NCBI RefSeq assembly: GCF_011758745.1
Contig: NZ_JAANOV010000001.1
Span: 5,456,001 to 5,520,000, forward strand
Direction: 5' to 3'
Source: Amycolatopsis granulosa
GTDB lineage: Bacteria > Actinomycetota > Actinomycetes > Mycobacteriales > Pseudonocardiaceae
Length of the DNA stretch: 64,000 nt
The position numbers and the translations under genes are program-made. Positions 1 to 64,000 of the stretch are shown piece after piece. How positions within the stretch are numbered: the stretch's first letter is position 1; each line of letters opens with the position of its first letter. Under the pieces are notes generated by a model. It worked only from the letters and a program-made list of their open reading frames with translations, searched no databases and had not been told where the DNA came from.

Positions 1-2281
1 CGGCGGGCTCGGTGCCGGACACCACGACGGTGGCGGCCGCCGGCTGGTGCCCGTCCAGGTGCGCGGTCACCGTGACCTCCCCGGTCGGCAGGCCGGTGAG
101 CTGGAACGTGCCGTCGGCGAGGGTGAGCGTCCGGCCGAGCACCTCCCCGTCACCGCCGGTGGCCACCACGGCGGTGTCCCCGGCGCCGGCGCCGCCGGGG
201 GAGAGCCGCACGATGCCGGTGACCGTGCCGCCACCGGCGACCACGAAGTCACGCACCGCGCCCGACCCGGTCACGGTCACGGCGGCCGCCTCCGGCCGGA
301 ACCCGGGTGCGGTCACGATCAGGGTGTAGGTGCCCGGCCGCAGCCCGGACACCGCGTAGCCGCCGTCGGCGCCGGCCCGGGTGCGTCCCGCCTGCCTGCC
401 GTCCGGGCCCGTCACCGTCACCACCCCGCCGCCCGGCGCGCTGCCGCCGGCGGTGCGCAGGCGGCCGGTGATCCGGCCCGGCCCGGCCGCCCCGGTTTCG
501 TGGCCGGTCACGTCGACGACCTCCCCCGCGGCGGCGGCCAGCTCGGACCCGGCGGTCTCGTGCGGCTGCCCCGGCGCGGCCTTCCGTGACCGCCCGGTGA
601 ACCAGGACGCGAGCGCGGCCACCACCGACGCGATGATCGCGAACCAGAACGCCGCGGTCAGGCCGTCGGAGAACGGGCCGGAGATCAGCTGCGGGAAGAA
701 GCTGCGCCCGGTGAGGTATGCGGCCTGGTCGGGCGGCAGGGTGGGCAGCACACCGCCGAGGAGCTGTTCGATCGGGTTGTAGCCGAGGAAGGCGGCGAAC
801 AGCACGCCGACCGGCGGCAGCACCGCGATCTGGTTCGCGGCCGCGGTGGGCACGCCGTGCGCGGTCAGGCCCTGCGCCATCGCCGAGGGCAGGTGGTCGG
901 CGAGCCCGGCGATCATCAGGCTGAAGAAGAAGCCGATCGACAGCACCATCGCCGAGTTCTGGAACGTGGCGGTCATGCCGGCGCCGGCGCCGCGCGCGTT
1001 GTTCGGCAGGCTGTTCATCACCTCGGCCCGGTTGGGTGAGGTGAACAGGCCCATGCCGAGCCCGTTGAGCAGCAGGATCGCGGCGAAACCCCAGTAGTTG
1101 AAGTTCACCGGCAGGACCTCGAGCAGGATGAAGCTGACCGCCGTGAGGAGCATGCCGCCGGTGGACAGCAGCCGCCCGCCGATGCGGTCGGAGACGATGC
1201 CGGACACCGGCGCGGCGATCAGGAAGCCGATCGTCAGCGGCAGCATGTAGATGCCCGCCCACAACGGGGTCTGCTCGAAGCTGTACCCGTGCTGCGGCAG
1301 CCAGATGCCCTGCAGCCAGATGATCAGCACGAACTGCAGGCCACCGCGGCCGAGCGAGGCGAGCAGGTTCGCCAGGTTGCCGAAGGTGAACGCGCGGATC
1401 TTGAACAGCCCCAGGTTGAACAGCGGGTTCGCGACCCGCGTCTCGATGAGGCAGAAGATCACCAGCACCACGACGCCGCCGATGAGGCAGGACAGCACGA
1501 ACGGGCTCGTCCAGCCCATGGTGTGCCCGCCGTAGGGCTGGATGCCGTAGGTGATGCCGACGAGCACGGCGATGAGGCCGACCGCGAAGGTCAGGTTCCC
1601 CCACCAGTCCATCCGGGCGCGGTGCCGCTCGCTGGTGTCCTTCAGCTTCAGGTAGGCCCAGATGGTGCCGAACACGCCGAACGGCACGGACACGAGGAAG
1701 ACCAGCCGCCACTCGACCGGGCCGAGCAGCCCGCCGATCACCAGGCCGAGGAACGAGCCCGCGATGGCGGCGACGCCGTTGATGCCCAGCGCCATGCCGC
1801 GCTGGTGCTTGGGGAAGGCGTCGGTGAGGATCGCGCTGGAGTTCGCCATCAGGAACGCGCCCCCGATGCCCTGCACGATCCGCCAGGCGATCATCCAGAT
1901 CGCCGCGGCGCCCCCGCTCATCCAGGTGACCGCCAGGAAGATCGACGACACCGCGAACACGGCGAAGCCCAGGTTGTACATCCGGACCCGGCCGTACATG
2001 TCGCCCAGGCGCCCGAACCCGACCACCAGCACCGCGGTGACGACGAGGAAGCCCATCATCATCCACAGCAGGTAGCTGGTGTTCGACGGTTCGAGCGGGT
2101 TGATGTCGATGCCGCGGAAGATGTCGGGCAGGGCGATCAGCACGATCGAGGAGTTGATCGTGGCCATCAGCATGCCCAGCGTGGTGTTGGACAGCGCGAT
2201 CCACTTGTAGTGCGGACCGAGCGCCGGGGGCCGGTGCCGGGGGGTACCCGCTTGCGTCTGCGGGGCAGACTGCACTTCCAT
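1..2281 (-). CDS. DHA2-type MFS drug exporter with C-terminal Ig-like repeats (3' end off window)
   Basis: Inner-membrane proton-driven exporter of the 14-helix DHA2 (EmrB/QacA-like) group; the substrate is unknown. At least 760 codons are present with no stop, so the gene continues past the left edge. The start is the ATG at 2281-2279. Residues ~25-560 are a string of hydrophobic helices with the MFS loop GFGRLGDMYGR after the second helix. After residue ~595 the protein changes to Gly/Thr/Val-rich sequence holding two repeats with motifs GGYAVSGLRPGTYTL and GTFQLTGLPTGEVTV, typical of the carboxypeptidase-regulatory/Cna-B-like beta-sandwich. Such tails are usually extracellular, but after an even number of helices this one would be cytoplasmic. 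A palindrome just upstream suggests local regulation. The long reading frame at 249-2480 on the same strand is out of frame with this one and is not the gene. Confidence 0.88.
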   Translation of the reverse strand, partial: MEVQSAPQTQAGTPRHRPPALGPHYKWIALSNTTLGMLMATINSSIVLIALPDIFRGIDINPLEPSNTSYLLWMMMGFLVVTAVLVVGFGRLGDMYGRVRMYNLGFAVFAVSSIFLAVTWMSGGAAAIWMIAWRIVQGIGGAFLMANSSAILTDAFPKHQRGMALGINGVAAIAGSFLGLVIGGLLGPVEWRLVFLVSVPFGVFGTIWAYLKLKDTSERHRARMDWWGNLTFAVGLIAVLVGITYGIQPYGGHTMGWTSPFVLSCLIGGVVVLVIFCLIETRVANPLFNLGLFKIRAFTFGNLANLLASLGRGGLQFVLIIWLQGIWLPQHGYSFEQTPLWAGIYMLPLTIGFLIAAPVSGIVSDRIGGRLLSTGGMLLTAVSFILLEVLPVNFNYWGFAAILLLNGLGMGLFTSPNRAEVMNSLPNNARGAGAGMTATFQNSAMVLSIGFFFSLMIAGLADHLPSAMAQGLTAHGVPTAAANQIAVLPPVGVLFAAFLGYNPIEQLLGGVLPTLPPDQAAYLTGRSFFPQLISGPFSDGLTAAFWFAIIASVVAALASWFTGRSRKAAPGQPHETAGSELAAAAGEVVDVTGHETGAAGPGRITGRLRTAGGSAPGGGVVTVTGPDGRQAGRTRAGADGGYAVSGLRPGTYTLIVTAPGFRPEAAAVTVTGSGAVRDFVVAGGGTVTGIVRLSPGGAGAGDTAVVATGGDGEVLGRTLTLADGTFQLTGLPTGEVTVTAHLDGHQPAAATVVVSGTEPA

Positions 2282-2324
2282 CACTCCAACCAGGGGAAGT
2301 CCGTCGCCAGTGACCGATCCGGAA

Positions 2325-2346
2325 AGTTAGTTGACCTATGCTAACT
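2325..2346. promoter_or_regulatory. Inverted repeat, candidate operator upstream of the MFS exporter
   Basis: AGTTAG and CTAACT arms of 6 bases are separated by 10 bases, about 45 bases upstream of the MFS start. It sits in the 269-base gap between the exporter and the DinB-like gene, in a locally AT-rich patch where a promoter is expected. The geometry suits a TetR, MarR or PadR dimer. No such regulator lies on the right side, so its gene may be beyond the left edge. Confidence 0.4.
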
Positions 2347-2550
2347 GATTTTCCGCGGATCGAGTGAGAGCGCGCGCGGAGTTCGGTCCCGTGATCCCGG
2401 TCGCATCGCGCGGATGGCACTGGCGCAATCCGGAAAAATCTGGCGCAACCGGCGAACACGCCGCCAGAACCGGCCAACACGCCGCCGCAGCCGTTCGCGC
2501 GCGGGGGTGGCGTGTTTGCCTGTCCGGCGGGGGCGCCGGGTGGGTGGGGC

Positions 2551-3027
2551 TCAGGAGCGGGTGCGGGCGAGCAGGATGTCCCGGGTCAGTTCGAGCTGCC
2601 CGTGGTGCTGGGCGAGTTCCTCGAGGACGTGCGCCAGGGCGGCGCCCTGCCGCTGCCCGATCGGGGTGCCGGCGTACCGGGCCGGGACGTCGCCGCGCGG
2701 CGGGGCGGCGAAGTCGGCGGCCGCGAGGTCCCGCCGCAGCTGGTCCTTGGCCTGCGCGACCCGGTCGAGCAGGGGCGCGACCGGTCCCGAGGAGGTGAAC
2801 TCGGCCTCGCGATCCCGGTCCACGGTGCGTCCCGCGGCGACGTGACCGGCCCAGGCGGCCATCACCCCGAGGCAGTGGGTGACGATCGCGTACGGCGAGT
2901 TGGCGCCGGGCAGGTCCGGCCGGGTGTTGGCGAGCTCGTCGCCGAGCGCGGCGAGGATCGCCGTCATGCCGTCGAGCGCGCGGTCGGTGAAGTACAGGAA
3001 GGTCTCCTCGTCCAGCATGATCGTCAT
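2551..3027 (-). CDS. DinB/DUF664-family protein
   Basis: A 158-residue protein of the DinB-like four-helix-bundle superfamily, which in actinobacteria includes mycothiol-dependent transferases and metal-binding hydrolases; the substrate cannot be told. The family signs are an early His in IVTHCLGVMAAW and a late helix with ELAQHHGQLELTRD, together giving the usual His metal triad. The length matches the family. It begins at the ATG at 3027 and diverges from the isocitrate lyase-like gene across an 83-base gap. No signal peptide or membrane segment is seen. Confidence 0.75.
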   Translation of the reverse strand: MTIMLDEETFLYFTDRALDGMTAILAALGDELANTRPDLPGANSPYAIVTHCLGVMAAWAGHVAAGRTVDRDREAEFTSSGPVAPLLDRVAQAKDQLRRDLAAADFAAPPRGDVPARYAGTPIGQRQGAALAHVLEELAQHHGQLELTRDILLARTRS

Positions 3028-3110
3028 TGTCCGGGAAGCGCCGCGCGCACGGCGACCGGAGGCGGACCGTGTCGGCCGCCGCCGACGGGTTCCGGCGCTA
3101 CCGTCCGGAC

Positions 3111-3917
3111 ATGAGCTTCGCCGCCCTGCACCGCACCGGAAACCCCCTGCTGCTGCCCAATGCCTGGGACCACGCCTCCGCCGCCGTCCTGGTCACCGAC
3201 GGGTACCCGGCCATCGGCACCACCAGTCTGGGGGTTGCGGCCGCGGCCGGTCTTCCCGACGGAACCGGGGCGACCCGCGCCGGGACGATCACGCTGGCCC
3301 GGCGCCTGACGCGACTGCCGTGCCTCGTCAGCGTCGACATCGAGGGCGGGTTCTCGGCGGACCCCGCCGAGGTCGCGGCGCTCGGCGCCGAACTGGCGGC
3401 GCTCGGCGCCGCCGGGGTGAACATCGAGGACGGCCGGGACAACGGCCGCCTCGCCGATCCCATCCACCAGCAGGAGCTGATCGCCGCGCTCAAGGCCGCG
3501 GCGCCCGGCCTGTTCGTCAACGCCCGCACCGACACGCACTGGCTCGGCACCGGGGAGGACCCCATCCCGCGCGTGCGGGCCTACCAGGAGGCCGGCGCGG
3601 ACGGGGTGTTCGTGCCGGGCCTGACCACGGAGGCCGAGATCGCCGCCGTGGTCGGCGCGGTGGAGGTCCCGGTGAACATCCTCTTCACCGCGGGCGGTCC
3701 GGGCATCGAGCGGCTCCGGCGCCTCGGCGTGCGCCGGGTCAGCCTCGGTTCCCTGCTGTTCCGGGCGGCCTTGGCGGCGGTGCGCCGGACCGCCCGCGCG
3801 GTGGCGGACGGCACCGGGATCCCGCCCGTGCCGTCCTACGCCGAGGTGCAGGCCCTCAGCTCGCCCGGAACAGCCGCCGCACCACCACGGCCAGGATCAG
3901 CAGCAGGGCCGCGGTGA
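3111..3917 (+). CDS. Isocitrate lyase/PEP mutase-family protein
   Basis: A 268-residue cytosolic TIM-barrel enzyme of the ICL/PEPM superfamily, which makes or breaks C-C or P-C bonds alpha to a carboxylate. The N-terminus LLLPNAWDHASAAVL and the segments SVDIEGGFS, GVNIEDG and FVNARTDTHW match the PEP phosphonomutase-like branch; the metal-binding Asp/Glu are in DIEGG and NIEDG. The catalytic KKCGH-type loop of true isocitrate lyases is absent, so glyoxylate-cycle function is unlikely. I chose the ATG at 3111; an in-frame start at 3027 would add 28 unrelated residues. The last 62 bases overlap the convergent MFS gene. Confidence 0.8.
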   Translation: MSFAALHRTGNPLLLPNAWDHASAAVLVTDGYPAIGTTSLGVAAAAGLPDGTGATRAGTITLARRLTRLPCLVSVDIEGGFSADPAEVAALGAELAALGAAGVNIEDGRDNGRLADPIHQQELIAALKAAAPGLFVNARTDTHWLGTGEDPIPRVRAYQEAGADGVFVPGLTTEAEIAAVVGAVEVPVNILFTAGGPGIERLRRLGVRRVSLGSLLFRAALAAVRRTARAVADGTGIPPVPSYAEVQALSSPGTAAAPPRPGSAAGPR

Positions 3918-5094
3918 ACCCGAGCAGCGCCACCCGCAGGTCGAGGATCTGCGTGGCCACGCCGAGCGCGAGGACCGGCACCGCGAGCCCGGCGTAGGCG
4001 GCGAGGAACAGCCCCGCCAGGGCCTCACCGCGGCTCTCCCGCGAGGCCACGCCGAGCACCACTCCGACACTGCCCTTGAAGCCCGCGCCCGCCCCGGCCC
4101 CGGCGAGCACCGCGCCGACCAGGAACAGCGCGAGGCTCGGCAGCCAGACCGCCACCGTCACCAGCACCAGCCCCACCGTCAGCAGGGTGAGCCCGATGGC
4201 GAGCAGCCGGCGCAGCGCCGTGCGCGCCAGCACGATCTGCGCCACCGCGGCGGCGCCGAACACGGCGAACACGCTCACCCCGGCCAGGGCGTGCGAGTGC
4301 TGGTGCAGGGTGTTCGCCAGGAACCCGGGTGCGAGCGAGGTGAACAACCCGAAGACCGCGAACTCCGCGAGCGCGGCCGCCCCCGCCGCCAGGTAGCGCG
4401 CCCGCGCGTGCGGCGGCACGGACACGCGCTGCGGGCGGTAGCGCACCCGGGTGGCGGTGACCGTTTCCGGGGACAGCGCCACCGCGAGCGCGCCGAGCAG
4501 CATCAGCACCTGGAACACCAGGTAGGGCACGTGCAGCGGGTCCGGGACGTATTCGGCCAGCAGCCCGGCCACGAGTGGCCCGAGTCCGATGCCGCCGAGG
4601 TTGGCGGCCGTCGCGACCACGTCGGCCCGGGTGCGGGAGGCGCTCGGCCGCGCGGCGAGGTGCAGCTCGGTCAGGTGCGCGGTGGCGGTGGCGGTGAGCA
4701 TGCCGATGCTGATGCCGGACAGCACCCGCGCCGCGAGCAGCGCGGGCACCGACGTCCAGATCAGGAACACCACCCCGGCCGCCACGTTGATCAGCACCGC
4801 GGGCACCAGCACCCGGCGGCGGCCCACCCAGTCGGACACGTGCCCGGCCAGGAACAGGCTCGCGATCACGCCGAACGCGTAGGCGGCGAACACGAGGGTG
4901 ACCGTGAACGGGCCGAAGTGATCTTTCTCCTGGTAGAGCACGTACAGCGGGGCCGGGGCGGCGGAAAACCCCATGGTCACGGCGAAGGTGTAGGCGACGA
5001 ACCAGAATCCGGCGCCGTGCCGGCGGGTCGCAGCGGAGCGAGCGGACTGAGTGGTCACGATCCGAGGATGCGCCGCCCAGGCGATCGCGTCCAA
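3856..5094 (-). CDS. MFS transporter, divergent from a LysR regulator
   Basis: A 12-helix major facilitator of 412 residues in the cytoplasmic membrane, probably an exporter; substrate unknown. The second-helix loop GHVSDWVGRRRVL is the MFS signature, and hydrophobic helices continue to the C-terminal LLLILAVVVRRLF. The ATG at 5094 adds 12 residues; a GTG at 5058 (VTTQSARS) is a plausible alternative and would leave a longer promoter gap. It is transcribed away from the LysR gene at 5137, the usual arrangement in which the regulator controls the neighbour. Its 3' end overlaps the preceding convergent gene by 62 bases. Confidence 0.82.
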   Translation of the reverse strand: MDAIAWAAHPRIVTTQSARSAATRRHGAGFWFVAYTFAVTMGFSAAPAPLYVLYQEKDHFGPFTVTLVFAAYAFGVIASLFLAGHVSDWVGRRRVLVPAVLINVAAGVVFLIWTSVPALLAARVLSGISIGMLTATATAHLTELHLAARPSASRTRADVVATAANLGGIGLGPLVAGLLAEYVPDPLHVPYLVFQVLMLLGALAVALSPETVTATRVRYRPQRVSVPPHARARYLAAGAAALAEFAVFGLFTSLAPGFLANTLHQHSHALAGVSVFAVFGAAAVAQIVLARTALRRLLAIGLTLLTVGLVLVTVAVWLPSLALFLVGAVLAGAGAGAGFKGSVGVVLGVASRESRGEALAGLFLAAYAGLAVPVLALGVATQILDLRVALLGFTAALLLILAVVVRRLFRAS

Positions 5095-5115
5095 CGAATG
5101 TTTTCGCTCGTAGCC

Positions 5116-5130
5116 ATCTCGGTGTTAGAT
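5116..5130. promoter_or_regulatory. LysR-type box between the MFS and LysR genes
   Basis: The 15-base sequence ATCTCGGTGTTAGAT is a T-N11-A motif with ATCT/AGAT arms, the classical LysR-type binding form. It lies in the short divergent interval and covers the more upstream candidate start codons of the LysR gene, so a regulator starting at 5137 and controlling both promoters is the simplest reading. Confidence 0.5.
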
Positions 5131-5136
5131 AGCTGG

Positions 5137-6021
5137 GTGGAACTGCGACAGCTGGCGTACTTCGTCGCGGTCGCCGAGGAGCTGAGCTTCACGCGCGCGG
5201 CGCGGCGGCTGCGGGTGGTGCAGTCGGCGGTGTCGACCGCCGTCCGCGCCCTGGAGCGCGAAATCGGTGCCGCGTTGTTCGACCGGGACAGCCGGCGCGT
5301 CGCCCTGACGGCCGCGGGGGCGGCGATGCTGCCGGAGGCGCGCGCCGCCCTCGCCGCGGCGCGCGCGGCGGCGCAGGCCGCCGCCGGAGCCGGCGGTGAG
5401 GTCCGGGGCGTGGTCACGATGGGCACGATCCTGTCGACCGGCCGGGTGGACGTGCCCCGCCTGCTCGGCCGGTTCTCGCGCCGCCACCCGCGGGCCGCGG
5501 TGCGGTTGCAGTACTCGCCGTCCGGCTCCGCCGGGCACGTCCGTGCGGTGCTGGACGGCAGCATGGACCTGGCGCTGGCGTCCCTGCCGGGCCGGGTGCC
5601 CGCCGGTCTGGCGCAGGAGGTCGTCGCGGAGGAGAGCCTCGTGCTGCTGGCTGCGCCGGACCACCCGGTGGCGGGGCGGGCGGCGGTGCCGCTCGCCGAT
5701 CTCGCCGATGAGTCCTTTGTGGACTTCCCGGTGGGCTGGGGGAACCGGACGGTCGTGGACCGCGCGTTCACGGAAGCCGGGCTGACCCGGCAGGTGGCGC
5801 TGGAGGTGTCCGACTACGACACGGCCCGGGCCCTCATCGCCCAGGGTCTGGGAGTGGGTTTCGTGCCGGAAGGTGCGGCGGGGCGGATGGCGGAGGTGGT
5901 GGCGGTGGCGCCGGCCGAACCCCTGCGGTGGTCGGTGTCGGTGGTGCACTCGGCGGTCCGGCCGCTGTCGCCCGCGGCGGCGGCCCTGCTGCGGGAGGTC
6001 CACGCCGAGCTGGAGCCCTGA
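5137..6021 (+). CDS. LysR-family transcriptional regulator
   Basis: A 294-residue LysR-type regulator. The winged HTH is at residues 1-60 (VELRQLAYFVAVAEELSFTR, then SAVSTAVRALEREIGAALFDR), and the rest is the two-lobed inducer-binding domain, with LVLLAAPDHPVA and ALIAQGLGVGFVPEG typical of it. I start at the GTG at 5137 because VELRQL is the usual family N-terminus. Upstream in-frame starts at 5098 and 5122 would add up to 13 residues, include a rare TTA leucine codon and run across the LysR box. It likely controls the divergent MFS gene. Confidence 0.88.
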   Translation: MELRQLAYFVAVAEELSFTRAARRLRVVQSAVSTAVRALEREIGAALFDRDSRRVALTAAGAAMLPEARAALAAARAAAQAAAGAGGEVRGVVTMGTILSTGRVDVPRLLGRFSRRHPRAAVRLQYSPSGSAGHVRAVLDGSMDLALASLPGRVPAGLAQEVVAEESLVLLAAPDHPVAGRAAVPLADLADESFVDFPVGWGNRTVVDRAFTEAGLTRQVALEVSDYDTARALIAQGLGVGFVPEGAAGRMAEVVAVAPAEPLRWSVSVVHSAVRPLSPAAAALLREVHAELEP

Positions 6022-6063
6022 GCCATGTTCCGCGACGGCGTGGCCGGGGCGCCGTGTTCCGGT

Positions 6064-6450
6064 CTAGTGCGCGGCTTCCAGGTTGCCGGCCATCGCGGCC
6101 AGCGTGCGGACGGTGTCGGCGTACTGCTGGTCCGTCAGCCCCTCGAGCGTGCGGGCACGGAAGCGCTGCACGTGCTCGGCGATCTCGGTGTGCGCGGCGC
6201 GGCCGGCTGCGGTCAGCGCGCCGTCCGGCGTGGTCCAGCCCCGGGCAACCAGGTCGGCGCGGGCTTGCCCGGCGCCTTCGAACACCTCCAGCACGTCGGC
6301 GCCGTAGCGCGGGGCGTTCAGCGCCTGCCAGTGCCGCCGGGTCAGGCCGTGGCCGGCGAGCAGCTCGTCGAGGCCGGTCTCCAGCAGGGTGTGCAGGCGC
6401 CGGAGCCAGAATCCGATCGGACGGTCGAGAGGGTCCACCACAACTCCCAT
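6064..6450 (-). CDS. MarR-family winged-helix regulator
   Basis: A 128-residue protein resembling short MarR-type winged-helix regulators: helical N-terminus RPIGFWLRRLHTLLETGLDELLAGHGLTRRHWQAL, a recognition region around DVLEVFEGAGQARADLVARGW and the wing TTPDGALTAAGRAAHTEI. It reads divergently from a second MarR gene at 6483, and a perfect palindrome covers its own start codon, which suggests autorepression. The ligand is unknown. The family call rests on overall pattern and context. Confidence 0.72.
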   Translation of the reverse strand: MGVVVDPLDRPIGFWLRRLHTLLETGLDELLAGHGLTRRHWQALNAPRYGADVLEVFEGAGQARADLVARGWTTPDGALTAAGRAAHTEIAEHVQRFRARTLEGLTDQQYADTVRTLAAMAGNLEAAH

Positions 6451-6463
6451 GTAAAGTTACATG
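6448..6463. promoter_or_regulatory. 16-base perfect palindrome, MarR operator candidate
   Basis: CATGTAAAGTTACATG has 7-base arms around a 2-base centre. It includes the ATG of the leftward MarR gene and ends 20 bases before the ATG of the rightward one. Length and symmetry are typical of MarR operators. Binding would block translation-start and promoter regions of the leftward gene directly. Confidence 0.6.
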
Positions 6464-6482
6464 TACTTGTCGTTGACCATAG

Positions 6483-6947
6483 ATGAGGGCGGACATGGAC
6501 CGCAACAGCGAATCGATCGCCCGGGCACTCGCTGCCCTGCGCCGCGCGCAGTCGCGCCGCGCACTGAGCCGGCTGGCGCGCGAACGGGGCCGCCGCGGCC
6601 CGGTACCGGACGCGGTGTACGAGTTGCTGGACGTGGTCGCGGCGGCCGGGCGGCCGCCGACCGTCACCGAGGTGGCGGCGGCGCTGGGCACCGACCAGCC
6701 CCGCGCGAGCCGCCTGACCGCGCAGGCCCTGGACGCGGGACTGGTGCACCGGCGCGCCGATCAGATGGACGGGCGCCGCTCACTGCTGGAACCCACCGCC
6801 GAGGGCAGGCGGGCTCTGGCGGAGATCCAGGGGTTCCGGGCCCGGGTGGTGGCCGAGGTGACGGCCGGGTGGGACCCCGCGGACCGCGCGGCACTGGCGG
6901 AGCTGCTCGCCCGGTTCACCGAGGACTTCACCGCACTGGTGCGCTGA
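6483..6947 (+). CDS. MarR-family transcriptional regulator
   Basis: A 154-residue MarR regulator. The helix-turn-helix PPTVTEVAAALGTDQPRASRLTAQALDAGLV (residues ~60-90) is followed by the wing RRADQMDGRRSLLEPTAEGRRAL, in which the Asp-Gly-Arg-Arg turn is diagnostic. The N- and C-terminal helices form the dimer interface. An in-frame ATG at 6495 is also possible. It diverges from another MarR gene across a palindrome, and no obvious structural gene accompanies the pair on either side, so the regulated target may be the regulators themselves or be elsewhere. Confidence 0.87.
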   Translation: MRADMDRNSESIARALAALRRAQSRRALSRLARERGRRGPVPDAVYELLDVVAAAGRPPTVTEVAAALGTDQPRASRLTAQALDAGLVHRRADQMDGRRSLLEPTAEGRRALAEIQGFRARVVAEVTAGWDPADRAALAELLARFTEDFTALVR

Positions 6948-6956
6948 CCGCGCCGG

Positions 6957-7232
6957 TCAGGCGGCGCGCGCGTGCCGCGCCCGGAGCGCGCGGAGCCCGG
7001 CCTCGGTGGCCACGACGGGCACGTCCCCGGCGCCGGAGCCGTGGGTGGCGTCGATCAGGCCGCGCCAGGTGAGCCGGTCGAGCGCCTCGCACTCCCACGG
7101 TGGCACCCGGCCCGCGGCGGCGCCGTCCGCGTCCGCCCACATGTAGCAGGTGGGGGCACCCCACAGTCCGTTGTGGAACAGGATGAGCCCGGCGGCCACG
7201 TCCGCCAGTGCCTGTCGGTCTTGCGCGGTCAT
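6957..7232 (-). CDS. Hypothetical protein, 91 residues
   Basis: A small soluble protein starting MTAQDRQALADVAAGLILFHNGLW; I do not recognise a family. It has an N-terminal helix, a Trp-rich stretch (CYMWADADGAAAG, PPWECEALDRLTWRGLID) and a C-terminal segment VVATEAGLRALRARHARAA that resembles the wing and final helix of winged-helix proteins. I chose the internal ATG at 7232; the reading frame is open to 7325 but the added residues are low-quality. It ends 9 bases from the convergent MarR gene. Function unknown. Confidence 0.6.
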   Translation of the reverse strand: MTAQDRQALADVAAGLILFHNGLWGAPTCYMWADADGAAAGRVPPWECEALDRLTWRGLIDATHGSGAGDVPVVATEAGLRALRARHARAA

Positions 7233-7315
7233 ACCACCCAGGGTGCCCGGGGGCGGGGCGGGCACACCTCCGCCGAAACACCGAGACGGGTACGTAAGTC
7301 CGCCCCGCCGCGTGA

Positions 7316-7331
7316 CCCGGCACACGCCGGG
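7316..7331 (-). terminator. Hairpin downstream of the NDH-2-like gene
   Basis: CCCGGC-ACAC-GCCGGG is a perfect 6-base stem with a 4-base loop, 6 bases past the stop codon of the leftward oxidoreductase gene. No T-run follows, as is common in actinobacteria. Confidence 0.45.
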
Positions 7332-7337
7332 CGCGGC

Positions 7338-8642
7338 CTACCGCCGGCTGGCCCGCACGAACTGCTCCCGCGGGTGCTGCTGCTCACCGGTCGCCACGAC
7401 CTGGCGCCGGAACGGCAGCGAGATCAGCCAGTCCGCCGCGATCCGCGTCTTGCGGTGTGCCGTCGGCATGGTCATCAGGTGGTAGGCGCGGTGCAGCGCC
7501 CACGCCGGCCAGCCACGCAGCTTCACGCCGTAGATCTGCGCGACTCCCTGGTACAGCCCCAGGCTCGCGACCGACCCGGCGTAGGAGTGCCGGTAGCCCT
7601 CCAGCGGCCCGCCGCGCAGCGTCGCCACGATGTTGCGCGCCAGCACCACCGCCTGGCGCGACGCGTGCTGCGCCGACGGCGCGCACACCGCGCCCGGTTC
7701 CTTGCTGGTCACGTCCGGCACCGCGGCGGCGTCCCCGGCCGAGAACACGCCCGGGGCGCCGTCCAACTCCAGCGTGGTCGCGCAGCAGACCCGGCCCTTC
7801 GGGTTCAGCGGCAGGTCGGTGTCCGCCAGCATCGGGCTCGGCTTGACACCCGCGGTCCACACGATCGTGTCCGCGTCGAACTCCGTGTCGTCGCCCAGCA
7901 CCACATGGCAGTCCACACAGGACTTGAGCGTGGTGCCGAGGTGGATCTCGAACCCGCGCCCGCTCAGCACGTCCAGGGTGTAGCCCGCCAGCGACGAGCT
8001 CACCTCGGGCATGATCCGGTCGGCGGCCTCGACCAGCACCCACCGCAGCTCCGAGCGGTCGATGGCGTAGTACTTGAGCGCGTGGCGGGCCATGTCCTCC
8101 AGTTCCGCCATCGCCTCGATACCCGCGTAACCACCGCCGACGAACACGAACGTGAGCAGCTTGCGCCGCAGCTCCCGATCCACCGTGCTCGCGGCGACGT
8201 CGAGCCGGGACAGCACGTGGTTGCGCAGGTAGACCGCTTCCTCCAGGGTCTTGAACCCGATGCCGTGCTCGGCCAGCCCGGGAATGGGCAGTGTCTTGGA
8301 CACCGAACCGGGCGCGACCACCAGGATGTCGTAGCCGATCCGCTCGACGTGCCCGTCGGCGACGCGCAGGGTGACCGACCTCGCCGTCGTGTCCACGCCG
8401 GTCGCCTCCGCCGCCATCACCGTGCAGCCGGGCAGCACCTCCCGCAGCGGTACGACGACGTGCCGCGGCTCAACGGATCCGGCCGCGGCTTCGGCCAGGA
8501 ACGGCTGGTACGTCATGTACGAGCGCGGGTCGATCACGGTCAGGTCGGCTTCGGCCGGGGCGAGCCGCTTGCGCAGCTGCCGGGCCGTCGTGGCGCCGAC
8601 GTAACCGCCCCCGATGATCACGATCCGGGCCGGGTCACCCAC
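7338..8642 (-). CDS. NAD(P)/FAD-dependent oxidoreductase, type II NADH dehydrogenase-like
   Basis: A 434-residue flavoprotein of the NDH-2 type, which passes electrons from NADH to quinones at the membrane without pumping protons. FAD-binding GGGYVG is at residues 11-16, NADH-binding VGGGYAGIEA at ~168-177, and the FAD C-terminal motif GVFSAGDAAAVPD at ~295. The C-terminal ~70 residues, with VKLRGWPAWALHRAYHLMTMPTAHR and LISLPFRRQVV, look like the membrane-anchoring tail. It is the last gene of a leftward three-gene operon and overlaps the preceding small gene by 8 bases. It may supply alternative respiration, but the quinone-reductase assignment is by family only. Confidence 0.85.
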   Translation of the reverse strand: MGDPARIVIIGGGYVGATTARQLRKRLAPAEADLTVIDPRSYMTYQPFLAEAAAGSVEPRHVVVPLREVLPGCTVMAAEATGVDTTARSVTLRVADGHVERIGYDILVVAPGSVSKTLPIPGLAEHGIGFKTLEEAVYLRNHVLSRLDVAASTVDRELRRKLLTFVFVGGGYAGIEAMAELEDMARHALKYYAIDRSELRWVLVEAADRIMPEVSSSLAGYTLDVLSGRGFEIHLGTTLKSCVDCHVVLGDDTEFDADTIVWTAGVKPSPMLADTDLPLNPKGRVCCATTLELDGAPGVFSAGDAAAVPDVTSKEPGAVCAPSAQHASRQAVVLARNIVATLRGGPLEGYRHSYAGSVASLGLYQGVAQIYGVKLRGWPAWALHRAYHLMTMPTAHRKTRIAADWLISLPFRRQVVATGEQQHPREQFVRASRR

Positions 8643-8865
8643 GCAGCGCCTCCTCGTCGGTTTCGTAGTCCACTTCCAGGCGCTGCTCGGCCACGTCGCC
8701 CGGGTCGGCCTCGGACGGCAGCTCCGCCGCCGGCCGCGTGCGCTTCCGCGGGTCCGCGGTCTGCCGCTGCTCCAGCGCGTCGGCGACGGGCGCTTCGGGG
8801 TCGGGCGGCAGCGGAGCGTCGTGCTCCAGCGCCTCGCGCACGGACTCCTCGTCGGGCTCGGTCAC
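8635..8865 (-). CDS. Small acidic hypothetical protein, 76 residues
   Basis: A strongly acidic, Pro/Ala/Glu-rich protein (MTEPDEESVREALEHDAPLPPDPE..., ending VDYETDEEALRG) with little hydrophobic sequence, probably disordered. No family is recognised. It is locked into an operon by a 4-base start/stop overlap with the hydrolase-like gene upstream and an 8-base overlap with the oxidoreductase gene downstream, which argues that it is truly translated. It could be a partner or chaperone-like factor for the flavoprotein; this is a guess. Confidence 0.65.
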   Translation of the reverse strand: MTEPDEESVREALEHDAPLPPDPEAPVADALEQRQTADPRKRTRPAAELPSEADPGDVAEQRLEVDYETDEEALRG

Positions 8866-9440
8866 CGTCGATCACCCTCCTCGTGGTTCGCGGGCAGTTC
8901 GGCGAGGGCCTGGGCGACGCCGGCGACCACGTCCGGGTGGCCCAGCGGCAGCGGCGCCGGGACCCGGTCGTCGGCGCCCCCGGTGCTGTGCGCGACCACG
9001 CGCACCGGCACCCCGGACTCGGCCAGGTCGTTGATCCGCTCCCGGTTGTCCGCCTCCCAGCCCCGGTCCGCGGCCTCGCCGTCACCGGGCGGCACGAACT
9101 GGTCGGCGGCCGGGTCGACGAGCAGCAGCGAGCGGACCCGGTCCCGGTGCTGCTCGGCCAGCCGCAGCGCGCCGTCGGCGAACGGGCCGCTGGCCACGAC
9201 GTGCACCGTTTCGCCGGGTGGGTCGGACAGGATGTCGTCCGCCTGGGTCAGTCCGCCCTCGGCCGGCAGCCGGCACCACACCACCTGCCACTCGTCCGTC
9301 TTGTCCCGCCAGGTCGCCGGCAGCCCCTCGTGCTTGGCCAGACCGGTCGGGTCGAGTACCAGCACGGTCGGGCCGTCCGGGGTACCTTCGGTTACGGCGG
9401 CCGGGCCCTCGGCACGCACCGGGTCCGGGGAGTAGTTCAT
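8862..9440 (-). CDS. Alpha/beta-hydrolase-like protein, probably catalytically inactive
   Basis: A 192-residue protein with alpha/beta-hydrolase rhythm: strand TVLVLDPTG, nucleophile-elbow region VHVVASGPFADGALRLAEQH, then RVRSLLLVDPAADQFVP and a late strand VPVRVVAHSTGG. A normal elbow is GxSxG; here SGPFADG does not fit, so the serine-hydrolase triad is doubtful. It is the first gene of the leftward operon with the acidic protein and the NDH-2-like enzyme, starting 71 bases from the divergent small gene at 9512. Role unknown. Confidence 0.62.
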   Translation of the reverse strand: MNYSPDPVRAEGPAAVTEGTPDGPTVLVLDPTGLAKHEGLPATWRDKTDEWQVVWCRLPAEGGLTQADDILSDPPGETVHVVASGPFADGALRLAEQHRDRVRSLLLVDPAADQFVPPGDGEAADRGWEADNRERINDLAESGVPVRVVAHSTGGADDRVPAPLPLGHPDVVAGVAQALAELPANHEEGDRR

Positions 9441-9511
9441 GACCGCTCCTTTCTCCGGTCCCCGGCTACCCCGGGTACCGCCGCCCTACACGGATCACGT
9501 GCGGACAGGGG

Positions 9512-9727
9512 ATGGACATGCGGGAGCACTTGCAGGAGGTCGCCGGCTTCAACGTCCCGGTCACGTCGGCCGAGGACACCGAACTGGTCGCCGCGCAGCG
9601 GCGGCGCGCGGTGCGCGCGGTCGCGTCCGCGGCGGAGAACGCCGAGGACTGCGCGCTGCTGCTGGACGCGCTGGGCCTCAAGCCCGCCGAGGGGATGGCG
9701 CCGGTCCCGGCGCAGCGGCACGGCTGA
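9512..9727 (+). CDS. Small hypothetical protein, 71 residues
   Basis: A short helical protein (MDMREHLQEVAGFNVPVT... AAENAEDCALLLDALGLKP) with a single Cys and no membrane segment or signal peptide. An AGGGG element precedes the ATG at 9512; a second in-frame ATG is at 9518. The pattern A-E-D-C-x-L-L-L-D-A-L-G-L resembles other small actinobacterial proteins of unknown role that I cannot name. It diverges from the leftward three-gene operon. Confidence 0.6.
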   Translation: MDMREHLQEVAGFNVPVTSAEDTELVAAQRRRAVRAVASAAENAEDCALLLDALGLKPAEGMAPVPAQRHG

Positions 9728-9824
9728 TCGGGTGTGACGCTGGTCACGGTCGGCGCCGCGTGGGGAACGGTGCGGCCGTGCTCGCGTTGGCCGTGGCAGG
9801 ACCCGATCACCGCGGAGGACTTCC

Positions 9825-10313
9825 ATGGCCCTGGCTGACATCGAGCTGCGCACGCTCGGCGGCGAACCGGCGACCCTGGGCGGGCTGGGCCGCACGGCCC
9901 TGCTCGTCGTGAACGTCGCCTCCCGATGCGGTCTGACGCCGCAGTACGCCGCGCTGGAGCGGCTGCAGGAACGCTACGGCGACCGCGGGTTCTCCGTCGT
10001 GGGCTTCCCCTGCAACCAGTTCGCCGGTCAGGAGCCGGGCACCGCCGAGGAGATCGCCACGTTCTGCTCGGCGACCTACGGGGTGACGTTCCCGCTGTTC
10101 GACAAGATCGAGGTGAACGGACCCGGCCGGCACCCGCTCTACGCCGAGCTCGTGCGGGCCCGGGACGCCGCGGGGGAGAGCGGCGACGTGCAGTGGAACT
10201 TCGAGAAGTTCCTGGTCGGCCCGGACGGCGCGGTGGTGGCGCGGTTCCGGCCGCGCACCGATCCGGAGGCGCCGGAGGTCATCGAGGCGATCGAGTCGGT
10301 CCTGGCCGCCTGA
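9825..10313 (+). CDS. Glutathione peroxidase-family thiol peroxidase
   Basis: A 162-residue cytosolic thioredoxin-fold peroxidase that reduces hydroperoxides; in actinobacteria, which lack glutathione, the reductant is more likely thioredoxin than glutathione. The catalytic tetrad is visible: Cys35 in VASRCG, Gln69 in FAGQEP, and Trp124-Asn125 in VQWNFEKF. The second Cys of the thioredoxin-linked type may be Cys81 in ATFCSATYG. The length is normal. Five bases past the stop an inverted repeat shares half-sites with the MarR operator at 11012. The convergent MarR gene ends 52 bases away. Confidence 0.9.
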   Translation: MALADIELRTLGGEPATLGGLGRTALLVVNVASRCGLTPQYAALERLQERYGDRGFSVVGFPCNQFAGQEPGTAEEIATFCSATYGVTFPLFDKIEVNGPGRHPLYAELVRARDAAGESGDVQWNFEKFLVGPDGAVVARFRPRTDPEAPEVIEAIESVLAA

Positions 10314-10317
10314 GTCG

Positions 10318-10331
10318 ATCAAACCTTTGAT
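10318..10331. promoter_or_regulatory. Inverted repeat ATCAAA-CC-TTTGAT
   Basis: Perfect 6-base arms with a 2-base centre, between the convergent peroxidase and MarR genes. The half-site TCAAA recurs in the array at 11012-11029, so this may be an auxiliary MarR-type binding site rather than a terminator; the stem is AT-rich and weak for termination. Confidence 0.4.
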
Positions 10332-10364
10332 GGGCCGGGCGCCTGAGCTGCGCCACGGGGAGCG

Positions 10365-10904
10365 CTAGAACCGGCGCTTCGCGTCCAGCGCGGCCGAGCT
10401 CGTGGTGAGCTTTTCCAGCAGTCCGATGAGGATGGTCTGCTCCGGCTTGGTGAGCGCGTTCGCCCACGCCTGCTCGCGCTGGTTGTGGGCCTCGTAAGCG
10501 CTGGTGATCGCCTCGTGCCCGGCCTCGGTGAGGTCCAGCAGCACCGCGCGCCGGTCGTGCTCGGCCTGCCGGCGGGACACCAGTCCGTCTCGTTCCAGGG
10601 TGTTGACCAGGGCGGACACCGCCGCGCGGCTCATGCCGGACAGCTGCGCGACGCGCTTGGCCTCCATCGGCCCGGCCAGCCAGAGCACGAACAGCACCCG
10701 GAACCCGCCCCAGCTCCAGCCGCGCGGCCGGTGCACCGTGGACTCCCAGTCGTAGACGAGCGCGCTGGTCAGGCGGTGCAGGGTGAGGCCGAGCCGCATC
10801 GCCGTGGCATCGACCGCGGGCAGCTCGGCGGTCGTCTTCGCGATCGCGTAGTCCACGAACGTCAGGTAGTCCAGCTCGTCGGGGGCAGCCGGTTCCGCGG
10901 TCAT
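10365..10904 (-). CDS. MarR-family regulator, likely repressor of the adjacent aromatic-type operon
   Basis: A 179-residue MarR regulator from the ATG at 10904; an upstream in-frame ATG at 10934 would add ten residues. The winged helix is clear: MEAKRVAQLSGMSRAAVSALVNTLERDGLVSRRQAEHDRRAVLLDLTEAGHEAI, with the Asp-Arg-Arg wing turn. The long N-terminal segment with LHRLTSALVYDWESTVHRPRGWSWGGFRVLFVLW resembles MarR proteins controlling aromatic-compound catabolism. It diverges from the metallo-beta-lactamase/flavin hydroxylase/NmrA operon, and the shared intergenic region carries a TCAAAG half-site array, its probable operator. Confidence 0.88.
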   Translation of the reverse strand: MTAEPAAPDELDYLTFVDYAIAKTTAELPAVDATAMRLGLTLHRLTSALVYDWESTVHRPRGWSWGGFRVLFVLWLAGPMEAKRVAQLSGMSRAAVSALVNTLERDGLVSRRQAEHDRRAVLLDLTEAGHEAITSAYEAHNQREQAWANALTKPEQTILIGLLEKLTTSSAALDAKRRF

Positions 10905-11011
10905 GCGCCCCAGGCTAGGCGCTCGCGCCCGCACCCTCGACCGGCGGCCGCGGTTCGGACGTACCCTTCCCTTGCGGGGTGACCCGCGTTACGCTGTCGT
11001 CCACCAATTAG

Positions 11012-11029
11012 TCAAAGCTTTGATCAAAG
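11012..11029. promoter_or_regulatory. TCAAAG half-site array, MarR operator candidate
   Basis: TCAAAGCTTTGATCAAAG contains three alternating half-sites, giving two overlapping perfect 12-base palindromes (11012-11023 and 11018-11029). It abuts the AAAGGAGGT ribosome-binding site of the metallo-beta-lactamase-fold gene, so an occupied site would block initiation of the operon. Confidence 0.65.
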
Positions 11030-11039
11030 GAGGTGCGGG

Positions 11040-12002
11040 GTGGCCCAGAAGGCGTTCGCCTCGTCCGGCGACGTGGCGGAGAAGCAGCAGACCCTGGAGG
11101 TCCTCGACGACGGCGTCTACGCGCTCACCGCCGAGGGCGACCCGAACGTCGGCGCCATCGAGGGTGAGGACTTCCTGGTCTGCTTCGAGGCACTCGCCAC
11201 CCCGGTCGCCGCCCGGGAGTGGCTTGCGAAGCTGCGTGAGCACACCGACAAGCCGGTCCGGTACCTCGTGCTGTCGCACTACCACGCCGTGCGCGTGCTG
11301 GGCGCGTCCGCGTTCGACGCCGAGGTGATCGTCGCGCACGAGAACACCCGCGCCCTGGTCGCCGAGCGCGGCAAGGAGGACTGGGAGAGCGAATTCGGCC
11401 GCATGCCACGGCTGGCCAAGGGCGCGGAGTCGGTGCCCGGCCTGACCTGGCCCACGCTGACCTTCTCCGACCGGCTCACGATCGACCTCGGCGGCGACCG
11501 CGGTGACCTGGTCCTGCAGTACTGCGGCCGCGGCCACACCGAGGGCGACATCGTGGCGTGGCTGCCGCGGCAGCGCATCCTGTTCGCCGGTGACCTGGTC
11601 GAGGCCGAGGCCGCGCTCTACACCGGGGACGCCTTCCACCGCGACTGGGCCTCGTCCACTTTGGACCGGGTCAAGGCGTTCGGGGCCGAGGCGCTGATCG
11701 GTGGCCGCGGCGCGGTCAGCCGGGGCCGGGACGCCGTCGACGCCGCGGTCGAGCAGACCCGCAACTTCCTCGACGTGATGATCCGCGAGGTCGGGGCGGT
11801 GCAGCGGGCCGGCGGCACGCTCAAGGAGGCGTTCGAGCGCACCCACGCCGCGCTGGCGCCCCAGTACGGGCACTGGCCGATCTTCGAGCACTGCCTGCCC
11901 TTCGACGTCTCCCGCCTGTGGGACGAGCTGTCCGGCATCGAGCGCCCGGTCATCTGGACGGCGCAGCGGGACCGCGAGGTCTGGGACCAGCTGCAGGGCT
12001 GA
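11040..12002 (+). CDS. Metallo-beta-lactamase-fold protein with incomplete metal site
   Basis: A 320-residue MBL-fold protein, first in a MarR-controlled operon with a flavin hydroxylase and an NmrA-like reductase. The usual HxHxDH motif reads HYHAVR: His80 and His82 are kept but the Asp and His of the second metal site are Val84 and Arg85. His166 (GRGHTEGD) and Asp185 (FAGDLVE) remain, while the last His position is Arg in GGRG. A single-zinc enzyme or altered chemistry is expected, possibly ring-cleavage-product or lactone hydrolysis, but the substrate is unknown. GTG start at 11040 after a strong AAAGGAGGT. Confidence 0.8.
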   Translation: MAQKAFASSGDVAEKQQTLEVLDDGVYALTAEGDPNVGAIEGEDFLVCFEALATPVAAREWLAKLREHTDKPVRYLVLSHYHAVRVLGASAFDAEVIVAHENTRALVAERGKEDWESEFGRMPRLAKGAESVPGLTWPTLTFSDRLTIDLGGDRGDLVLQYCGRGHTEGDIVAWLPRQRILFAGDLVEAEAALYTGDAFHRDWASSTLDRVKAFGAEALIGGRGAVSRGRDAVDAAVEQTRNFLDVMIREVGAVQRAGGTLKEAFERTHAALAPQYGHWPIFEHCLPFDVSRLWDELSGIERPVIWTAQRDREVWDQLQG

Positions 12003-12005
12003 GCG

Positions 12006-13622
12006 ATGACCACGACGACGGACCCCTCGACCGGGCATCACAGGGTGGCGGTCATCGGCAACGGCCCGGTCGGCCAGACCACCGCGCTGCTGCTCGCCCG
12101 GTGGGGCGTGCCGGTGGTGCTGCTCGACGGGCGTGCCGCGCGCGACCTGGTCGGCTCGAAGGCGATCTGCCAGCAGCGCGACGTGCTCGACGTGTGGGAG
12201 GCGGTCGGCGCCGGGCGCCGGATCGCCGACGAGGGCGTCACCTGGACCACCGCGCGGACCTTCCACCGCGACCACGAACTGTTCGCCTACAGCATGGCCG
12301 ACCCGGGCCGCTCGGCGTTCCCGCCGTTCGTCAACATCTCCCAGGCCCGCACCGAGGAGATCCTGGACGAGCGGATCGCCGCCGAGCCCCTGGTGGACGT
12401 GCGCTGGGGCCACCGGGTGACCGGCATCGACCAGGACGAGCACGGCGTGACCCTGTCCGTCGCGGGGCGGCCGGCCGTGCGCGCCGACTACGTCGTGGCC
12501 TGCGCCGGGGCGCGGGGCGAGGAGATCCGCCGGATGCTCGGCGTCGGTTTCGGCGGGCACTCCTTCGACGACCGGTTCCTCATCTGCGACATCCGGGCCG
12601 ATCTGCCCGGCTGGGCGCGGGAACGGCGGTTCTACTTCGACCCGGAGTGGAACCCGGGCCGCCAGGTGCTGATCCACCCGTGCCCCGGCTCGACGTTCCG
12701 CATCGACTGGCAGGTGCCCGGCGACTACGACCTCGCCGCGGAGGAGGCCGGCGGCGCGCTGGACGCGCGCATCCGCGCGATCATCGGCGATCAGCCGTAC
12801 GAGATCGTGTGGAAGTCGGTGTACCGGTTCCACTCCCGGGTGGCCGACCGGATGCGGGTGGGGCGCGTGCTGCTCGCCGGGGACTGCGCGCACCTGGTGT
12901 CGCCGTTCGGTGCGCGCGGCCTCAACTCCGGGGTCGGCGACGCCGAGAACGCGGCGTGGAAACTCGCGTTCGTGCTGCACGGCTGGGCCGGCGCGGAGCT
13001 GCTGGAGTCCTACCACGACGAACGGCACGCGGCGGCGCTGGAGAACCTCGCGGTCACCACGGCCACGATGGACTTCCTGGTGCCGCAGACCGAGGAGCAG
13101 CACCGGCGGCGGCGCGAGGTGCTCCACGCCGCGGCCACCGATCCGGCGGTGCGGGCGCAGGTGGACTCCGGTCGGCTCGCCGAGCCGTTCTGGTACGTCG
13201 ATTCCCCGCTGACCACCCCCGACGAGTCGCGGCCGTTCGGCGGGCGCCCGCCCCGCGGCGAGGTGCCGCCGGCCGGTCCGGGGATCCTGGTGCCGGACGT
13301 CCCGGTGTCGGTGACCGGTTCGTCCTGCGGTCGCTTCCGGGAGCTGGCCCGCGACGGCGTGCTGCTGCTGGCCACCGACGGCGCGGACGCCGAGCCGCCG
13401 CCGGAGATCGCCGCGCCGGTGCGTGTGCTGCGCCTGGGCGAGATCGACGTGACCGGTGTGCTCGCCGAAGCGCTCGGCGCGCGGCCCGGGGAGGTGTGGG
13501 TGATCCGGCCGGACGCCCACGTCGCGGCGGTCGTCACCGACGCGGCCGCCGTGGCGGCGGCGGTGCACCGCGCCCTCGGGCAGCCTGCCGTCGACCGTGT
13601 CCTGCCGGGCGCCGGTACGTGA
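12006..13622 (+). CDS. FAD-dependent aromatic hydroxylase, MhpA-like
   Basis: A 538-residue class A flavoprotein monooxygenase, which uses NAD(P)H and O2 to hydroxylate phenolic rings. The N-terminal FAD motif is GNGPVG at residues 18-23; the second FAD motif LLAGDCAHLVSPFGARGLNSGVGDAENAAWKLA is around residue 293; a C-terminal ~120-residue thioredoxin-like domain ends the protein, as in MhpA/PheA-type enzymes. SKAICQQRDVLDVW resembles the MhpA substrate region. It starts four bases after the MBL gene and is followed ten bases later by the NmrA-like gene, so the three are co-transcribed. The exact phenolic substrate cannot be read. Confidence 0.85.
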   Translation: MTTTTDPSTGHHRVAVIGNGPVGQTTALLLARWGVPVVLLDGRAARDLVGSKAICQQRDVLDVWEAVGAGRRIADEGVTWTTARTFHRDHELFAYSMADPGRSAFPPFVNISQARTEEILDERIAAEPLVDVRWGHRVTGIDQDEHGVTLSVAGRPAVRADYVVACAGARGEEIRRMLGVGFGGHSFDDRFLICDIRADLPGWARERRFYFDPEWNPGRQVLIHPCPGSTFRIDWQVPGDYDLAAEEAGGALDARIRAIIGDQPYEIVWKSVYRFHSRVADRMRVGRVLLAGDCAHLVSPFGARGLNSGVGDAENAAWKLAFVLHGWAGAELLESYHDERHAAALENLAVTTATMDFLVPQTEEQHRRRREVLHAAATDPAVRAQVDSGRLAEPFWYVDSPLTTPDESRPFGGRPPRGEVPPAGPGILVPDVPVSVTGSSCGRFRELARDGVLLLATDGADAEPPPEIAAPVRVLRLGEIDVTGVLAEALGARPGEVWVIRPDAHVAAVVTDAAAVAAAVHRALGQPAVDRVLPGAGT

Positions 13623-13632
13623 GGGGGAAGCC

Positions 13633-14484
13633 ATGAGCGGGATCGCCGTCACCGGGGCCACCGGGCAGCTCGGCTCCCGGGTCGCCACGCTGCTGGCCGA
13701 ACGGGGCGTCCCGCACCGGCTGTGCGTGCGCGACCCGGCCCGGGCGCCACGGGCCCGGGAAGCCGAAGTGGTGGCGGCGGACTACGCCGACCCCGCCGGG
13801 TTCCGCGCCGCGCTCACCGGCATCTCGACGCTGCTGCTGGTGTCCGGGCACGAAGGCCCCGAACGGATGGACCTGCACCGCAACGCCGTCCGGGCCGCCG
13901 CCGAGGCCGGGGTCGACCGCGTCGTCTACACCTCGTTCCTCGGCGCGGCCCCGCGCGCGACGTTCACCTTCGCCCGGGAGCACGCCGAGACCGAGCGGCT
14001 GATCCGGGAGCACGGGCTCCGGCTCACGGCGCTGCGGAACACGCTCTACGCCGATGTCGCGCCGCACTTCGCCGGCCCCGACGGGGTGCTGCGCGGCCCG
14101 GCCGCCGACGGGCGGCTGGCGTGGGTCGCCCGCCAGGACGTCGCGCGCCTGGCCGTGGCGTGCCTGCTCGACGACGGGCACGCGAACCAGGTCTACGACG
14201 TGACCGGCCCGGAGGCGATCGACCTGCACGAGACCGCGGCGCTGCTGAGCGAGGTCACCGGCCGGGACATCACCTACCACGCCGAGACCGAGGAGGAGGC
14301 GCGCGCGTCGCGGGCGGGTGCGCAGCCCTGGCAGATCGACGGCTGGGTCGGCTCCTACCTGGCGGTCGCGACCGGTGAGGTGGCCGTCACCAGCCACACC
14401 GTCGAGCACGTGACAGGCCGCCGCCCGTGGACGTTCGCGGAGTTCCTGGCCGCGGAACCGCAGGCGTGGGCACACCTGGTGTGA
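13633..14484 (+). CDS. NmrA-like NAD(P)H-binding SDR-family protein
   Basis: A 283-residue atypical short-chain dehydrogenase of the NmrA/QorB type: Rossmann motif TGATGQLGS at residues ~7-15, then RDPARAPRAREAEVVAADYADP and a region ending YDVTGPEAIDLHETAALLSEVTGRDI, typical of the family. QorB-like members reduce quinones; that fits the preceding aromatic hydroxylase, whose product could be a quinol/quinone. The ATG at 13633 follows a GAGGGGGA element; an upstream in-frame start at 13597 would overlap the previous gene. It is last in the MarR-controlled operon. Confidence 0.82.
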   Translation: MSGIAVTGATGQLGSRVATLLAERGVPHRLCVRDPARAPRAREAEVVAADYADPAGFRAALTGISTLLLVSGHEGPERMDLHRNAVRAAAEAGVDRVVYTSFLGAAPRATFTFAREHAETERLIREHGLRLTALRNTLYADVAPHFAGPDGVLRGPAADGRLAWVARQDVARLAVACLLDDGHANQVYDVTGPEAIDLHETAALLSEVTGRDITYHAETEEEARASRAGAQPWQIDGWVGSYLAVATGEVAVTSHTVEHVTGRRPWTFAEFLAAEPQAWAHLV

Positions 14485-14559
14485 CCCCGGCGGCTGCACC
14501 GCGCCGAGCGGGGCAACTATCATCGAAACCCGGAAAGAGCACCCCGAGAGGCACCGCCC

Positions 14560-14835
14560 ATGGCGTCGGACAGACCGGCATCACCCTCGGTCGACCGCAC
14601 GCTGACCGTGCTGGAGACCCTGGTCACGGCAGGTGAGGGCGTCACCCTCACCGCGCTGGCACGCGCGAGCGGGATCCCGCTGGCCACCTGCGCCTCCATC
14701 GTCTACACCCTGGAGAGCCGGGGCTACGCCCGCCGCCGCGTCGTCGGGCGCAGCCACTTCTGGCGCGCCACCACCCGCTTGTGCGAGCTCGCCGAACCAT
14801 TGGCCGGCGAGGCGCGGCCGGCGCGGTCCCGATGA
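14560..14835 (+). CDS. IclR-type winged-helix protein lacking an effector domain
   Basis: Only 91 residues: a complete IclR N-terminal winged helix (SVDRTLTVLETLV, LTALARASGIPLATCASIVYTLESRGYARR, then the wing GRSHFWRATTRLCELAE) followed by a short basic tail. Normal IclR regulators are about 250 residues with a C-terminal GAF-like ligand domain, absent here. The gene overlaps the following antiporter by ATGA, so the pair is translationally coupled and this is probably a functional HTH-only form rather than debris. The ligand sensor may be absent or supplied by a partner. Confidence 0.75.
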   Translation: MASDRPASPSVDRTLTVLETLVTAGEGVTLTALARASGIPLATCASIVYTLESRGYARRRVVGRSHFWRATTRLCELAEPLAGEARPARSR

Positions 14836-16682
14836 TCGTCGCGGTCGAGCTGGCGGCGCTGGTCGCCGTGGTCCTGATCGTCACCGGCATCGCGCAGCGG
14901 CGGGGCTGGTCGCCGCCGCTGTGCCTGGTCGCGACGGGCGTCGCCGCCTCGTTCGTCCCGGGCGTGCCCGACTACCACCTCGATCCGGAGGTCGTGCTGG
15001 TCGGGCTGCTGCCGCCGCTGCTGTACGCGACCGCGATCCGCACCCCGCTCTACGACTTCCGCGCCAACCGGGCGCCGATCGCGGCGCTGTCGGTCGGTCT
15101 GGTCGTGTTCACCACGCTCGTCGTCGGGTGGGTCGTGTGGCTCATCGTGCCCGGCATCCCGCCGGCCGCCGGGTTCGCGCTCGGCGCGGTGGTCGCGCCG
15201 CCGGACGCCGTGGCCGCGACCGCGGTCGCCCGCCGCGTCGGCATGCCGCGGCGGGTCGTGCGCATCCTGGAGGGCGAAAGCCTGCTCAACGACGCGGCGG
15301 CGCTGGTCGCGCTGCGCACCGCCATCGCCGCGATCGCCGGTGCGGTGAGCATCGCCGAGGTCGGCGGCGACTTCCTGCTCGCCGCGGGCGGGGGAGTCGC
15401 GGTCGGCGCGGTGATCGGCTGGGGCGCGAGCGTGCTGCGCCGCCGCCTGACCGACCCGGTGCTGGACACCGCCTGGTCGTTCGTCATCCCGTTCCTGGCC
15501 TACCTGCCGGCCGAGGCAGTGCACGGTTCCGGCGTGCTGGCGGTCGTGGTGGCCGGGCTCATCGTCGGGCACCAGATGCCGAAGCTGCTGTCCGGCCCGT
15601 CCCGGCTGGCCAGCAGGCTGAACTGGCGCACCATCCAGTTCCTGCTGGAGAACGTGGTCTTCCTGCTGATCGGGCTGCAGGTGCGGCGCATCGTGGAGGA
15701 GGTCGGCGCCGCGCGGCTGTCGGCGTGGACGCTCACACTGATCTGCGCCGGCGTGCTCGCCGCGACGATCCTCGCCCGGATCGTGTGGGTCCTCGGGTAC
15801 GGGCTGGTCACCCGGATGCGGCCGGGCGGCCGCACGCCGTGGTCCTACTTCGCGGTGATCTCCTGGGCGGGCATGCGCGGCGTGGTCACGCTCGCGGCCG
15901 CGTTCGTCCTCCCGGACGGCACGCCGCAGCGGGCGGTGCTGGTACTGGCGGCGTTCGTCGTGGTGGCCGGCACGCTGCTGCTGCACGGCACCACCCTGCC
16001 CGGCCTGGTGCGCCGGCTGCGCCTGCCGCCGCCCAACCCGGCCGAGGACGCGTTGCAGGAGGCGGCGCTGCTGCACGACATGACGTCGGCGGGCCTGACG
16101 CGGCTGGAGGAGATCCGCCGCCCGCAGGACCCGGTCGAGGTCATCGACCGGTTGCGGGACAAACAGGCCTACCGGTCGGACTCGGCGTGGGAGAACCTCG
16201 GCCGCCTCAGCGACGTGGAGGAGACGCCCAGCGACGCGTACCGTCGGTTGCGCGCCGAGATGCTGGACGCGGAGCGGCAGGTATTGCTCACCGCACGCGC
16301 CCGCGGCACCGCCGACGACGAGGTGCTGCGGCGGGTGATGGACGGGCTGGACATCGAGGAGTCGCTGCTGGAGCGACCCGAGGAGGAGCCGGGCATGGAA
16401 CGTGAGCTGGACACCCCCGCGGCCACGGCGGGCAGTTGTGACCACCTGGAGCGGGCCGGCTCGCCGGACGCCGACGGCGCGGGGTGCATCGACTGCCTGC
16501 GCGAGGGCACGACGTGGGTGCACCTGCGGTTGTGCCTGGAGTGCGGGCACGTGGGCTGCTGCGACTCCTCGCCGCGCAAGCACGCCACCCAGCACTTCCA
16601 CGACACCCGCCACCCGGTGATCCGCAGTTTCGAGCCCGGCGAGAACTGGCGCTGGTGCTTCGTCGACGGGATCATCGGCTGA
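14832..16682 (+). CDS. Na+/H+ antiporter (CPA1) with C-terminal UBP-type zinc finger
   Basis: A 616-residue cytoplasmic-membrane cation/proton antiporter. Residues ~1-400 hold about 12 helices with the CPA1 segments APPDAVAATAVARRVGMPRR and GESLLNDAAALVALRT (ion-binding Asp). A cytoplasmic helical region follows, and the last ~80 residues form a UBP-type zinc finger: CDHLERAG, CIDCLREG, LCLECGHVGCCDSS, HATQHFHDTRHPVI. In eukaryotes this finger binds ubiquitin C-termini; its bacterial partner is unknown. It is coupled by ATGA to the IclR-like HTH gene upstream, which may regulate it. Confidence 0.9.
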   Translation: MIVAVELAALVAVVLIVTGIAQRRGWSPPLCLVATGVAASFVPGVPDYHLDPEVVLVGLLPPLLYATAIRTPLYDFRANRAPIAALSVGLVVFTTLVVGWVVWLIVPGIPPAAGFALGAVVAPPDAVAATAVARRVGMPRRVVRILEGESLLNDAAALVALRTAIAAIAGAVSIAEVGGDFLLAAGGGVAVGAVIGWGASVLRRRLTDPVLDTAWSFVIPFLAYLPAEAVHGSGVLAVVVAGLIVGHQMPKLLSGPSRLASRLNWRTIQFLLENVVFLLIGLQVRRIVEEVGAARLSAWTLTLICAGVLAATILARIVWVLGYGLVTRMRPGGRTPWSYFAVISWAGMRGVVTLAAAFVLPDGTPQRAVLVLAAFVVVAGTLLLHGTTLPGLVRRLRLPPPNPAEDALQEAALLHDMTSAGLTRLEEIRRPQDPVEVIDRLRDKQAYRSDSAWENLGRLSDVEETPSDAYRRLRAEMLDAERQVLLTARARGTADDEVLRRVMDGLDIEESLLERPEEEPGMERELDTPAATAGSCDHLERAGSPDADGAGCIDCLREGTTWVHLRLCLECGHVGCCDSSPRKHATQHFHDTRHPVIRSFEPGENWRWCFVDGIIG

Positions 16683-16710
16683 GCCCGCTCCGTCCGGTGG
16701 CCGCTGTGGG

Positions 16711-17076
16711 TCAGAACATCCCGTTCGGGATCTGACCGGTCTCGGGCACGGGCTGGACGACGTCCCAGTGCTCGGCGATCTGCCCGTCCTCGATGCGCCA
16801 GATGTCCACGACGGCGACACCGCGCTCGTCGCCCTCCGGTGTCATGCTGTAGTGCATCACCACGAGGTCGTCCTCGGCGACGACCCGTTTGAGATCGAGG
16901 TGCGCGCCGGCGACCGGGGCGGTGGCGACGAACTCGATGAACGCGTCCCGCCCGCTGGGGTTGCCGGGGCTGTGCTCGATGAAGTTCTCGTGGAGAAGTG
17001 TGCGCAGCACCTCGGTGTTTCCCGAGGCGAATTCGCGGAAGCCGTCGACAACCAGTTGCTTGTTGGTCTTGTCCAT
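16711..17076 (-). CDS. SnoaL-like (NTF2-fold) protein
   Basis: A 121-residue protein of the SnoaL-like/NTF2 superfamily: N-terminal helix NKQLVVDGFREFASGNTEVLRTLLHENFIEHSPGN, strands FVATAPVAGAHLDLKRVVAEDDLVVMHYSMT and the family C-terminus VVDIWRIEDGQIAEHWDVVQPVPE. Members include small cyclases, isomerases and proteins of unknown role; the conserved D-I-W-R-x-x-x-G-x-I-x-E-H-W block is of the ester-cyclase-like sort. The ATG is at 17076. A perfect palindrome lies 33 bases upstream and may control it. Confidence 0.82.
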   Translation of the reverse strand: MDKTNKQLVVDGFREFASGNTEVLRTLLHENFIEHSPGNPSGRDAFIEFVATAPVAGAHLDLKRVVAEDDLVVMHYSMTPEGDERGVAVVDIWRIEDGQIAEHWDVVQPVPETGQIPNGMF

Positions 17077-17108
17077 CTGCTGACTGTGGCGCGCGGCGGC
17101 CGGACCGT

Positions 17109-17129
17109 CCATTACCCGCCGGGTAATGG
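17109..17129. promoter_or_regulatory. 21-base palindrome between aldehyde dehydrogenase and SnoaL-like genes
   Basis: Arms CCATTACCC and GGGTAATGG (9 bases, perfect) flank a 3-base centre. It lies 20 bases past the stop of the leftward aldehyde dehydrogenase and 33 bases upstream of the leftward SnoaL-like start. The ATTACCC/GGGTAAT type resembles TetR-family operators, so an operator for the SnoaL-like gene is preferred over a terminator. Confidence 0.5.
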
Positions 17130-17149
17130 AGGCCGCGCCGGATGCGCCG

Positions 17150-18610
17150 TCAGAACGGGTAAGCCGCGACGTCGCCGCGCAGGGTGACCCAGCGGGTCTC
17201 GGTGAACGCCTCGATGTTGGCCGCCGGACCGCCGAAGCGGGAACCGGTGCCGGAAGCGGCCACACCGCCGAACGGGGCCAGTGCCTCGTCGTTGACCGTC
17301 TGGTCGTTGATGTGCGCGATCCCGGTCGGAATCCGGTCGGCCAGTGCCAGGCCCTTGGCCACGTCCGCGGTGATGATGCCCAGCGACAGGCCGTATTCGC
17401 TCGCCGACGCCAGCTTCGCCGCCTCGTCCGGTGTGGCGAACTTCGCCACCGGGGCGACCGGGCCGAACACCTCCTGGTCGTAGGCGGGCACCGACGGGCC
17501 GGCCCCGGCCAGCACGGTGGCGCGGTAGAACAGGTCGGTGTAGCTGCCGCCGGCCGCGACCGTCGCTCCGGCGTCCACACTGGACCGCACCAGGCCGTGG
17601 ATCTTGTCGCGCTGCCGCTCGTCGATGACCGGGCCGAGCGCGACCTGTTCGGTAAACGGGTTGCCGACCGGCAGGTGGTTCGCCTTGTCCGCCAGGCGCT
17701 CGACGTACTCGTCGTAGAGCGAGGCGTGCACCAGGTGCCTGCCGGTGGTCATGCAGATCTGGCCCTGGTGGAAGAACGAGCCCCACGCCGCGGCGCTCAT
17801 CGCCTGCTCCAGGTCGGCGTCGTCGAGCACGATCAGCGCCGAGTTGCCGCCCAGCTCCAGGTGGGCGCGCTTGAGGTGACGCCCGGCCGATTCGCCGACG
17901 GCCCGGCCCGCGGCCGTGGACCCGGTGAACGAGATGACCCGGACGTGGGGGTCCTCCACCAGCGCGGCGCCCACGTCCGGGCCGCCCGGCAGCACGTGCA
18001 GCACCCCGGCCGGCAGCCCCGCCTCCTCGAACACGCGTGCCAGCGCCACGCCACCGCAGACCGCGGTGCGCGGATCCGGCTTGAGCACGACGGCGTTGCC
18101 CAGCGCCAGCGCGGGCGCCACCGACCGGATCGACAGGATCAGCGGCGCGTTGAACGGGGAGATCACGCCCACCACGCCGGCCGGCACGCGGCGCGCCATG
18201 CTCAGCCGCGGCGCCTCGCTCGGCAGCACCTGGCCGGTCGGGTGGGAGGGCAATGCGGCCGCCTCGTAGCACTCCTGCGCGGCGACGTGCAGTTCGAAGT
18301 CGGCCTTGCCGGGGATGCTGCCGGACTCGCGGATCAGCCAGTCCTTCAACTCGGCGGCGTGCTGCTGCCACAGGTCACCGGCGCGGCGCAGGACCGCGGC
18401 GCGGTCCTGGAAGGAGGTCGCCGCCCACGCGCGCTGCGCCTCGGCCGCCTTCGCCGCGGAGGCCGCGAGATCCTGGGGCGAGGCGATGCCGACGCGTCCC
18501 AGCTCGTCCCCGGTCGCGGGCTCGACGACCGCCGCGTCACCGCCGGCCGTGCGCTCCCAGCTGCCGGTGAAGACGCGTCCGGTCCACTTCTCGTCGTCGA
18601 GAAAGCTCAC
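17150..18610 (-). CDS. NAD(P)-dependent aldehyde dehydrogenase, benzaldehyde dehydrogenase-like
   Basis: A 486-residue aldehyde dehydrogenase that oxidises an aldehyde to the acid. Visible motifs are the cofactor region VVGVISPFNAPLILSIRSVAPALALGNAVVLKP, the glycine motif FTGSTAAGRAV, the general base in LELGGN (Glu252) and the nucleophile in GQICMTT (Cys286). The pattern is closest to benzaldehyde/vanillin dehydrogenases, but the substrate is inferred. I start at the GTG at 18610 (VSFLDDEKW), which has AGGAG five bases upstream; the frame is open to 18718, adding unlikely sequence. Single gene, followed by a palindrome. Confidence 0.86.
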   Translation of the reverse strand: MSFLDDEKWTGRVFTGSWERTAGGDAAVVEPATGDELGRVGIASPQDLAASAAKAAEAQRAWAATSFQDRAAVLRRAGDLWQQHAAELKDWLIRESGSIPGKADFELHVAAQECYEAAALPSHPTGQVLPSEAPRLSMARRVPAGVVGVISPFNAPLILSIRSVAPALALGNAVVLKPDPRTAVCGGVALARVFEEAGLPAGVLHVLPGGPDVGAALVEDPHVRVISFTGSTAAGRAVGESAGRHLKRAHLELGGNSALIVLDDADLEQAMSAAAWGSFFHQGQICMTTGRHLVHASLYDEYVERLADKANHLPVGNPFTEQVALGPVIDERQRDKIHGLVRSSVDAGATVAAGGSYTDLFYRATVLAGAGPSVPAYDQEVFGPVAPVAKFATPDEAAKLASASEYGLSLGIITADVAKGLALADRIPTGIAHINDQTVNDEALAPFGGVAASGTGSRFGGPAANIEAFTETRWVTLRGDVAAYPF

Positions 18611-18807
18611 TGTCACTCCTGATGCGCGAGGTTTTCCGCCATCCTCCGGAACGGTGGCGCGAGTGCCAGTGGGTCTTTCGCTGAGTGGAAGGCGGGACGT
18701 TCCGGCGACCGCGGGCATGACCCTGCTCGTGATCGGCGTGCGTCCGCACCGACAGCCACCCGCAGCCTCGGATCACCGGGGTTGCTGACCGCGGCGGGCT
18801 TCGCGGG

Positions 18808-19437
18808 TCAAGCGCTCGGGCGCGGGAAGCATCGCAGGAACCGCTCAGCCACGGCCCGGTCGCCGGAGACGGACAGGCTGCCTGCCCGCTCGGCCTCCGC
18901 CGGAGGCACACCGAGGAACACCAGCGAGCGGAGGGTGCGTGCGTCGGTGGCCAGCACCGCATCCGGCTGCCCGGACGCGTCCCGCCAGATCGAGAACTCG
19001 CCGGAATCGATCCTGGCGGTGAACGTGTCGTCGCCGAGCCGCAGCTCCACACGGCAGTCCGGGCCGTCCCGGAAGGTGGTGCGCAGCGCCAGGACCAGCG
19101 CGTCCACGCTCAGCTCCCCGGCCGGCGGCACCGGCCGCCGGCTGCCCCACCGCGCCAGCGCCAGCACCACCGCCTCCAGCTCGGCCCCGTGCTCGGTCAG
19201 CTCGTACACGCTGGTGCTCGCCGGCGGCCCGAGCCGCCGCCGCCGCACCACGCCCGAGCCCTCCAGCTCCCGCAGCCGCTGCGACAGCACGTTCTGGCTC
19301 ATGCCCGGCAGCGACCGGCTCAGGTCCCGGAACCGCTTCGGCCCCAGCAGCAGCTCGCGCACCACGAGCAGCGCCCACCGCTCACCCACCGCGTCCAGGG
19401 CCCGGGCCACTCCACACGGGTCGTCGTAACTCCGCAC
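18808..19437 (-). CDS. HxlR-family transcriptional regulator
   Basis: A 209-residue HxlR-type winged-helix regulator: DDPCGVARALDAVGERWALLVVRELLLGPKRFRDLSRSLPGMSQNVLSQRLRELEGSGVVRR is the diagnostic block, with a conserved early Cys, followed by the wing STSVYELTEHGAELEAVV. The C-terminal ~100 residues (VDALVLALRTTF, DTFTARIDSGEFSIWRD) form an SCP2-like domain found in longer HxlR members. The GTG at 19437 is chosen; the frame is open further upstream into the antisense of the neighbour, which is not credible. It diverges from an FMN split-barrel gene across a 15-base palindrome. Confidence 0.87.
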   Translation of the reverse strand: MRSYDDPCGVARALDAVGERWALLVVRELLLGPKRFRDLSRSLPGMSQNVLSQRLRELEGSGVVRRRRLGPPASTSVYELTEHGAELEAVVLALARWGSRRPVPPAGELSVDALVLALRTTFRDGPDCRVELRLGDDTFTARIDSGEFSIWRDASGQPDAVLATDARTLRSLVFLGVPPAEAERAGSLSVSGDRAVAERFLRCFPRPSA

Positions 19438-19478
19438 GAGAAAAAGAGTAGCTTCCCCTTGCACTATGATACCAGTCA

Positions 19479-19493
19479 CTCCTAAATTAGGAG
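19479..19493. promoter_or_regulatory. 15-base palindrome, HxlR operator candidate
   Basis: CTCCTAAATTAGGAG has perfect 7-base arms around one base. It lies in the 57-base divergent interval, just downstream of a TATGAT -10-like hexamer at 19465 and one base before the ATG of the split-barrel gene, so the right arm doubles as a closely spaced AGGAG. Occupancy would block both promoters and the start. Confidence 0.6.
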
Positions 19494-19494
19494 C

Positions 19495-19989
19495 ATGTCT
19501 ACCACGCTCCCACAGGGAGACCTCAGACTTCTCGGCACCGACCTGGCCCAGCGGATGCTCGCCTCGACCGAGCTGGCCCGCCTCGCCTACGTTGCTCCCG
19601 ACGGCACGCCGCGGGTGCTGCCGATGTTGTTCCACTGGACCGGCGAGGAAGTGGTCATGTCGACGTTCGCCGGCACCGCCAAGGTCGCTGCGCTGCGCGC
19701 GAACCCGGCCGTCGCGATCACCATCGACCGCGCCGGCCCGCCCCCGGAAGTGCTGCTGGTGCGCGGCACCGCGGTGGTGACCGAGGTCGACGGCGTGGTG
19801 CCCGAGTACGCCGCGGCGCAGCACCGCTACTACGGCGAGCAGGGTGACGCCGGGGTCGCCGAACTGGACCGCCCTGGCCTGAAGATGGCACGCATCGCGG
19901 TGCGGCCGGCCTGGGCCGGCACCTTCGACTTCCAGGAACGCTTCCCCGGCGGCGCCACGCGCGAGGAGTTCGCGCGGCGGGGGCGCTGA
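19495..19989 (+). CDS. Pyridoxamine 5'-phosphate oxidase-family FMN/F420 split-barrel protein
   Basis: A 164-residue split-barrel protein of the PNPOx-like superfamily, which binds FMN, F420 or haem. The N-terminal block LARLAYVAPDGTPRVLPMLFHWTGEEVVMSTFAGTAKVAALRANPAVAITID is characteristic, and RGTAVVTEVDGVVPEY follows. The short length and lack of a pyridoxal-specific C-terminus make true PdxH function unlikely. It starts directly after a palindromic operator and is followed one base after its stop by an alpha/beta-hydrolase gene, likely co-transcribed. The HxlR regulator opposite is its probable controller. Confidence 0.84.
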   Translation: MSTTLPQGDLRLLGTDLAQRMLASTELARLAYVAPDGTPRVLPMLFHWTGEEVVMSTFAGTAKVAALRANPAVAITIDRAGPPPEVLLVRGTAVVTEVDGVVPEYAAAQHRYYGEQGDAGVAELDRPGLKMARIAVRPAWAGTFDFQERFPGGATREEFARRGR

Positions 19990-19990
19990 C

Positions 19991-20659
19991 ATGGCCACGT
20001 TCGTGCTCATCCCCGGTGCGGGCGGGCAGGCGTCGTACTGGAACCGGCTGGTGCCCGAGCTGACCGCGCGCGGTCACGAGGCGATCGCCGTCGACCTGCC
20101 CGCCGGCGACGAGTCGGCGGGGTTGTCCGAGTACGCCGACGTGGTGGTGGACGCGATCGGCGGCCGCGACGACGGCGACGACGACGGCGACGACATCGTC
20201 CTCGTCGCCCAGTCGATGGGCGGCTTCACTGCTCCGCTGGTGTGCGAGCGCGTCCCCGTGCGGCTCCTGGTGCTGCTCAACGCGATGATCCCGCGTCCCG
20301 GTGAGCCCGGCGGGCAGTGGTGGGAGGAGACCCGCTACCGGCAGGCGCATCCGGCGGAGATGGACGTCGAGCGCGACTTCTTCCACGACGTCCCGCCGGA
20401 GGTGCGGGCCGAGGTCATGGGGCAGGGTGAACCGCAGCAGTCGGGCACCCCGTTCGAGCAGCCCTGGCCGCTGGCGAAGTGGCCGGACGTGCCGACGCGG
20501 TTCGTCCAAGGCCGCGACGACCGGTTCTTCCCGCTGGAGTTCCAGCGGCGGGTCGTGCGGGAGCGGCTCGGGCTGGAGGTGGACGAGATTCCCGGCGGTC
20601 ACCTGGCCGCGCTGAGCCGGCCCCGCGAACTGGCCGACTACCTCGTTTCGCTCGTCTAG
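19991..20659 (+). CDS. Alpha/beta-hydrolase
   Basis: A 222-residue alpha/beta-hydrolase of the short esterase type (salicylate esterase/MEK1-like): N-terminal LIPGAGGQASYWNRLVPELTARGHEAIAVDLP, the nucleophile elbow VAQSMGGFTAP (Ser in Q-S-M-G-G), a late acid in FVQGRDDRFFP and the catalytic His in PGGHLAALSRP. An acidic run GRDDGDDDGDD lies at residues ~55-65. It begins one base after the split-barrel gene stop, so the two share a transcript under the HxlR-type operator. Substrate unknown. Confidence 0.85.
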   Translation: MATFVLIPGAGGQASYWNRLVPELTARGHEAIAVDLPAGDESAGLSEYADVVVDAIGGRDDGDDDGDDIVLVAQSMGGFTAPLVCERVPVRLLVLLNAMIPRPGEPGGQWWEETRYRQAHPAEMDVERDFFHDVPPEVRAEVMGQGEPQQSGTPFEQPWPLAKWPDVPTRFVQGRDDRFFPLEFQRRVVRERLGLEVDEIPGGHLAALSRPRELADYLVSLV

Positions 20660-20713
20660 GTGGCCTACGGTCGAAGGTGGCTCGACGGGGCGTGAGCGGT
20701 GGTTCGGGCCCGG

Positions 20714-21218
20714 CTACCAATGGTCGGCAGGCATCTCGTAGATGATCTCGAGCCCGTCCTCGTCGTCCCACTGTTCGCCGACCTCGACGAAGCCGTACTG
20801 CGATGCCAATCTGCGGGAGCCCGTGTTGCCGGGGCTGATGGTGACCCGGACGGTGTGTACCTCCGGCTCCCGGGCGGCACGCGCCAACAATGACCCCAGC
20901 GCCGCGCGCGCGTAACCGCGTCGCCGGTGTGCGGGGTCGACGGCGTAGCCGATTCCACCATCCCCGACGTGTCGGGAGGCCCGTGGTAGCCGGCCGTTCC
21001 GACGGCCAGTAGTTGTTGCTGGTCCCAGATGATGCCGGTGACCCAGGCGGCGCTGTCGGCGTCCGCCGCGACCTGCCTGCTGCGCCTCTGCCAGAGCCGG
21101 CGCCGGTCCGGGCCGGCCAGGTAGGAGTCAGGGGCACGGGGCTGGTCGCGTTCGCTCCTGCCAGGTCGCCGCGGGCGAGCGCGTCGAACGTGCGGCCGGT
21201 CAGATGCACGATACGAAC
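20714..21218 (-). pseudogene. GNAT acetyltransferase gene broken by two -1 frameshifts
   Basis: Reading leftward, three frames join into one GNAT protein: VHLTGRTFDALARGDLAGAN...VPLTPT, then YLAGPDRRRLWQRRSRQ...AAWVTGIIWDQQQLLAVGTAGYHGPPDTSGMVE, then GYAVDPAHRRRGYARAAL...SRRLASQYGFVEVGEQWDDEDGLEIIYEMPADHW. The last part has the acetyl-CoA loop RRRGYA. One base is missing at ~21123-21127 (CCT where CCCT would restore Pro-Tyr) and one at ~20952-20955 (GAATC where GAAATC would restore Glu-Ile-Gly-Tyr). Both are losses from short homopolymers, so either a real pseudogene or assembly errors. The original start is unclear; a GTG at 21209 is possible. Confidence 0.8.
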
Positions 21219-21375
21219 ATCCGGCTTCGGCGTGGTTGGTGTTGCCGCGTGGTGATGGTTCGGCACGGAGAGGCAACCTGCCACAGATCTGGATCACGAC
21301 GCATCCGCAATATCCCGCCCGCTCGTCGGCCCGTCCCAATCCGGCGTCCAGGCCAGGACCGCGCTTGACAATGGT

Positions 21376-21391
21376 TCGAACGCATGTTCGA
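21376..21391 (+). promoter_or_regulatory. LexA (SOS) box upstream of the radical SAM gene
   Basis: TCGAACGCATGTTCGA matches the actinobacterial SOS box TCGAAC-N4-GTTCGA perfectly and ends nine bases before the GTG start at 21400. A TTGACA at 21365-21370 just upstream could be the -35 element, so LexA would cover the core promoter. Confidence 0.82.
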
Positions 21392-21399
21392 CTCACTGG

Positions 21400-22416
21400 G
21401 TGAGGTGGGAGAACCAGCGCGCCGGGCGCGATGCCCAGCCAGCCCTGCTGGGGCTGGACGGCCTGGTCCGGTCGGTCGCGTCACCGGAGTTCCACGGCGT
21501 CACGTTCCACGAGGTCCGCGCGCGTTCGGTGCTGAACAAGGTCCCGGGCGGGTCGATGGTGCCGTTCGGCTGGACGGTCAACCCCTACCGGGGCTGCAGC
21601 CACGCCTGCACCTACTGCTTCGCCCGCAACACCCACACCTACCTCGACTTCGACGCCGGCCGCGACTTCGACTCCCAAGTCGTGGTGAAGGTGAACGCGC
21701 CCGAGGTTCTGGCCGCCCAGCTGCGGCGGCCGAGCTGGAAGCGCGAGCACGTCGCCATGGGTACCAACACCGACCCCTACCAGCGGGCCGAGGGCCGCTA
21801 CCGGCTGATGCCCGGCATCATCCGCGCGCTCGCCGACTCCGGCACGCCGTTCTCGATCCTCACCAAGGGCACCGTCCTCACCCGGGACCTGCCGCTGCTC
21901 ACCTCGGTGTCCGGGCAGGTGGACGTCGGCATGGCGGTGTCGATCGCGCTGCTCGACCGCGACCTGCAGCGGACCCTCGAACCCGGCACGCCCAGCCCGC
22001 GCGCCCGGCTGGACCTGGTCCGCCGCATCACCGACGCCGGCCTGCCCTGCCACGTGATGGTCGCCCCGGTGCTGCCCGGCCTCACCGACACCAAGGAGGC
22101 GCTGGAGCCGCTGTTCGCCGAGATCGCCGCCGCTGGGGCCGCCCGTGCCACCGTGCTGGCGCTGCACCTGCGGCCCGGCGCGCGCGAGTGGTTCGCCCGC
22201 TGGCTCGGCGCGCACCGGCCGGACCTGGTCGAGCGCTACCGGGAGATCTACGGCCGCGGCAGCTACGCCATGCCCGCCTACCGGCGCGCGCTGTCCGCCC
22301 GGGTCGCGCCCCTGCTGAGGCGCCACGGCCTCAACCGCCGCGAGGATTCCCACCGGATGCCGTCCCCGCGCGCCCCGGAGCCCCCGCCACAGGGGGAGCA
22401 GCTGAGCCTGCTCTAG
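21400..22416 (+). CDS. Rv2578c-family radical SAM protein (SplB-like)
   Basis: A 338-residue radical S-adenosylmethionine enzyme. The [4Fe-4S] motif is Cys66, Cys70, Cys73 in GCSHACTYCFARNTHTYLDFD, the pattern of Rv2578c and spore-photoproduct-lyase-like proteins. MGTNTDPYQRAEGRYRLMPGIIRAL and FSILTKGTVLTRDLP continue the barrel. GTG start at 21400 (VRWENQ). A perfect LexA box immediately upstream indicates induction by DNA damage; M. tuberculosis Rv2578c is, to my recollection, likewise in the LexA regulon. The reaction is unknown, with DNA-lesion chemistry a reasonable inference. Confidence 0.9.
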   Translation: MRWENQRAGRDAQPALLGLDGLVRSVASPEFHGVTFHEVRARSVLNKVPGGSMVPFGWTVNPYRGCSHACTYCFARNTHTYLDFDAGRDFDSQVVVKVNAPEVLAAQLRRPSWKREHVAMGTNTDPYQRAEGRYRLMPGIIRALADSGTPFSILTKGTVLTRDLPLLTSVSGQVDVGMAVSIALLDRDLQRTLEPGTPSPRARLDLVRRITDAGLPCHVMVAPVLPGLTDTKEALEPLFAEIAAAGAARATVLALHLRPGAREWFARWLGAHRPDLVERYREIYGRGSYAMPAYRRALSARVAPLLRRHGLNRREDSHRMPSPRAPEPPPQGEQLSLL

Positions 22417-22673
22417 CCGGCCGCGCGGTCTGGGGCCGCGCTTCGCCGGCGGGATGAGCCTGCGGCGTCGCCGCATCGCCGACCCAGCGCAGCCGCCCCC
22501 GCTCTACCGCGGCCCCGTCCCACTGCCGGTCACGAGCCCGCCGCACCCCCTCGCGCGAACCCCCGGCCACAACCTGGTGGACTCGCCCACCGGGGCGTTC
22601 GTTAGCCTCATACGGGCAGGAAAATCCCTGCTGACGCCACGAGCTGCCACGCCTCGCAAGGAGAACAACCGCA

Positions 22674-24443
22674 GTGCTTCGCACCCACGACGCCGGCACC
22701 CTGCGTGCCGAGCACGCCGGCCAGATCGTCACGCTCACCGGGTGGGTCGCCCGGCGGCGCGATCACGGCGGGGTGATCTTCATCGATCTGCGGGACGCGA
22801 GCGGGGTCGCGCAGGTGGTGTTCCGCGAGGGCGAGATGGCCGAGCGCGCCCACCAGCTGCGCTCCGAGTTCTGCGTCAAGGTCACCGGCGAGGTCGCGCA
22901 GCGCCCCGCGGGCAACGAGAACCCGGACATCCCCACCGGCGCGATCGAGGTGCTGGCCACGGAGCTGGAGGTGCTGTCCGAGGCCGCCGTGCTGCCGTTC
23001 CCGATCGACGACCGGGTGGACGTCGGCGAGGAGGTGCGGCTCAAGTACCGCTACCTCGACCTGCGCCGCAGCGGCCCGGCCCGCGCCATCCGGCTGCGCA
23101 GCGAGGTCAGCCGGGCCGCCCGCGAGGTGCTGCACGCCCAGGGCTTCGTCGAGGTCGAGACCCCGACCATGACCCGCTCCACCCCGGAGGGTGCCCGCGA
23201 CTTCGTGGTCCCGGCGCGCCTGCGCCCGGGTTCGTGGTACGCGCTGCCGCAGTCGCCGCAGCTGTTCAAGCAGCTGCTCATGGTCGGCGGCCTGGAGCGG
23301 TATTACCAGCTCGCGCGCTGCTACCGGGACGAGGACTTCCGCGCGGACCGGCAGCCGGAGTTCACCCAGCTCGACATCGAGATGAGCTTCGTCGACCAGG
23401 ACGACGTCATCGCGGTCGGCGAGGCGGTCGTGTCCGCGCTGTGGAAGCTGATCGGTCACGACATCCCGCGCCCGATCACCCGCATGACCTACGCCGACGC
23501 GATGGCGAAGTACGGCACCGACAAGCCGGACCTGCGCTTCAGGCTGGAGCTGACCGACCTCACCGAGTACTTCGCCGACACCCCGTTCCGCGTGTTCCAG
23601 GCGCCCTACGTGGGCGCGGTCGTCATGCCCGGCGGGGGCGGCCAGCCGCGCCGCCAGCTCGACGCCTGGCAGGAGTGGGCCAAGCAGCGCGGCGCGAAGG
23701 GCCTGGCCTACGTGCTGATCGGGGAGGACGGCACGCTGTCCGGCCCGGTGGCCAAGAACATCTCGGAGTCCGAGCGCGCGGGTCTCGCGGAGGCCGTCGG
23801 CGCCCAGCCCGGCGACTGCGTGTTCTTCGCCGCGAACAAGCCGAAGGAAGCCCGCGCGCTGCTCGGCGCGGCGCGCGTGGAGATCGGCCACCGGCTGGGC
23901 CTGATCGACGAGGACGAGTGGTCGTTCGTCTGGGTGGTCGACGCGCCGCTGTTCGAAGCCGCCGACGAGACCGACGACGTCGCCGTCGGCTCCGGCAAGT
24001 GGACGGCGGTGCACCACGCCTTCACCTCGCCCACCCCGGAGTGGATCGACAAGTTCGAGACCGACCCGGGCAACGCCCTGGCCTACGCCTACGACCTGGT
24101 CTGCAACGGCAATGAGATCGGCGGCGGCTCGATCCGTATCCACCGCGCCGACGTGCAGAAGCGCGTCTTCGAGGTGATGGGGCTGTCCGAGGCCGAGGCG
24201 CAGGAGAAGTTCGGCTTCCTGCTCGACGCGTTCTCCTTCGGCGCACCGCCGCACGGCGGCATCGCGTTCGGCTGGGACCGCATCGTGATGCTGCTGGCCA
24301 AGGCCGAGTCGCTGCGGGACGTCATCGCGTTCCCCAAGACCGGCGGCGGCTACGACCCGCTGACCGGTGCCCCGGCGCCGATCACCGCCCAGCAGCGCCG
24401 CGAGGCCGGGGTCGACGCGAAGCCGCCGGCGCCCAAGGGCTGA
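22674..24443 (+). CDS. aspS: Aspartyl-tRNA synthetase
   Basis: A 589-residue class IIb synthetase that charges tRNA-Asp. The N-terminal OB fold ([28 protein letters not shown]) binds the anticodon; motif 2 region is [25 protein letters not shown]; the bacterial insertion domain lies between; motif 3 is [13 protein letters not shown] near residue 540. The length is that of bacterial AspRS. GTG start at 22674 with AAGGAG ten bases upstream. Actinobacteria often use such enzymes together with GatCAB on tRNA-Asn, but discrimination cannot be read here. A 257-base gap precedes it, with no other gene seen. Confidence 0.96.
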
Positions 24444-24448
24444 CCGCG

Positions 24449-25402
24449 GTGCTGCACCTGCGGGTCGTCAGCCCGCCGGAGGACACCGAGCGCGCGCTGG
24501 CGGCGCTGCGGGACCAGCCGGGCACGGCGCACCTGATCGTGCACCGCGGTGCCGCCGTGTCCCCGGCCGGTGACCTCATCGAGGCCGACGTGGCCCGCGA
24601 GGCGGCCGACGAGGTGATCGAGGCGTTGTGCGGCCTGGGCCTGGACCACAGCGGCGCGATCACGCTCGAGGCGCTGGACACCGCGTTGTCCGACGCGGCG
24701 GACCGGGCCGAGGAGAGCGCGCCGGGCGAGGCGGCGGACGCGGTGGTCTGGCAGGAACTGCTGAACCGCACCGGCGAGGAGTCCCGGCTCAACGTCACCT
24801 TCCTGACGTTCCTGACCATCGCGTGCCTGCTGGCCTCGGTCGGCATCGTGACCGACTCGCCGGTCACGATCGTCGGCGCGATGGTGGTGGGTCCGGAGTT
24901 CGGGCCGCTCGCCGCGATCGCCGTCGGGCTGGTGCTGCGCCGCGGGGACCTGATCCGCCGCGCGGTCCTGGCGCTGGCACTCGGGTTCCCGATCGCGATG
25001 CTGGTGACCGCCGGGGTCACGGTGCTCACCTGGATCGTGGGCCTGCTCGACGTGGGCGGCTTCCGCGAGGCGCACGAGGTGGATTTCGTCTACCAGGTCG
25101 GCTGGTACTCGCTGATCGTCGCGCTGCTCGCCGGCGCGGCCGGGATGCTGTCGATGACATCGGCGAAATCGGCCGCGCTGGTGGGCGTGTTCATCTCCGT
25201 CACCACCGTGCCGGCCGCCGGATACGCGGTGGTCGCGGCGGTGCTGGGGGAGTGGTCGAAGGCGGCGCAGTCGTTCGGTCAGCTCGCGGTGAACCTCGCC
25301 GGGATCGTTGCGGCGGCGGTCGTCGTGCTGCTGCTGCGGCGGCGCCGGCACGCTCCGGTCACCGTGCGGCCGCTGCCGGAAGTGGAAAAATCGTTGTGGT
25401 GA
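24449..25402 (+). CDS. DUF389-family membrane protein
   Basis: A 317-residue protein with a cytoplasmic N-terminal ferredoxin-like region (LHLRVVSPPEDTERALAALRDQPGTAHLIVHRGA, residues 1-80) and a C-terminal membrane domain of about six helices with the family block LNVTFLTFLTIACLLASVGIVTDSPVTIVGAMVVGPEFGPLAAIAVGL. The function of DUF389 proteins is not established. GTG start five bases after the aspS stop, so read-through from aspS is likely. The last segment ends in an Arg-rich stretch after the final helix. Confidence 0.85.
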   Translation: MLHLRVVSPPEDTERALAALRDQPGTAHLIVHRGAAVSPAGDLIEADVAREAADEVIEALCGLGLDHSGAITLEALDTALSDAADRAEESAPGEAADAVVWQELLNRTGEESRLNVTFLTFLTIACLLASVGIVTDSPVTIVGAMVVGPEFGPLAAIAVGLVLRRGDLIRRAVLALALGFPIAMLVTAGVTVLTWIVGLLDVGGFREAHEVDFVYQVGWYSLIVALLAGAAGMLSMTSAKSAALVGVFISVTTVPAAGYAVVAAVLGEWSKAAQSFGQLAVNLAGIVAAAVVVLLLRRRRHAPVTVRPLPEVEKSLW

Positions 25403-25434
25403 GCGAGGTTCGCGCGCTAGTAGGGTCGAAGGCG

Positions 25435-26631
25435 ATGACGGTGGACACTTCCCCAGGCACGGAGGACGACCAGGATCCGCCCGCCACAGCCGTTCCGCTC
25501 AGCGGGACGGCCGCGGTGGACGCGGCCGTCCAGGCGGCCGAGACCGTGCTCACCCGGCGCTTCGGCAGCCCGATCGGGCTGGTGGAGCCGGAAGCGCTGC
25601 CCGGCAGCGGACCGGCGACGGTCGTCCGCGCCCGCATCGCCGCGTCCCCGTTCGGGCTGCCCCGCACGCTCGTCATCAAGCACTACCCGGACGCGCCGCC
25701 ACGGGGCGTGGCCGACCCGTTCGCGCAGGAGGCGGTCAGCTACCAGCTGTTCACGGCGCTGCCCGCGGAGGACCGGATGTGCCCGGAGCTGCTGGCCCAC
25801 GACGGGCCGCTGCGTGTCCTCGTGATCGACGACCTCGGCCGCGCGCCCACGTTGTGGGACAAGCTCCGCGGCCCGGACGCGCGGCCGGCCGAGCGGGCGC
25901 TGCTGTCCTGGGCGCGGTCGCTGGGCCGCCTGCACGCGACCACCGCCGGCCGCGAGGCCGATTTCGAGGCCCTGCTGCGCCGGCTGGGCGGGTTCGCGCC
26001 CGACGAGGACACCACGCCGGCCGTGGCGTGCGCGCGCCTGCCGACCCTGATCGAGGAGGCGCTGGGCGTCGGTACCCCCGACGACGTGCGCGCCTACGCC
26101 GAACAGGTGCGGGAATCCTCGGCGTCCTCGCCGTTCCGCGCGTTCAGTCCGGTCGACCTGAGCCCGGACAACAACCTGGTGACCAGCGGCGGACTGCATT
26201 TCCTCGACTTCGAGCGCGGGGTGGTGCGCAACGCCCTGGTGGACGCCGCCCACCTGCGGGTCCCGTTCGCCACCTGCGACGACGCGAGGGCGCTGCCGAC
26301 CGGCATGAGCGAGGCGATGATCGCGGCGTGGAAGGCCGAGGTGTCCGGGGTGTGGCCGGCGCTGGCCGACAACGAGGTGCTGTCGGCCCACCTGCTGGAC
26401 CACCAGATGCTGCTGGTGTGGGTCGCCACCTGGGCCGCCCTGGGCGGGGTGTCCGCGGGGATCTCCCACCACCGCGCGGCCGCCCTGGTGGCCTGGTGGC
26501 AGGATCTGGGCACCTACGCCGAGCGTGGCGGCAAGGACGCGGTCGCGGCGCACGCGCGAGCGGTGTCCGCCGGCCTCGACGACCGCTTCGGGCCGGGGCT
26601 GGAGCTGCCGTTGTACCCGGCGTTCCGCTGA
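25435..26631 (+). CDS. APH/choline kinase-fold phosphotransferase-like protein
   Basis: A 398-residue protein of the aminoglycoside phosphotransferase superfamily. The ATP-binding N-lobe includes RTLVIKHYPDAPPRGVADPFAQEAVSYQLFTAL (Lys and Glu of the nucleotide site). The catalytic loop reads FSPVDLSPDNNLV: the catalytic Asp and Asn are kept but both His of the usual HGDLHPGN are replaced. The metal motif is LHFLDFERG. The substrate is unknown. The ATG at 25435 is preferred; the frame is open upstream within the previous gene. Downstream, an SGNH hydrolase follows after 100 bases. Confidence 0.78.
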   Translation: MTVDTSPGTEDDQDPPATAVPLSGTAAVDAAVQAAETVLTRRFGSPIGLVEPEALPGSGPATVVRARIAASPFGLPRTLVIKHYPDAPPRGVADPFAQEAVSYQLFTALPAEDRMCPELLAHDGPLRVLVIDDLGRAPTLWDKLRGPDARPAERALLSWARSLGRLHATTAGREADFEALLRRLGGFAPDEDTTPAVACARLPTLIEEALGVGTPDDVRAYAEQVRESSASSPFRAFSPVDLSPDNNLVTSGGLHFLDFERGVVRNALVDAAHLRVPFATCDDARALPTGMSEAMIAAWKAEVSGVWPALADNEVLSAHLLDHQMLLVWVATWAALGGVSAGISHHRAAALVAWWQDLGTYAERGGKDAVAAHARAVSAGLDDRFGPGLELPLYPAFR

Positions 26632-26731
26632 CCGCGCCGGCCACCGGCACCCGGAACGTTCGCTGAGCCGTCCGTGCGGCGTTACCCGGTGATCACGTCG
26701 CGGGCGGGTGCGTGCCCGATGGTCTGCAGAC

Positions 26732-27613
26732 GTGACCGCGGTGCAGGCAGAACCCACCCAGGCCCCTGATTCCCGCCCCCGCCGGGCCGCCCGGCTGGCC
26801 GTGCTCGGCGACTCGACCGCCGTCGGGCTCGGCGATCCCGTTCCCGGCGGCTCCTGGCGCGGCGTCGGACCCTTCGTGGCCGGGGCGCTGGGCATCGCGC
26901 CGGAGGGGTACCTCAACACCTCCGTCACCGGCGCCCGGATGCGGGGCGTGCGCACCGGCCAGCTGCCGGCGGCGCTGCGCCACCGGCCCGACGTCGCGGT
27001 CGTGATCGCCGGCATGAACGACACGCTCCGCTCGGACTTCGACCCGGTGGCCATGGCCCGCGACCTCGGCCATGTGGTGACCGAACTGCGGGCCGCCGGC
27101 GCGGTCGTGGTCCCGATGCGCTTCCACGACCACAGCCGTGTCTTCCGGCTGCCCGGGCCGTTGCGGCGCGCCCTCACCGCGCGGATCGCCGAGGTCAACG
27201 ACATCGTGGATGCCGTTGCCCGGCGGCACGGCATCGCCTGCCTCGACCTCGGCGCGCTGCCCGGTGCGTACGACCTCGCCGCGTGGAGCGTGGACCGGTT
27301 GCACCCGTCCGAGCTGGGGCATCGCCTGCTGGCGCGCGGCGTGACGGAACTGGTCGCCGAGGCCGGGATCGCCGTGCCGTCGCCGGTGAGCCTCGTCTGC
27401 TCCGGCGGCGTCACGCCAGGCACCCTCGACCATGTGGGCTGGCTGGTGGTCAAGGGCATCCCGTGGTTGTGGCGCCGCGGCCGCGACCTGCTGCCCTACG
27501 CGGCGGCGATCATGGTCCGCTCGGCGGCGGAGTCGTGGCGCGCCCGTCGCGCCACCCCTCGCGAACTGGCGGCCGGACCCGCGCCGGGCGCGGAGGCTCC
27601 CCGGTCCGCGTGA
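26732..27613 (+). CDS. SGNH/GDSL-family hydrolase
   Basis: A 293-residue SGNH hydrolase (esterase/lipase type). Block I is [14 protein letters not shown] (catalytic Ser), block III is [12 protein letters not shown] (the Asn of G-x-N-D), and block V is [12 protein letters not shown] (Asp and His of the triad). No signal peptide is evident despite the usual export of many relatives. The C-terminal ~70 residues ([32 protein letters not shown]) contain a hydrophobic stretch that may contact the membrane. GTG start at 26732, with an alternative GTG at 26741. Confidence 0.86.
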
Positions 27614-27659
27614 GCCGCCGGCGCGCGGTTTCGTCGGGGGGCGGCATTACGGTGGAGGC

Positions 27660-29039
27660 GTGCAGGACGAACTCTTCACGGTGAACCCGGACCTGGAGCC
27701 GCCGCCGGAGCGCGTGACGCAGCCCCAGACGGCCCCGGTCCCGCCCGGTTCGCCCCTCGCCGTCCGGATGCGGCCGCGCTCGCTCGACGAGGTCGTGGGC
27801 CAGCAGCACCTCCTCGGCGAGGGTGCCCCGCTGCGCCGCCTGGTGGAGGGCGCCGCCCCGGCCTCGGTGCTGCTCTACGGCCCGCCCGGCACCGGCAAGA
27901 CCACCCTGGCCAACCTCGTCTCCACCGCCACCGGCCGCCGGTTCGTGGCGTTGTCGGCCCTGTCCGCCGGCGTCAAGGAGGTGCGCGGCGTCATCGAGGA
28001 AGCCCGGCGCCGCCGCCAGTACAACACCGAGAACACGGTGCTGTTCATCGACGAGGTCCACCGGTTCTCCAAGACCCAGCAGGACGCGCTGCTCGGCGCG
28101 GTGGAGGACCGCACCGTCCTGCTCGTCGCCGCCACCACCGAGAACCCGTCGTTCTCGGTCGTGTCGCCGCTGCTGTCCCGCTCGCTGGTGCTGCAGCTCA
28201 AACCCCTCACCGACGACGACGTGCGCCTGCTGATCCGCCGTGCGATGACCGACGAGCGCGGCCTGGGCGGTGCGCTCGAGCTCACCGCCGACGCCGAGGA
28301 CCACCTGGTCCGCCTGGCCGCCGGGGACGCGCGCCGCGCCCTCACCGCGCTGGAGGCCGCCGCCGACGCCGCCGCGGCCACCGAGCACAAGACGATCGAC
28401 CTGCCCACCGTGGAGTCCACAGTGGACAAGGCGGCGGTGCGCTACGACCGCGACGGCGACCAGCACTACGACGTCATCAGCGCGTTCATCAAGTCGATCC
28501 GCGGGTCCGACGTGGACGCCGCGCTGCACTACCTGGCCCGCATGATCGAGGCGGGCGAGGACCCGCGGTTCCTCGCCCGCCGTCTCGTCGTGCACGCCAG
28601 CGAGGACGTCGGCATGGCCGACCCGACGGCGCTGCAGGCCGCGGTCGCGGCCGCGCACGCGGTGCAGTTCATCGGCATGCCCGAAGGCCGGCTCGCGCTG
28701 GCCCAGGCCACGATCCACCTCGCCACCGCGCCCAAGTCCAACGCCGTCGTGGTGGGCATCGACGCCGCGCTGGCCGACGTCCGCGCCGGGAAGCTGGGCA
28801 CCGTGCCGCCCCACCTGCGCGACGGCCACTACGCCGGCGCGGCCAAGCTCGGCAACGCCCAGGGCTACCGCTACCCGCACGACGTGCCCGAAGGAGTGGT
28901 CGCGCAGCAATACCCGCCGGACGAGGTCGTGGGCGTGGACTACTACCACCCGACGCAGCGCGGCGCCGAGCGCGCGCTGGCCGAGCGGGTCCCCCGATTG
29001 CGCCGGTCGGTGCGCGGCGGCCCGTCCTCCGCGGTGTGA
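27660..29039 (+). CDS. rarA: Replication-associated recombination protein A (AAA+ ATPase)
   Basis: A 459-residue AAA+ clamp-loader-like ATPase (RarA/MgsA/WRNIP1) acting at stalled replication forks. The N-terminus has [26 protein letters not shown], Walker [10 protein letters not shown], Walker [20 protein letters not shown], sensor 1 [11 protein letters not shown] and the C-terminal tetramerisation domain with [39 protein letters not shown] start at 27660 ([16 protein letters not shown], a start typical of actinobacterial RarA). Its stop overlaps the next gene by one base (TGATG). Confidence 0.95.
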
Positions 29040-29935
29040 TGATCGGAGGCATGCCCGAGAACCCGCAACCCACCGTCGCCGTGCTCGGCACCGGCATCAT
29101 GGGCCTGCCGATGGCCGCCAACCTCGCCGCGGCCGGCCTGCCGGTGCGGGCCTGGAACCGCACCCGCGACAAGGCCGAGCCGCTCGCCGAGCGGGGCTGC
29201 ACCGTCGTGGACACCCCGGCCGAGGCGGTCGCCGGCGCGGACTTCGTCGTCACGATGCTCAGCGACGGCGCCGCGGTGCACGACGTCGTCGAGCAGGCCG
29301 GGCCGTTCGAGGCGGTCTGGCTGCAGATGAGCACCGTCGGCCTGGACTGGACCGGCCGGCTGGCCGCGCTCGCGCGCCGGTCCGGCGTCGCGTTCGTCGA
29401 CGCGCCCGTGCTGGGCACCCGCAAACCGGCCGAGGACGGCGCGCTCGTCGTCCTCGCCGCCGGCCCGGAGGACCTGCGCGAGCGGTGTGCCCCCGTGTTC
29501 GACGCGGTCGGCGGCCGCACTTTGTGGGCCGGTCCGGCCGGTGCGGCCAGCAGGCTCAAGCTCGCCGCCAACGCCTGGGTGCTCGCCCTGACCAACGGCA
29601 CCGCCGAGAGCATCCGGCTGGCGCAGGTGCTCGGCGTCGACCCGCGGTTGTTCCTGGAGGCCATCACCGGTGGTGCCCTCGACGTGCCCTACGCCCACCT
29701 CAAGGGCGGCGCCATGATCGACGGCGAGTTCCCGCTCGCGTTCGCCGCCCGGCACGCGGCCAAGGACGCCCGCCTCGCGCTCGAGGCGGCCGGGGACGCG
29801 GTGGATCTCGCCGGAACCCGCGCCGCGCTGGCGCATCTGGACGCGGCGATCGCCGCCGGCCACGGCGACGAGGACATGGCGACCCTCTTCTACGGCCTGG
29901 AGGGCCGTCCGGCCGGTGACGGCGACGCACGGTAA
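29039..29935 (+). CDS. NAD(P)-dependent beta-hydroxyacid dehydrogenase-family protein
   Basis: A 298-residue protein of the 6-phosphogluconate/3-hydroxyisobutyrate dehydrogenase family, which oxidises beta-hydroxyacids or reduces semialdehydes. The Rossmann motif is VAVLGTGIMGLPMAANLAAAGLPVRAWNRT; the substrate block is VDAPVLGTRKPAEDGALVVLAAG and the catalytic Lys lies in GAASRLKLAANAWV. Start: the ATG at 29039 shares a base with the rarA stop; GTG 29036 and ATG 29051 are alternatives, the last having GGAGG too close. Substrate not determinable. Confidence 0.85.
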   Translation: MIGGMPENPQPTVAVLGTGIMGLPMAANLAAAGLPVRAWNRTRDKAEPLAERGCTVVDTPAEAVAGADFVVTMLSDGAAVHDVVEQAGPFEAVWLQMSTVGLDWTGRLAALARRSGVAFVDAPVLGTRKPAEDGALVVLAAGPEDLRERCAPVFDAVGGRTLWAGPAGAASRLKLAANAWVLALTNGTAESIRLAQVLGVDPRLFLEAITGGALDVPYAHLKGGAMIDGEFPLAFAARHAAKDARLALEAAGDAVDLAGTRAALAHLDAAIAAGHGDEDMATLFYGLEGRPAGDGDAR

Positions 29936-29974
29936 CCTGACCGGCATTCACGCCGCTAGAACCGAGGAGGGCCC

Positions 29975-30379
29975 GTGTCGGCAGGGCAGATCGCCGCGTT
30001 GATCGCCGCAGGAGCGTTCGTCCTGCTGGTGCTGCTGCTCGCGATCCCGTTGCTCAAGCTCGGTCGCACGCTGGACGAGGCGACGATCGCCATCCGCAAG
30101 GCGCACGAGAACTCGGACCCGATCCTGCTCGGTGCCAACGAGACGATCACGCACGTCAACAACCAGCTGGAACGGGTCGACGGGATCACCGCGAACGCGC
30201 AGGCCGTGACCGGCAACGTCTCCGCCCTCTCGTCGGTGTTCACCGCCACCCTGGGCGGGCCCCTGGTCAAGACCGCGGCGTTGTCCTACGGCCTGAGCAG
30301 GGCCATCCGGTCCCGCCGCAAGGCCAGGGAACTGGGTGAGGGCAAGCACTCCCGGTCGCGGAAGCGGGGCCGCAAGTGA
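29975..30379 (+). CDS. DUF948-family membrane-anchored protein
   Basis: A 134-residue protein with one N-terminal membrane helix (IAALIAAGAFVLLVLLLAIPLL), then an amphipathic helical region (LDEATIAIRKAHENSDPILLGANETITHVNNQLERVDGITANAQAVTGNVSALSS) typical of DUF948, and a basic tail ending SRSRKRGRK. Function unknown. GTG start at 29975 with GAGGAGG upstream. It overlaps the next small gene by GTGA and sits before alaS, a position conserved in actinobacteria. Confidence 0.83.
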   Translation: MSAGQIAALIAAGAFVLLVLLLAIPLLKLGRTLDEATIAIRKAHENSDPILLGANETITHVNNQLERVDGITANAQAVTGNVSALSSVFTATLGGPLVKTAALSYGLSRAIRSRRKARELGEGKHSRSRKRGRK

Positions 30380-30675
30380 AGCGCCTGCTGTGGCTCGGCA
30401 TCGGTGTCGCCACCGGCGTCACGCTGTCCCGCAAGGCCACCCGGACCGCTCGTCAAGCGTCGCCGGCGGGGTTAGCCTCGAACCTGGGTGACGCCGTGTC
30501 GGAGCTGGCCGGCGCCATCGGATCGTTCGGCGCGGACGTGCGCGCCGGGATGAGCGAGCGGGAGCAGGAGCTGCGCGAGATGGTGGTGGACCGGTCCGGG
30601 GTGGCGACGCCGCGCGCCGCCGAGGGCCGGCACGCCGCCCGGCGCCCGGCGCGAGCTCGCCGGGCGGAGAGCTGA
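30376..30675 (+). CDS. Small conserved hypothetical protein upstream of alaS (DUF6167-like)
   Basis: A 99-residue protein with a hydrophobic N-terminus (MKRLLWLGIGVATGVTLSRKATRTARQ), a helical middle (LGDAVSELAGAIGSFGADVRAGMSEREQELREMVV) and an Arg/Ala-rich tail. It is coupled to the DUF948 gene by a GTGA overlap and lies 95 bases before alaS. Small proteins with this layout occupy the same place in many actinobacteria; function unknown. The family name is given with modest certainty. Confidence 0.75.
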   Translation: MKRLLWLGIGVATGVTLSRKATRTARQASPAGLASNLGDAVSELAGAIGSFGADVRAGMSEREQELREMVVDRSGVATPRAAEGRHAARRPARARRAES

Positions 30676-30770
30676 CCGCGCGGCACCGCCGCCGCGCGCC
30701 TGTTCTCCGCCGACGCCGCTGCCCCTGACCCCGCGGCGCCCGCCGCCTGCCTTCGCACGAGGACTGACCA

Positions 30771-33431
30771 GTGGAAACACACGAGATCAACAAGCGGTTC
30801 CTGGAGCACTTCCAGGCCAAGGACCACACCCCGGTGCCCAGCGCGTCGCTGATCCTGGACGATCCGACGCTGCTGTTCGTCAACGCCGGCATGGTCCAGT
30901 TCAAGCCGTACTTCCTGGGCGAGGTGCCGCCGCCGTACCCGCGGGCGACCAGCATCCAGAAGTGCGTGCGCACCGGCGACATCGACGAGGTCGGCAAGAC
31001 CACCCGCCACAACACGTTCTTCCAGATGGCCGGGAACTTCTCCTTCGGCGACTACTTCAAGGAAGGCGCGATCGCGAACGCCTGGGAGCTGATCACCAAG
31101 TCCCAGGACGACGGTGGTTTCGGCCTCGACCCGGACCGCATCTGGGTCACCGTCTACGAGAACGACTCGGAGGCGGCCGGCCTGTGGCAGAAGATCGCCG
31201 GCATCCCCAGCGAGCGCATCCAGGCCCGCGACGGGCGTGACAACTACTGGGACATGGGTGTGCCCGGCCCCGGTGGCCCGTGCTCGGAGATCTACTACGA
31301 CCGCGGCCCCGAGTTCGGCCGCGACGGCGGCCCGGTGGTCGACGAGGACCGGTACCTGGAGATCTGGAACCTGGTCTTCATGCAGGACGTGCGGGGCGAG
31401 CAGAGCCCGAAGTACGGCCACCCGCCGGTCGGTGAGCTGCCGAAGAAGAACATCGACACCGGCTTGGGCGTCGAGCGCGTCGCCTACCTGCTGCAGGGCG
31501 TGGAGAACGTCTACGAGACCGACCTGGTACGCCCGGTCATCGCGCGTGCCGAGGAGTTCTCCGGCCGCCGCTACGGCGCGAACCACGCCGACGACGTCCG
31601 CTTCCGCGTCATCGCCGACCACGCCCGTTCCGGCGTGATGCTGATCGGCGACGGCGTGACCCCGGGCAACGAGGCGCGCGGCTACGTGCTGCGCCGCCTG
31701 CTGCGCCGCATCGTGCGGTCGGTGCGCCTGCTGGGCGTGCAGGAGCCGGTGCTGCCCGAGTTCGCCGCGGTGGTGCGCGACGCGATGGCGCCGTCGTACC
31801 CGGAGATCGCGCGCGACTTCGACCGCATCAGCGCGGTCATGCGGGGCGAGGAGGAGGCGTTCCTGCAGACCCTGACCAGCGGGTCGCGGATCTTCGACCT
31901 CGCCGCGGAGGAGACGAAGAAGGCCGGGGGCAACGTGCTGGCCGGCGACCGGGCCTTCCAGCTGCACGACACCTACGGCTTCCCGATCGACCTGACCCTG
32001 GAGATGGCCGCCGAGCAGGGCCTGTCGGTCGACGAGGACGGGTTCCGCACGCTGATGGACGAGCAGCGCCGGCGCGCGAAGGCCGACGCGGCGGCCCGCA
32101 AGAAGGGCCACGGTGACCTGTCGGTCTACCGCGAGATGCTGGAGCGGCACGGGGAGACCGACTTCCTCGGCTATACCGACCTGCAGGCCACCGCGAAGGT
32201 CGTCGGCCTGCTCAAGGACGGCCAGGGCGTGCCGGTCGTGCGCGAGGGCGACAAGGCCGAACTGATCCTCGACCGCACCCCGTTCTACGCGGAAAGCGGT
32301 GGCCAGGTAGCCGACACCGGCGTGCTGATCGGGTCCGGTGGCGAGGCCAGGGTCGTCGACGTGCAGAAGATCGTGCCGGGCCTGTGGGTGCACCGCGTCG
32401 AGGTGGTCGCGGGCGAGATCGGCCTGGACACCGAGGTGACCGGTTCGGTCGACCAGACCCGCCGCGGCTCGATCGCGCGCTCGCACTCGGCCACTCACCT
32501 GGTGCACGCCGCGGTCCGCGGTGCCTACGGCCGCCGCGCCGCGCAGGCCGGTTCGCTGAACTCGCCCGGCCGCATGCGGTTCGACTTCACCACCCCCGGG
32601 CCGGTCTCCGCCGACGTGCTGACCGAGGTCGAGGAGGAGGTCAACGACTACCTGCAGAACGACGTCGAGGTGCAGGCCTACACCACGACCAAGGACCAGG
32701 CGCTCGAGCTCGGCGCGGTGGCGCTGTTCGGCGAGAAGTACGGCGACCGGGTCCGGGTCGTGGACATGGGCGAGTACTCGCGCGAGCTGTGCGGTGGTAC
32801 CCACGTCGGCCGGATCGGTGAGCTGGGCCTGGTCAAGCTCGTGTCGGACTCCTCGATCGGCTCCGGGGTGCACCGCGTCGAGGCGCTGGTCGGTACCGAC
32901 GCGCTCAAGCACGTGCGCAAGGAGCAGCTGCTGGTGTCGCAGCTGGCGAACACGTTCAAGGTGCCCAGCGACCAGCTGCCCTCCCGCATCGAGGACGTGC
33001 TGAGCCGCCTGCGCAACGCGGAGAAGGAGATCGCCCAGCTGCGCACCCGGCAGGTGCTCGGCTCGGCCGGGACGCTCGCGGACAAGGCGGCCGACGTGCA
33101 CGGCGTCGCGGTCGTGGCCGAGAAGCTCGACGGCGACATCGACGCGGGCGCGCTGCGCTCGCTGGCGCAGGAGGTCCGCAACCGGCTCGGCGAGCGACCG
33201 GGCGTGGTCGCGCTGTTCGTGCCGCAGGGCGACAAGCTCAGCTTCGTGGTCGCCACCACCGCCGCCGCCCGCGACAAGGGCTTCGCCGCGGGCAAGCTGG
33301 TGCCCTCCTTCGCCGGGGCGGTCGGCGGCCGCGGTGGCGGCAAGCCAGACCTCGCGCAGGGCGGCGGCAGCAACCCGGCGGGCATCGAGCAGGCCATCAC
33401 GGCGCTGCGTGGCGCGGTCGCGGCAGGGTGA
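30771..33431 (+). CDS. alaS: Alanyl-tRNA synthetase
   Basis: An 886-residue class II synthetase charging tRNA-Ala, with the editing function in the same chain. The N-terminus [28 protein letters not shown] is the aminoacylation domain; the editing site has [17 protein letters not shown] (HxxxH) and [13 protein letters not shown]; the C-terminal DHHA1-like C-Ala region ([24 protein letters not shown]) closes the protein. GTG start at 30771. It overlaps ruvX by GTGA, beginning the conserved chain alaS-ruvX-mltG-aroE. Confidence 0.97.
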
Positions 33432-33919
33432 CGGCCCGCACACCAGACCGTCCCGGGGAGCACGATCCCGGGGCCGGTCGGCGGCTGGGCGTGGATGTCG
33501 GATCCGTCCGGGTCGGCGTCGCGCTCAGCGATCCGTCACCAGTCCTCGCCAGCCCGCTGGTTACCCTGTCGCGTGATGCGAACAGCGACAGCGATCTCGA
33601 GCAGCTGGCCGCACTGGTGGCCGAACACGAGGTGGTGGAGGTGATCGTGGGACTGCCGCGCACCCTGGCCGACCGCCACGGTCCGGCCGCGGAGATCGCC
33701 GCCGCCTACGCCGACGCCCTCGCCGGGCGGATCGCGCCGGTCCCGGTGCGGCTCGCCGACGAGCGCCTGACCACGGTCACCGCGTCACGCATGCTGTCGC
33801 AGCGTGGTGTCAAGGGCCGCAAGCAGCGCGCGGTGGTCGACCAGGCCGCCGCGGTGGAGATCCTGCAGAGCTGGCTCGACGCGCGGGCCGCCTACCGCGC
33901 ACGGGCGGGTGAGGCGTGA
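33428..33919 (+). CDS. ruvX: Putative pre-16S rRNA nuclease / Holliday junction resolvase-like RuvX
   Basis: A 163-residue RNase H-fold protein (YqgF). Motifs: [30 protein letters not shown] with the first catalytic Asp, [37 protein letters not shown], and the late [14 protein letters not shown]. In E. coli the family completes 16S rRNA 5'-end maturation; a resolvase role was suggested earlier. It overlaps alaS upstream and mltG downstream by GTGA at each end, so the genes are translationally coupled. Confidence 0.93.
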
Positions 33920-35502
33920 ACCCCGAGCAGCCGCCGCGCCCGCCACGGCGCCGTCCGCCCGTCCCGCCGCCCCCACCGGTCCCGCCGCGCGGTGTGCCCG
34001 CGCGGCCGGCCGGTGGGCCGCGCCACGCGCGCCCGGAGCCACCGCAGGCACCGCAGGCCCCGCCTCCGCCGCCGGCGGTGCCCCGCCGGCCGCCGCCGCG
34101 CCGTCCCGCGCCGCCCGACCACGGGCTCGATCTGTTCGACGAGCCGCCGCCGCCCCCACCGCGCCGGCCCAGTCGTCCCACCCGGCCGGTTCGTCCCCCT
34201 CGTCCGCCGGAGCCGGCGCCGGACGAGTCGCCGACGGAGATCATCCGGCTGGACGACGACTACGACTACGACGATTACGACGACTACCCGGAGAACGCGG
34301 ACGAGATCCGAGCCGAACCGGAGTACATCGAGCCGGACGACCCGGACGATCCGGACGACCCGGACGACGACGAACCGGTCGAGACCGGGCGCAGGCGCAG
34401 ACCGCTGCGCTGGCTGGTCGCGCTGGTGGTGCTGGCGCTCATCGGCGGCGGCGCGTGGTACGGCATCGACGCCGTCTTCGGCTACGACGACTACGAGGGC
34501 AGCGGCGAGTCCGACGTCCTGATCCAGATCGAGGCCGGCGACTCCACCGGTGCCATCGGCCAGGAGCTGGCCACGTCCGGCGTGGTCGCCAGCGCGAAGG
34601 CGTTCGTCAAGGCCAGCGAGGACAACTCGAAGGTGCTGAGCCTGCAACCCGGCTACTACGTCCTGAAGACGAAGATGTCCGGGGCCGCGGCGGTCGGGAA
34701 GCTCACGCAGGACAGCTCGCGTGTCGGCGTGCTGCAGGTGCGGGCCGGCACCCAGCTGGACGACATCACCCAGCCCGACGGCACGGTGACGCCCGGTGTG
34801 TTCTCGCTGCTGGCGAAGGCGTCGTGCGCCGATCTCAACGGCAGGAGCACCTGCATCACCGTGCAGCAGCTGCGGGACACCGCGGCGCGAGCCGACCTGG
34901 TCGCGCTCGGCGTGCCGGGCTGGGCCGCGTCCGTCGTGTCGGCGTCCACCGATGCCCGGCGCATCGAGGGGCTGGTCGCGCCGGGCGTCTACGACGTCAA
35001 GCCGGGCTGGACCGCGACCGAGCTGTTGTCGAACGTGCTCCGGACGTCGGCGAGCCGGATCCAGGGCGCCGGGCTGACGGGCACGGCGAAGTTCCAGGGC
35101 CGCACCCCGTACGAGACGCTCGTCGTCGCCTCGCTGATCGAGCGCGAGGCCATCAAGCAGGACTTCGCCAACGTCGCTCAGGTCATTTACAACCGGCTCG
35201 GCAAGTCCATGCGGCTGCAGCTGGATTCGACGGTGAACTACCTGCTGGACAAGCCGGTCGTGACCACGACCGACGAGGACCGCAACCGGGCCGGCCCGTA
35301 CAACACGTACCGGTTCGCCGGGCTGCCGCCGACGCCGATCTCCTCGCCGAGCGTGGAAGCCATCCACGCCGCCGAACAACCCAGCCAGGGCGGCTTCATC
35401 TACTTCGTCAAGTGCGAGAAGAACGGCCAGTCCTGCTTCGCCACCACGGACGCGGAGCACCAGCAGAACATCTCCCTCGCGAGGCAGCGCGGTGCCTACT
35501 GA
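33916..35502 (+). CDS. mltG: Endolytic murein transglycosylase MltG with long cytoplasmic extension
   Basis: A 528-residue membrane enzyme that cuts nascent glycan strands and so terminates peptidoglycan chains. Residues 1-100 are Pro/Arg-rich and ~110-155 very acidic (Asp/Glu/Tyr-rich); one membrane helix follows ([25 protein letters not shown], ~162-186), then the extracellular YceG domain with [23 protein letters not shown], the catalytic Glu in [33 protein letters not shown] and [17 protein letters not shown]. The extension is longer than in most MltG proteins. The 3' end overlaps aroE by 11 bases. Confidence 0.93.
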
Positions 35503-36340
35503 ACGCAGGGCCGCCGTGCTGGGCAAGCCGGTGGCGCATTCGCTGTCACCGGTGCTGCACCGCGCGGCGTACGCGGCGCTGGGCCTGGACGGCTGGACCT
35601 ACGAGCGGATCGAGGTCGACGCCGAGGGACTGCCCGGGTTCGTGCGCGGGCTCGGCCCGGAGTGGGCGGGGCTGTCGGTGACCATGCCGGGCAAGCGGGC
35701 CGCACTGGATTTCGCCGCCAGGGCGACCGGCCGGGCCGTGGCCGCCGGTGCCGCGAACACCCTGGTCCGTACCGCGGACGGGTGGCTGGCCGACTGCACC
35801 GACGTGGACGGGGTCGCCGGAGCGTTGCGGTGCGCGGGCGGGTTCACCGGCGGCGACACCGGCCTGGTCCTGGGCGCGGGCGGCACGGCGGCGGCGACGG
35901 TGGTGGCGTTCGCCGAGCTCGGGGTCCGGCGTGCGGTGCTGGTGGTCCGTGACCCCGCCCGCGCGGGGGAGACCGTGGTGGCGGCGGCCCGGGCCGGGAT
36001 CGAGGCGGACGTGCGCGGGTGGGCCGGGGCGGACTTCGGCAAGCTCGCCGCGGACTCGGCGCTGCTGGTGAGCACGGTGCCGCCGGCGGCGGTCGCGGAG
36101 CACGCGGCGGCGCTGGCGGCGGCGCCGTGCGTGCTCGACGTGATCTACCACCCGTGGCCGACCCCGCTGGCCGAGGCCGCCGCCGCCCGCGGTGCTCAGG
36201 TCGCCACCGGACTGGACATGCTGCTGCACCAGGCGTTCGGGCAGGTCGAGCACTTCACCGGCCGCCCGGCCCCCCGCGAAGCGATGCGCACCGCCCTGCG
36301 CGAGGCCACCGGCAGCGTCTTGCCGCTGCCCATCCGGTGA
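35492..36340 (+). CDS. aroE: Shikimate dehydrogenase
   Basis: A 282-residue NADP-dependent enzyme reducing 3-dehydroshikimate to shikimate. The N-terminus AAVLGKPVAHSLSPVLHRAAYAALGL binds shikimate; SVTMPGKRAALD carries the catalytic Lys, and AANTLVRTADGWLADCTDVDGV the Asp; the NADP motif is VLGAGGTAAATVVAFAELG. The C-terminus GLDMLLHQAFGQVEHFTG is diagnostic. GTG start at 35492 inside mltG, so expression is coupled to it. The other shikimate genes are 9 kb away (aroC-aroK-aroB-aroQ). Confidence 0.94.
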   Translation: MPTERRAAVLGKPVAHSLSPVLHRAAYAALGLDGWTYERIEVDAEGLPGFVRGLGPEWAGLSVTMPGKRAALDFAARATGRAVAAGAANTLVRTADGWLADCTDVDGVAGALRCAGGFTGGDTGLVLGAGGTAAATVVAFAELGVRRAVLVVRDPARAGETVVAAARAGIEADVRGWAGADFGKLAADSALLVSTVPPAAVAEHAAALAAAPCVLDVIYHPWPTPLAEAAAARGAQVATGLDMLLHQAFGQVEHFTGRPAPREAMRTALREATGSVLPLPIR

Positions 36341-36380
36341 GCTGGGCCGGTCCGCCCGCGACGACCGGCGGCGAGGCGAT

Positions 36381-36398
36381 CTCAGCCGCCCGGCTGAG
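36381..36398 (+). terminator. Hairpin downstream of aroE
   Basis: CTCAGCCG-CC-CGGCTGAG is a perfect 8-base stem with a minimal loop, 41 bases past the aroE stop and 75 bases before the next start. It probably ends the alaS-aroE transcript. Confidence 0.5.
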
Positions 36399-36472
36399 GC
36401 GCTCCGTGCCGGACGCCGACGCGAAAGGCGGTCGCCGCCATTCCCGGGCGTGCGTGAACTAGCGTGGTGGCC

Positions 36473-37414
36473 ATGAAGATCGTGGTGCTGGACGACTACC
36501 AGGATGTCGCGCGGAGCCTCGCGGACTGGGACTCGCTGGAGGCCGAGGTCGAGGTGATCACTTCCTACGTCGGCGACCACGACGAGCTGGTGCGGCGGCT
36601 GGCCGGTGCCGAGGTCGTGGTGGCGATGCGGGAGCGCACCCGGTTCACCGCGCAGCTGCTGGACCGGCTGCCGGACCTGAAGCTGCTGGTCAGCACCGGC
36701 CGCCGCAACGCCGCCATCGACCTGAAGGCCACCGAGCGGCTGGGCATCACCGTCTGCGGCACCGGCTACCTGCCGTACCCGACGGCCGAGCACACCTGGG
36801 CGCTCGTCCTCGCCGCGCAGCGCCACCTGGAGACCGAGCTGGCCGCGATGCGCGACGGCGCGTGGCAGTCCACTGTGGGCACCGGCCTGCACGGCAAGAC
36901 CCTCGGCCTGCTCGGTCTGGGCAACCTGGGCCAGCGGGTGGCGCAGGTCGGTCGGGCGTTCGGCATGGAGACCGTCGCGTGGAGCCAGAACCTCACCGCG
37001 GAACGGGCCGCCGAGCACGGTGTCACGGCTGTGTCCAAAGAGGACTTGTTCGCCCGGTCAGACGTGTTGTCCATCCACCTGGTGCTGTCCAAGCGCACCC
37101 GCGGTCTGGTCAGTGCCGCGGAACTCGCCGCGATGAAGCCGGGGGCCCTGCTCGTGAACACCTCCCGCGGGCCGATCGTCGACGAGCAGGCGCTGCTGGA
37201 CGCGCTGCGGGACCGCCGGATCCGCGCCGCACTGGACGTCTACGACATCGAGCCCCTGCCGGCGGACCACCCGCTGCGCGCGATGCGCAACGCGACGCTG
37301 ACCCCGCACCTGGGGTACGTCACGCGCGAGGTGTACGAGATCTTCTACCGCGACGCGGTGGCGGACATCGCCGCCTGGCGGGAGGGCGACCCGGTACGCG
37401 TCATGACGCTGTGA
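36473..37414 (+). CDS. D-2-hydroxyacid dehydrogenase-family protein
   Basis: A 313-residue NAD(P)-dependent dehydrogenase of the D-isomer 2-hydroxyacid family (phosphoglycerate/glyoxylate reductase type). The nucleotide motif is GLLGLGNLGQRVAQVGRAFGMETVAWSQN; the catalytic Arg is in VNTSRGPIVDEQAL, Glu in ALDVYDIEPLPADHPL and His in TLTPHLGYVTREVYE. It lacks the C-terminal ACT/ASB domains of the serine-pathway SerA, so the substrate is another 2-oxoacid. Single gene; ATG at 36473. It opens the accessory block between aroE and the prepilin peptidase. Confidence 0.88.
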   Translation: MKIVVLDDYQDVARSLADWDSLEAEVEVITSYVGDHDELVRRLAGAEVVVAMRERTRFTAQLLDRLPDLKLLVSTGRRNAAIDLKATERLGITVCGTGYLPYPTAEHTWALVLAAQRHLETELAAMRDGAWQSTVGTGLHGKTLGLLGLGNLGQRVAQVGRAFGMETVAWSQNLTAERAAEHGVTAVSKEDLFARSDVLSIHLVLSKRTRGLVSAAELAAMKPGALLVNTSRGPIVDEQALLDALRDRRIRAALDVYDIEPLPADHPLRAMRNATLTPHLGYVTREVYEIFYRDAVADIAAWREGDPVRVMTL

Positions 37415-37459
37415 CCGGCGAACACCCCGCGCGGTGTCGGCCGTAGCGGGGCGGCGCTG

Positions 37460-38275
37460 TCAGCCGCGCAGTTCGGCGAGCACCGCGTCGGTGAACGGGG
37501 GCCACGCCTCGATGGCCCACGGACCGAAGTCCAGGTCGGTCAGCACCACGCACGCGGCCGCGGCGTCCGGGTCCACCCAGAGGAACGTGCCGGACTGGCC
37601 GAAGTGCCCGAACGTGCGCGGCGAGCTGGTCGCACCGGTCCAGTGTGGCCTTTTCGAGTCGCGGATCTCGAAGCCCAGCCCCCAGTCGTTGGGCTTCTGG
37701 TGCCCCAGCCCGGGCAGCACCCCGGTCAGGCCGGGGAACGCGACGGAGGTCGCCTCCCGCAAGGTCGCCTCGGCGATCAGCTTGGGCGCCTGCAGTTCGG
37801 CCGCGAACCGCACCAGATCGTCCACACACGACACCCCGCCCGCGCCGGGCGAGCCGTCCAGACGGGTCGACGTCATGCCGAGCGGGGCGAGCACCGCCTC
37901 GGACAGGTAGCCGGCGAACGGGATGCCCGAGTGTTCCGCCAGCGCGTCGCCGAGCACGGCGAAACCGGCGTTGGAGTACATGCGGCGGGTACCGGGCGCG
38001 GCCATCACGCGGTCGGAGTCGAAACCGAGCCCCGCGGTGTGCGCGAGCAGGTGCCGGATGGTCGCGCCCTCCGGGCCGGCGGGCGTGTCCAGCTCGACCA
38101 CGCCCTCCTCCACCGCGATCAGCGTCGCGTAGGCGGTGAGCAGCTTGGTCACCGAGGCCAGCCGGAACGCCCGCGCCGTGTCGCCGTGGCTGCCGGCCAC
38201 CGTTCCGTCCGCCCGCACGACGGCCGCCGCCGCGTGCGGGGCCGGCCACTGATCGATCCGCTCCAGGCTGCGCAT
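37460..38275 (-). CDS. Serine beta-lactamase-like hydrolase (class C/EstB type)
   Basis: A 271-residue member of the beta-lactamase/D-Ala-D-Ala carboxypeptidase superfamily. The SxxK motif is FRLASVTKLLTAYATL (Ser, Lys), the second motif is MYSNAGFAVLG (Y-x-N), and the third-strand motif is GHFGQSGTFLWV in place of KTG. No signal peptide is seen, so it is probably a cytosolic esterase/peptidase rather than an exported resistance lactamase. It is leftward, convergent with the dehydrogenase, and lies 51 bases past the HPr gene in the same direction. Confidence 0.85.
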   Translation of the reverse strand: MRSLERIDQWPAPHAAAAVVRADGTVAGSHGDTARAFRLASVTKLLTAYATLIAVEEGVVELDTPAGPEGATIRHLLAHTAGLGFDSDRVMAAPGTRRMYSNAGFAVLGDALAEHSGIPFAGYLSEAVLAPLGMTSTRLDGSPGAGGVSCVDDLVRFAAELQAPKLIAEATLREATSVAFPGLTGVLPGLGHQKPNDWGLGFEIRDSKRPHWTGATSSPRTFGHFGQSGTFLWVDPDAAAACVVLTDLDFGPWAIEAWPPFTDAVLAELRG

Positions 38276-38326
38276 GCCGCAAGCCTAAACGGCGGCCGTC
38301 CCGCGCCGGAGACGGCCGCCACCGGG

Positions 38327-38593
38327 TCAGGCGTCGAGATCCCTGGCGACCAGGTCGGCGACCGCGTCGACGGCGGCCTGCGCACCGTCGCCCTCGGCGG
38401 CGACGACCACCTCGTCCCCGTGCGCCGCCGCGAGCGTCATTAGGCTGAGCAGGCTGCCGGCCGGCACCGGTTCACCGCCGTCCTTGGCGATCGTCACCGG
38501 CACCGCCTGCGCGGCCGCGGTCTTCGCCACCAGTGCGGCGGGCCGGGCGTGCAGGCCCACCTTGCTGGCCACCGTCACACGTCTCTGCGGCAT
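38327..38593 (-). CDS. ptsH: PTS phosphocarrier protein HPr
   Basis: An 88-residue HPr that carries phosphate from enzyme I to the sugar-specific enzymes. The phosphorylated His15 lies in KVGLHARPAALVAK, and Ser47 stands in the usual regulatory-serine region (GSLLSLMTLAA). It is the third gene of the leftward set GntR-EIIC-HPr, 13 bases after the EIIC stop. Enzyme I (ptsI) is not in the window. Confidence 0.93.
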   Translation of the reverse strand: MPQRRVTVASKVGLHARPAALVAKTAAAQAVPVTIAKDGGEPVPAGSLLSLMTLAAAHGDEVVVAAEGDGAQAAVDAVADLVARDLDA

Positions 38594-38606
38594 GGTCTTC
38601 CTCCGC

Positions 38607-39857
38607 TCACCGGGCCTGGCCGGACGAGCCCGGCTGCTCGTCGGCCGGGGTGGCCTGCTCGGTGTCGTCCTCCCGGCCCGGCGTGCGCAGGTTCCACTTG
38701 ATGATCACCCACCGGAACAGGAAGTAGTAGATCACCGCGTAGACCAGGCCGATCGGGATGATCAGCCACGCGCGGTGGGCCGCCGGCGCGGTCGAGTTCA
38801 GTGCGAAGTCGATGACCCCGGCCGAGAAGGAGAACCCGAGGTGGATGTCCAGCGCGTTGCAGATGGCGTGCGACAAGCCGGTGAGCACCGCGTGGATGAG
38901 GTACAGCGGCCAGGCCACGAACATGAACGCGAACTCGATCGGCTCGGTCACGCCGGTCAGGAACGAGGTGAACGCGCCGGCGATCATGATGCCGCCGGTC
39001 ACCTTGCGCTGCCCGGGCCGCGCGGTCCGCCAGATCGCCAGCGCCGCAGCAGGCAGCGCGAACATGAAGACCGGGAAGAAGCCGGTGGTGAACGCCCCCG
39101 CGTGCGGGTCGCCGTTGAAGAAGTTGGTGATGTCGCCGCCGTTGAAGATGAACCACACCGGCACGTTGATCAGCTGGTGCAGGCCCACCGGCAGCAGCAG
39201 GCGGTTGAGCAGGCCGTACACGCCACCACCGGCGACCGCGTTGCCGGTGACCGTGTCGCCGAGCCAGTGCATGGCGTGGTCCACGGCGGGGAAGACCAGG
39301 CCGAACACGACCCCGATCAGCAGCAGCACCAGCGAGTTGATGATCGGCACGAACCGCCGGCCGCCGAAGAACGCCAGGTACGGCGGCAGCTTCACGCGGT
39401 GGAACCGTTGCCACAGCACCGCCGTGACCAGGCCGACGACGATGCCGCCCAGCACGCTGTAGGGCCACTTGATCGGCTGGAGGTACCAGCCCTCCTTGAA
39501 CCCCGCCAGGTCGCTGACCGGCGCGAACACCTGCACGACCTTGTTGAACACCACGAATCCGACCACGGCGGCGACACCGGTCGAGCCGTCGCCCTTGCGC
39601 GTGAACCCGACGGCGATGCCGACGGCGAACAGCAGGGGCAGCCAGTCGAACAGGCCCCCGCCCGCCGCGGCGAGCACGGCGGCGACCTTGTCCCAGCCCA
39701 GGCCGTCCTTGCCGAGCAGGTCGTCCTGCCCGAGCCGGCTGAGCAGGCCGGCGGCCGGCAGCGTGGCGATGGGCAGCATGAGGCTGCGGCCGAAGCGCTG
39801 CAGCCCCGCCATCCCCCTGCCTCTTCCCTTTGTTCCTTCTGCGACGGTGGCGTTCAC
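38607..39857 (-). CDS. PTS EIIC permease, N-acetylglucosamine/glucose type
   Basis: A 416-residue membrane permease of the Glc family, moving and helping phosphorylate an amino sugar or glucose. About ten helices are present, with FGRSLMLPIATLPAAGLLSRLG near the N-terminus and the diagnostic sugar-binding loop TGVTEPIEFAFMFVAWPLYLIHAVLTG. It has no fused EIIB or EIIA; these are separate genes 1 kb away. The arrangement and the dre-like site nearby suggest a NagE2-like GlcNAc transporter, as in Streptomyces. It overlaps the GntR gene stop/start by four bases, so both are co-translated. Confidence 0.88.
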   Translation of the reverse strand: MNATVAEGTKGRGRGMAGLQRFGRSLMLPIATLPAAGLLSRLGQDDLLGKDGLGWDKVAAVLAAAGGGLFDWLPLLFAVGIAVGFTRKGDGSTGVAAVVGFVVFNKVVQVFAPVSDLAGFKEGWYLQPIKWPYSVLGGIVVGLVTAVLWQRFHRVKLPPYLAFFGGRRFVPIINSLVLLLIGVVFGLVFPAVDHAMHWLGDTVTGNAVAGGGVYGLLNRLLLPVGLHQLINVPVWFIFNGGDITNFFNGDPHAGAFTTGFFPVFMFALPAAALAIWRTARPGQRKVTGGIMIAGAFTSFLTGVTEPIEFAFMFVAWPLYLIHAVLTGLSHAICNALDIHLGFSFSAGVIDFALNSTAPAAHRAWLIIPIGLVYAVIYYFLFRWVIIKWNLRTPGREDDTEQATPADEQPGSSGQAR

Positions 39858-40648
39858 GGGTTACCTCCGTGTTCGGCGGGGACTGTGCGGTCGAGTTGCA
39901 TGGTCACCTCGTAGCGGTCGCCCCGGTACCACGAGGTCATGTCCTCCACCGGGACTCCGGACGCACTGGAGACCCGGCGGAAGACCAGGAGCGGGTCGCC
40001 GGTGCGGATGCCGAGCAGCCGCGCGGTCTCCCGGTCCGCCGCTTCCGACCACACCGTCTGCCGGGCGTGGTCCAGGCGGAGGTCGTAGTGCTGTGCGAGC
40101 TGGGCGTACAGCGAGGACGTCAGGTCCAGATCCGGCAACCCGGGGACCCGGCGCGGGTGGTACCAGCCGCGCTCCACCGCCAGCGGGACGCCGTCGGCGC
40201 GGCGGCGGCGCACCAGCCGGTACGCCGGCTGGCGCGGTGCCAGCCCGAGCGCGCCGGCGGTCTCCGGTGGCGGGGCGTCGCTGCCGCAGTGCAGCAGTTC
40301 GGTGGCCGGGGTCAGCCCGCGGCGGCGCATGTCGTCGGTGAAGGACATGAGGTAGAGCTGCAGCTCCATCCGCCGGGTCGCGGTGAAGGTGCCCTTGCCC
40401 CGGGCGCGGGTGAGCAGGCCCTCCTCGACGAGCTTGCCGATCGCCGAGCGCACGGTCAGCCGGGACACCTGGTACCGCTCGGCGAGATCCCGCTCCGACG
40501 GGATCGGCGAGCCGGGCGGCAGCTCGCGCTCGATCGCGCGGCGCAGGATTTCGCGCAGCTGCGCGTGTTTCGGTGTCGGCCCCTCCACCACGCGGTCGGT
40601 GGTGGCCGCGGGGGTCGCCGGGGTCGTCGGGGTCACGGTCTGCGACAC
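39854..40648 (-). CDS. dasR: GntR/HutC-family regulator, DasR-like
   Basis: A 264-residue GntR-type repressor of the HutC branch. The winged helix is at residues ~25-95 (PKHAQLREILRRAIERELPPGSPIPSERDLAERYQVSRLTVRSAIGKLVEEGLLTRARGKGTFTA), and the rest is the UTRA effector domain, which in DasR binds GlcNAc-6-P or GlcN-6-P (VERGWYHPRRVPGLPDLDLTSSLY, SSASGVPVEDMTSWYRGDRYEVTM). Coupling to a GlcNAc-type EIIC and a GGTCTAGACC site in its promoter region support a DasR orthologue. The symbol is inferred by similarity and context. Confidence 0.82.
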   Translation of the reverse strand: MSQTVTPTTPATPAATTDRVVEGPTPKHAQLREILRRAIERELPPGSPIPSERDLAERYQVSRLTVRSAIGKLVEEGLLTRARGKGTFTATRRMELQLYLMSFTDDMRRRGLTPATELLHCGSDAPPPETAGALGLAPRQPAYRLVRRRRADGVPLAVERGWYHPRRVPGLPDLDLTSSLYAQLAQHYDLRLDHARQTVWSEAADRETARLLGIRTGDPLLVFRRVSSASGVPVEDMTSWYRGDRYEVTMQLDRTVPAEHGGNP

Positions 40649-40708
40649 GCCACCTCCAGGTTCCGGGTTGGTCTCGGGGCTCGCACCGCGTCCCGGGAAT
40701 TGGTACGT

Positions 40709-40724
40709 TCCGGTCTAGACCATT
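40709..40724. promoter_or_regulatory. dre-like DasR binding site
   Basis: TCCGGTCTAGACCATT holds the perfect palindrome GGTCTAGACC, the core of the Streptomyces dre consensus (ACTGGTCTAGACCACT-like). It lies in the 163-base divergent interval between the GntR-EIIC-HPr set and the EIIB-EIIA pair, so it could control both in response to amino-sugar phosphates. Confidence 0.78.
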
Positions 40725-40811
40725 TCCTGATGGGGCAGAATGCTCCGCTACCCGGGAAGGTGTCAACCACCGTTACGGGTTCGTGTTCGGCAAGCAGAGA
40801 AGGAGGCGGCC

Positions 40812-41048
40812 GTGGCGGACGACAGGCCGGAAAGGATCCTCGCGGCACTCGGCGGCGCGGACAACGTCGTCGAGATCGAAGGCTGCATCACGCGGCTGCG
40901 CTGCGAGCTCGAGGACGGCTCGCTGGTGGACGAGGCCGCGCTCAAGGCGGCCGGCGCGCACGGCGTGATGAAGATGGGTTCGGTGGTGCAGGTCGTCGTC
41001 GGTCCCGAGGCCGACACGATCGCTGGCGACATCCAGGACCTGATGTGA
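40812..41048 (+). CDS. PTS EIIB component, glucose/GlcNAc family
   Basis: A 78-residue cytosolic EIIB that passes phosphate from EIIA to the incoming sugar. The phosphorylated Cys25 is in VEIEGCITRLRCEL, diagnostic of the Glc family, and HGVMKMGSVVQVVVGPEADTI completes the fold. GTG start at 40812 after AAGGAGG; the frame is open upstream to 40740 but that part is promoter. It overlaps the EIIA gene by GTGA. Confidence 0.92.
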   Translation: MADDRPERILAALGGADNVVEIEGCITRLRCELEDGSLVDEAALKAAGAHGVMKMGSVVQVVVGPEADTIAGDIQDLM

Positions 41049-41497
41049 GCGTGGTGGTGCTGAGCCCGGTCGCGGGGCGGGTCACGCCCCTGTCCGGGGT
41101 GCCGGACCCGGTGTTCGCGCAGGCGATGGTCGGGCCCGGCGTCGCGGTGCTCCCGGCGGGCGGCCGGCAGGACGCGCTCAGCCCGGTCAGCGGCACCGTC
41201 GTCACGCTGCACCCGCACGCGTTCGTCGTCGCCACCGAGGGCGGTCAGGGCGTGCTGGTGCACCTGGGCATCGACACGGTGCAGCAGAAGGGCGAGGGCT
41301 TCACGCTGCACGTCGTCAAGGGCGAGTCGGTGCGTGCCGGGCAGCCACTGATCAGCTGGGACCCGGACGCGGTCACCGCGGCGGGCTACTCACCGATCGT
41401 GCCGGTGGTGGCGCTGGACGCGGAGGCCCAGGCGCTGACCGGATTGCCGGCCGGCGGCGGCATCACCGCCGGCGAGCAGCTGTTCAGCTGGGACTAG
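41045..41497 (+). CDS. crr: PTS EIIA component, glucose family (Crr-like)
   Basis: A 150-residue EIIA-Glc-type protein. The active-site His73 is in GVLVHLGIDTVQQKGEGF and the partner His58 in HPHAFVVATEGG; both are at the usual separation. VLSPVAGRVTPLSGVPDPVFAQAMVG is the family N-terminus. It receives phosphate from HPr and donates to the EIIB encoded just upstream. Coupled by GTGA to EIIB; both likely respond to the dre-like site. Confidence 0.92.
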   Translation: MSVVVLSPVAGRVTPLSGVPDPVFAQAMVGPGVAVLPAGGRQDALSPVSGTVVTLHPHAFVVATEGGQGVLVHLGIDTVQQKGEGFTLHVVKGESVRAGQPLISWDPDAVTAAGYSPIVPVVALDAEAQALTGLPAGGGITAGEQLFSWD

Positions 41498-41559
41498 TGC
41501 GGCGCGGGTACCGGTCGACGGCCCACCACAGGCGGCTCCGCCGCTGAGGGAAACAGAAC

Positions 41560-42003
41560 CTAGGCGGTCACGACGTTGCCGCCGTCGACCTTGACGGCGA
41601 TCGGGGGCAGGGCCCGCTGCGCGGGGCCCTTCTCGACCGCGCCGGTGAGGGCGTCGTACGTCGACCCGTGACACGGGCAGTGCAGCTTCGCGCCCTCGGG
41701 CGCGACCGTGCAACCCTGGTGGGTGCAGATCGCGCTGAAGCACACCGCGGTGGTGCCGGAGGGGCGCGACACGATCGCCGGTTGGCCGTCGACCTCGACC
41801 GACTTGGCGCCGCCGACGGGGACGTCGGCGAGCGCGGCGATGGTGGTACCGGGCGGGGCGGCGGGGGCCGGGCCGGTGTTCTGGCTGCTTCCGGAGCTGC
41901 CGCCGCTGCCGCAGGCGGCGAGGGCCACGGAGCCGGCGGCCGCACCGGCCACGGCGACCCCGGTCGTCAGGACGGCACGGCGGGTAGGTGAATGCGCAGT
42001 CAT
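41560..42003 (-). CDS. Rieske [2Fe-2S] Tat lipoprotein
   Basis: A 147-residue exported iron-sulfur protein. The N-terminus SPTRRAVLTTGVAVAGAAAGSVALAACGSGG is a Tat-type signal (Arg8-Arg9) with a lipobox ending at Cys31, so it should fold in the cytoplasm and be anchored outside. After a Ser/Gly/Pro linker, the Rieske motifs are CTHQGC (ligands Cys93, His95) and CPCHGS (ligands Cys109, His112), with Cys98-Cys111 as the disulfide. It is not a cytochrome bc QcrA (no membrane helix trio). The ATG at 42003 sits seven bases past a predicted ECF -10 element, implying a leaderless mRNA. Confidence 0.9.
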   Translation of the reverse strand: MTAHSPTRRAVLTTGVAVAGAAAGSVALAACGSGGSSGSSQNTGPAPAAPPGTTIAALADVPVGGAKSVEVDGQPAIVSRPSGTTAVCFSAICTHQGCTVAPEGAKLHCPCHGSTYDALTGAVEKGPAQRALPPIAVKVDGGNVVTA

Positions 42004-42010
42004 GTCCGGT

Positions 42011-42038
42011 GAAACGGCCGCCGGCCCCGCCCGGTTCA
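42011..42038 (-). promoter_or_regulatory. ECF-type promoter for the Rieske gene
   Basis: On the minus strand TGAACC (42038-42033), a 16-base spacer and CGTTTC (42016-42011). The same layout occurs on the plus strand at 42053. TGAACC-N16-18-CGT resembles the SigL-type consensus of mycobacteria. Transcription would start at or next to the ATG at 42003. Confidence 0.62.
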
Positions 42039-42052
42039 CTTCCGCGACGGAT

Positions 42053-42080
42053 TGAACCCGATCGCGCGCCACGCCGTGGT
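42053..42080 (+). promoter_or_regulatory. ECF-type promoter for the membrane protein/sigma/anti-sigma operon
   Basis: TGAACC (42053-42058), a 16-base spacer and CGTGGT (42075-42080), followed by a GGAGGAGGT ribosome-binding site and the ATG at 42119. It mirrors the minus-strand element 15 bases away and suggests autoregulation by the sigma factor encoded here. Confidence 0.65.
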
Positions 42081-42118
42081 CAAACGGTGCAAGGATCGCC
42101 GGTGGAGGAGGTCGGGTC

Positions 42119-42508
42119 ATGGTGGCGTGGCTGCTGCGGATCCTGGTGGTCCTCGGGCTGCTCGGATCGGCGTGGGTGCACTGGACCCTGTGGTCGGGCG
42201 AGGGGTTCCGCGACATCCCCACGATCGGCCCGTTGTTCCTGGTCAACGTCGCCGCCGGGGTGATCGTCGCGGTCGCTGTGCTGTTCTGGCACCACTGGCT
42301 GCCGGTGCTCGCGGCGATCGGGTTCGGCGCCGCCACGCTGGGCGCGTACCTGATCTCGCTGACCCCGGGAGGCCTGTTCGGGGTGCGGGAGCAGTTCGTG
42401 ACGGCCGCGGAGAAGTGGGGCGTGATCACCGAGTCCGCGTGCATCGTGTTCGGGGTGCTGCTGCTGGTCGCGCAGCGGGTCCGGCGGAAGCAGAGCGTGC
42501 TCGTGTGA
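42119..42508 (+). CDS. Four-helix membrane protein of the sigma-factor operon
   Basis: A 129-residue integral membrane protein with about four helices (LLRILVVLGLLGSAWVHWTLW; LFLVNVAAGVIVAVAVLFW; LAAIGFGAATLGAYLISL; ACIVFGVLLLVAQRV). His and Trp residues cluster near the ends of helices 1 and 2 (HWTLW, FWHHW), which might hold a redox cofactor; this is speculative. First gene of an operon with an ECF sigma factor, joined to it by a GTGA overlap. Family not recognised. Confidence 0.78.
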   Translation: MVAWLLRILVVLGLLGSAWVHWTLWSGEGFRDIPTIGPLFLVNVAAGVIVAVAVLFWHHWLPVLAAIGFGAATLGAYLISLTPGGLFGVREQFVTAAEKWGVITESACIVFGVLLLVAQRVRRKQSVLV

Positions 42509-43017
42509 CCGGGGGCGCCGAGGACCAGCTGATGCGGGCGCTGCACGCCGACCACGCGGCCGCGCTCTGGTCCTATGCGCTGCGGCTCACCGGGGGCGAC
42601 CGCGCCCGGGCCGAGGACGTCGTGCAGGAGACGCTGCTGCGGGCCTGGAAGCACCCGCGGGTGCTGGACCAGACGCAGGGGTCGGCGCGGGCGTGGCTGT
42701 TCACGGTGGCGCGCCGGATCGCCATCGACGACTGGCGGTCGGCGGCGCACCGGTCGGAGGTGACCACGGACTCGCCGCCGGAACGCGCCGCGCCGGACGA
42801 CACGGACCGGGCGTTGCAGGGGTGGCTGGTCGCCGAGGCGCTGCGGGAGCTGTCCGTGGCCCACCGCGAGGTGCTGTTGCTGTGTTACTTCCAGGGCTTC
42901 TCGGTCGCCGACGCGGCCGAGCGGCTCGGGATTTCGCCCGGGACGGTCAAGTCCCGGACGCACTACGGACTGCGGGCGTTGAAGCTCGCGCTGGAGGAGA
43001 AGGGGGTGACCCGGTGA
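42505..43017 (+). CDS. ECF RNA polymerase sigma factor (SigL-like)
   Basis: A 170-residue ECF sigma factor. Region 2 is LWSYALRLTGGDRARAEDVVQETLLRAWKHP with RAWLFTVARRIAIDDWRSAA; region 4 is LRELSVAHREVLLLCYFQGFSVADAAERLGISPGTVKSRTHYGLRALKLAL. It lacks regions 1, 3 and any C-terminal extension. The partner anti-sigma gene follows with a GTGA overlap. The zinc-type anti-sigma and the TGAACC-N16-CGT promoters resemble the SigL/RslA module of mycobacteria. Confidence 0.92.
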   Translation: MTGGAEDQLMRALHADHAAALWSYALRLTGGDRARAEDVVQETLLRAWKHPRVLDQTQGSARAWLFTVARRIAIDDWRSAAHRSEVTTDSPPERAAPDDTDRALQGWLVAEALRELSVAHREVLLLCYFQGFSVADAAERLGISPGTVKSRTHYGLRALKLALEEKGVTR

Positions 43018-44171
43018 CCGAACCCGACGAGTTCGTGACCTATGACGCGGCCTACGTGCTGGGCGCCCTCGCACCGGAGGACCGCTCGGCGTTCGAGGAA
43101 CACCTGCGCACCTGCGACCGGTGCTCCCGGGCGGTGGCCGAGCTGGCCGGTCTGCCCGGGCTGTTGTCCCAGGTGACCGCCGACATGCTGGGGCCGGCAC
43201 CGGATGCGCCGACGGGGTCTTCGGCTGCGGGGTCTGCGGGGGCGGTCCGGGCGGTCACGGGGGAGCCCGGGGTGAAGCCGTCGCGGGACGGTCTGCCGTC
43301 CCAGGCTGTGGAGCCGCCGCACGAGTGGCCGGTGGCGTCGCTGCCGGACGGGGTGCTGCCGGGACCCGGGATGCGCCCCACCGGGACGCCGGGGACTGTG
43401 CCGGGTGAGCCGCCATCGGCCGGGTCGCCGCCACGGGAAATGGCGTCGGGCAACGCCGTGCCGGGGGTGTGGCAGCCCGGGGTGAGCCCCGATGAGCCGT
43501 CATCGGATCGGGCGTGGCGGCCCGGGATGCCGGATGAGCCGTCGTCGGGCAGGTCGTCGGGTGGGTCGTCGCAGCAGGTGACGGTGCCGGGCGAGCGCTC
43601 GCCGGGCGGAGATTCGCGGTCCGCGACCGCGCCGGGTGAGCGGTCATCGCCAGGGGCGGGGCGGCCGGGGATGGTGCCGGGCGATCCACTGCCGTTCGTG
43701 CCGCCGGCGGTCGCGCCGGGCGGGGCGTCACCGGAGGAGATGCTGCCGGCGTTGCTGCGCACGGTGCACCGCGCCCGGCGGCGCCGGCTGGCGACGACCA
43801 TCGCGGCAGCGGTGGCGGCCGCGGCGGCGGTGCTGGCCGCCATCTTCGTGTCCCTGTCCGGCGGGGACGGTGGCGGGACCGCCATGACCCCGCTGGGCGC
43901 CTATCCGGTCCAGGCGACCGCCGCGGTGGCCTCGGTGTCCGGCGGCAGCCGGGTCGACATGTCGTGCACCTACCGGGGCGCCCGTCAAGGGGCGGGATAC
44001 CAGCTGGTGGCCCTCCGCGTGGACGGCTCGGAGACCGAGCTGGCCACGTGGACCGCCACCCCCGACCGCGACGCCCGCATCTCGGTGGGCACCGACGTGC
44101 CGCGCGAACAGATCACGGCACTGGAAGTTCGCACCACGAGCGGCGTACCGCTGCTGCGCTGGCACCCCTGA
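43014..44171 (+). CDS. Zinc-type membrane anti-sigma factor with expanded linker (RslA-like)
   Basis: A 385-residue anti-sigma factor that holds the ECF sigma factor inactive. The N-terminal ZAS domain has DAAYVLGALAPEDRSAFEEHLRTCDRCSRAVAEL (HxxxCxxC), a thiol/zinc switch in related proteins. Residues ~65-245 are a Pro/Gly/Ser-rich linker with recurring PGE/VPG units; a membrane helix follows (LATTIAAAVAAAAAVLAAIFVSL), then a ~100-residue extracytoplasmic RskA-like domain ending LLRWHP. Relatives are usually around 230-260 residues, so the linker is strikingly long. GTG start overlaps the sigma stop. Confidence 0.88.
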   Translation: MTEPDEFVTYDAAYVLGALAPEDRSAFEEHLRTCDRCSRAVAELAGLPGLLSQVTADMLGPAPDAPTGSSAAGSAGAVRAVTGEPGVKPSRDGLPSQAVEPPHEWPVASLPDGVLPGPGMRPTGTPGTVPGEPPSAGSPPREMASGNAVPGVWQPGVSPDEPSSDRAWRPGMPDEPSSGRSSGGSSQQVTVPGERSPGGDSRSATAPGERSSPGAGRPGMVPGDPLPFVPPAVAPGGASPEEMLPALLRTVHRARRRRLATTIAAAVAAAAAVLAAIFVSLSGGDGGGTAMTPLGAYPVQATAAVASVSGGSRVDMSCTYRGARQGAGYQLVALRVDGSETELATWTATPDRDARISVGTDVPREQITALEVRTTSGVPLLRWHP

Positions 44172-44233
44172 CGAGTGGCCGGTGTGGTGCGCGCACGAGT
44201 GGGACTCTCGTGACGAGCGACCGGACCACTCGT
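44171..44233 (+). terminator. Nested hairpin after the anti-sigma gene
   Basis: Outer arms ACGAGTGG-CCGGT (44171-44183) and ACCGGACCACTCGT (44220-44233) pair with one unpaired base; inside, CACGAG (44194-44199) and CTCGTG (44207-44212) form a second stem. The structure begins in the stop codon of the anti-sigma gene and is a probable terminator. Confidence 0.55.
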
Positions 44234-44754
44234 GAACGGGCGAGGCGCGACTGTGCCCCGCAGACCCGTCGACCGGACCGTGATCACGCTCCTGGCCGGA
44301 TTCCGCGGGAACTGCATCCCACTGGACCTTGCCTGACCCTGCGCACGCGGCACCACGGTTTCCCGCCTGGAACTCCGCGTGCCGAATGGGCCCGGCTATC
44401 CGGCACGTGCGCGAAGTTCGCTCGTTCCGCCAGGAGTGCCGGCGGAGCGGTACTCGGGTGGCCTGCCGAGATACCAGCGGATCGCCAGTCCGCGTGAGAC
44501 CGGCGTGATACCCGCGGATCGGCGCTCGCGAGCACCGGCGAGAGGTGCCTTCCCCGCGACTCTGCATCGCTCGGGTCTCCGCCGGTGCAGGGCGATGCCG
44601 GGAAGAGTCCCGGTGCCACGAGCGAGCGGGAGGGCGCGACCGGTTCTCCCGTCGCGCCACGAGAAGACCGTTCGCACGAGGTGCCTCGTGCGAAAGGAAC
44701 TTTCGTGCGCGCCGGGAATTGCCGACCCGGCCGAGCCGGTTCCAGGCTGGGACC
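44234..44754. other. Gene-free region dense in inverted repeats
   Basis: No convincing gene is found on either strand; open frames here lack family features. Perfect inverted repeats are frequent: GCACGCGG/CCGCGTGC (44343-44382), CCGGGA-AGAG-TCCCGG (44598-44613), GGCGCGAC/GTCGCGCC (44633-44658), an 11-base-arm palindrome (44671-44694) and CGAAAG-GAA-CTTTCG (44691-44705). The stretch ends at the prepilin peptidase start and may hold its promoter. It could be a mosaic of REP-like elements or a structured RNA. Confidence 0.5.
44671..44694. repeat. 24-base perfect palindrome
   Basis: TTCGCACGAGG and CCTCGTGCGAA, 11-base arms around a 2-base centre, about 60 bases upstream of the prepilin peptidase gene. 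It overlaps a second inverted repeat, CGAAAG-GAA-CTTTCG, at 44691-44705. Operator, hairpin or mobile-repeat end are all possible. Confidence 0.6.
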
Positions 44755-45318
44755 GTGAACTGGGGAATCGTCGCGGCGCTCGGCGCCGCGGGAACGTGCG
44801 CCGGCGCCGCAACGGCCCGCCTGCTCCGCCGGGCGGAGGCGCCGGTGCCGGTCGTCGCCGTCGCGGCCGGCACCGGCGCGGTGTGGCTGGTGTTCGCCGC
44901 CGCGGGCGTGAGCCGGTGGCTGCCGTTCGTCCTGGCGGCGCTCGCGGTGCCGTTGACCGCGGCCGACCTGGGCCATCGGCGGCTGCCGGATGTGCTCACC
45001 CTGCCGGCGTACCCGATCGTCGTCGCGGTGGTGCCGAACCCGCTCCAGGCGCTGGCCGGGGCCGCGGTCTTCGGCGGCGCGCACGTGGTGGCCCACGTGC
45101 TCGCCCCGCACGCGATGGGCGCCGGGGACGTGAAGCTGGCCGGAGCCCTCGGCGTGGCCCTCGCGTCGGTGGGATGGCTCGCCCTGCCTGCGGCCGCCGT
45201 GCTGGCCGCGTTCGTCACGGCGGTCCTGGCCGTGAGCCGCCACTGGCGCGATGGCGTCCCGCACGGGCCCGGCCTCCTCGCCGCGGCCACCACGTTGGTG
45301 TTGTTGCGTCCGGGATGA
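44755..45318 (+). CDS. A24-family prepilin peptidase
   Basis: A 187-residue membrane aspartyl protease that cleaves type IV/Tad prepilin leaders. The two catalytic Asp regions are visible: ADLGHRRLPDVLTLPAY and the GxGD motif in HAMGAGDVKLAGALG. Around six hydrophobic helices are present; the N-terminal methylase domain of PilD is absent, as in actinobacterial TadV/PppA forms. It lies just upstream of aroC; in mycobacteria a peptidase gene stands near aroE in the same gene neighbourhood. No pilin genes are in the window. GTG start at 44755. Confidence 0.88.
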   Translation: MNWGIVAALGAAGTCAGAATARLLRRAEAPVPVVAVAAGTGAVWLVFAAAGVSRWLPFVLAALAVPLTAADLGHRRLPDVLTLPAYPIVVAVVPNPLQALAGAAVFGGAHVVAHVLAPHAMGAGDVKLAGALGVALASVGWLALPAAAVLAAFVTAVLAVSRHWRDGVPHGPGLLAAATTLVLLRPG

Positions 45319-45431
45319 CCGGCGGTGGCAGGGCGGCTCCGTCTCCGCCGTGCATGGCCGCCCCGCGGGCCCGCGCCACACCGGCCGGAGCCGCGTGCAC
45401 CGCATCGGGAGGGTCATGACAGGATCGTCTG

Positions 45432-48670
<3,239 letters not shown>

Positions 48671-48674
<4 letters not shown>

Positions 48675-49588
48675 CCGTCCCGGACCTCCGAACCGCCCGG
48701 CTGCGGCTGCGGGGCCTCCACGCCGCTGACACCGAAGCGATCGTCCGGATCTTCGCCGACCCGGAGATGAGCCGCTTCCTGGCCACCGACCTCAGCGACC
48801 CGGCGCGATGCCGGGCCTCGGTCGCGCGGCGCCTGTCCTACGCCGGGCCGGACGGCACCGGCCACTGGGTCGTCGAACGCGAGGGCGAGGTCATCGGCCT
48901 GGCGCACCTGCGGCCGTCCACCGAGCTGTCCGGGGATCTCGTGGAGACCGGCTACTTCCTCGACCCCGCCCACGGTGGCCAGGGCCTGGCCACCGAAGCG
49001 GCCGACGCGCTGCTGCGCCACGCCTTCGCGGCCCTCGGGCTGCCCGCCGTGTGGGCGCTCATCCACCAGTCCAATGTGGCCAGCCGGAAACTGGTGCACC
49101 GCCTGGGTTTCACCGATGTCGGCGGCGGCGAGCACTACGGCGGCCCGCACCGCGTGTTCGTCGCGCTGCCGGCCGCGACCGGGCAGTGGCACCACGTCGA
49201 GCTGTGGGTGCCCGACCTCGCGCGCGCCGAGGACAGCTTCGGCTGGCTGCTCACCGAACTCGGCTGGCGGGAGCACCAGCGCTGGCGCGACGGCGTGAGC
49301 TGGAAACTCGGCGCGGGGTACCTCGTGGTCGAACAGTCCCCGGCGCTCACCGGTGCCGTGCACGACCGTTGCGCGCCGGGTCTCAACCACGTGGCGCTGC
49401 ACGCCGGTTCGCCGGAGCGGGTCGGCGAACTGGCCCAGGCCGCGCTCGCCCACGGCTGGCGGCCGTTGTTCGCCGAGCGCTACCCGCACGCCGGCGGTGC
49501 TGATCATTACGCCGCGTATCTGGAGAACGCCGACGGCTTCGAAGTCGAACTGGTCGCCGACTGGCCGCGTTTCACTCGACCGGGTTAG
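48671..49588 (+). CDS. GNAT acetyltransferase fused to a glyoxalase/VOC domain
   Basis: A 305-residue two-domain protein. Residues 1-165 are a RimJ-like [68 protein letters not shown] (acetyl-CoA loop) and [19 protein letters not shown]. Residues ~172-305 are a VOC domain: [53 protein letters not shown] and [12 protein letters not shown], with a His and a Glu at metal positions. It is coupled by ATGA to aroQ. The substrates of both halves are unknown. Confidence 0.86.
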
Positions 49589-49632
49589 GCGCTCTCTACA
49601 CTGATCGTGTCGGTGGCGGTGAACGAACGGCG

Positions 49633-51141
49633 GTGACCATGCGCAGGGTGCTCGGCGGAACGCTCGCCGCGGTGCTGGCCGTCAGCGCGCTGGCCGGGTG
49701 CGCCGGCAGCGTGCCACCGCAGGCCGAGGGCGCCGGGCACGGCGTGATCGGCGGCGCCCGGCCGGACACCACCACGACCGCACCCGCCGACGTCGCGCTC
49801 GAGACCGCCTCGCCGCGCGAGAGCCCCGGTGTCGTGGGCGCGGGCGGACCCGGCGCGCCCTACAACTACGGCCCGACCGTGATGGCCGACGGCGCCACCA
49901 ACCGGATGTGGTGGTGCAGCCAGTACCCCGGCTCGCCGCCGCCGGGCGACGACATCCTCTACGCCGAATCCGGGTCGCTGGACGGGCCGTTCACCGGCCC
50001 CGGCGGCGCGGTGCCGCCCGCCGTGCTGTCCGGCGACCCCGGACAGTTCGACGGCGTGCACACCTGCGATCCGTCGGTGATCCGGGTCGGCGGGACCTAC
50101 TACCTGTACTACACCGGCGCGGCCGGCGACCACGCGCTCGGCAACGCGATCGGCCTCGCCACCAGCACCGACGGGATCACCTGGCGGCGCGCGAACGGCG
50201 GCGGTCCGATCGTCGGCCCGGCCCACGACACCCACCGCGACAACCTCTACGGCGCCGGCCAGCCCGCCGCGGTGTACCTCGACGGCTGGTTCTACCTGAT
50301 GTTCACCGATACCACGGGCCTCGCCGCGGGCTGGAACGGCGCGGGCCAGTTCGTGCTGCGGTCGAAGGACCCCACCTTCGCCGGTGGTATCGAGGCGCTC
50401 GGGGAGGCCGGCTTCGCCCCGGTGGCGAGCACCGCCGCGCCGCGCACCAAGTCCGTGGCCGACGCGTTCAGCGCGGACCTGATGTGGATCGACGCGCTGA
50501 ACGCGTGGGCGATCGCGCACGAGACCGCGGACGGCACCACGATCACCTTCTGGGACCGCGACTTCACCCGCGGGCCGTACCGGCCGGTGCTCGTCCCGGG
50601 CGCCTGGCGGGAGGGTCCCGGCCTGGTCCGGCGGCCGGACGGGCACGCCCCCGTCTCGGCGGCGGACCCGTGCGGGCGGGTGCCGCTCGACGTGGTCCGC
50701 GCGACCGCGACCGGGGAGGCCGGCGCGCCCACCGATCTGCGCCGGTTCGGGCTGGACGTCGTGGGCGTGCCCGGGTGCGCGGACCCGCGCCGCGCGCTGA
50801 CCGTCCTGGACGGCTTCGCGATGCCGTCCCCGGTGCGGACCATGGATCTGGTCGTCGCCGGACAGGTCGTGCGCGTCGACCGCCGCTCGGTGGCGCAGCA
50901 GCTGGCCGGGCACGTGCTGGACACGCGGCTGGACGTGCTGGACCAGTTCCCGGTCGCGGCACGGCTGGAGTCGGGCACGCGTGCGCTGACGGCGGCCGGG
51001 CTCGGCGTCGGCTTCCTGCTCGACGACGGCCGCCTCTACCCGGTGCGGCGGGTCGACGCGGTGGCCGCGAACGGCTCCGCCGTCGAGGACGTCTCACCCG
51101 CGCAGTGGCGCGGCTTCCCGGCCGGGCCCGCGCTGGGCTGA
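49633..51141 (+). CDS. Secreted beta-propeller lipoprotein (glycosyl hydrolase family 43-like)
   Basis: A 502-residue exported protein with a lipoprotein signal (MRRVLGGTLAAVLAVSALAGC, lipobox LAGC). Residues ~80-330 repeat propeller-blade motifs: YNYGPTVMADGATNRMWW, TCDPSVIRVGGTYYLYYTGA, IGLATSTDGITWRRANG, QPAAVYLDGWFYLMFTDT, resembling five-bladed GH43/GH62-type enzymes. Catalytic acids cannot be assigned surely, so a binding role is possible. The ~170-residue C-terminus is unfamiliar. GTG at 49633 or ATG at 49639. It follows the aro operon in the same direction. Confidence 0.75.
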   Translation: MTMRRVLGGTLAAVLAVSALAGCAGSVPPQAEGAGHGVIGGARPDTTTTAPADVALETASPRESPGVVGAGGPGAPYNYGPTVMADGATNRMWWCSQYPGSPPPGDDILYAESGSLDGPFTGPGGAVPPAVLSGDPGQFDGVHTCDPSVIRVGGTYYLYYTGAAGDHALGNAIGLATSTDGITWRRANGGGPIVGPAHDTHRDNLYGAGQPAAVYLDGWFYLMFTDTTGLAAGWNGAGQFVLRSKDPTFAGGIEALGEAGFAPVASTAAPRTKSVADAFSADLMWIDALNAWAIAHETADGTTITFWDRDFTRGPYRPVLVPGAWREGPGLVRRPDGHAPVSAADPCGRVPLDVVRATATGEAGAPTDLRRFGLDVVGVPGCADPRRALTVLDGFAMPSPVRTMDLVVAGQVVRVDRRSVAQQLAGHVLDTRLDVLDQFPVAARLESGTRALTAAGLGVGFLLDDGRLYPVRRVDAVAANGSAVEDVSPAQWRGFPAGPALG

Positions 51142-51154
51142 TCCGGCGGCCGGG

Positions 51155-51625
51155 TCAGTCCTCGGCCGCGGGCCGCGGGCGCGGGCGCGGTGCCGGGCGC
51201 TCCTCCCCGGGCCCGTCCTCGTCGGTCGCCGGCCGCTTGACCCGCCCGCCGGCGAACAGGCCCAGCCCGGCCGGCACCAGGATGAGCAGCGCGGTGAACG
51301 CGGCGCCACCGGTGACCGCCGGCCACAGCTCGTCCGCGCCCGTGCGGTCCACGAACACCGCGCGCCCGATCACGTACAGCACGCCGGACACCGGGCCCGC
51401 CACCAGCGACGCGATCAGCCAGGTCCGCCCGGCGCCGGCGCGGCGCAGCCACGCGTCCAGCGCGCTCCACAGCGCCGCGATGCCCACCAGCAGCGCGATC
51501 ACCGCGATCCGGGCGGTGGTCAGGCCGGTCGGGTCGTACACCGTCGCCTTCGCCAGGGCGACCTCGGCCAGCGCGTGCAGCACCGCCATGCCCAGACCTC
51601 GAACCAGCCAGGACCGCATACCCAT
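51155..51625 (-). CDS. B-4DMT-like membrane protein (Rv2536-type)
   Basis: A 156-residue membrane protein with four helices (LVRGLGMAVLHALAEVAL; ARIAVIALLVGIAALWSAL; TWLIASLVAGPVSGVLYVIG; AFTALLILVPAGLGLFAGG) and a Pro/Arg/Glu tail ending [11 protein letters not shown]. It is read away from pepQ, as Rv2536 stands next to pepQ in mycobacteria. Relatives are described as bacterial 4-TM DMT-superfamily proteins; transport is unproven. The ATG is at 51625; an internal ATG at 51619 is equally possible. Confidence 0.78.
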   Translation of the reverse strand: MGMRSWLVRGLGMAVLHALAEVALAKATVYDPTGLTTARIAVIALLVGIAALWSALDAWLRRAGAGRTWLIASLVAGPVSGVLYVIGRAVFVDRTGADELWPAVTGGAAFTALLILVPAGLGLFAGGRVKRPATDEDGPGEERPAPRPRPRPAAED

Positions 51626-51658
51626 CCACCCATCGTCGCACCGCACTAAGCTGCCGGT

Positions 51659-52756
51659 GTGCCCGACCTCCACGCCTCCCGGCGCGACGCCCTGCGCACG
51701 GTGCTCAACGAGTCCGGCGTCGACGCGTTGCTCGTCACCGACCTGCTCAACGTCCGCTACCTCACCGGCTTCACCGGCTCCAACGCCGCGCTGCTGGTGC
51801 ACGGCGCGGGTGAGGACCGCACCGTGTTCTGCACCGACGGCCGCTACACCACGCAGGCCGCGGCCGAGGTGCCGGACCTGGAGCGGGTCATCGAGCGGGA
51901 GAGCGCCCAGGCTCTGCTGGCGCGCGCCGCGGGCGACGCGGCCGCCTACCGGCGCACCGGTTTCGAGAGCCAGCACGTCAGCGTCGAGGCGCACGACGCC
52001 TACACCCGGGTCGCCGAGGGAGTCGAGCTGACCCGCGCGCCCGGCCTGGTCGAGCGGTTGCGGCTGGTCAAGGACGAGACCGAGATCGAGGCGCTGCGGA
52101 TGGCGTGCGCGGCCGCCGACCGCGCGCTGGCCGGGCTGCTCGAGCACGGCGGCCTGCGGGCCGGCCGCACCGAACGGGACGTGGCGCGCGATCTGGAGAA
52201 CCGCATGCTCGACCACGGCTCGTCCGGGCCGTCGTTCGACACCATCGTCGCGGCGGGGCCGAACTCGGCGATCCCGCACCACCGGCCCGCCGACCGCCCG
52301 CTGCGCAGCGGGGACCTCGTCAAGCTGGACTTCGGGGCGACCGTCGACGGTTACCACTCCGACATGACCCGCACGGTCGTGCTCGGCCGCCCCGCCGGCT
52401 GGCAGGAAGACCTGTACGAGCTGGTCCGCCGCGCCCAGGAGACCGGCCTGGAGGCGGCGCTGGCCGGGCAGGCGGTCGCCGACGTCGACCGGGCCGCCCG
52501 GCACGTCATCGAGCACGCCGGGCACGGTGACGCCTTCTCGCACGGCCTCGGGCACGGTGTCGGCCTGGAGGTGCACGAGGCGCCCAGGCTCGCGAAGAAC
52601 GTCGCCGGTACACTGGCCGTCGGCATGACGGTCACCGTGGAGCCAGGCGTCTACCTCGCCGGCCGCGGTGGCGTGCGCATCGAGGACACGCTGGTCGTGC
52701 GGGACGCCGATCCCGAACTCCTCACCCTGAGCAGCAAGGAACTCGTGGTCGTGTAG
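51659..52756 (+). CDS. pepQ: Xaa-Pro dipeptidase/aminopeptidase
   Basis: A 365-residue cytosolic M24 metallopeptidase that removes residues before proline. The N-terminal creatinase-like domain has LLVTDLLNVRYLTGFTGSNAALLV. The pita-bread domain holds the metal ligands: Asp in LVKLDFGATVDGYHSDMTRT (two Asp), His in SHGLGHGVGLEVHE, Glu in VTVEPGVYL and Glu in GVRIEDTLVV. GTG start at 51659. It is followed after 36 bases by efp, the usual actinobacterial order; together they deal with proline-containing chains. Confidence 0.94.
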   Translation: MPDLHASRRDALRTVLNESGVDALLVTDLLNVRYLTGFTGSNAALLVHGAGEDRTVFCTDGRYTTQAAAEVPDLERVIERESAQALLARAAGDAAAYRRTGFESQHVSVEAHDAYTRVAEGVELTRAPGLVERLRLVKDETEIEALRMACAAADRALAGLLEHGGLRAGRTERDVARDLENRMLDHGSSGPSFDTIVAAGPNSAIPHHRPADRPLRSGDLVKLDFGATVDGYHSDMTRTVVLGRPAGWQEDLYELVRRAQETGLEAALAGQAVADVDRAARHVIEHAGHGDAFSHGLGHGVGLEVHEAPRLAKNVAGTLAVGMTVTVEPGVYLAGRGGVRIEDTLVVRDADPELLTLSSKELVVV

Positions 52757-52792
52757 CGCGGCCCGATCGGAAACAGGAGAACTGGACAACCC

Positions 52793-53350
52793 GTGGCCAC
52801 CACCAACGACCTGAAGAACGGCCTGGTGCTGAACCTCGACGGACAGCTGTGGTCCGTCGTGAACTTCCAGCACGTCAAGCCGGGTAAGGGCGGTGCGTTC
52901 GTGCGCACCACGCTCAAGCACGTGCTGTCCGGCAAGGTGGTGGACAAGACCTTCAACGCGGGCACCAAGGTCGACACCGCGACCGTCGACCGGCGCACCA
53001 TGACCTACCTGTACAACGACGGGTCCGACTACGTCTTCATGGACGGCGAGACCTACGACCAGATCACGGTGCCGCGGGAGACGGTCGGCGACGGCGCGAA
53101 CTACCTGCTGGAGAACACCGAGGTCCAGGTCGCCATGCACGAGGGCGTGGCGCTCTACGTCGAGCTGCCGACCTCGGTCGAGCTGGTCATCCAGCACACC
53201 GACCCGGGCCTGCAGGGCGACCGTTCCACCGGCGGCACCAAGCCGGCCACGCTGGAGACCGGCGCCGAGATCCAGGTGCCGTTGTTCCTGAGCACCGGCG
53301 AGAAGGTCAAGGTCGACACCCGCGACGGCCGTTACCTGGGCAGGGCCTAG
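52793..53350 (+). CDS. efp: Translation elongation factor P
   Basis: A 185-residue EF-P that rescues ribosomes stalled at polyproline. The N-terminal KOW-like domain has [47 protein letters not shown], with the tip lysine in PGKGG; two OB domains follow, ending [13 protein letters not shown]. No EpmA/EpmB genes are nearby, consistent with actinobacteria, which use a different or unmodified form. GTG start at 52793 with CAGGAG upstream; one base separates it from nusB. Confidence 0.97.
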
Positions 53351-53351
53351 G

Positions 53352-53798
53352 TTGTCCGACCCGGTATCGGCACCCCGTCGCGGCGGCCGCCGCGCCCTGC
53401 GCAGGCGTGCCGTCGAGATCCTGTACGAGGCCGCCCAACGTTCACTCGATCCGGTGACGCTGCTGGCGGACCGGGTGGGGTCCACCGCCGCCGACCCGGT
53501 CGGCGATTACACGATCACCCTCGTCGAGGGCGTCACGGCGAACCGTGAGCGCATCGACGAGCTGCTCGCCGAGCACGCGCACGGCTGGACGCTGGAGCGC
53601 ATGCCCCCGGTCGACCTGGCCGTGCTGCGGGTGGGCGTCTACGAGCTGCTGTGGGCGGCGGACGTGCCGGACCCGGTCGCCATCGACGAGGCGGTGGGCC
53701 TGGCCCGGGAGCTGTCCACGGACGACTCGCCGCGGTTCGTCAACGGCGTGCTCGGCCGCATCGGCACGATCGCCGACCGCATCCGCGCGGTGCTGTAG
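53352..53798 (+). CDS. nusB: Transcription antitermination factor NusB
   Basis: A 148-residue all-helical NusB that pairs with NusE (S10) on boxA RNA. RRRAVEILYEAAQR, LVEGVTANRERIDELLAEHA, MPPVDLAVLRVGVYELLWAADVP and AVGLARELSTDDSPRFVNGVLGRI are the family helices. The only suitable start is a TTG at 53352, one base after the efp stop, so translation is probably coupled to efp. A strong hairpin follows. Confidence 0.94.
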   Translation: MSDPVSAPRRGGRRALRRRAVEILYEAAQRSLDPVTLLADRVGSTAADPVGDYTITLVEGVTANRERIDELLAEHAHGWTLERMPPVDLAVLRVGVYELLWAADVPDPVAIDEAVGLARELSTDDSPRFVNGVLGRIGTIADRIRAVL

Positions 53799-53810
53799 CG
53801 CGCAGCGGAA

Positions 53811-53839
53811 AGCCCGGCGCGCGGAGATCGCGCCGGGCT
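53811..53839 (+). terminator. Strong hairpin after nusB
   Basis: AGCCCGGCGCG and CGCGCCGGGCT, perfect 11-base arms around a 7-base loop, 13 bases past the nusB stop. It lies between converging nusB and bldD and may end transcription from both sides. Confidence 0.75.
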
Positions 53840-53929
53840 CCTGTGCGGGAGGTCCGGGGGTGCCGGCCGGACGGCGCGGCGAAGCGAGGCGGTCCGCGTT
53901 CGGCGAACCCCCGCCTGCTCGGGTAGCCC

Positions 53930-54418
53930 TCAGTCCTCCTTGGCGGGACGCGCTTCCGGGGGCAGGACACCCCAGTCGATGAGCTGCTCGGTCAGTTCAC
54001 CGGGCGTCATGTCGTAGATGATGGCCAGCGACCGCAGGTCCTCGGTGCGGATGGACAGCACCTTGCCGTTGTAGTCGCCGCGCTGGCTCTGGATGGTGGC
54101 CGCGTAGCGGGCGAGCGGACCGACCTTTTCGGCCGGCAGCTGCTGCAGCCGCTCCAGGTTGATCACGATCTTGGTGGCGGGTTCGGCGCCGGAGGGCACA
54201 CGGCCTTCGGGCAGCAGCTCGACCACCGGCACGCCGTAGAAGTCGGCGAGCTCGGCCAGTTTCTGCACGGTCACGGCCCGGTCGCCGCGCTCGTAGGAAC
54301 CGACCACGACAGCCTTCCAGCGTCCGCCGGACTTCTGCTCGACCCCGTGCAGGGACAGGCCCTGTTGCTGGCGGATCCCGCGGAGCTTCGCCCCGAGCGC
54401 CTTGGCGTAATCGCCCAT
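53930..54418 (-). CDS. bldD: Developmental master regulator BldD
   Basis: A 162-residue BldD-type protein. The N-terminal XRE HTH is MGDYAKALGAKLRGIRQQQGLSLHGVEQKSGGRWKAVVVGSYERGDRAVTVQKLAELADFYGVPVVELLP; the C-terminal domain (residues ~90-162) has ATKIVINLERLQQLPAEKVGPLARYAATIQSQRGDYNGKVLSIRTEDLRSLAIIYDMTPGELTEQLIDWGVL. In Streptomyces this domain binds a cyclic-di-GMP tetramer through an RxD-x8-RxxD signature; the comparable region here is QSQRGDYNG with RTEDLRS. The ATG at 54418 is the family start; the frame extends upstream without similarity. BldD-like boxes lie in its promoter. Confidence 0.93.
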   Translation of the reverse strand: MGDYAKALGAKLRGIRQQQGLSLHGVEQKSGGRWKAVVVGSYERGDRAVTVQKLAELADFYGVPVVELLPEGRVPSGAEPATKIVINLERLQQLPAEKVGPLARYAATIQSQRGDYNGKVLSIRTEDLRSLAIIYDMTPGELTEQLIDWGVLPPEARPAKED

Positions 54419-54481
54419 CTGGTGGTTCTCCGTTTCCTCGCCCAGTCGGTCTGGTGGGCCGCCGGGGGACTGCCGAGTTGA

Positions 54482-54510
54482 ACACTCAGAGTAATGGTTA
54501 CGCATTGTCG
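54482..54510. promoter_or_regulatory. Two BldD-box-like sites between bldD and pyrR
   Basis: ACACTCAGAGTAA (54482-54494) fits the BldD consensus TNACNCWGNGTNA except at the first base. A weaker copy TTACGCATTGTCG (54498-54510) lies 16 bases on. They are 64-92 bases upstream of the bldD start, suiting the autorepression known for BldD. Confidence 0.6.
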
Positions 54511-54612
54511 TCACCAGGTCAAGAAGAGGATGGCCCCGGCACCACCCGGATGGCTGAACCGCACCTCCTGTTACCATCAGGTGGATTTCCTCGGTAAGCA
54601 GGAGATCGACAT

Positions 54613-54645
54613 CCTTTAAGGACCCGTCCGGTGAGGCGGGGAAGG
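54613..54645 (+). promoter_or_regulatory. PyrR-binding RNA element in the pyrR leader
   Basis: The transcript can fold as a two-part stem: CCTT (54613-54616) with AAGG (54642-54645), a purine-rich internal bulge, and CCCG (54623-54626) with CGGG (54637-54640), capped by TCCGGTGAGG, which matches the conserved PyrR-loop bases. The 3' arm includes the GAAGGAG ribosome-binding site of pyrR at 54654, so UMP-bound PyrR should block translation, as shown for Mycobacterium smegmatis. Confidence 0.72.
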
Positions 54646-54653
54646 AGTCTGCC

Positions 54654-55244
54654 GTGGCGTCACGCCCTCGTGGCGCGGCGGAGCCAGGTGGCGAGCGCGA
54701 GCTGCTCTCCGCCGGCGACGTCGCGCGCACCATCGCCCGGATGGCCCACCAGGTCATCGAGAAGACCGCCCTCGGCGGCGGCCCGGGCGCACCGCCCGTT
54801 CTCCTGGGCATCCCGACCCGGGGCACCTCGCTCGCGACCCGGCTGGCCGAGCGCATCGGCGAGTTCTCCGGCGTCGAGCCCCCCACCGGTGCCCTGGACA
54901 TCACCCTCTACCGCGACGACCTGCGCCGCCGTCCGACGCGGCCGCTCGCGGACACCACCCTGCCCGACAGCGGCATCGACGACCGGGTGGTGATCCTGGT
55001 CGACGACGTGCTGTTCTCCGGCCGGACCGTGCGCGCGGCGCTGGACGCCCTGCGTGATCACGGGCGTCCCCGGGCCGTGCAGCTCGCCGTGCTGGTCGAC
55101 CGCGGGCACCGCGAGTTCCCGATCCGCGCCGACTACGTGGGCAAGAACATCCCGACCGCACGTGCCGAGGACGTCGCCGTGCTGCTGTCCGAAGTAGACG
55201 GCCGCGACGCGGTGCTGCTGCGGGAGGGGGAAGCGAAGGCATGA
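54654..55244 (+). CDS. pyrR: Bifunctional pyr operon regulator / uracil phosphoribosyltransferase
   Basis: A 196-residue PyrR that binds pyr mRNA when UMP is high and also has uracil phosphoribosyltransferase activity. The PRPP loop is [47 protein letters not shown] and the C-terminal [23 protein letters not shown] are family blocks. GTG start at 54654 after GAAGGAG. First gene of the pyrimidine operon; overlaps pyrB by ATGA. Confidence 0.95.
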
Positions 55245-56200
55245 AGCACCTGCTGGCCACCGAAAACCTCGATCCGGACCTGGCGACCGCGGTGCTGGAC
55301 ACCGCCGACGGGCTCAAGCGCACGCTGCTCGGCCGCGAGGTCCGCAAGCTGCCGACCCTGCGCGGCCGCACGGTCGTGACCATGTTCTACGAGAACTCCA
55401 CCCGCACCCGGGTCTCGTTCGAGATCGCCGGGAAGTGGATGAGCGCGGACGTGGTGAACGTCTCGGCCGGCGGCTCGTCGGTCGGCAAGGGCGAGTCGCT
55501 GCGGGACACCGCGCTGACCCTGTCCGCGGCCGGCGCCGACTGCGTCATCGTCCGCCACCCGGCCTCCGGCGCGGCCCAGCGCCTGGCCGGCTGGCTCGAG
55601 GGCACCGGCACCTCGGTCGTCAACGCCGGGGACGGCATGCACGAGCACCCCACCCAGGCGCTGCTGGACGCGGCCACCCTGCGGGACCGGCTCGGCGGGA
55701 TCAAGGACCGGCGCATCGGCATCGTCGGCGACGTCCTGCACAGCCGGGTCGCGCGCTCCAACATCCACCTGCTGTCCGCGCTGGGTGCCGAGGTGGTGCT
55801 CATCGCGCCGCCGACGCTGCTGCCGGCCGGGGTCGGCGCGCTGCCGGTGACCGTCTCGCACGACCTGGACGCCGAGCTGCCTGCCCTGGACGCGGTGATG
55901 ATGCTGCGCGTGCAGGCCGAGCGGTTGGCCGGGGCCGCCGGCCCCGGCGGCAAGTTCGCGGGGTTCTTCCCCTCTGCTCGCGAATACTCGATCGCCTACG
56001 GCCTGAACGAGGCGCGGCTGCGGCTGCTGCCCGAGCACGCGGTGGTGCTGCACCCCGGCCCGATGCTGCGCGGCATGGAGATCGCCTCCGCCGTGGCGGA
56101 CGCGCCGTCCGCGGCGATCACCGACCAGGTCCGCAACGGGGTGCACGTGCGGATGGCCGTTCTCTACCACCTGCTCGCCGGAGAGGAAGACGCGAAGTGA
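55241..56200 (+). CDS. pyrB: Aspartate carbamoyltransferase catalytic subunit
   Basis: A 319-residue transcarbamoylase joining carbamoyl phosphate and aspartate. The carbamoyl-phosphate site is [25 protein letters not shown] (STRTR) with [46 protein letters not shown] and the aspartate loop in [11 protein letters not shown] follow. No regulatory pyrI gene is present, usual for actinobacteria. ATG at 55241 overlaps pyrR; its stop overlaps pyrC by GTGA. Confidence 0.96.
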
Positions 56201-57486
56201 CCCAGGTTCTGATCAAGGGTGCCCGGCTCTACGGCGCGGGCGACCCGGTGGACGTCCTGGTCACCGGCGGCACCATCGCCGAAATCGGCGAAATCCAGGC
56301 ACCCGGGGATGCCGAGGTGATCGAGGCCGGCGGCCAGGTCCTGCTGCCCGGCTTCGTCGACCTGCACACCCACCTGCGGGAACCGGGCCGCGAGGACACC
56401 GAGACCATCGAGACCGGCTCGGCCGCGGCCGCGCTCGGCGGCTACACCGCCGTGTTCGCGATGGCCAACACCGATCCGGTGGCCGACAACGCGGTGGTGG
56501 TCGAGCACGTGTGGCGCCGCGGCCGGGAGACCGGCCTGGTCGACGTGCACCCGGTCGGCGCGGTGACCGTCGGGCTCCGCGGCGAGCGGCTCGCCGAGCT
56601 GGGCACGATGGCGAAGTCGGCGGCCGGGGTGCGGGTGTTCTCCGACGACGGCCACTGCGTGCACGACCCGCTGATCATGCGCCGGGCGCTGGAGTACTCG
56701 ACCGCACTGGACGTGGTGATCGCCCAGCACGCCGAGGAGCCCCGGCTGACCGTCGGCGCACAGGCCCACGAGGGCGAGAACGGTTCACGCCTGGGCTACG
56801 CGGGCTGGCCCGCCTCCGCCGAGGAGTCCATCGTCGCGCGCGACTGCCTGCTCGCCGAGCACGCCGGCGCGCGCCTGCACGTGTGTCACGTCTCCACCGC
56901 CGGCACCGCCGACGTGCTTCGCTGGGCGAAGGAACGGGGGACCCGGGTCTCGGCCGAGGTCACCCCGCACCACCTGCTGCTCACCGACGAGCGCCTGGCC
57001 ACCTACGACCCGGTGAACAAGGTCAACCCGCCGCTGCGGACCGGCGGCGACGTGGCGAAGCTGCGGGCCGCGCTGGCCGAGGGCGTCATCGACTGCGTCG
57101 CCACCGACCACGCCCCGCACGCGCCGCAGGACAAGGACTGCGAGTGGTCCGCGGCCCGGCCCGGCATGCTCGGCCTGCAGACCGCCCTGTCCGTGGTCGC
57201 CGCGACCATGGTGGAGACCGGGCTGCTGGACTGGCGCGGCGTGGCGAAGGTCATGAGCGAGCGGCCCGCGGAGATCGCCGGCCTGCCTGACCAGGGACGA
57301 CCGCTCGCCGTGGGCGAACCCGCCAACCTGGTGCTGGTCGACCCGGGCGCACAATGGACCGTGCGGGGGGCGGAGCTGGCCAGCCTCGCCGCCAACACCC
57401 CGTACGAGGGAATGCGGTTGCCCGCCGTGGTGACCGCGACGATGCTGCGCGGGCGGGTCACGGCCCGCGAAGGGAAGATCTGCTGA
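56197..57486 (+). CDS. pyrC: Dihydroorotase
   Basis: A 429-residue class I dihydroorotase of the amidohydrolase fold, closing carbamoyl-aspartate to dihydroorotate. Metal ligands: [41 protein letters not shown] (HxH), [20 protein letters not shown] (His) and [15 protein letters not shown] (Asp). GTG start overlaps pyrB; the stop shares a base with the next gene (TGATG), so the operon is tightly coupled. Confidence 0.96.
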
Positions 57487-57992
57487 TGGACCGGTTGCTG
57501 CTCACCCTGCTGGTGATCGTCTGCTTCCTGCTCGCGCTGTGGGGGATGCGGCGGAGCTGGCGGCGCCGCGCCCGGTCGCAGAGCGCCGTGCTGCCGCCGT
57601 TCCCGCAGAAGCCGGCCGAGCCGGGGGAGGAGCTGCTGCCGGAGGCCAAGGGCCTCTACGTGAGCACCACCACCGCCGGCAACTGGCAGGACCGGATCGT
57701 CACCCGCGGGGCCGGCCTGCGCGGCCGGGCGGTCCTCCGGCTCTACCGCGCCGGGCTGGAGATCGACCGGGCCGGCGCGCCCGGGTTCTTCATCCCGCGC
57801 GAGTCCATTGTGGAGGCCGGAAGGTCGAACGCGATCGCCGGGAAGGTGATGGGCACCGACAGCCTGCTCGTCGTCCGCTGGCGGCTCGGCGACGCCGAGC
57901 TCGACACCGGATTCCGCGGCGACGACCTCGATGTTTATCCACAATGGATTCGAAGCTTGTCCGAACGAGAGATCAAGGGAGGGGCCCAGTGA
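57486..57992 (+). CDS. Membrane-anchored PH-like protein between pyrC and carA (Rv1382-like)
   Basis: A 168-residue protein with one N-terminal membrane helix ([18 protein letters not shown]), a basic stretch ([11 protein letters not shown]) and a beta-rich domain with [56 protein letters not shown], which resembles bacterial PH-like domains. Its place between pyrC and carA matches Rv1382 in M. tuberculosis. The role is unknown; coupling by TGATG and GTGA overlaps shows it is made with the pathway enzymes. Confidence 0.8.
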
Positions 57993-59118
57993 CCGTGGGC
58001 ACCAGGACACCGGCCGCATTGGTGCTGGAAGACGGGCGGGTGTTCCGCGGATCGGCCTATGGCGCCCAGGGCCACACGCTGGGCGAGGCCGTGTTCTGCA
58101 CCGGCATGACCGGCTACCAGGAGACGCTGACCGATCCGTCCTACCACCGCCAGATCGTGGTGCAGACGGCGCCGCAGATCGGCAACACCGGCTGGAACGA
58201 CGAGGACGACGAGTCCGACCGCATCTGGGTGGCCGGCTACGTCGTGCGCGACCCGGCCCGGACCCCGTCGAACTGGCGCTCCCGCCGCACCCTGGACGAG
58301 GAGCTGGCGCGCCAGGGCGTGGTCGGCATCAGCGGCGTGGACACCCGCACCCTCACCCGCCACCTGCGCGAGCAGGGCGCGATGCGGGCCGGGGTGTTCT
58401 CCGGCGACGCGCTCGGCGCCGAGGACGCGATGGTCGCGCAGGTCCTGGCGAGCCCGCCGATGAAGGGCGCCGACCTGGCCGGCGCGGTCACCACCAGGCA
58501 GCCGTACGTGGTGGCGCCGGAGGGGGAGCGGCGCTTCCGCGTGGCCGCGCTGGACCTGGGCATCAAGTCCAACACCCCGCGGCAGATGAGCCGCCGCGGG
58601 ATCGAGGTGCACGTCCTGCCCTCGACGAGCACGCTGGACGACCTGCTGGCCGTCGAGCCCGACGGGGTGTTCCTGTCCAACGGCCCGGGCGACCCCGCCA
58701 CCCAGGACCACGCGGTCGCGCTGACCGAGGAGGTCCTGCGCCGCGAGATCCCGCTGTTCGGCATCTGCTTCGGCAACCAGATCCTCGGCCGCGCGCTGGG
58801 GCTGGGCACCTACAAGATGCGCTACGGCCACCGGGGGATCAACATCCCGGTGATCGACGTGGCGACCCGGCGGGTGGCGATCACCGCGCAGAACCACGGC
58901 TTCGCCCTCGAAGGCGAGCCCGGGCAGCGGTTCGACTCGCCCTTCGGCGCCGCGCAGGTGAGCCACTACTGCCCCAACGACGACACGGTGGAGGGCGTGC
59001 GCTGCGCCGACGTGCCGGCCTTCTCGGTGCAGTACCACCCGGAGGCCGCCGCGGGCCCGCACGACGCGGCGCCGCTGTTCGACGAGTTCGTGACCCTGAT
59101 GGAGAAGAAGAGCCGCTG

Positions 59119-59119
<1 letters not shown>
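57989..59119 (+). CDS. carA: Carbamoyl-phosphate synthase small subunit
   Basis: A 376-residue glutamine amidotransferase subunit that feeds ammonia to CarB. The N-terminal CPSase domain starts [49 protein letters not shown]; the class I GATase domain has [14 protein letters not shown], the nucleophile in [16 protein letters not shown] and the His-Glu pair in [15 protein letters not shown] start overlaps the preceding gene; the stop shares a base with carB (TGATG). Confidence 0.96.
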
Positions 59120-62443
<3,324 letters not shown>

Positions 62444-62451
<8 letters not shown>

Positions 62452-62489
62452 AAGGGGCCAAGGCGTGAAGGGGGCCGTGGCGTGACGGG
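62444..62489 (+). repeat. 17-base tandem near-repeat spanning the carB stop and pyrF start
   Basis: AGGCGTGAAAGGGGCCA (62444-62460) and AGGCGTGAAGGGGGCCG (62461-62477) are followed by a partial third copy TGGCGTGACGGG (62478-62489). The GTGA in copy one holds the carB stop and the GTGA in copy three is the pyrF start. A duplication appears to have separated an ancestral carB/pyrF overlap. Confidence 0.7.
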
Positions 62490-63291
62490 CTTCGGCGCAC
62501 GCCTGGTGGCGGCGATCGCCGCGCGCGGGAACCTGTGCGCGGGGATCGACCCCCATCCGGAGCTGCTCGACGCGTGGGGCCTGGACCGGGATCCCGGCGG
62601 GCTGGAGAAGTTCGCCCTGACGGCGGTTGACGCCCTGGCGCCGGAGGTGGCCGTCGTCAAGCCCCAGTCGGCGTTCTTCGAGGCGTTCGGGCCGCCCGGC
62701 GCGGCTGTCCTGGCCCGCGTGGTGGAACACGCCCGCGACCGCGGTGCGCTGGTGCTGCTGGACGTCAAGCGGGGCGACATCGGGTCGACGATGGCCGCCT
62801 ACACGGCGGCCTACCTCGGTCCGGACGCGCCCGTCCGGGCCGACGCGATCACCGTGTCGCCCTACCTCGGGTTCGGTGCGCTGGCGCCGGCGCTGGGCAC
62901 CGGCGAGGGCCTGTTCGTGCTCGCCCGCACCTCCAACCCGGAGGCCGGCGGGCTGCAGAACGCCTTGCTGGCCAACGGCAAGACGGTCGCGCAGTCGATT
63001 GTGGACGAAGCTGCCCGGTGCAACGCCGGCGCCGCCTCGCTCGGCGACGTCGGCGTGGTCGTGGGCGCCACCATCGCCGACGGCGAACTCGACCTGACCG
63101 GGCTCAACGGACCGGTCCTGGCGCCCGGTTTCGGGGCCCAGGGCGCCACCGTGGCCGATCTTCGGCGGCTGTTCGGTCCGGACCTGCCCGGGGTGCTGCC
63201 CGCGTCGTCCAGGGACGTGCTCAGGCACGGTCCCGGCCCCGCGGCGTTGCGCGACGCGGTGCGCCGCGTCCAGGCGAGCCTGACCGGATAG
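62482..63291 (+). CDS. pyrF: Orotidine 5'-phosphate decarboxylase, type 2
   Basis: A 269-residue TIM-barrel decarboxylase making UMP, of the long mycobacterial/myxobacterial type. NLCAGIDPHPELLDAWGL, VAVVKPQSAFFEAFGPPG and the catalytic LVLLDVKRGDIGSTMAAY (Asp-Lys-Asp) are visible, then ADAITVSPYLGFGALAP and VLAPGFGAQGATV. Upstream GTG codons in the tandem repeat run into stops, so 62482 is the only fitting start. pyrD and pyrE are not in the window. Last gene of the pyrimidine operon. Confidence 0.95.
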   Translation: MTGFGARLVAAIAARGNLCAGIDPHPELLDAWGLDRDPGGLEKFALTAVDALAPEVAVVKPQSAFFEAFGPPGAAVLARVVEHARDRGALVLLDVKRGDIGSTMAAYTAAYLGPDAPVRADAITVSPYLGFGALAPALGTGEGLFVLARTSNPEAGGLQNALLANGKTVAQSIVDEAARCNAGAASLGDVGVVVGATIADGELDLTGLNGPVLAPGFGAQGATVADLRRLFGPDLPGVLPASSRDVLRHGPGPAALRDAVRRVQASLTG

Positions 63292-63338
63292 CGCCAATAT
63301 CAGGTCCCTGTCCTGGAACCGAGCGACCACCCCCCGCA

Positions 63339-63368
63339 TTGTGGCCGGTGGCGCGGGGTGGGTACCGT
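63339..63368 (+). promoter_or_regulatory. Possible housekeeping promoter for mihF
   Basis: TTGTGG (63339-63344) and TACCGT (63363-63368) are spaced by 18 bases, in the 118-base gap between pyrF and mihF, 41 bases before the GTG start. The match to -35/-10 hexamers is moderate. Confidence 0.4.
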
Positions 63369-63409
63369 CGCGTCACCCACCCAGAATTTTGAGTACTACG
63401 GAGGAAAAC

Positions 63410-63727
63410 GTGGCACTTCCCCAGCTGACCGAGGAACAGCGCAAGGCGGCGCTGGAGAAGGCCGCTGCCGCTCGTCGTGCCCGCGCTGAGCTGAAGGAGC
63501 GCCTCAAGCGAGGCGGCACCACGCTCACCGATGTGCTGAAGCAGGCCGACGAGGACGAGGTTCTCGGCAAGATGAAGGTCTCCGCCCTGCTCGAAGCCCT
63601 CCCCGGCGTCGGCAAGGTGCGCGCCCAGCAGACCATGGAGCGCCTGGAGATCGCACCGAGCCGGCGGCTGCGCGGCCTTGGTGACCGGCAGCGCAAGGCG
63701 CTGCTGGCCGAGTTCAGCGGCGAGTGA
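63410..63727 (+). CDS. mihF: Mycobacterial-type integration host factor mIHF
   Basis: A 105-residue nucleoid protein that bends DNA and, in mycobacteriophage L5, supports integration. [90 protein letters not shown] contains the helix-two-turn-helix (LPGVGKVRA) that binds DNA. GTG start at 63410 after GGAGG. It precedes gmk, with a GTGA overlap, as in M. tuberculosis (Rv1388-Rv1389). Confidence 0.96.
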
Positions 63728-64000
63728 GCGACACCGGCAGCGACCGCGTCACCGGGGCCGGCGGGCATGCCGGCCCGGCGGCGCACCGTGAGCCGGTTCC
63801 GGGGCAGGCGCGACAGGGGTCCCGGAGCCGGCTCACGGTCGTCTCCGGCCCGTCCGGGGTCGGGAAGTCCAGCGTGGTCGGCGAGCTGCGCCGGCTGGAC
63901 CCGGACATCTACTTCAGCGTGTCGGTGACCACCCGGCCGCCCCGCCCCGGCGAGATCGACGGGGTGCACTACCACTTCATCGACCGCGCCGTGTTCGACA
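63724..64000 (+). CDS. gmk: Guanylate kinase (3' end off window)
   Basis: The first 92 residues of guanylate kinase, which phosphorylates GMP to GDP. Walker [16 protein letters not shown] is at about residues 42-56, followed by [25 protein letters not shown], the GMP-binding segment. About 35 residues of Gly/Pro/Arg-rich sequence precede the P-loop strand, more than in most Gmk proteins; a later start is not excluded but the GTGA overlap with mihF favours 63724. The gene continues beyond position 64,000. Confidence 0.94.

Follow-up and report, generated by a model that had tools for sequence, protein, structure and literature searches.

Divergent promoters between a Rieske gene and a SigL operon

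In the window, which is the whole 64,000-nucleotide stretch of Amycolatopsis granulosa DNA analysed in this study, a gene for an exported iron-sulphur protein and an operon for a sigma factor and its anti-sigma factor diverge from one short intergenic region. Does a single sigma factor control both transcription units and, if so, what would an electron carrier do under its control?

The intergenic region carries two predicted SigL-type promoters arranged back to back. The promoter for the Rieske gene (42011..42038, minus strand) reads TGAACC (42038-42033)-N16-CGTTTC (42016-42011), and its −10 element ends 7 nt ahead of the Rieske ATG. The promoter for the operon (42053..42080, plus strand) reads TGAACC (42053-42058)-N16-CGTGGT (42075-42080), with the −10 element ending 38 nt ahead of the ATG of the membrane-protein gene. 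The gap between the two −35 boxes is 14 bp. A sequence-only reading of this DNA had reported two such sites at 42011-42080, and both the letters and the coordinates proved exact. The flanking genes are likewise those it described, namely a Rieske protein with a twin-arginine motif and a lipobox on one side and, on the other, a membrane protein, an ECF sigma factor, and an anti-sigma factor containing HLRTCDRC. Within the operon, the sigma start overlaps the membrane-protein stop, and the anti-sigma start overlaps the sigma stop.

The ECF sigma factor (42505..43017, plus strand, 170 aa) scores 243.2 bits against PRK09645.1 (cut-off 202), the NCBIfam model for SigL, and in keeping with this its best solved relative is SigL of M. 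tuberculosis (6dv9, 3e-52). These results bear out its proposed identity as a SigL-type factor and ortholog. The specificity of this type is TGAACC-N16-18-CGT, and a TGAACC-N16-CGT sequence precedes the operon in which the window sigma factor is encoded.

The anti-sigma factor (43014..44171, plus strand, 385 aa) is homologous to the zinc anti-sigma (ZAS) factor RslA (3HUG, 3hug_B, 1.6e-12) and comprises an HxxxCxxC domain, a Pro/Gly/Ser-rich linker, a membrane segment recognized by eye, and an outer domain with a conserved cysteine. The linker, of about 170 aa (43190-43740), separates the zinc domain from the membrane segment and contains an imperfect 42-bp repeat (43465-43548). It is absent from nine aligned anti-sigma relatives, which are 209-218 aa in total.

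The Rieske [2Fe-2S] protein (41560..42003, minus strand, 147 aa) is a predicted Tat-type lipoprotein, with a twin-arginine (RR) motif, a LAAC lipobox, and the sequence CTHQGC...CPCHGSTYD. It matches the Rieske domain PF00355 with 58 bits (cut-off 20.3), as one of seven such matches in the genome, and its closest solved relatives are b6f/bc1 subunits. Both the CxHxxC and the CxCH box, with the cluster ligands and the disulfide cysteines, are present (CTHQGC and CPCHGS). Its assignment as QcrA was rejected, the score against NF050121 being 47.5 bits compared with a cut-off of 275, and a separate QcrA-like gene (L418) was recognized by eye in the same genome. Among 71 sigma-linked Rieske proteins, both boxes are complete in 63, and all 71 carry a twin arginine and a lipobox by a loose pattern applied to open frames untrimmed to their starts. 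The remaining eight sister proteins (L032-L036 and L113-L115, some species appearing twice) are without the two disulfide cysteines, reading CPHQGA or CPHQGG...CPLHGS, but still have all four cluster ligands; in the window protein the disulfide cysteines are retained. The residue after the box II serine is phenylalanine in 62 of the 63 two-box proteins and tyrosine in one, and the window protein has tyrosine.

The small membrane protein (42119..42508, plus strand, 129 aa) appears by eye to have four helices, and no Pfam or NCBIfam family was found above cut-off. Its classification as BacA or LiaF-TM was rejected because the scores fall below cut-off, as was a relationship to DUF2231 (probability 0.4%). 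Its nearest named relatives are in Amycolatopsis, with identity of up to 85%, and His21, Phe40, and Gly85 are unchanged in 29 of 29 aligned homologs. At three remote loci (L084, L086, and L087) of the 18 membrane-protein loci viewed, a cupredoxin-like gene and a metallophosphoesterase-like gene were recognized by eye next to the homolog, with a Rieske sequence present as well at L084 and L086; a cupredoxin-like neighbour was not seen by eye at the remainder of the 18. Three other homologs (L068-L070) have their own TGAACC-N16-CGTGTG promoter, and an adjoining Rieske or sigma gene was not found for them.

Conservation of the promoter pair

The pair might be a by-product of synteny combined with chance matches to the motif. 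In its loose form the motif is indeed common, with three matches in the window compared with 1.41 in shuffles, 20 of 100 of which reach three, and with 246 matches in the 5.62-Mb genome compared with 46 for the reversed pattern. Loose-motif counts, in the window or the genome, were accordingly rejected as support for the claim. The tight form TGAACC-N16-CGTKK has 15 matches in the genome and two when reversed. The sequence-only reading had called for a genome-wide search for TGAACC-N16-CGT upstream of genes. In a set of 43 instances of tight sites from this genome, with some sites represented twice and genes called by a codon-usage script, the two sites of the pair are the only intergenic ones with a called start no more than 100 nt downstream. 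Two further tight sites (L098 and L172) are located within a called gene, yet 20 and 31 nt ahead of a start.

Comparison of the locus in relatives, also proposed in that reading, was carried out with two sets of loci. A family search across 150 genomes gave 69 places, located in 62 of them; 67 places were taken, two fragments of one genome being left out. Dropping L094 and L096, which are without a usable membrane-protein match, gave 65 loci including the window. A locus was considered sigma-bearing when a SigL-like gene is present downstream on the same strand, and L083 and L165, in which a SigL-like gene is nearby on the opposite strand, were counted as being without sigma. The second, named set of 53 loci shares species with the first and was therefore counted separately.

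The Rieske and operon promoters are conserved together. Both are present in all 27 family-search loci with a downstream sigma gene and a divergent Rieske gene, and in none of the 14 loci that pair Rieske and membrane-protein genes without sigma, one of which (L048) has the minus site alone. In the named set, both occur in 42 of 44 loci with sigma and Rieske genes (L131 and L161 carry one) and in none of three Rieske loci without sigma (L147 carries the minus site). Of the two named loci with sigma but no Rieske, one has the plus site (L154) and the other neither site (L160), and lone plus sites are found at five loci without Rieske or counted sigma (L068-L070, L074, and L165). Over the two sets together, 69 of 71 loci with sigma and Rieske genes have a match on both strands. 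By comparison, none of 14600 mononucleotide shuffles carries both sites and 57 carry at least one. The constancy of GAACC, N16, and CGT in the matched sites is by construction, these parts being fixed in the search pattern. On a tree of the Rieske proteins the sigma state changes about three times, and the contrast between loci with and without sigma rests on these changes. The promoter pair follows sigma in a mean of 1.9 of two independent pairs, too few for significance in a sign test. Pairs of Rieske and membrane-protein genes persist at loci without sigma.

The position of the Rieske start is also fixed. The ATG is located exactly 7 nt past the −10 element in 68 of 69 loci, or 52 of 53 when counted by distinct region, and 6 nt past it in the other locus; 11 loci have an earlier in-frame start, and taking those starts gives 57 of 69 at 7 nt. 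This spacing leads us to predict that the Rieske mRNA is leaderless. A requirement of ECF sigma factors for consensus elements and a rigid spacer is described, for SigH, in PMC6411747. The −10 element of the window Rieske promoter, CGTTTC, counts against the assignment to the extent that its T is found at the same position in just 4 of 70 minus sites. The distance between the divergent −35 boxes is 14 bp in 35 of 69 loci and ranges from 1 to 28 overall, and this variation indicates two promoters and not one symmetrical element. The term mirror-image, used in the earlier reading, is thus a loose one.

Conservation already contradicts an origin by synteny and chance, since the sites recur across families and in differing gene orders, the ATG spacing is fixed at 7 nt, and the shuffles never yield both sites. 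We regard such an origin as very improbable, and the coupling of the SigL module to the Rieske gene can be considered well supported.

Partner genes at other SigL loci

SigL was found above the cut-offs used in 65 of 121 genomes of the order and 64 of 197 genomes of the class. We took 90 SigL loci (L302-L391), a subset of the matches, and removal of the duplicates L338-L340 left 87; L295-L301 are family loci already in the earlier set. The survey of the 87 loci was run on open frames, the gene caller having missed the sigma gene in 12 of them. A divergent site was defined as [TC]GAACC-N16/17-CGT within 900 nt, and partner genes were sought up to 1.7 kb upstream. On the plus strand, a site starting with T or C and having an N16 or N17 spacer was found within 900 nt at 68 of the 87 loci.

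Divergent partners comprise Rieske genes at 16 loci, cupredoxin genes at four, DUF2231 genes without Rieske at three, and PF03640 genes at two, and the divergent site accompanies 16/16, 4/4, 2/3, and 1/2 of them, respectively. Rieske therefore recurs as the divergent partner of SigL in other families too, always with the site, and in two of these loci (L309 and L320) the Rieske gene lies directly against sigL and the membrane protein is absent. The site is found at all 16 loci with a divergent Rieske gene compared with 11 of the 71 others (Fisher p 1e-10, uncorrected for descent), and the strict TGAACC-N16 form at 14 of 16 compared with 10 of 71. Pooling the four partner classes gives 23 of 25 compared with 4 of 62 (p 7e-15, uncorrected for descent and with three of the classes post hoc). 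Rieske was the class named beforehand, and cupredoxin, DUF2231, and PF03640 were added after the site-bearing loci had been viewed. Our own profiles for cupredoxin and DUF2231 were built partly from loci chosen for having a divergent site, and the share of cupredoxin, DUF2231, and PF03640 in the partner slot is only suggestive.

Pfam confirms Rieske at L320, L325, L329, and L384, DUF2231 at L335 and L368, and cupredoxin at L305, L306, and L308, with L386 below cut-off (E 0.0023); PF03640 at L350 and L334 was assigned by a sequence pattern and a small profile of our own. The four other loci with a divergent site are L346, L347, L371, and L387. At L346 and L347 the gene opposite the site encodes a protein that looks exported and has a DxNxDGxID-like tail (no Pfam match was found for that of L346), and at L371 and L387 a candidate gene facing the site was not found. 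At three of the 62 loci outside the pooled classes (L383, L390, and L391), a codirectional Rieske or cupredoxin gene lies upstream.

Since the pairing is preserved in relatives, the SigL switch probably activates an electron-transfer device on the cell surface. A different possibility is that the shared promoters serve stoichiometry only, with the Rieske protein sensing redox state and signalling to the anti-sigma factor, for example through the conserved cysteine in the outer domain of the latter. The tight linkage of Rieske and SigL genes would suit a sensor, as would the outer-domain cysteine motif, which is kept in 68 of 70 anti-sigma factors. However, none of the four partner classes was found within 1.7 kb upstream, divergent or in the same direction, in 59 of the 87 SigL loci, and by eye several anti-sigma factors from Rieske-less loci share the outer cysteine. 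The Rieske disulfide cysteines, moreover, have been lost in eight sister loci whose module is intact. We found no evidence for the sensor role that the earlier reading had put forward as possible, and we consider it improbable.

The anti-sigma factor and the inducing signal

The earlier reading had taken the module to be redox-responsive. In RslA, zinc is bound by His25, His50, Cys54, and Cys57, and oxidation in vitro frees the zinc and lowers affinity 8-fold, according to PMC2877774. The HxxxCxxC motif is present in all 73 anti-sigma factors identified in a profile search that did not select for it. For residue scoring, the 70 that fit the pattern were kept. The column corresponding to RslA His25, placed from the alignment with RslA by taking the aligned histidine to be His25, contains histidine in none of them (P 53, E 12, A 2, R 2, S 1). 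Eight of the 70 have a histidine three residues beyond this column. With the His25 equivalent absent, redox release is not simply transferable from RslA.

An alternative that we rate as plausible, somewhat short of probable, is that the sigma factor controls both promoters while metal or protein-folding stress is what the module responds to, by way of anti-sigma proteolysis, the zinc domain being only structural and the Rieske protein one of several envelope outputs. The absence of the His25 ligand and the conserved outer-domain cysteine motif fit this alternative, as does the argument, in PMC7406223, that the zinc motifs of membrane-bound anti-sigma factors can be structural. In addition, SigL and the Rip1 protease of M. 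tuberculosis function jointly when iron is low, Rip1 being a site-2 protease for RslA (PMC10449499), which makes a metal or proteolysis route possible. Against it stand the retention of HxxxCxxC in all 73 anti-sigma factors, the redox sensitivity of RslA in vitro (PMC2877774), and the mostly redox-type nature of the genes facing divergent sites, 20 of 27 being Rieske or cupredoxin genes.

Other candidate targets

The Rieske gene had also been called the main dedicated output of the sigma factor. This description fits the genome of the window, where the sites of the pair alone, among the tight ones, are both intergenic and close to a called start, and fits sister genomes less well, where the motif also precedes genes for PF03640 lipoproteins (L194, L213, L223, and L243). 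Outputs of this kind would accord with the metal and proteolysis alternative. PF03640 has no matches in the genome of the window and was matched in 12 of 15 chosen genomes; no relevant description was found under its family names in open-licence literature. Some PF03640 genes adjoin a second ECF sigma/anti-sigma pair, at L275 (which holds the L243 gene), L289, L290, L293, and L294, and promoters are near-identical at these paralogous ECF pairs. It may be the paralogous sigma factors next door that use the PF03640 promoters, and we have left these unassigned to SigL. Given the near-identical promoters, another sigma factor could act at the Rieske-operon promoters too.

This second locus is a recurring one, in which genes for PF03640 secreted-repeat lipoproteins, with TGAACC-N16-CGT promoters, flank the ECF pair and a gene for a long protein that looks exported. 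In one sister genome a transposase-like gene interrupts the PF03640 gene (L278, 980-1873), and at L277 the locus appears degraded.

Two further genes are weak candidate targets, both identified by eye. A TGAACC-N17-CGTGT sequence is located 31-37 nt ahead of a CDP-alcohol phosphatidyltransferase-like gene in four of four genomes searched (L172, L185, L197, and L206), in three of which it falls within a divergent called gene, and an N17 site is located 143-203 nt from the called start of an MFS-like gene (L192 and L182).

Proposed mechanism

We consider it likely that at this locus an ECF sigma/anti-sigma switch of the SigL/RslA type drives an exported electron carrier. At rest, by analogy with RslA, the membrane-anchored anti-sigma factor would hold the sigma factor. 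An envelope or thiol signal, presumably oxidative or metal-related envelope stress, would free it through the HxxxCxxC domain, regulated proteolysis of the anti-sigma factor, or both. SigL-RNA polymerase would then fire the two promoters, whose presence and spacing are supported by conservation, so that the sigma factor amplifies its own operon, including the membrane protein, and induces a leaderless mRNA for the Rieske lipoprotein. Once exported by Tat and anchored by lipid, the Rieske protein might carry single electrons on the outside of the membrane, partnered there by the small membrane protein, and would supply or withdraw electrons during envelope stress. We infer this last step from the linkage of the Rieske and membrane-protein genes, and from the occurrence, in other families, of cupredoxins and further exported or membrane proteins in place of Rieske opposite the corresponding promoter. 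The repeated pairing of SigL with Rieske is supported by sequence and, less firmly, so is its pairing with other redox-type genes.

More tentatively, actinobacterial SigL modules might constitute a general regulon for exported electron carriers, in which one divergent slot is occupied by unrelated carriers or partners: a Rieske lipoprotein, a cupredoxin lipoprotein, a DUF2231 membrane protein, or a PF03640 lipoprotein. Such a regulon would provide an inducible electron-transfer branch on the outside of the membrane, the small membrane protein with His21 would be its entry point, and mycobacterial SigL would be a stripped-down descendant.

Relation to known systems

SigL has been studied chiefly in mycobacteria, where its described targets are polyketide, cell-wall, secreted, and membrane proteins without a simple theme. 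The comparative context presented here offers it a candidate primary output in the form of small exported electron carriers. In open-licence literature, we found no description of a coupling of SigL to Rieske or of an exchange of carriers at one promoter slot. The locus also provides a testable leaderless two-promoter system in harmless actinomycetes and places two families of uncharacterised proteins, PF03640 and that of the small membrane protein, in a physiological setting.

QcrA and the Rieske subunits of cytochrome b6f/bc1 complexes have the Rieske domain, the cluster ligands, and the disulfide cysteines in common with the window protein. Unlike these subunits, it is a stand-alone Tat-type lipoprotein divergent from an operon that contains no bc-complex gene. 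In the Streptomyces SigR-RsrA system, an HxxxCxxC anti-sigma factor likewise governs an ECF sigma factor and a redox response. RsrA is soluble and SigR belongs to another sigma group, whereas the window anti-sigma factor has, by eye, a membrane segment and an outer domain.

The closest comparison is with SigL-RslA of Mycobacterium (Rv0735-Rv0736), whose setting is the adk-map neighbourhood. At adk-map SigL loci (L340, which is the same place as L364, and L367), in contrast to the window, a Rieske partner and a plus-strand N16/N17 site were not found, and the 70 scored anti-sigma factors differ from RslA in the absent equivalent of the His25 zinc ligand. The regulatory core itself is known from SigL-RslA, which has in common with the window locus an orthologous sigma factor, a homologous HxxxCxxC anti-sigma factor, and the joining of the two in one operon.
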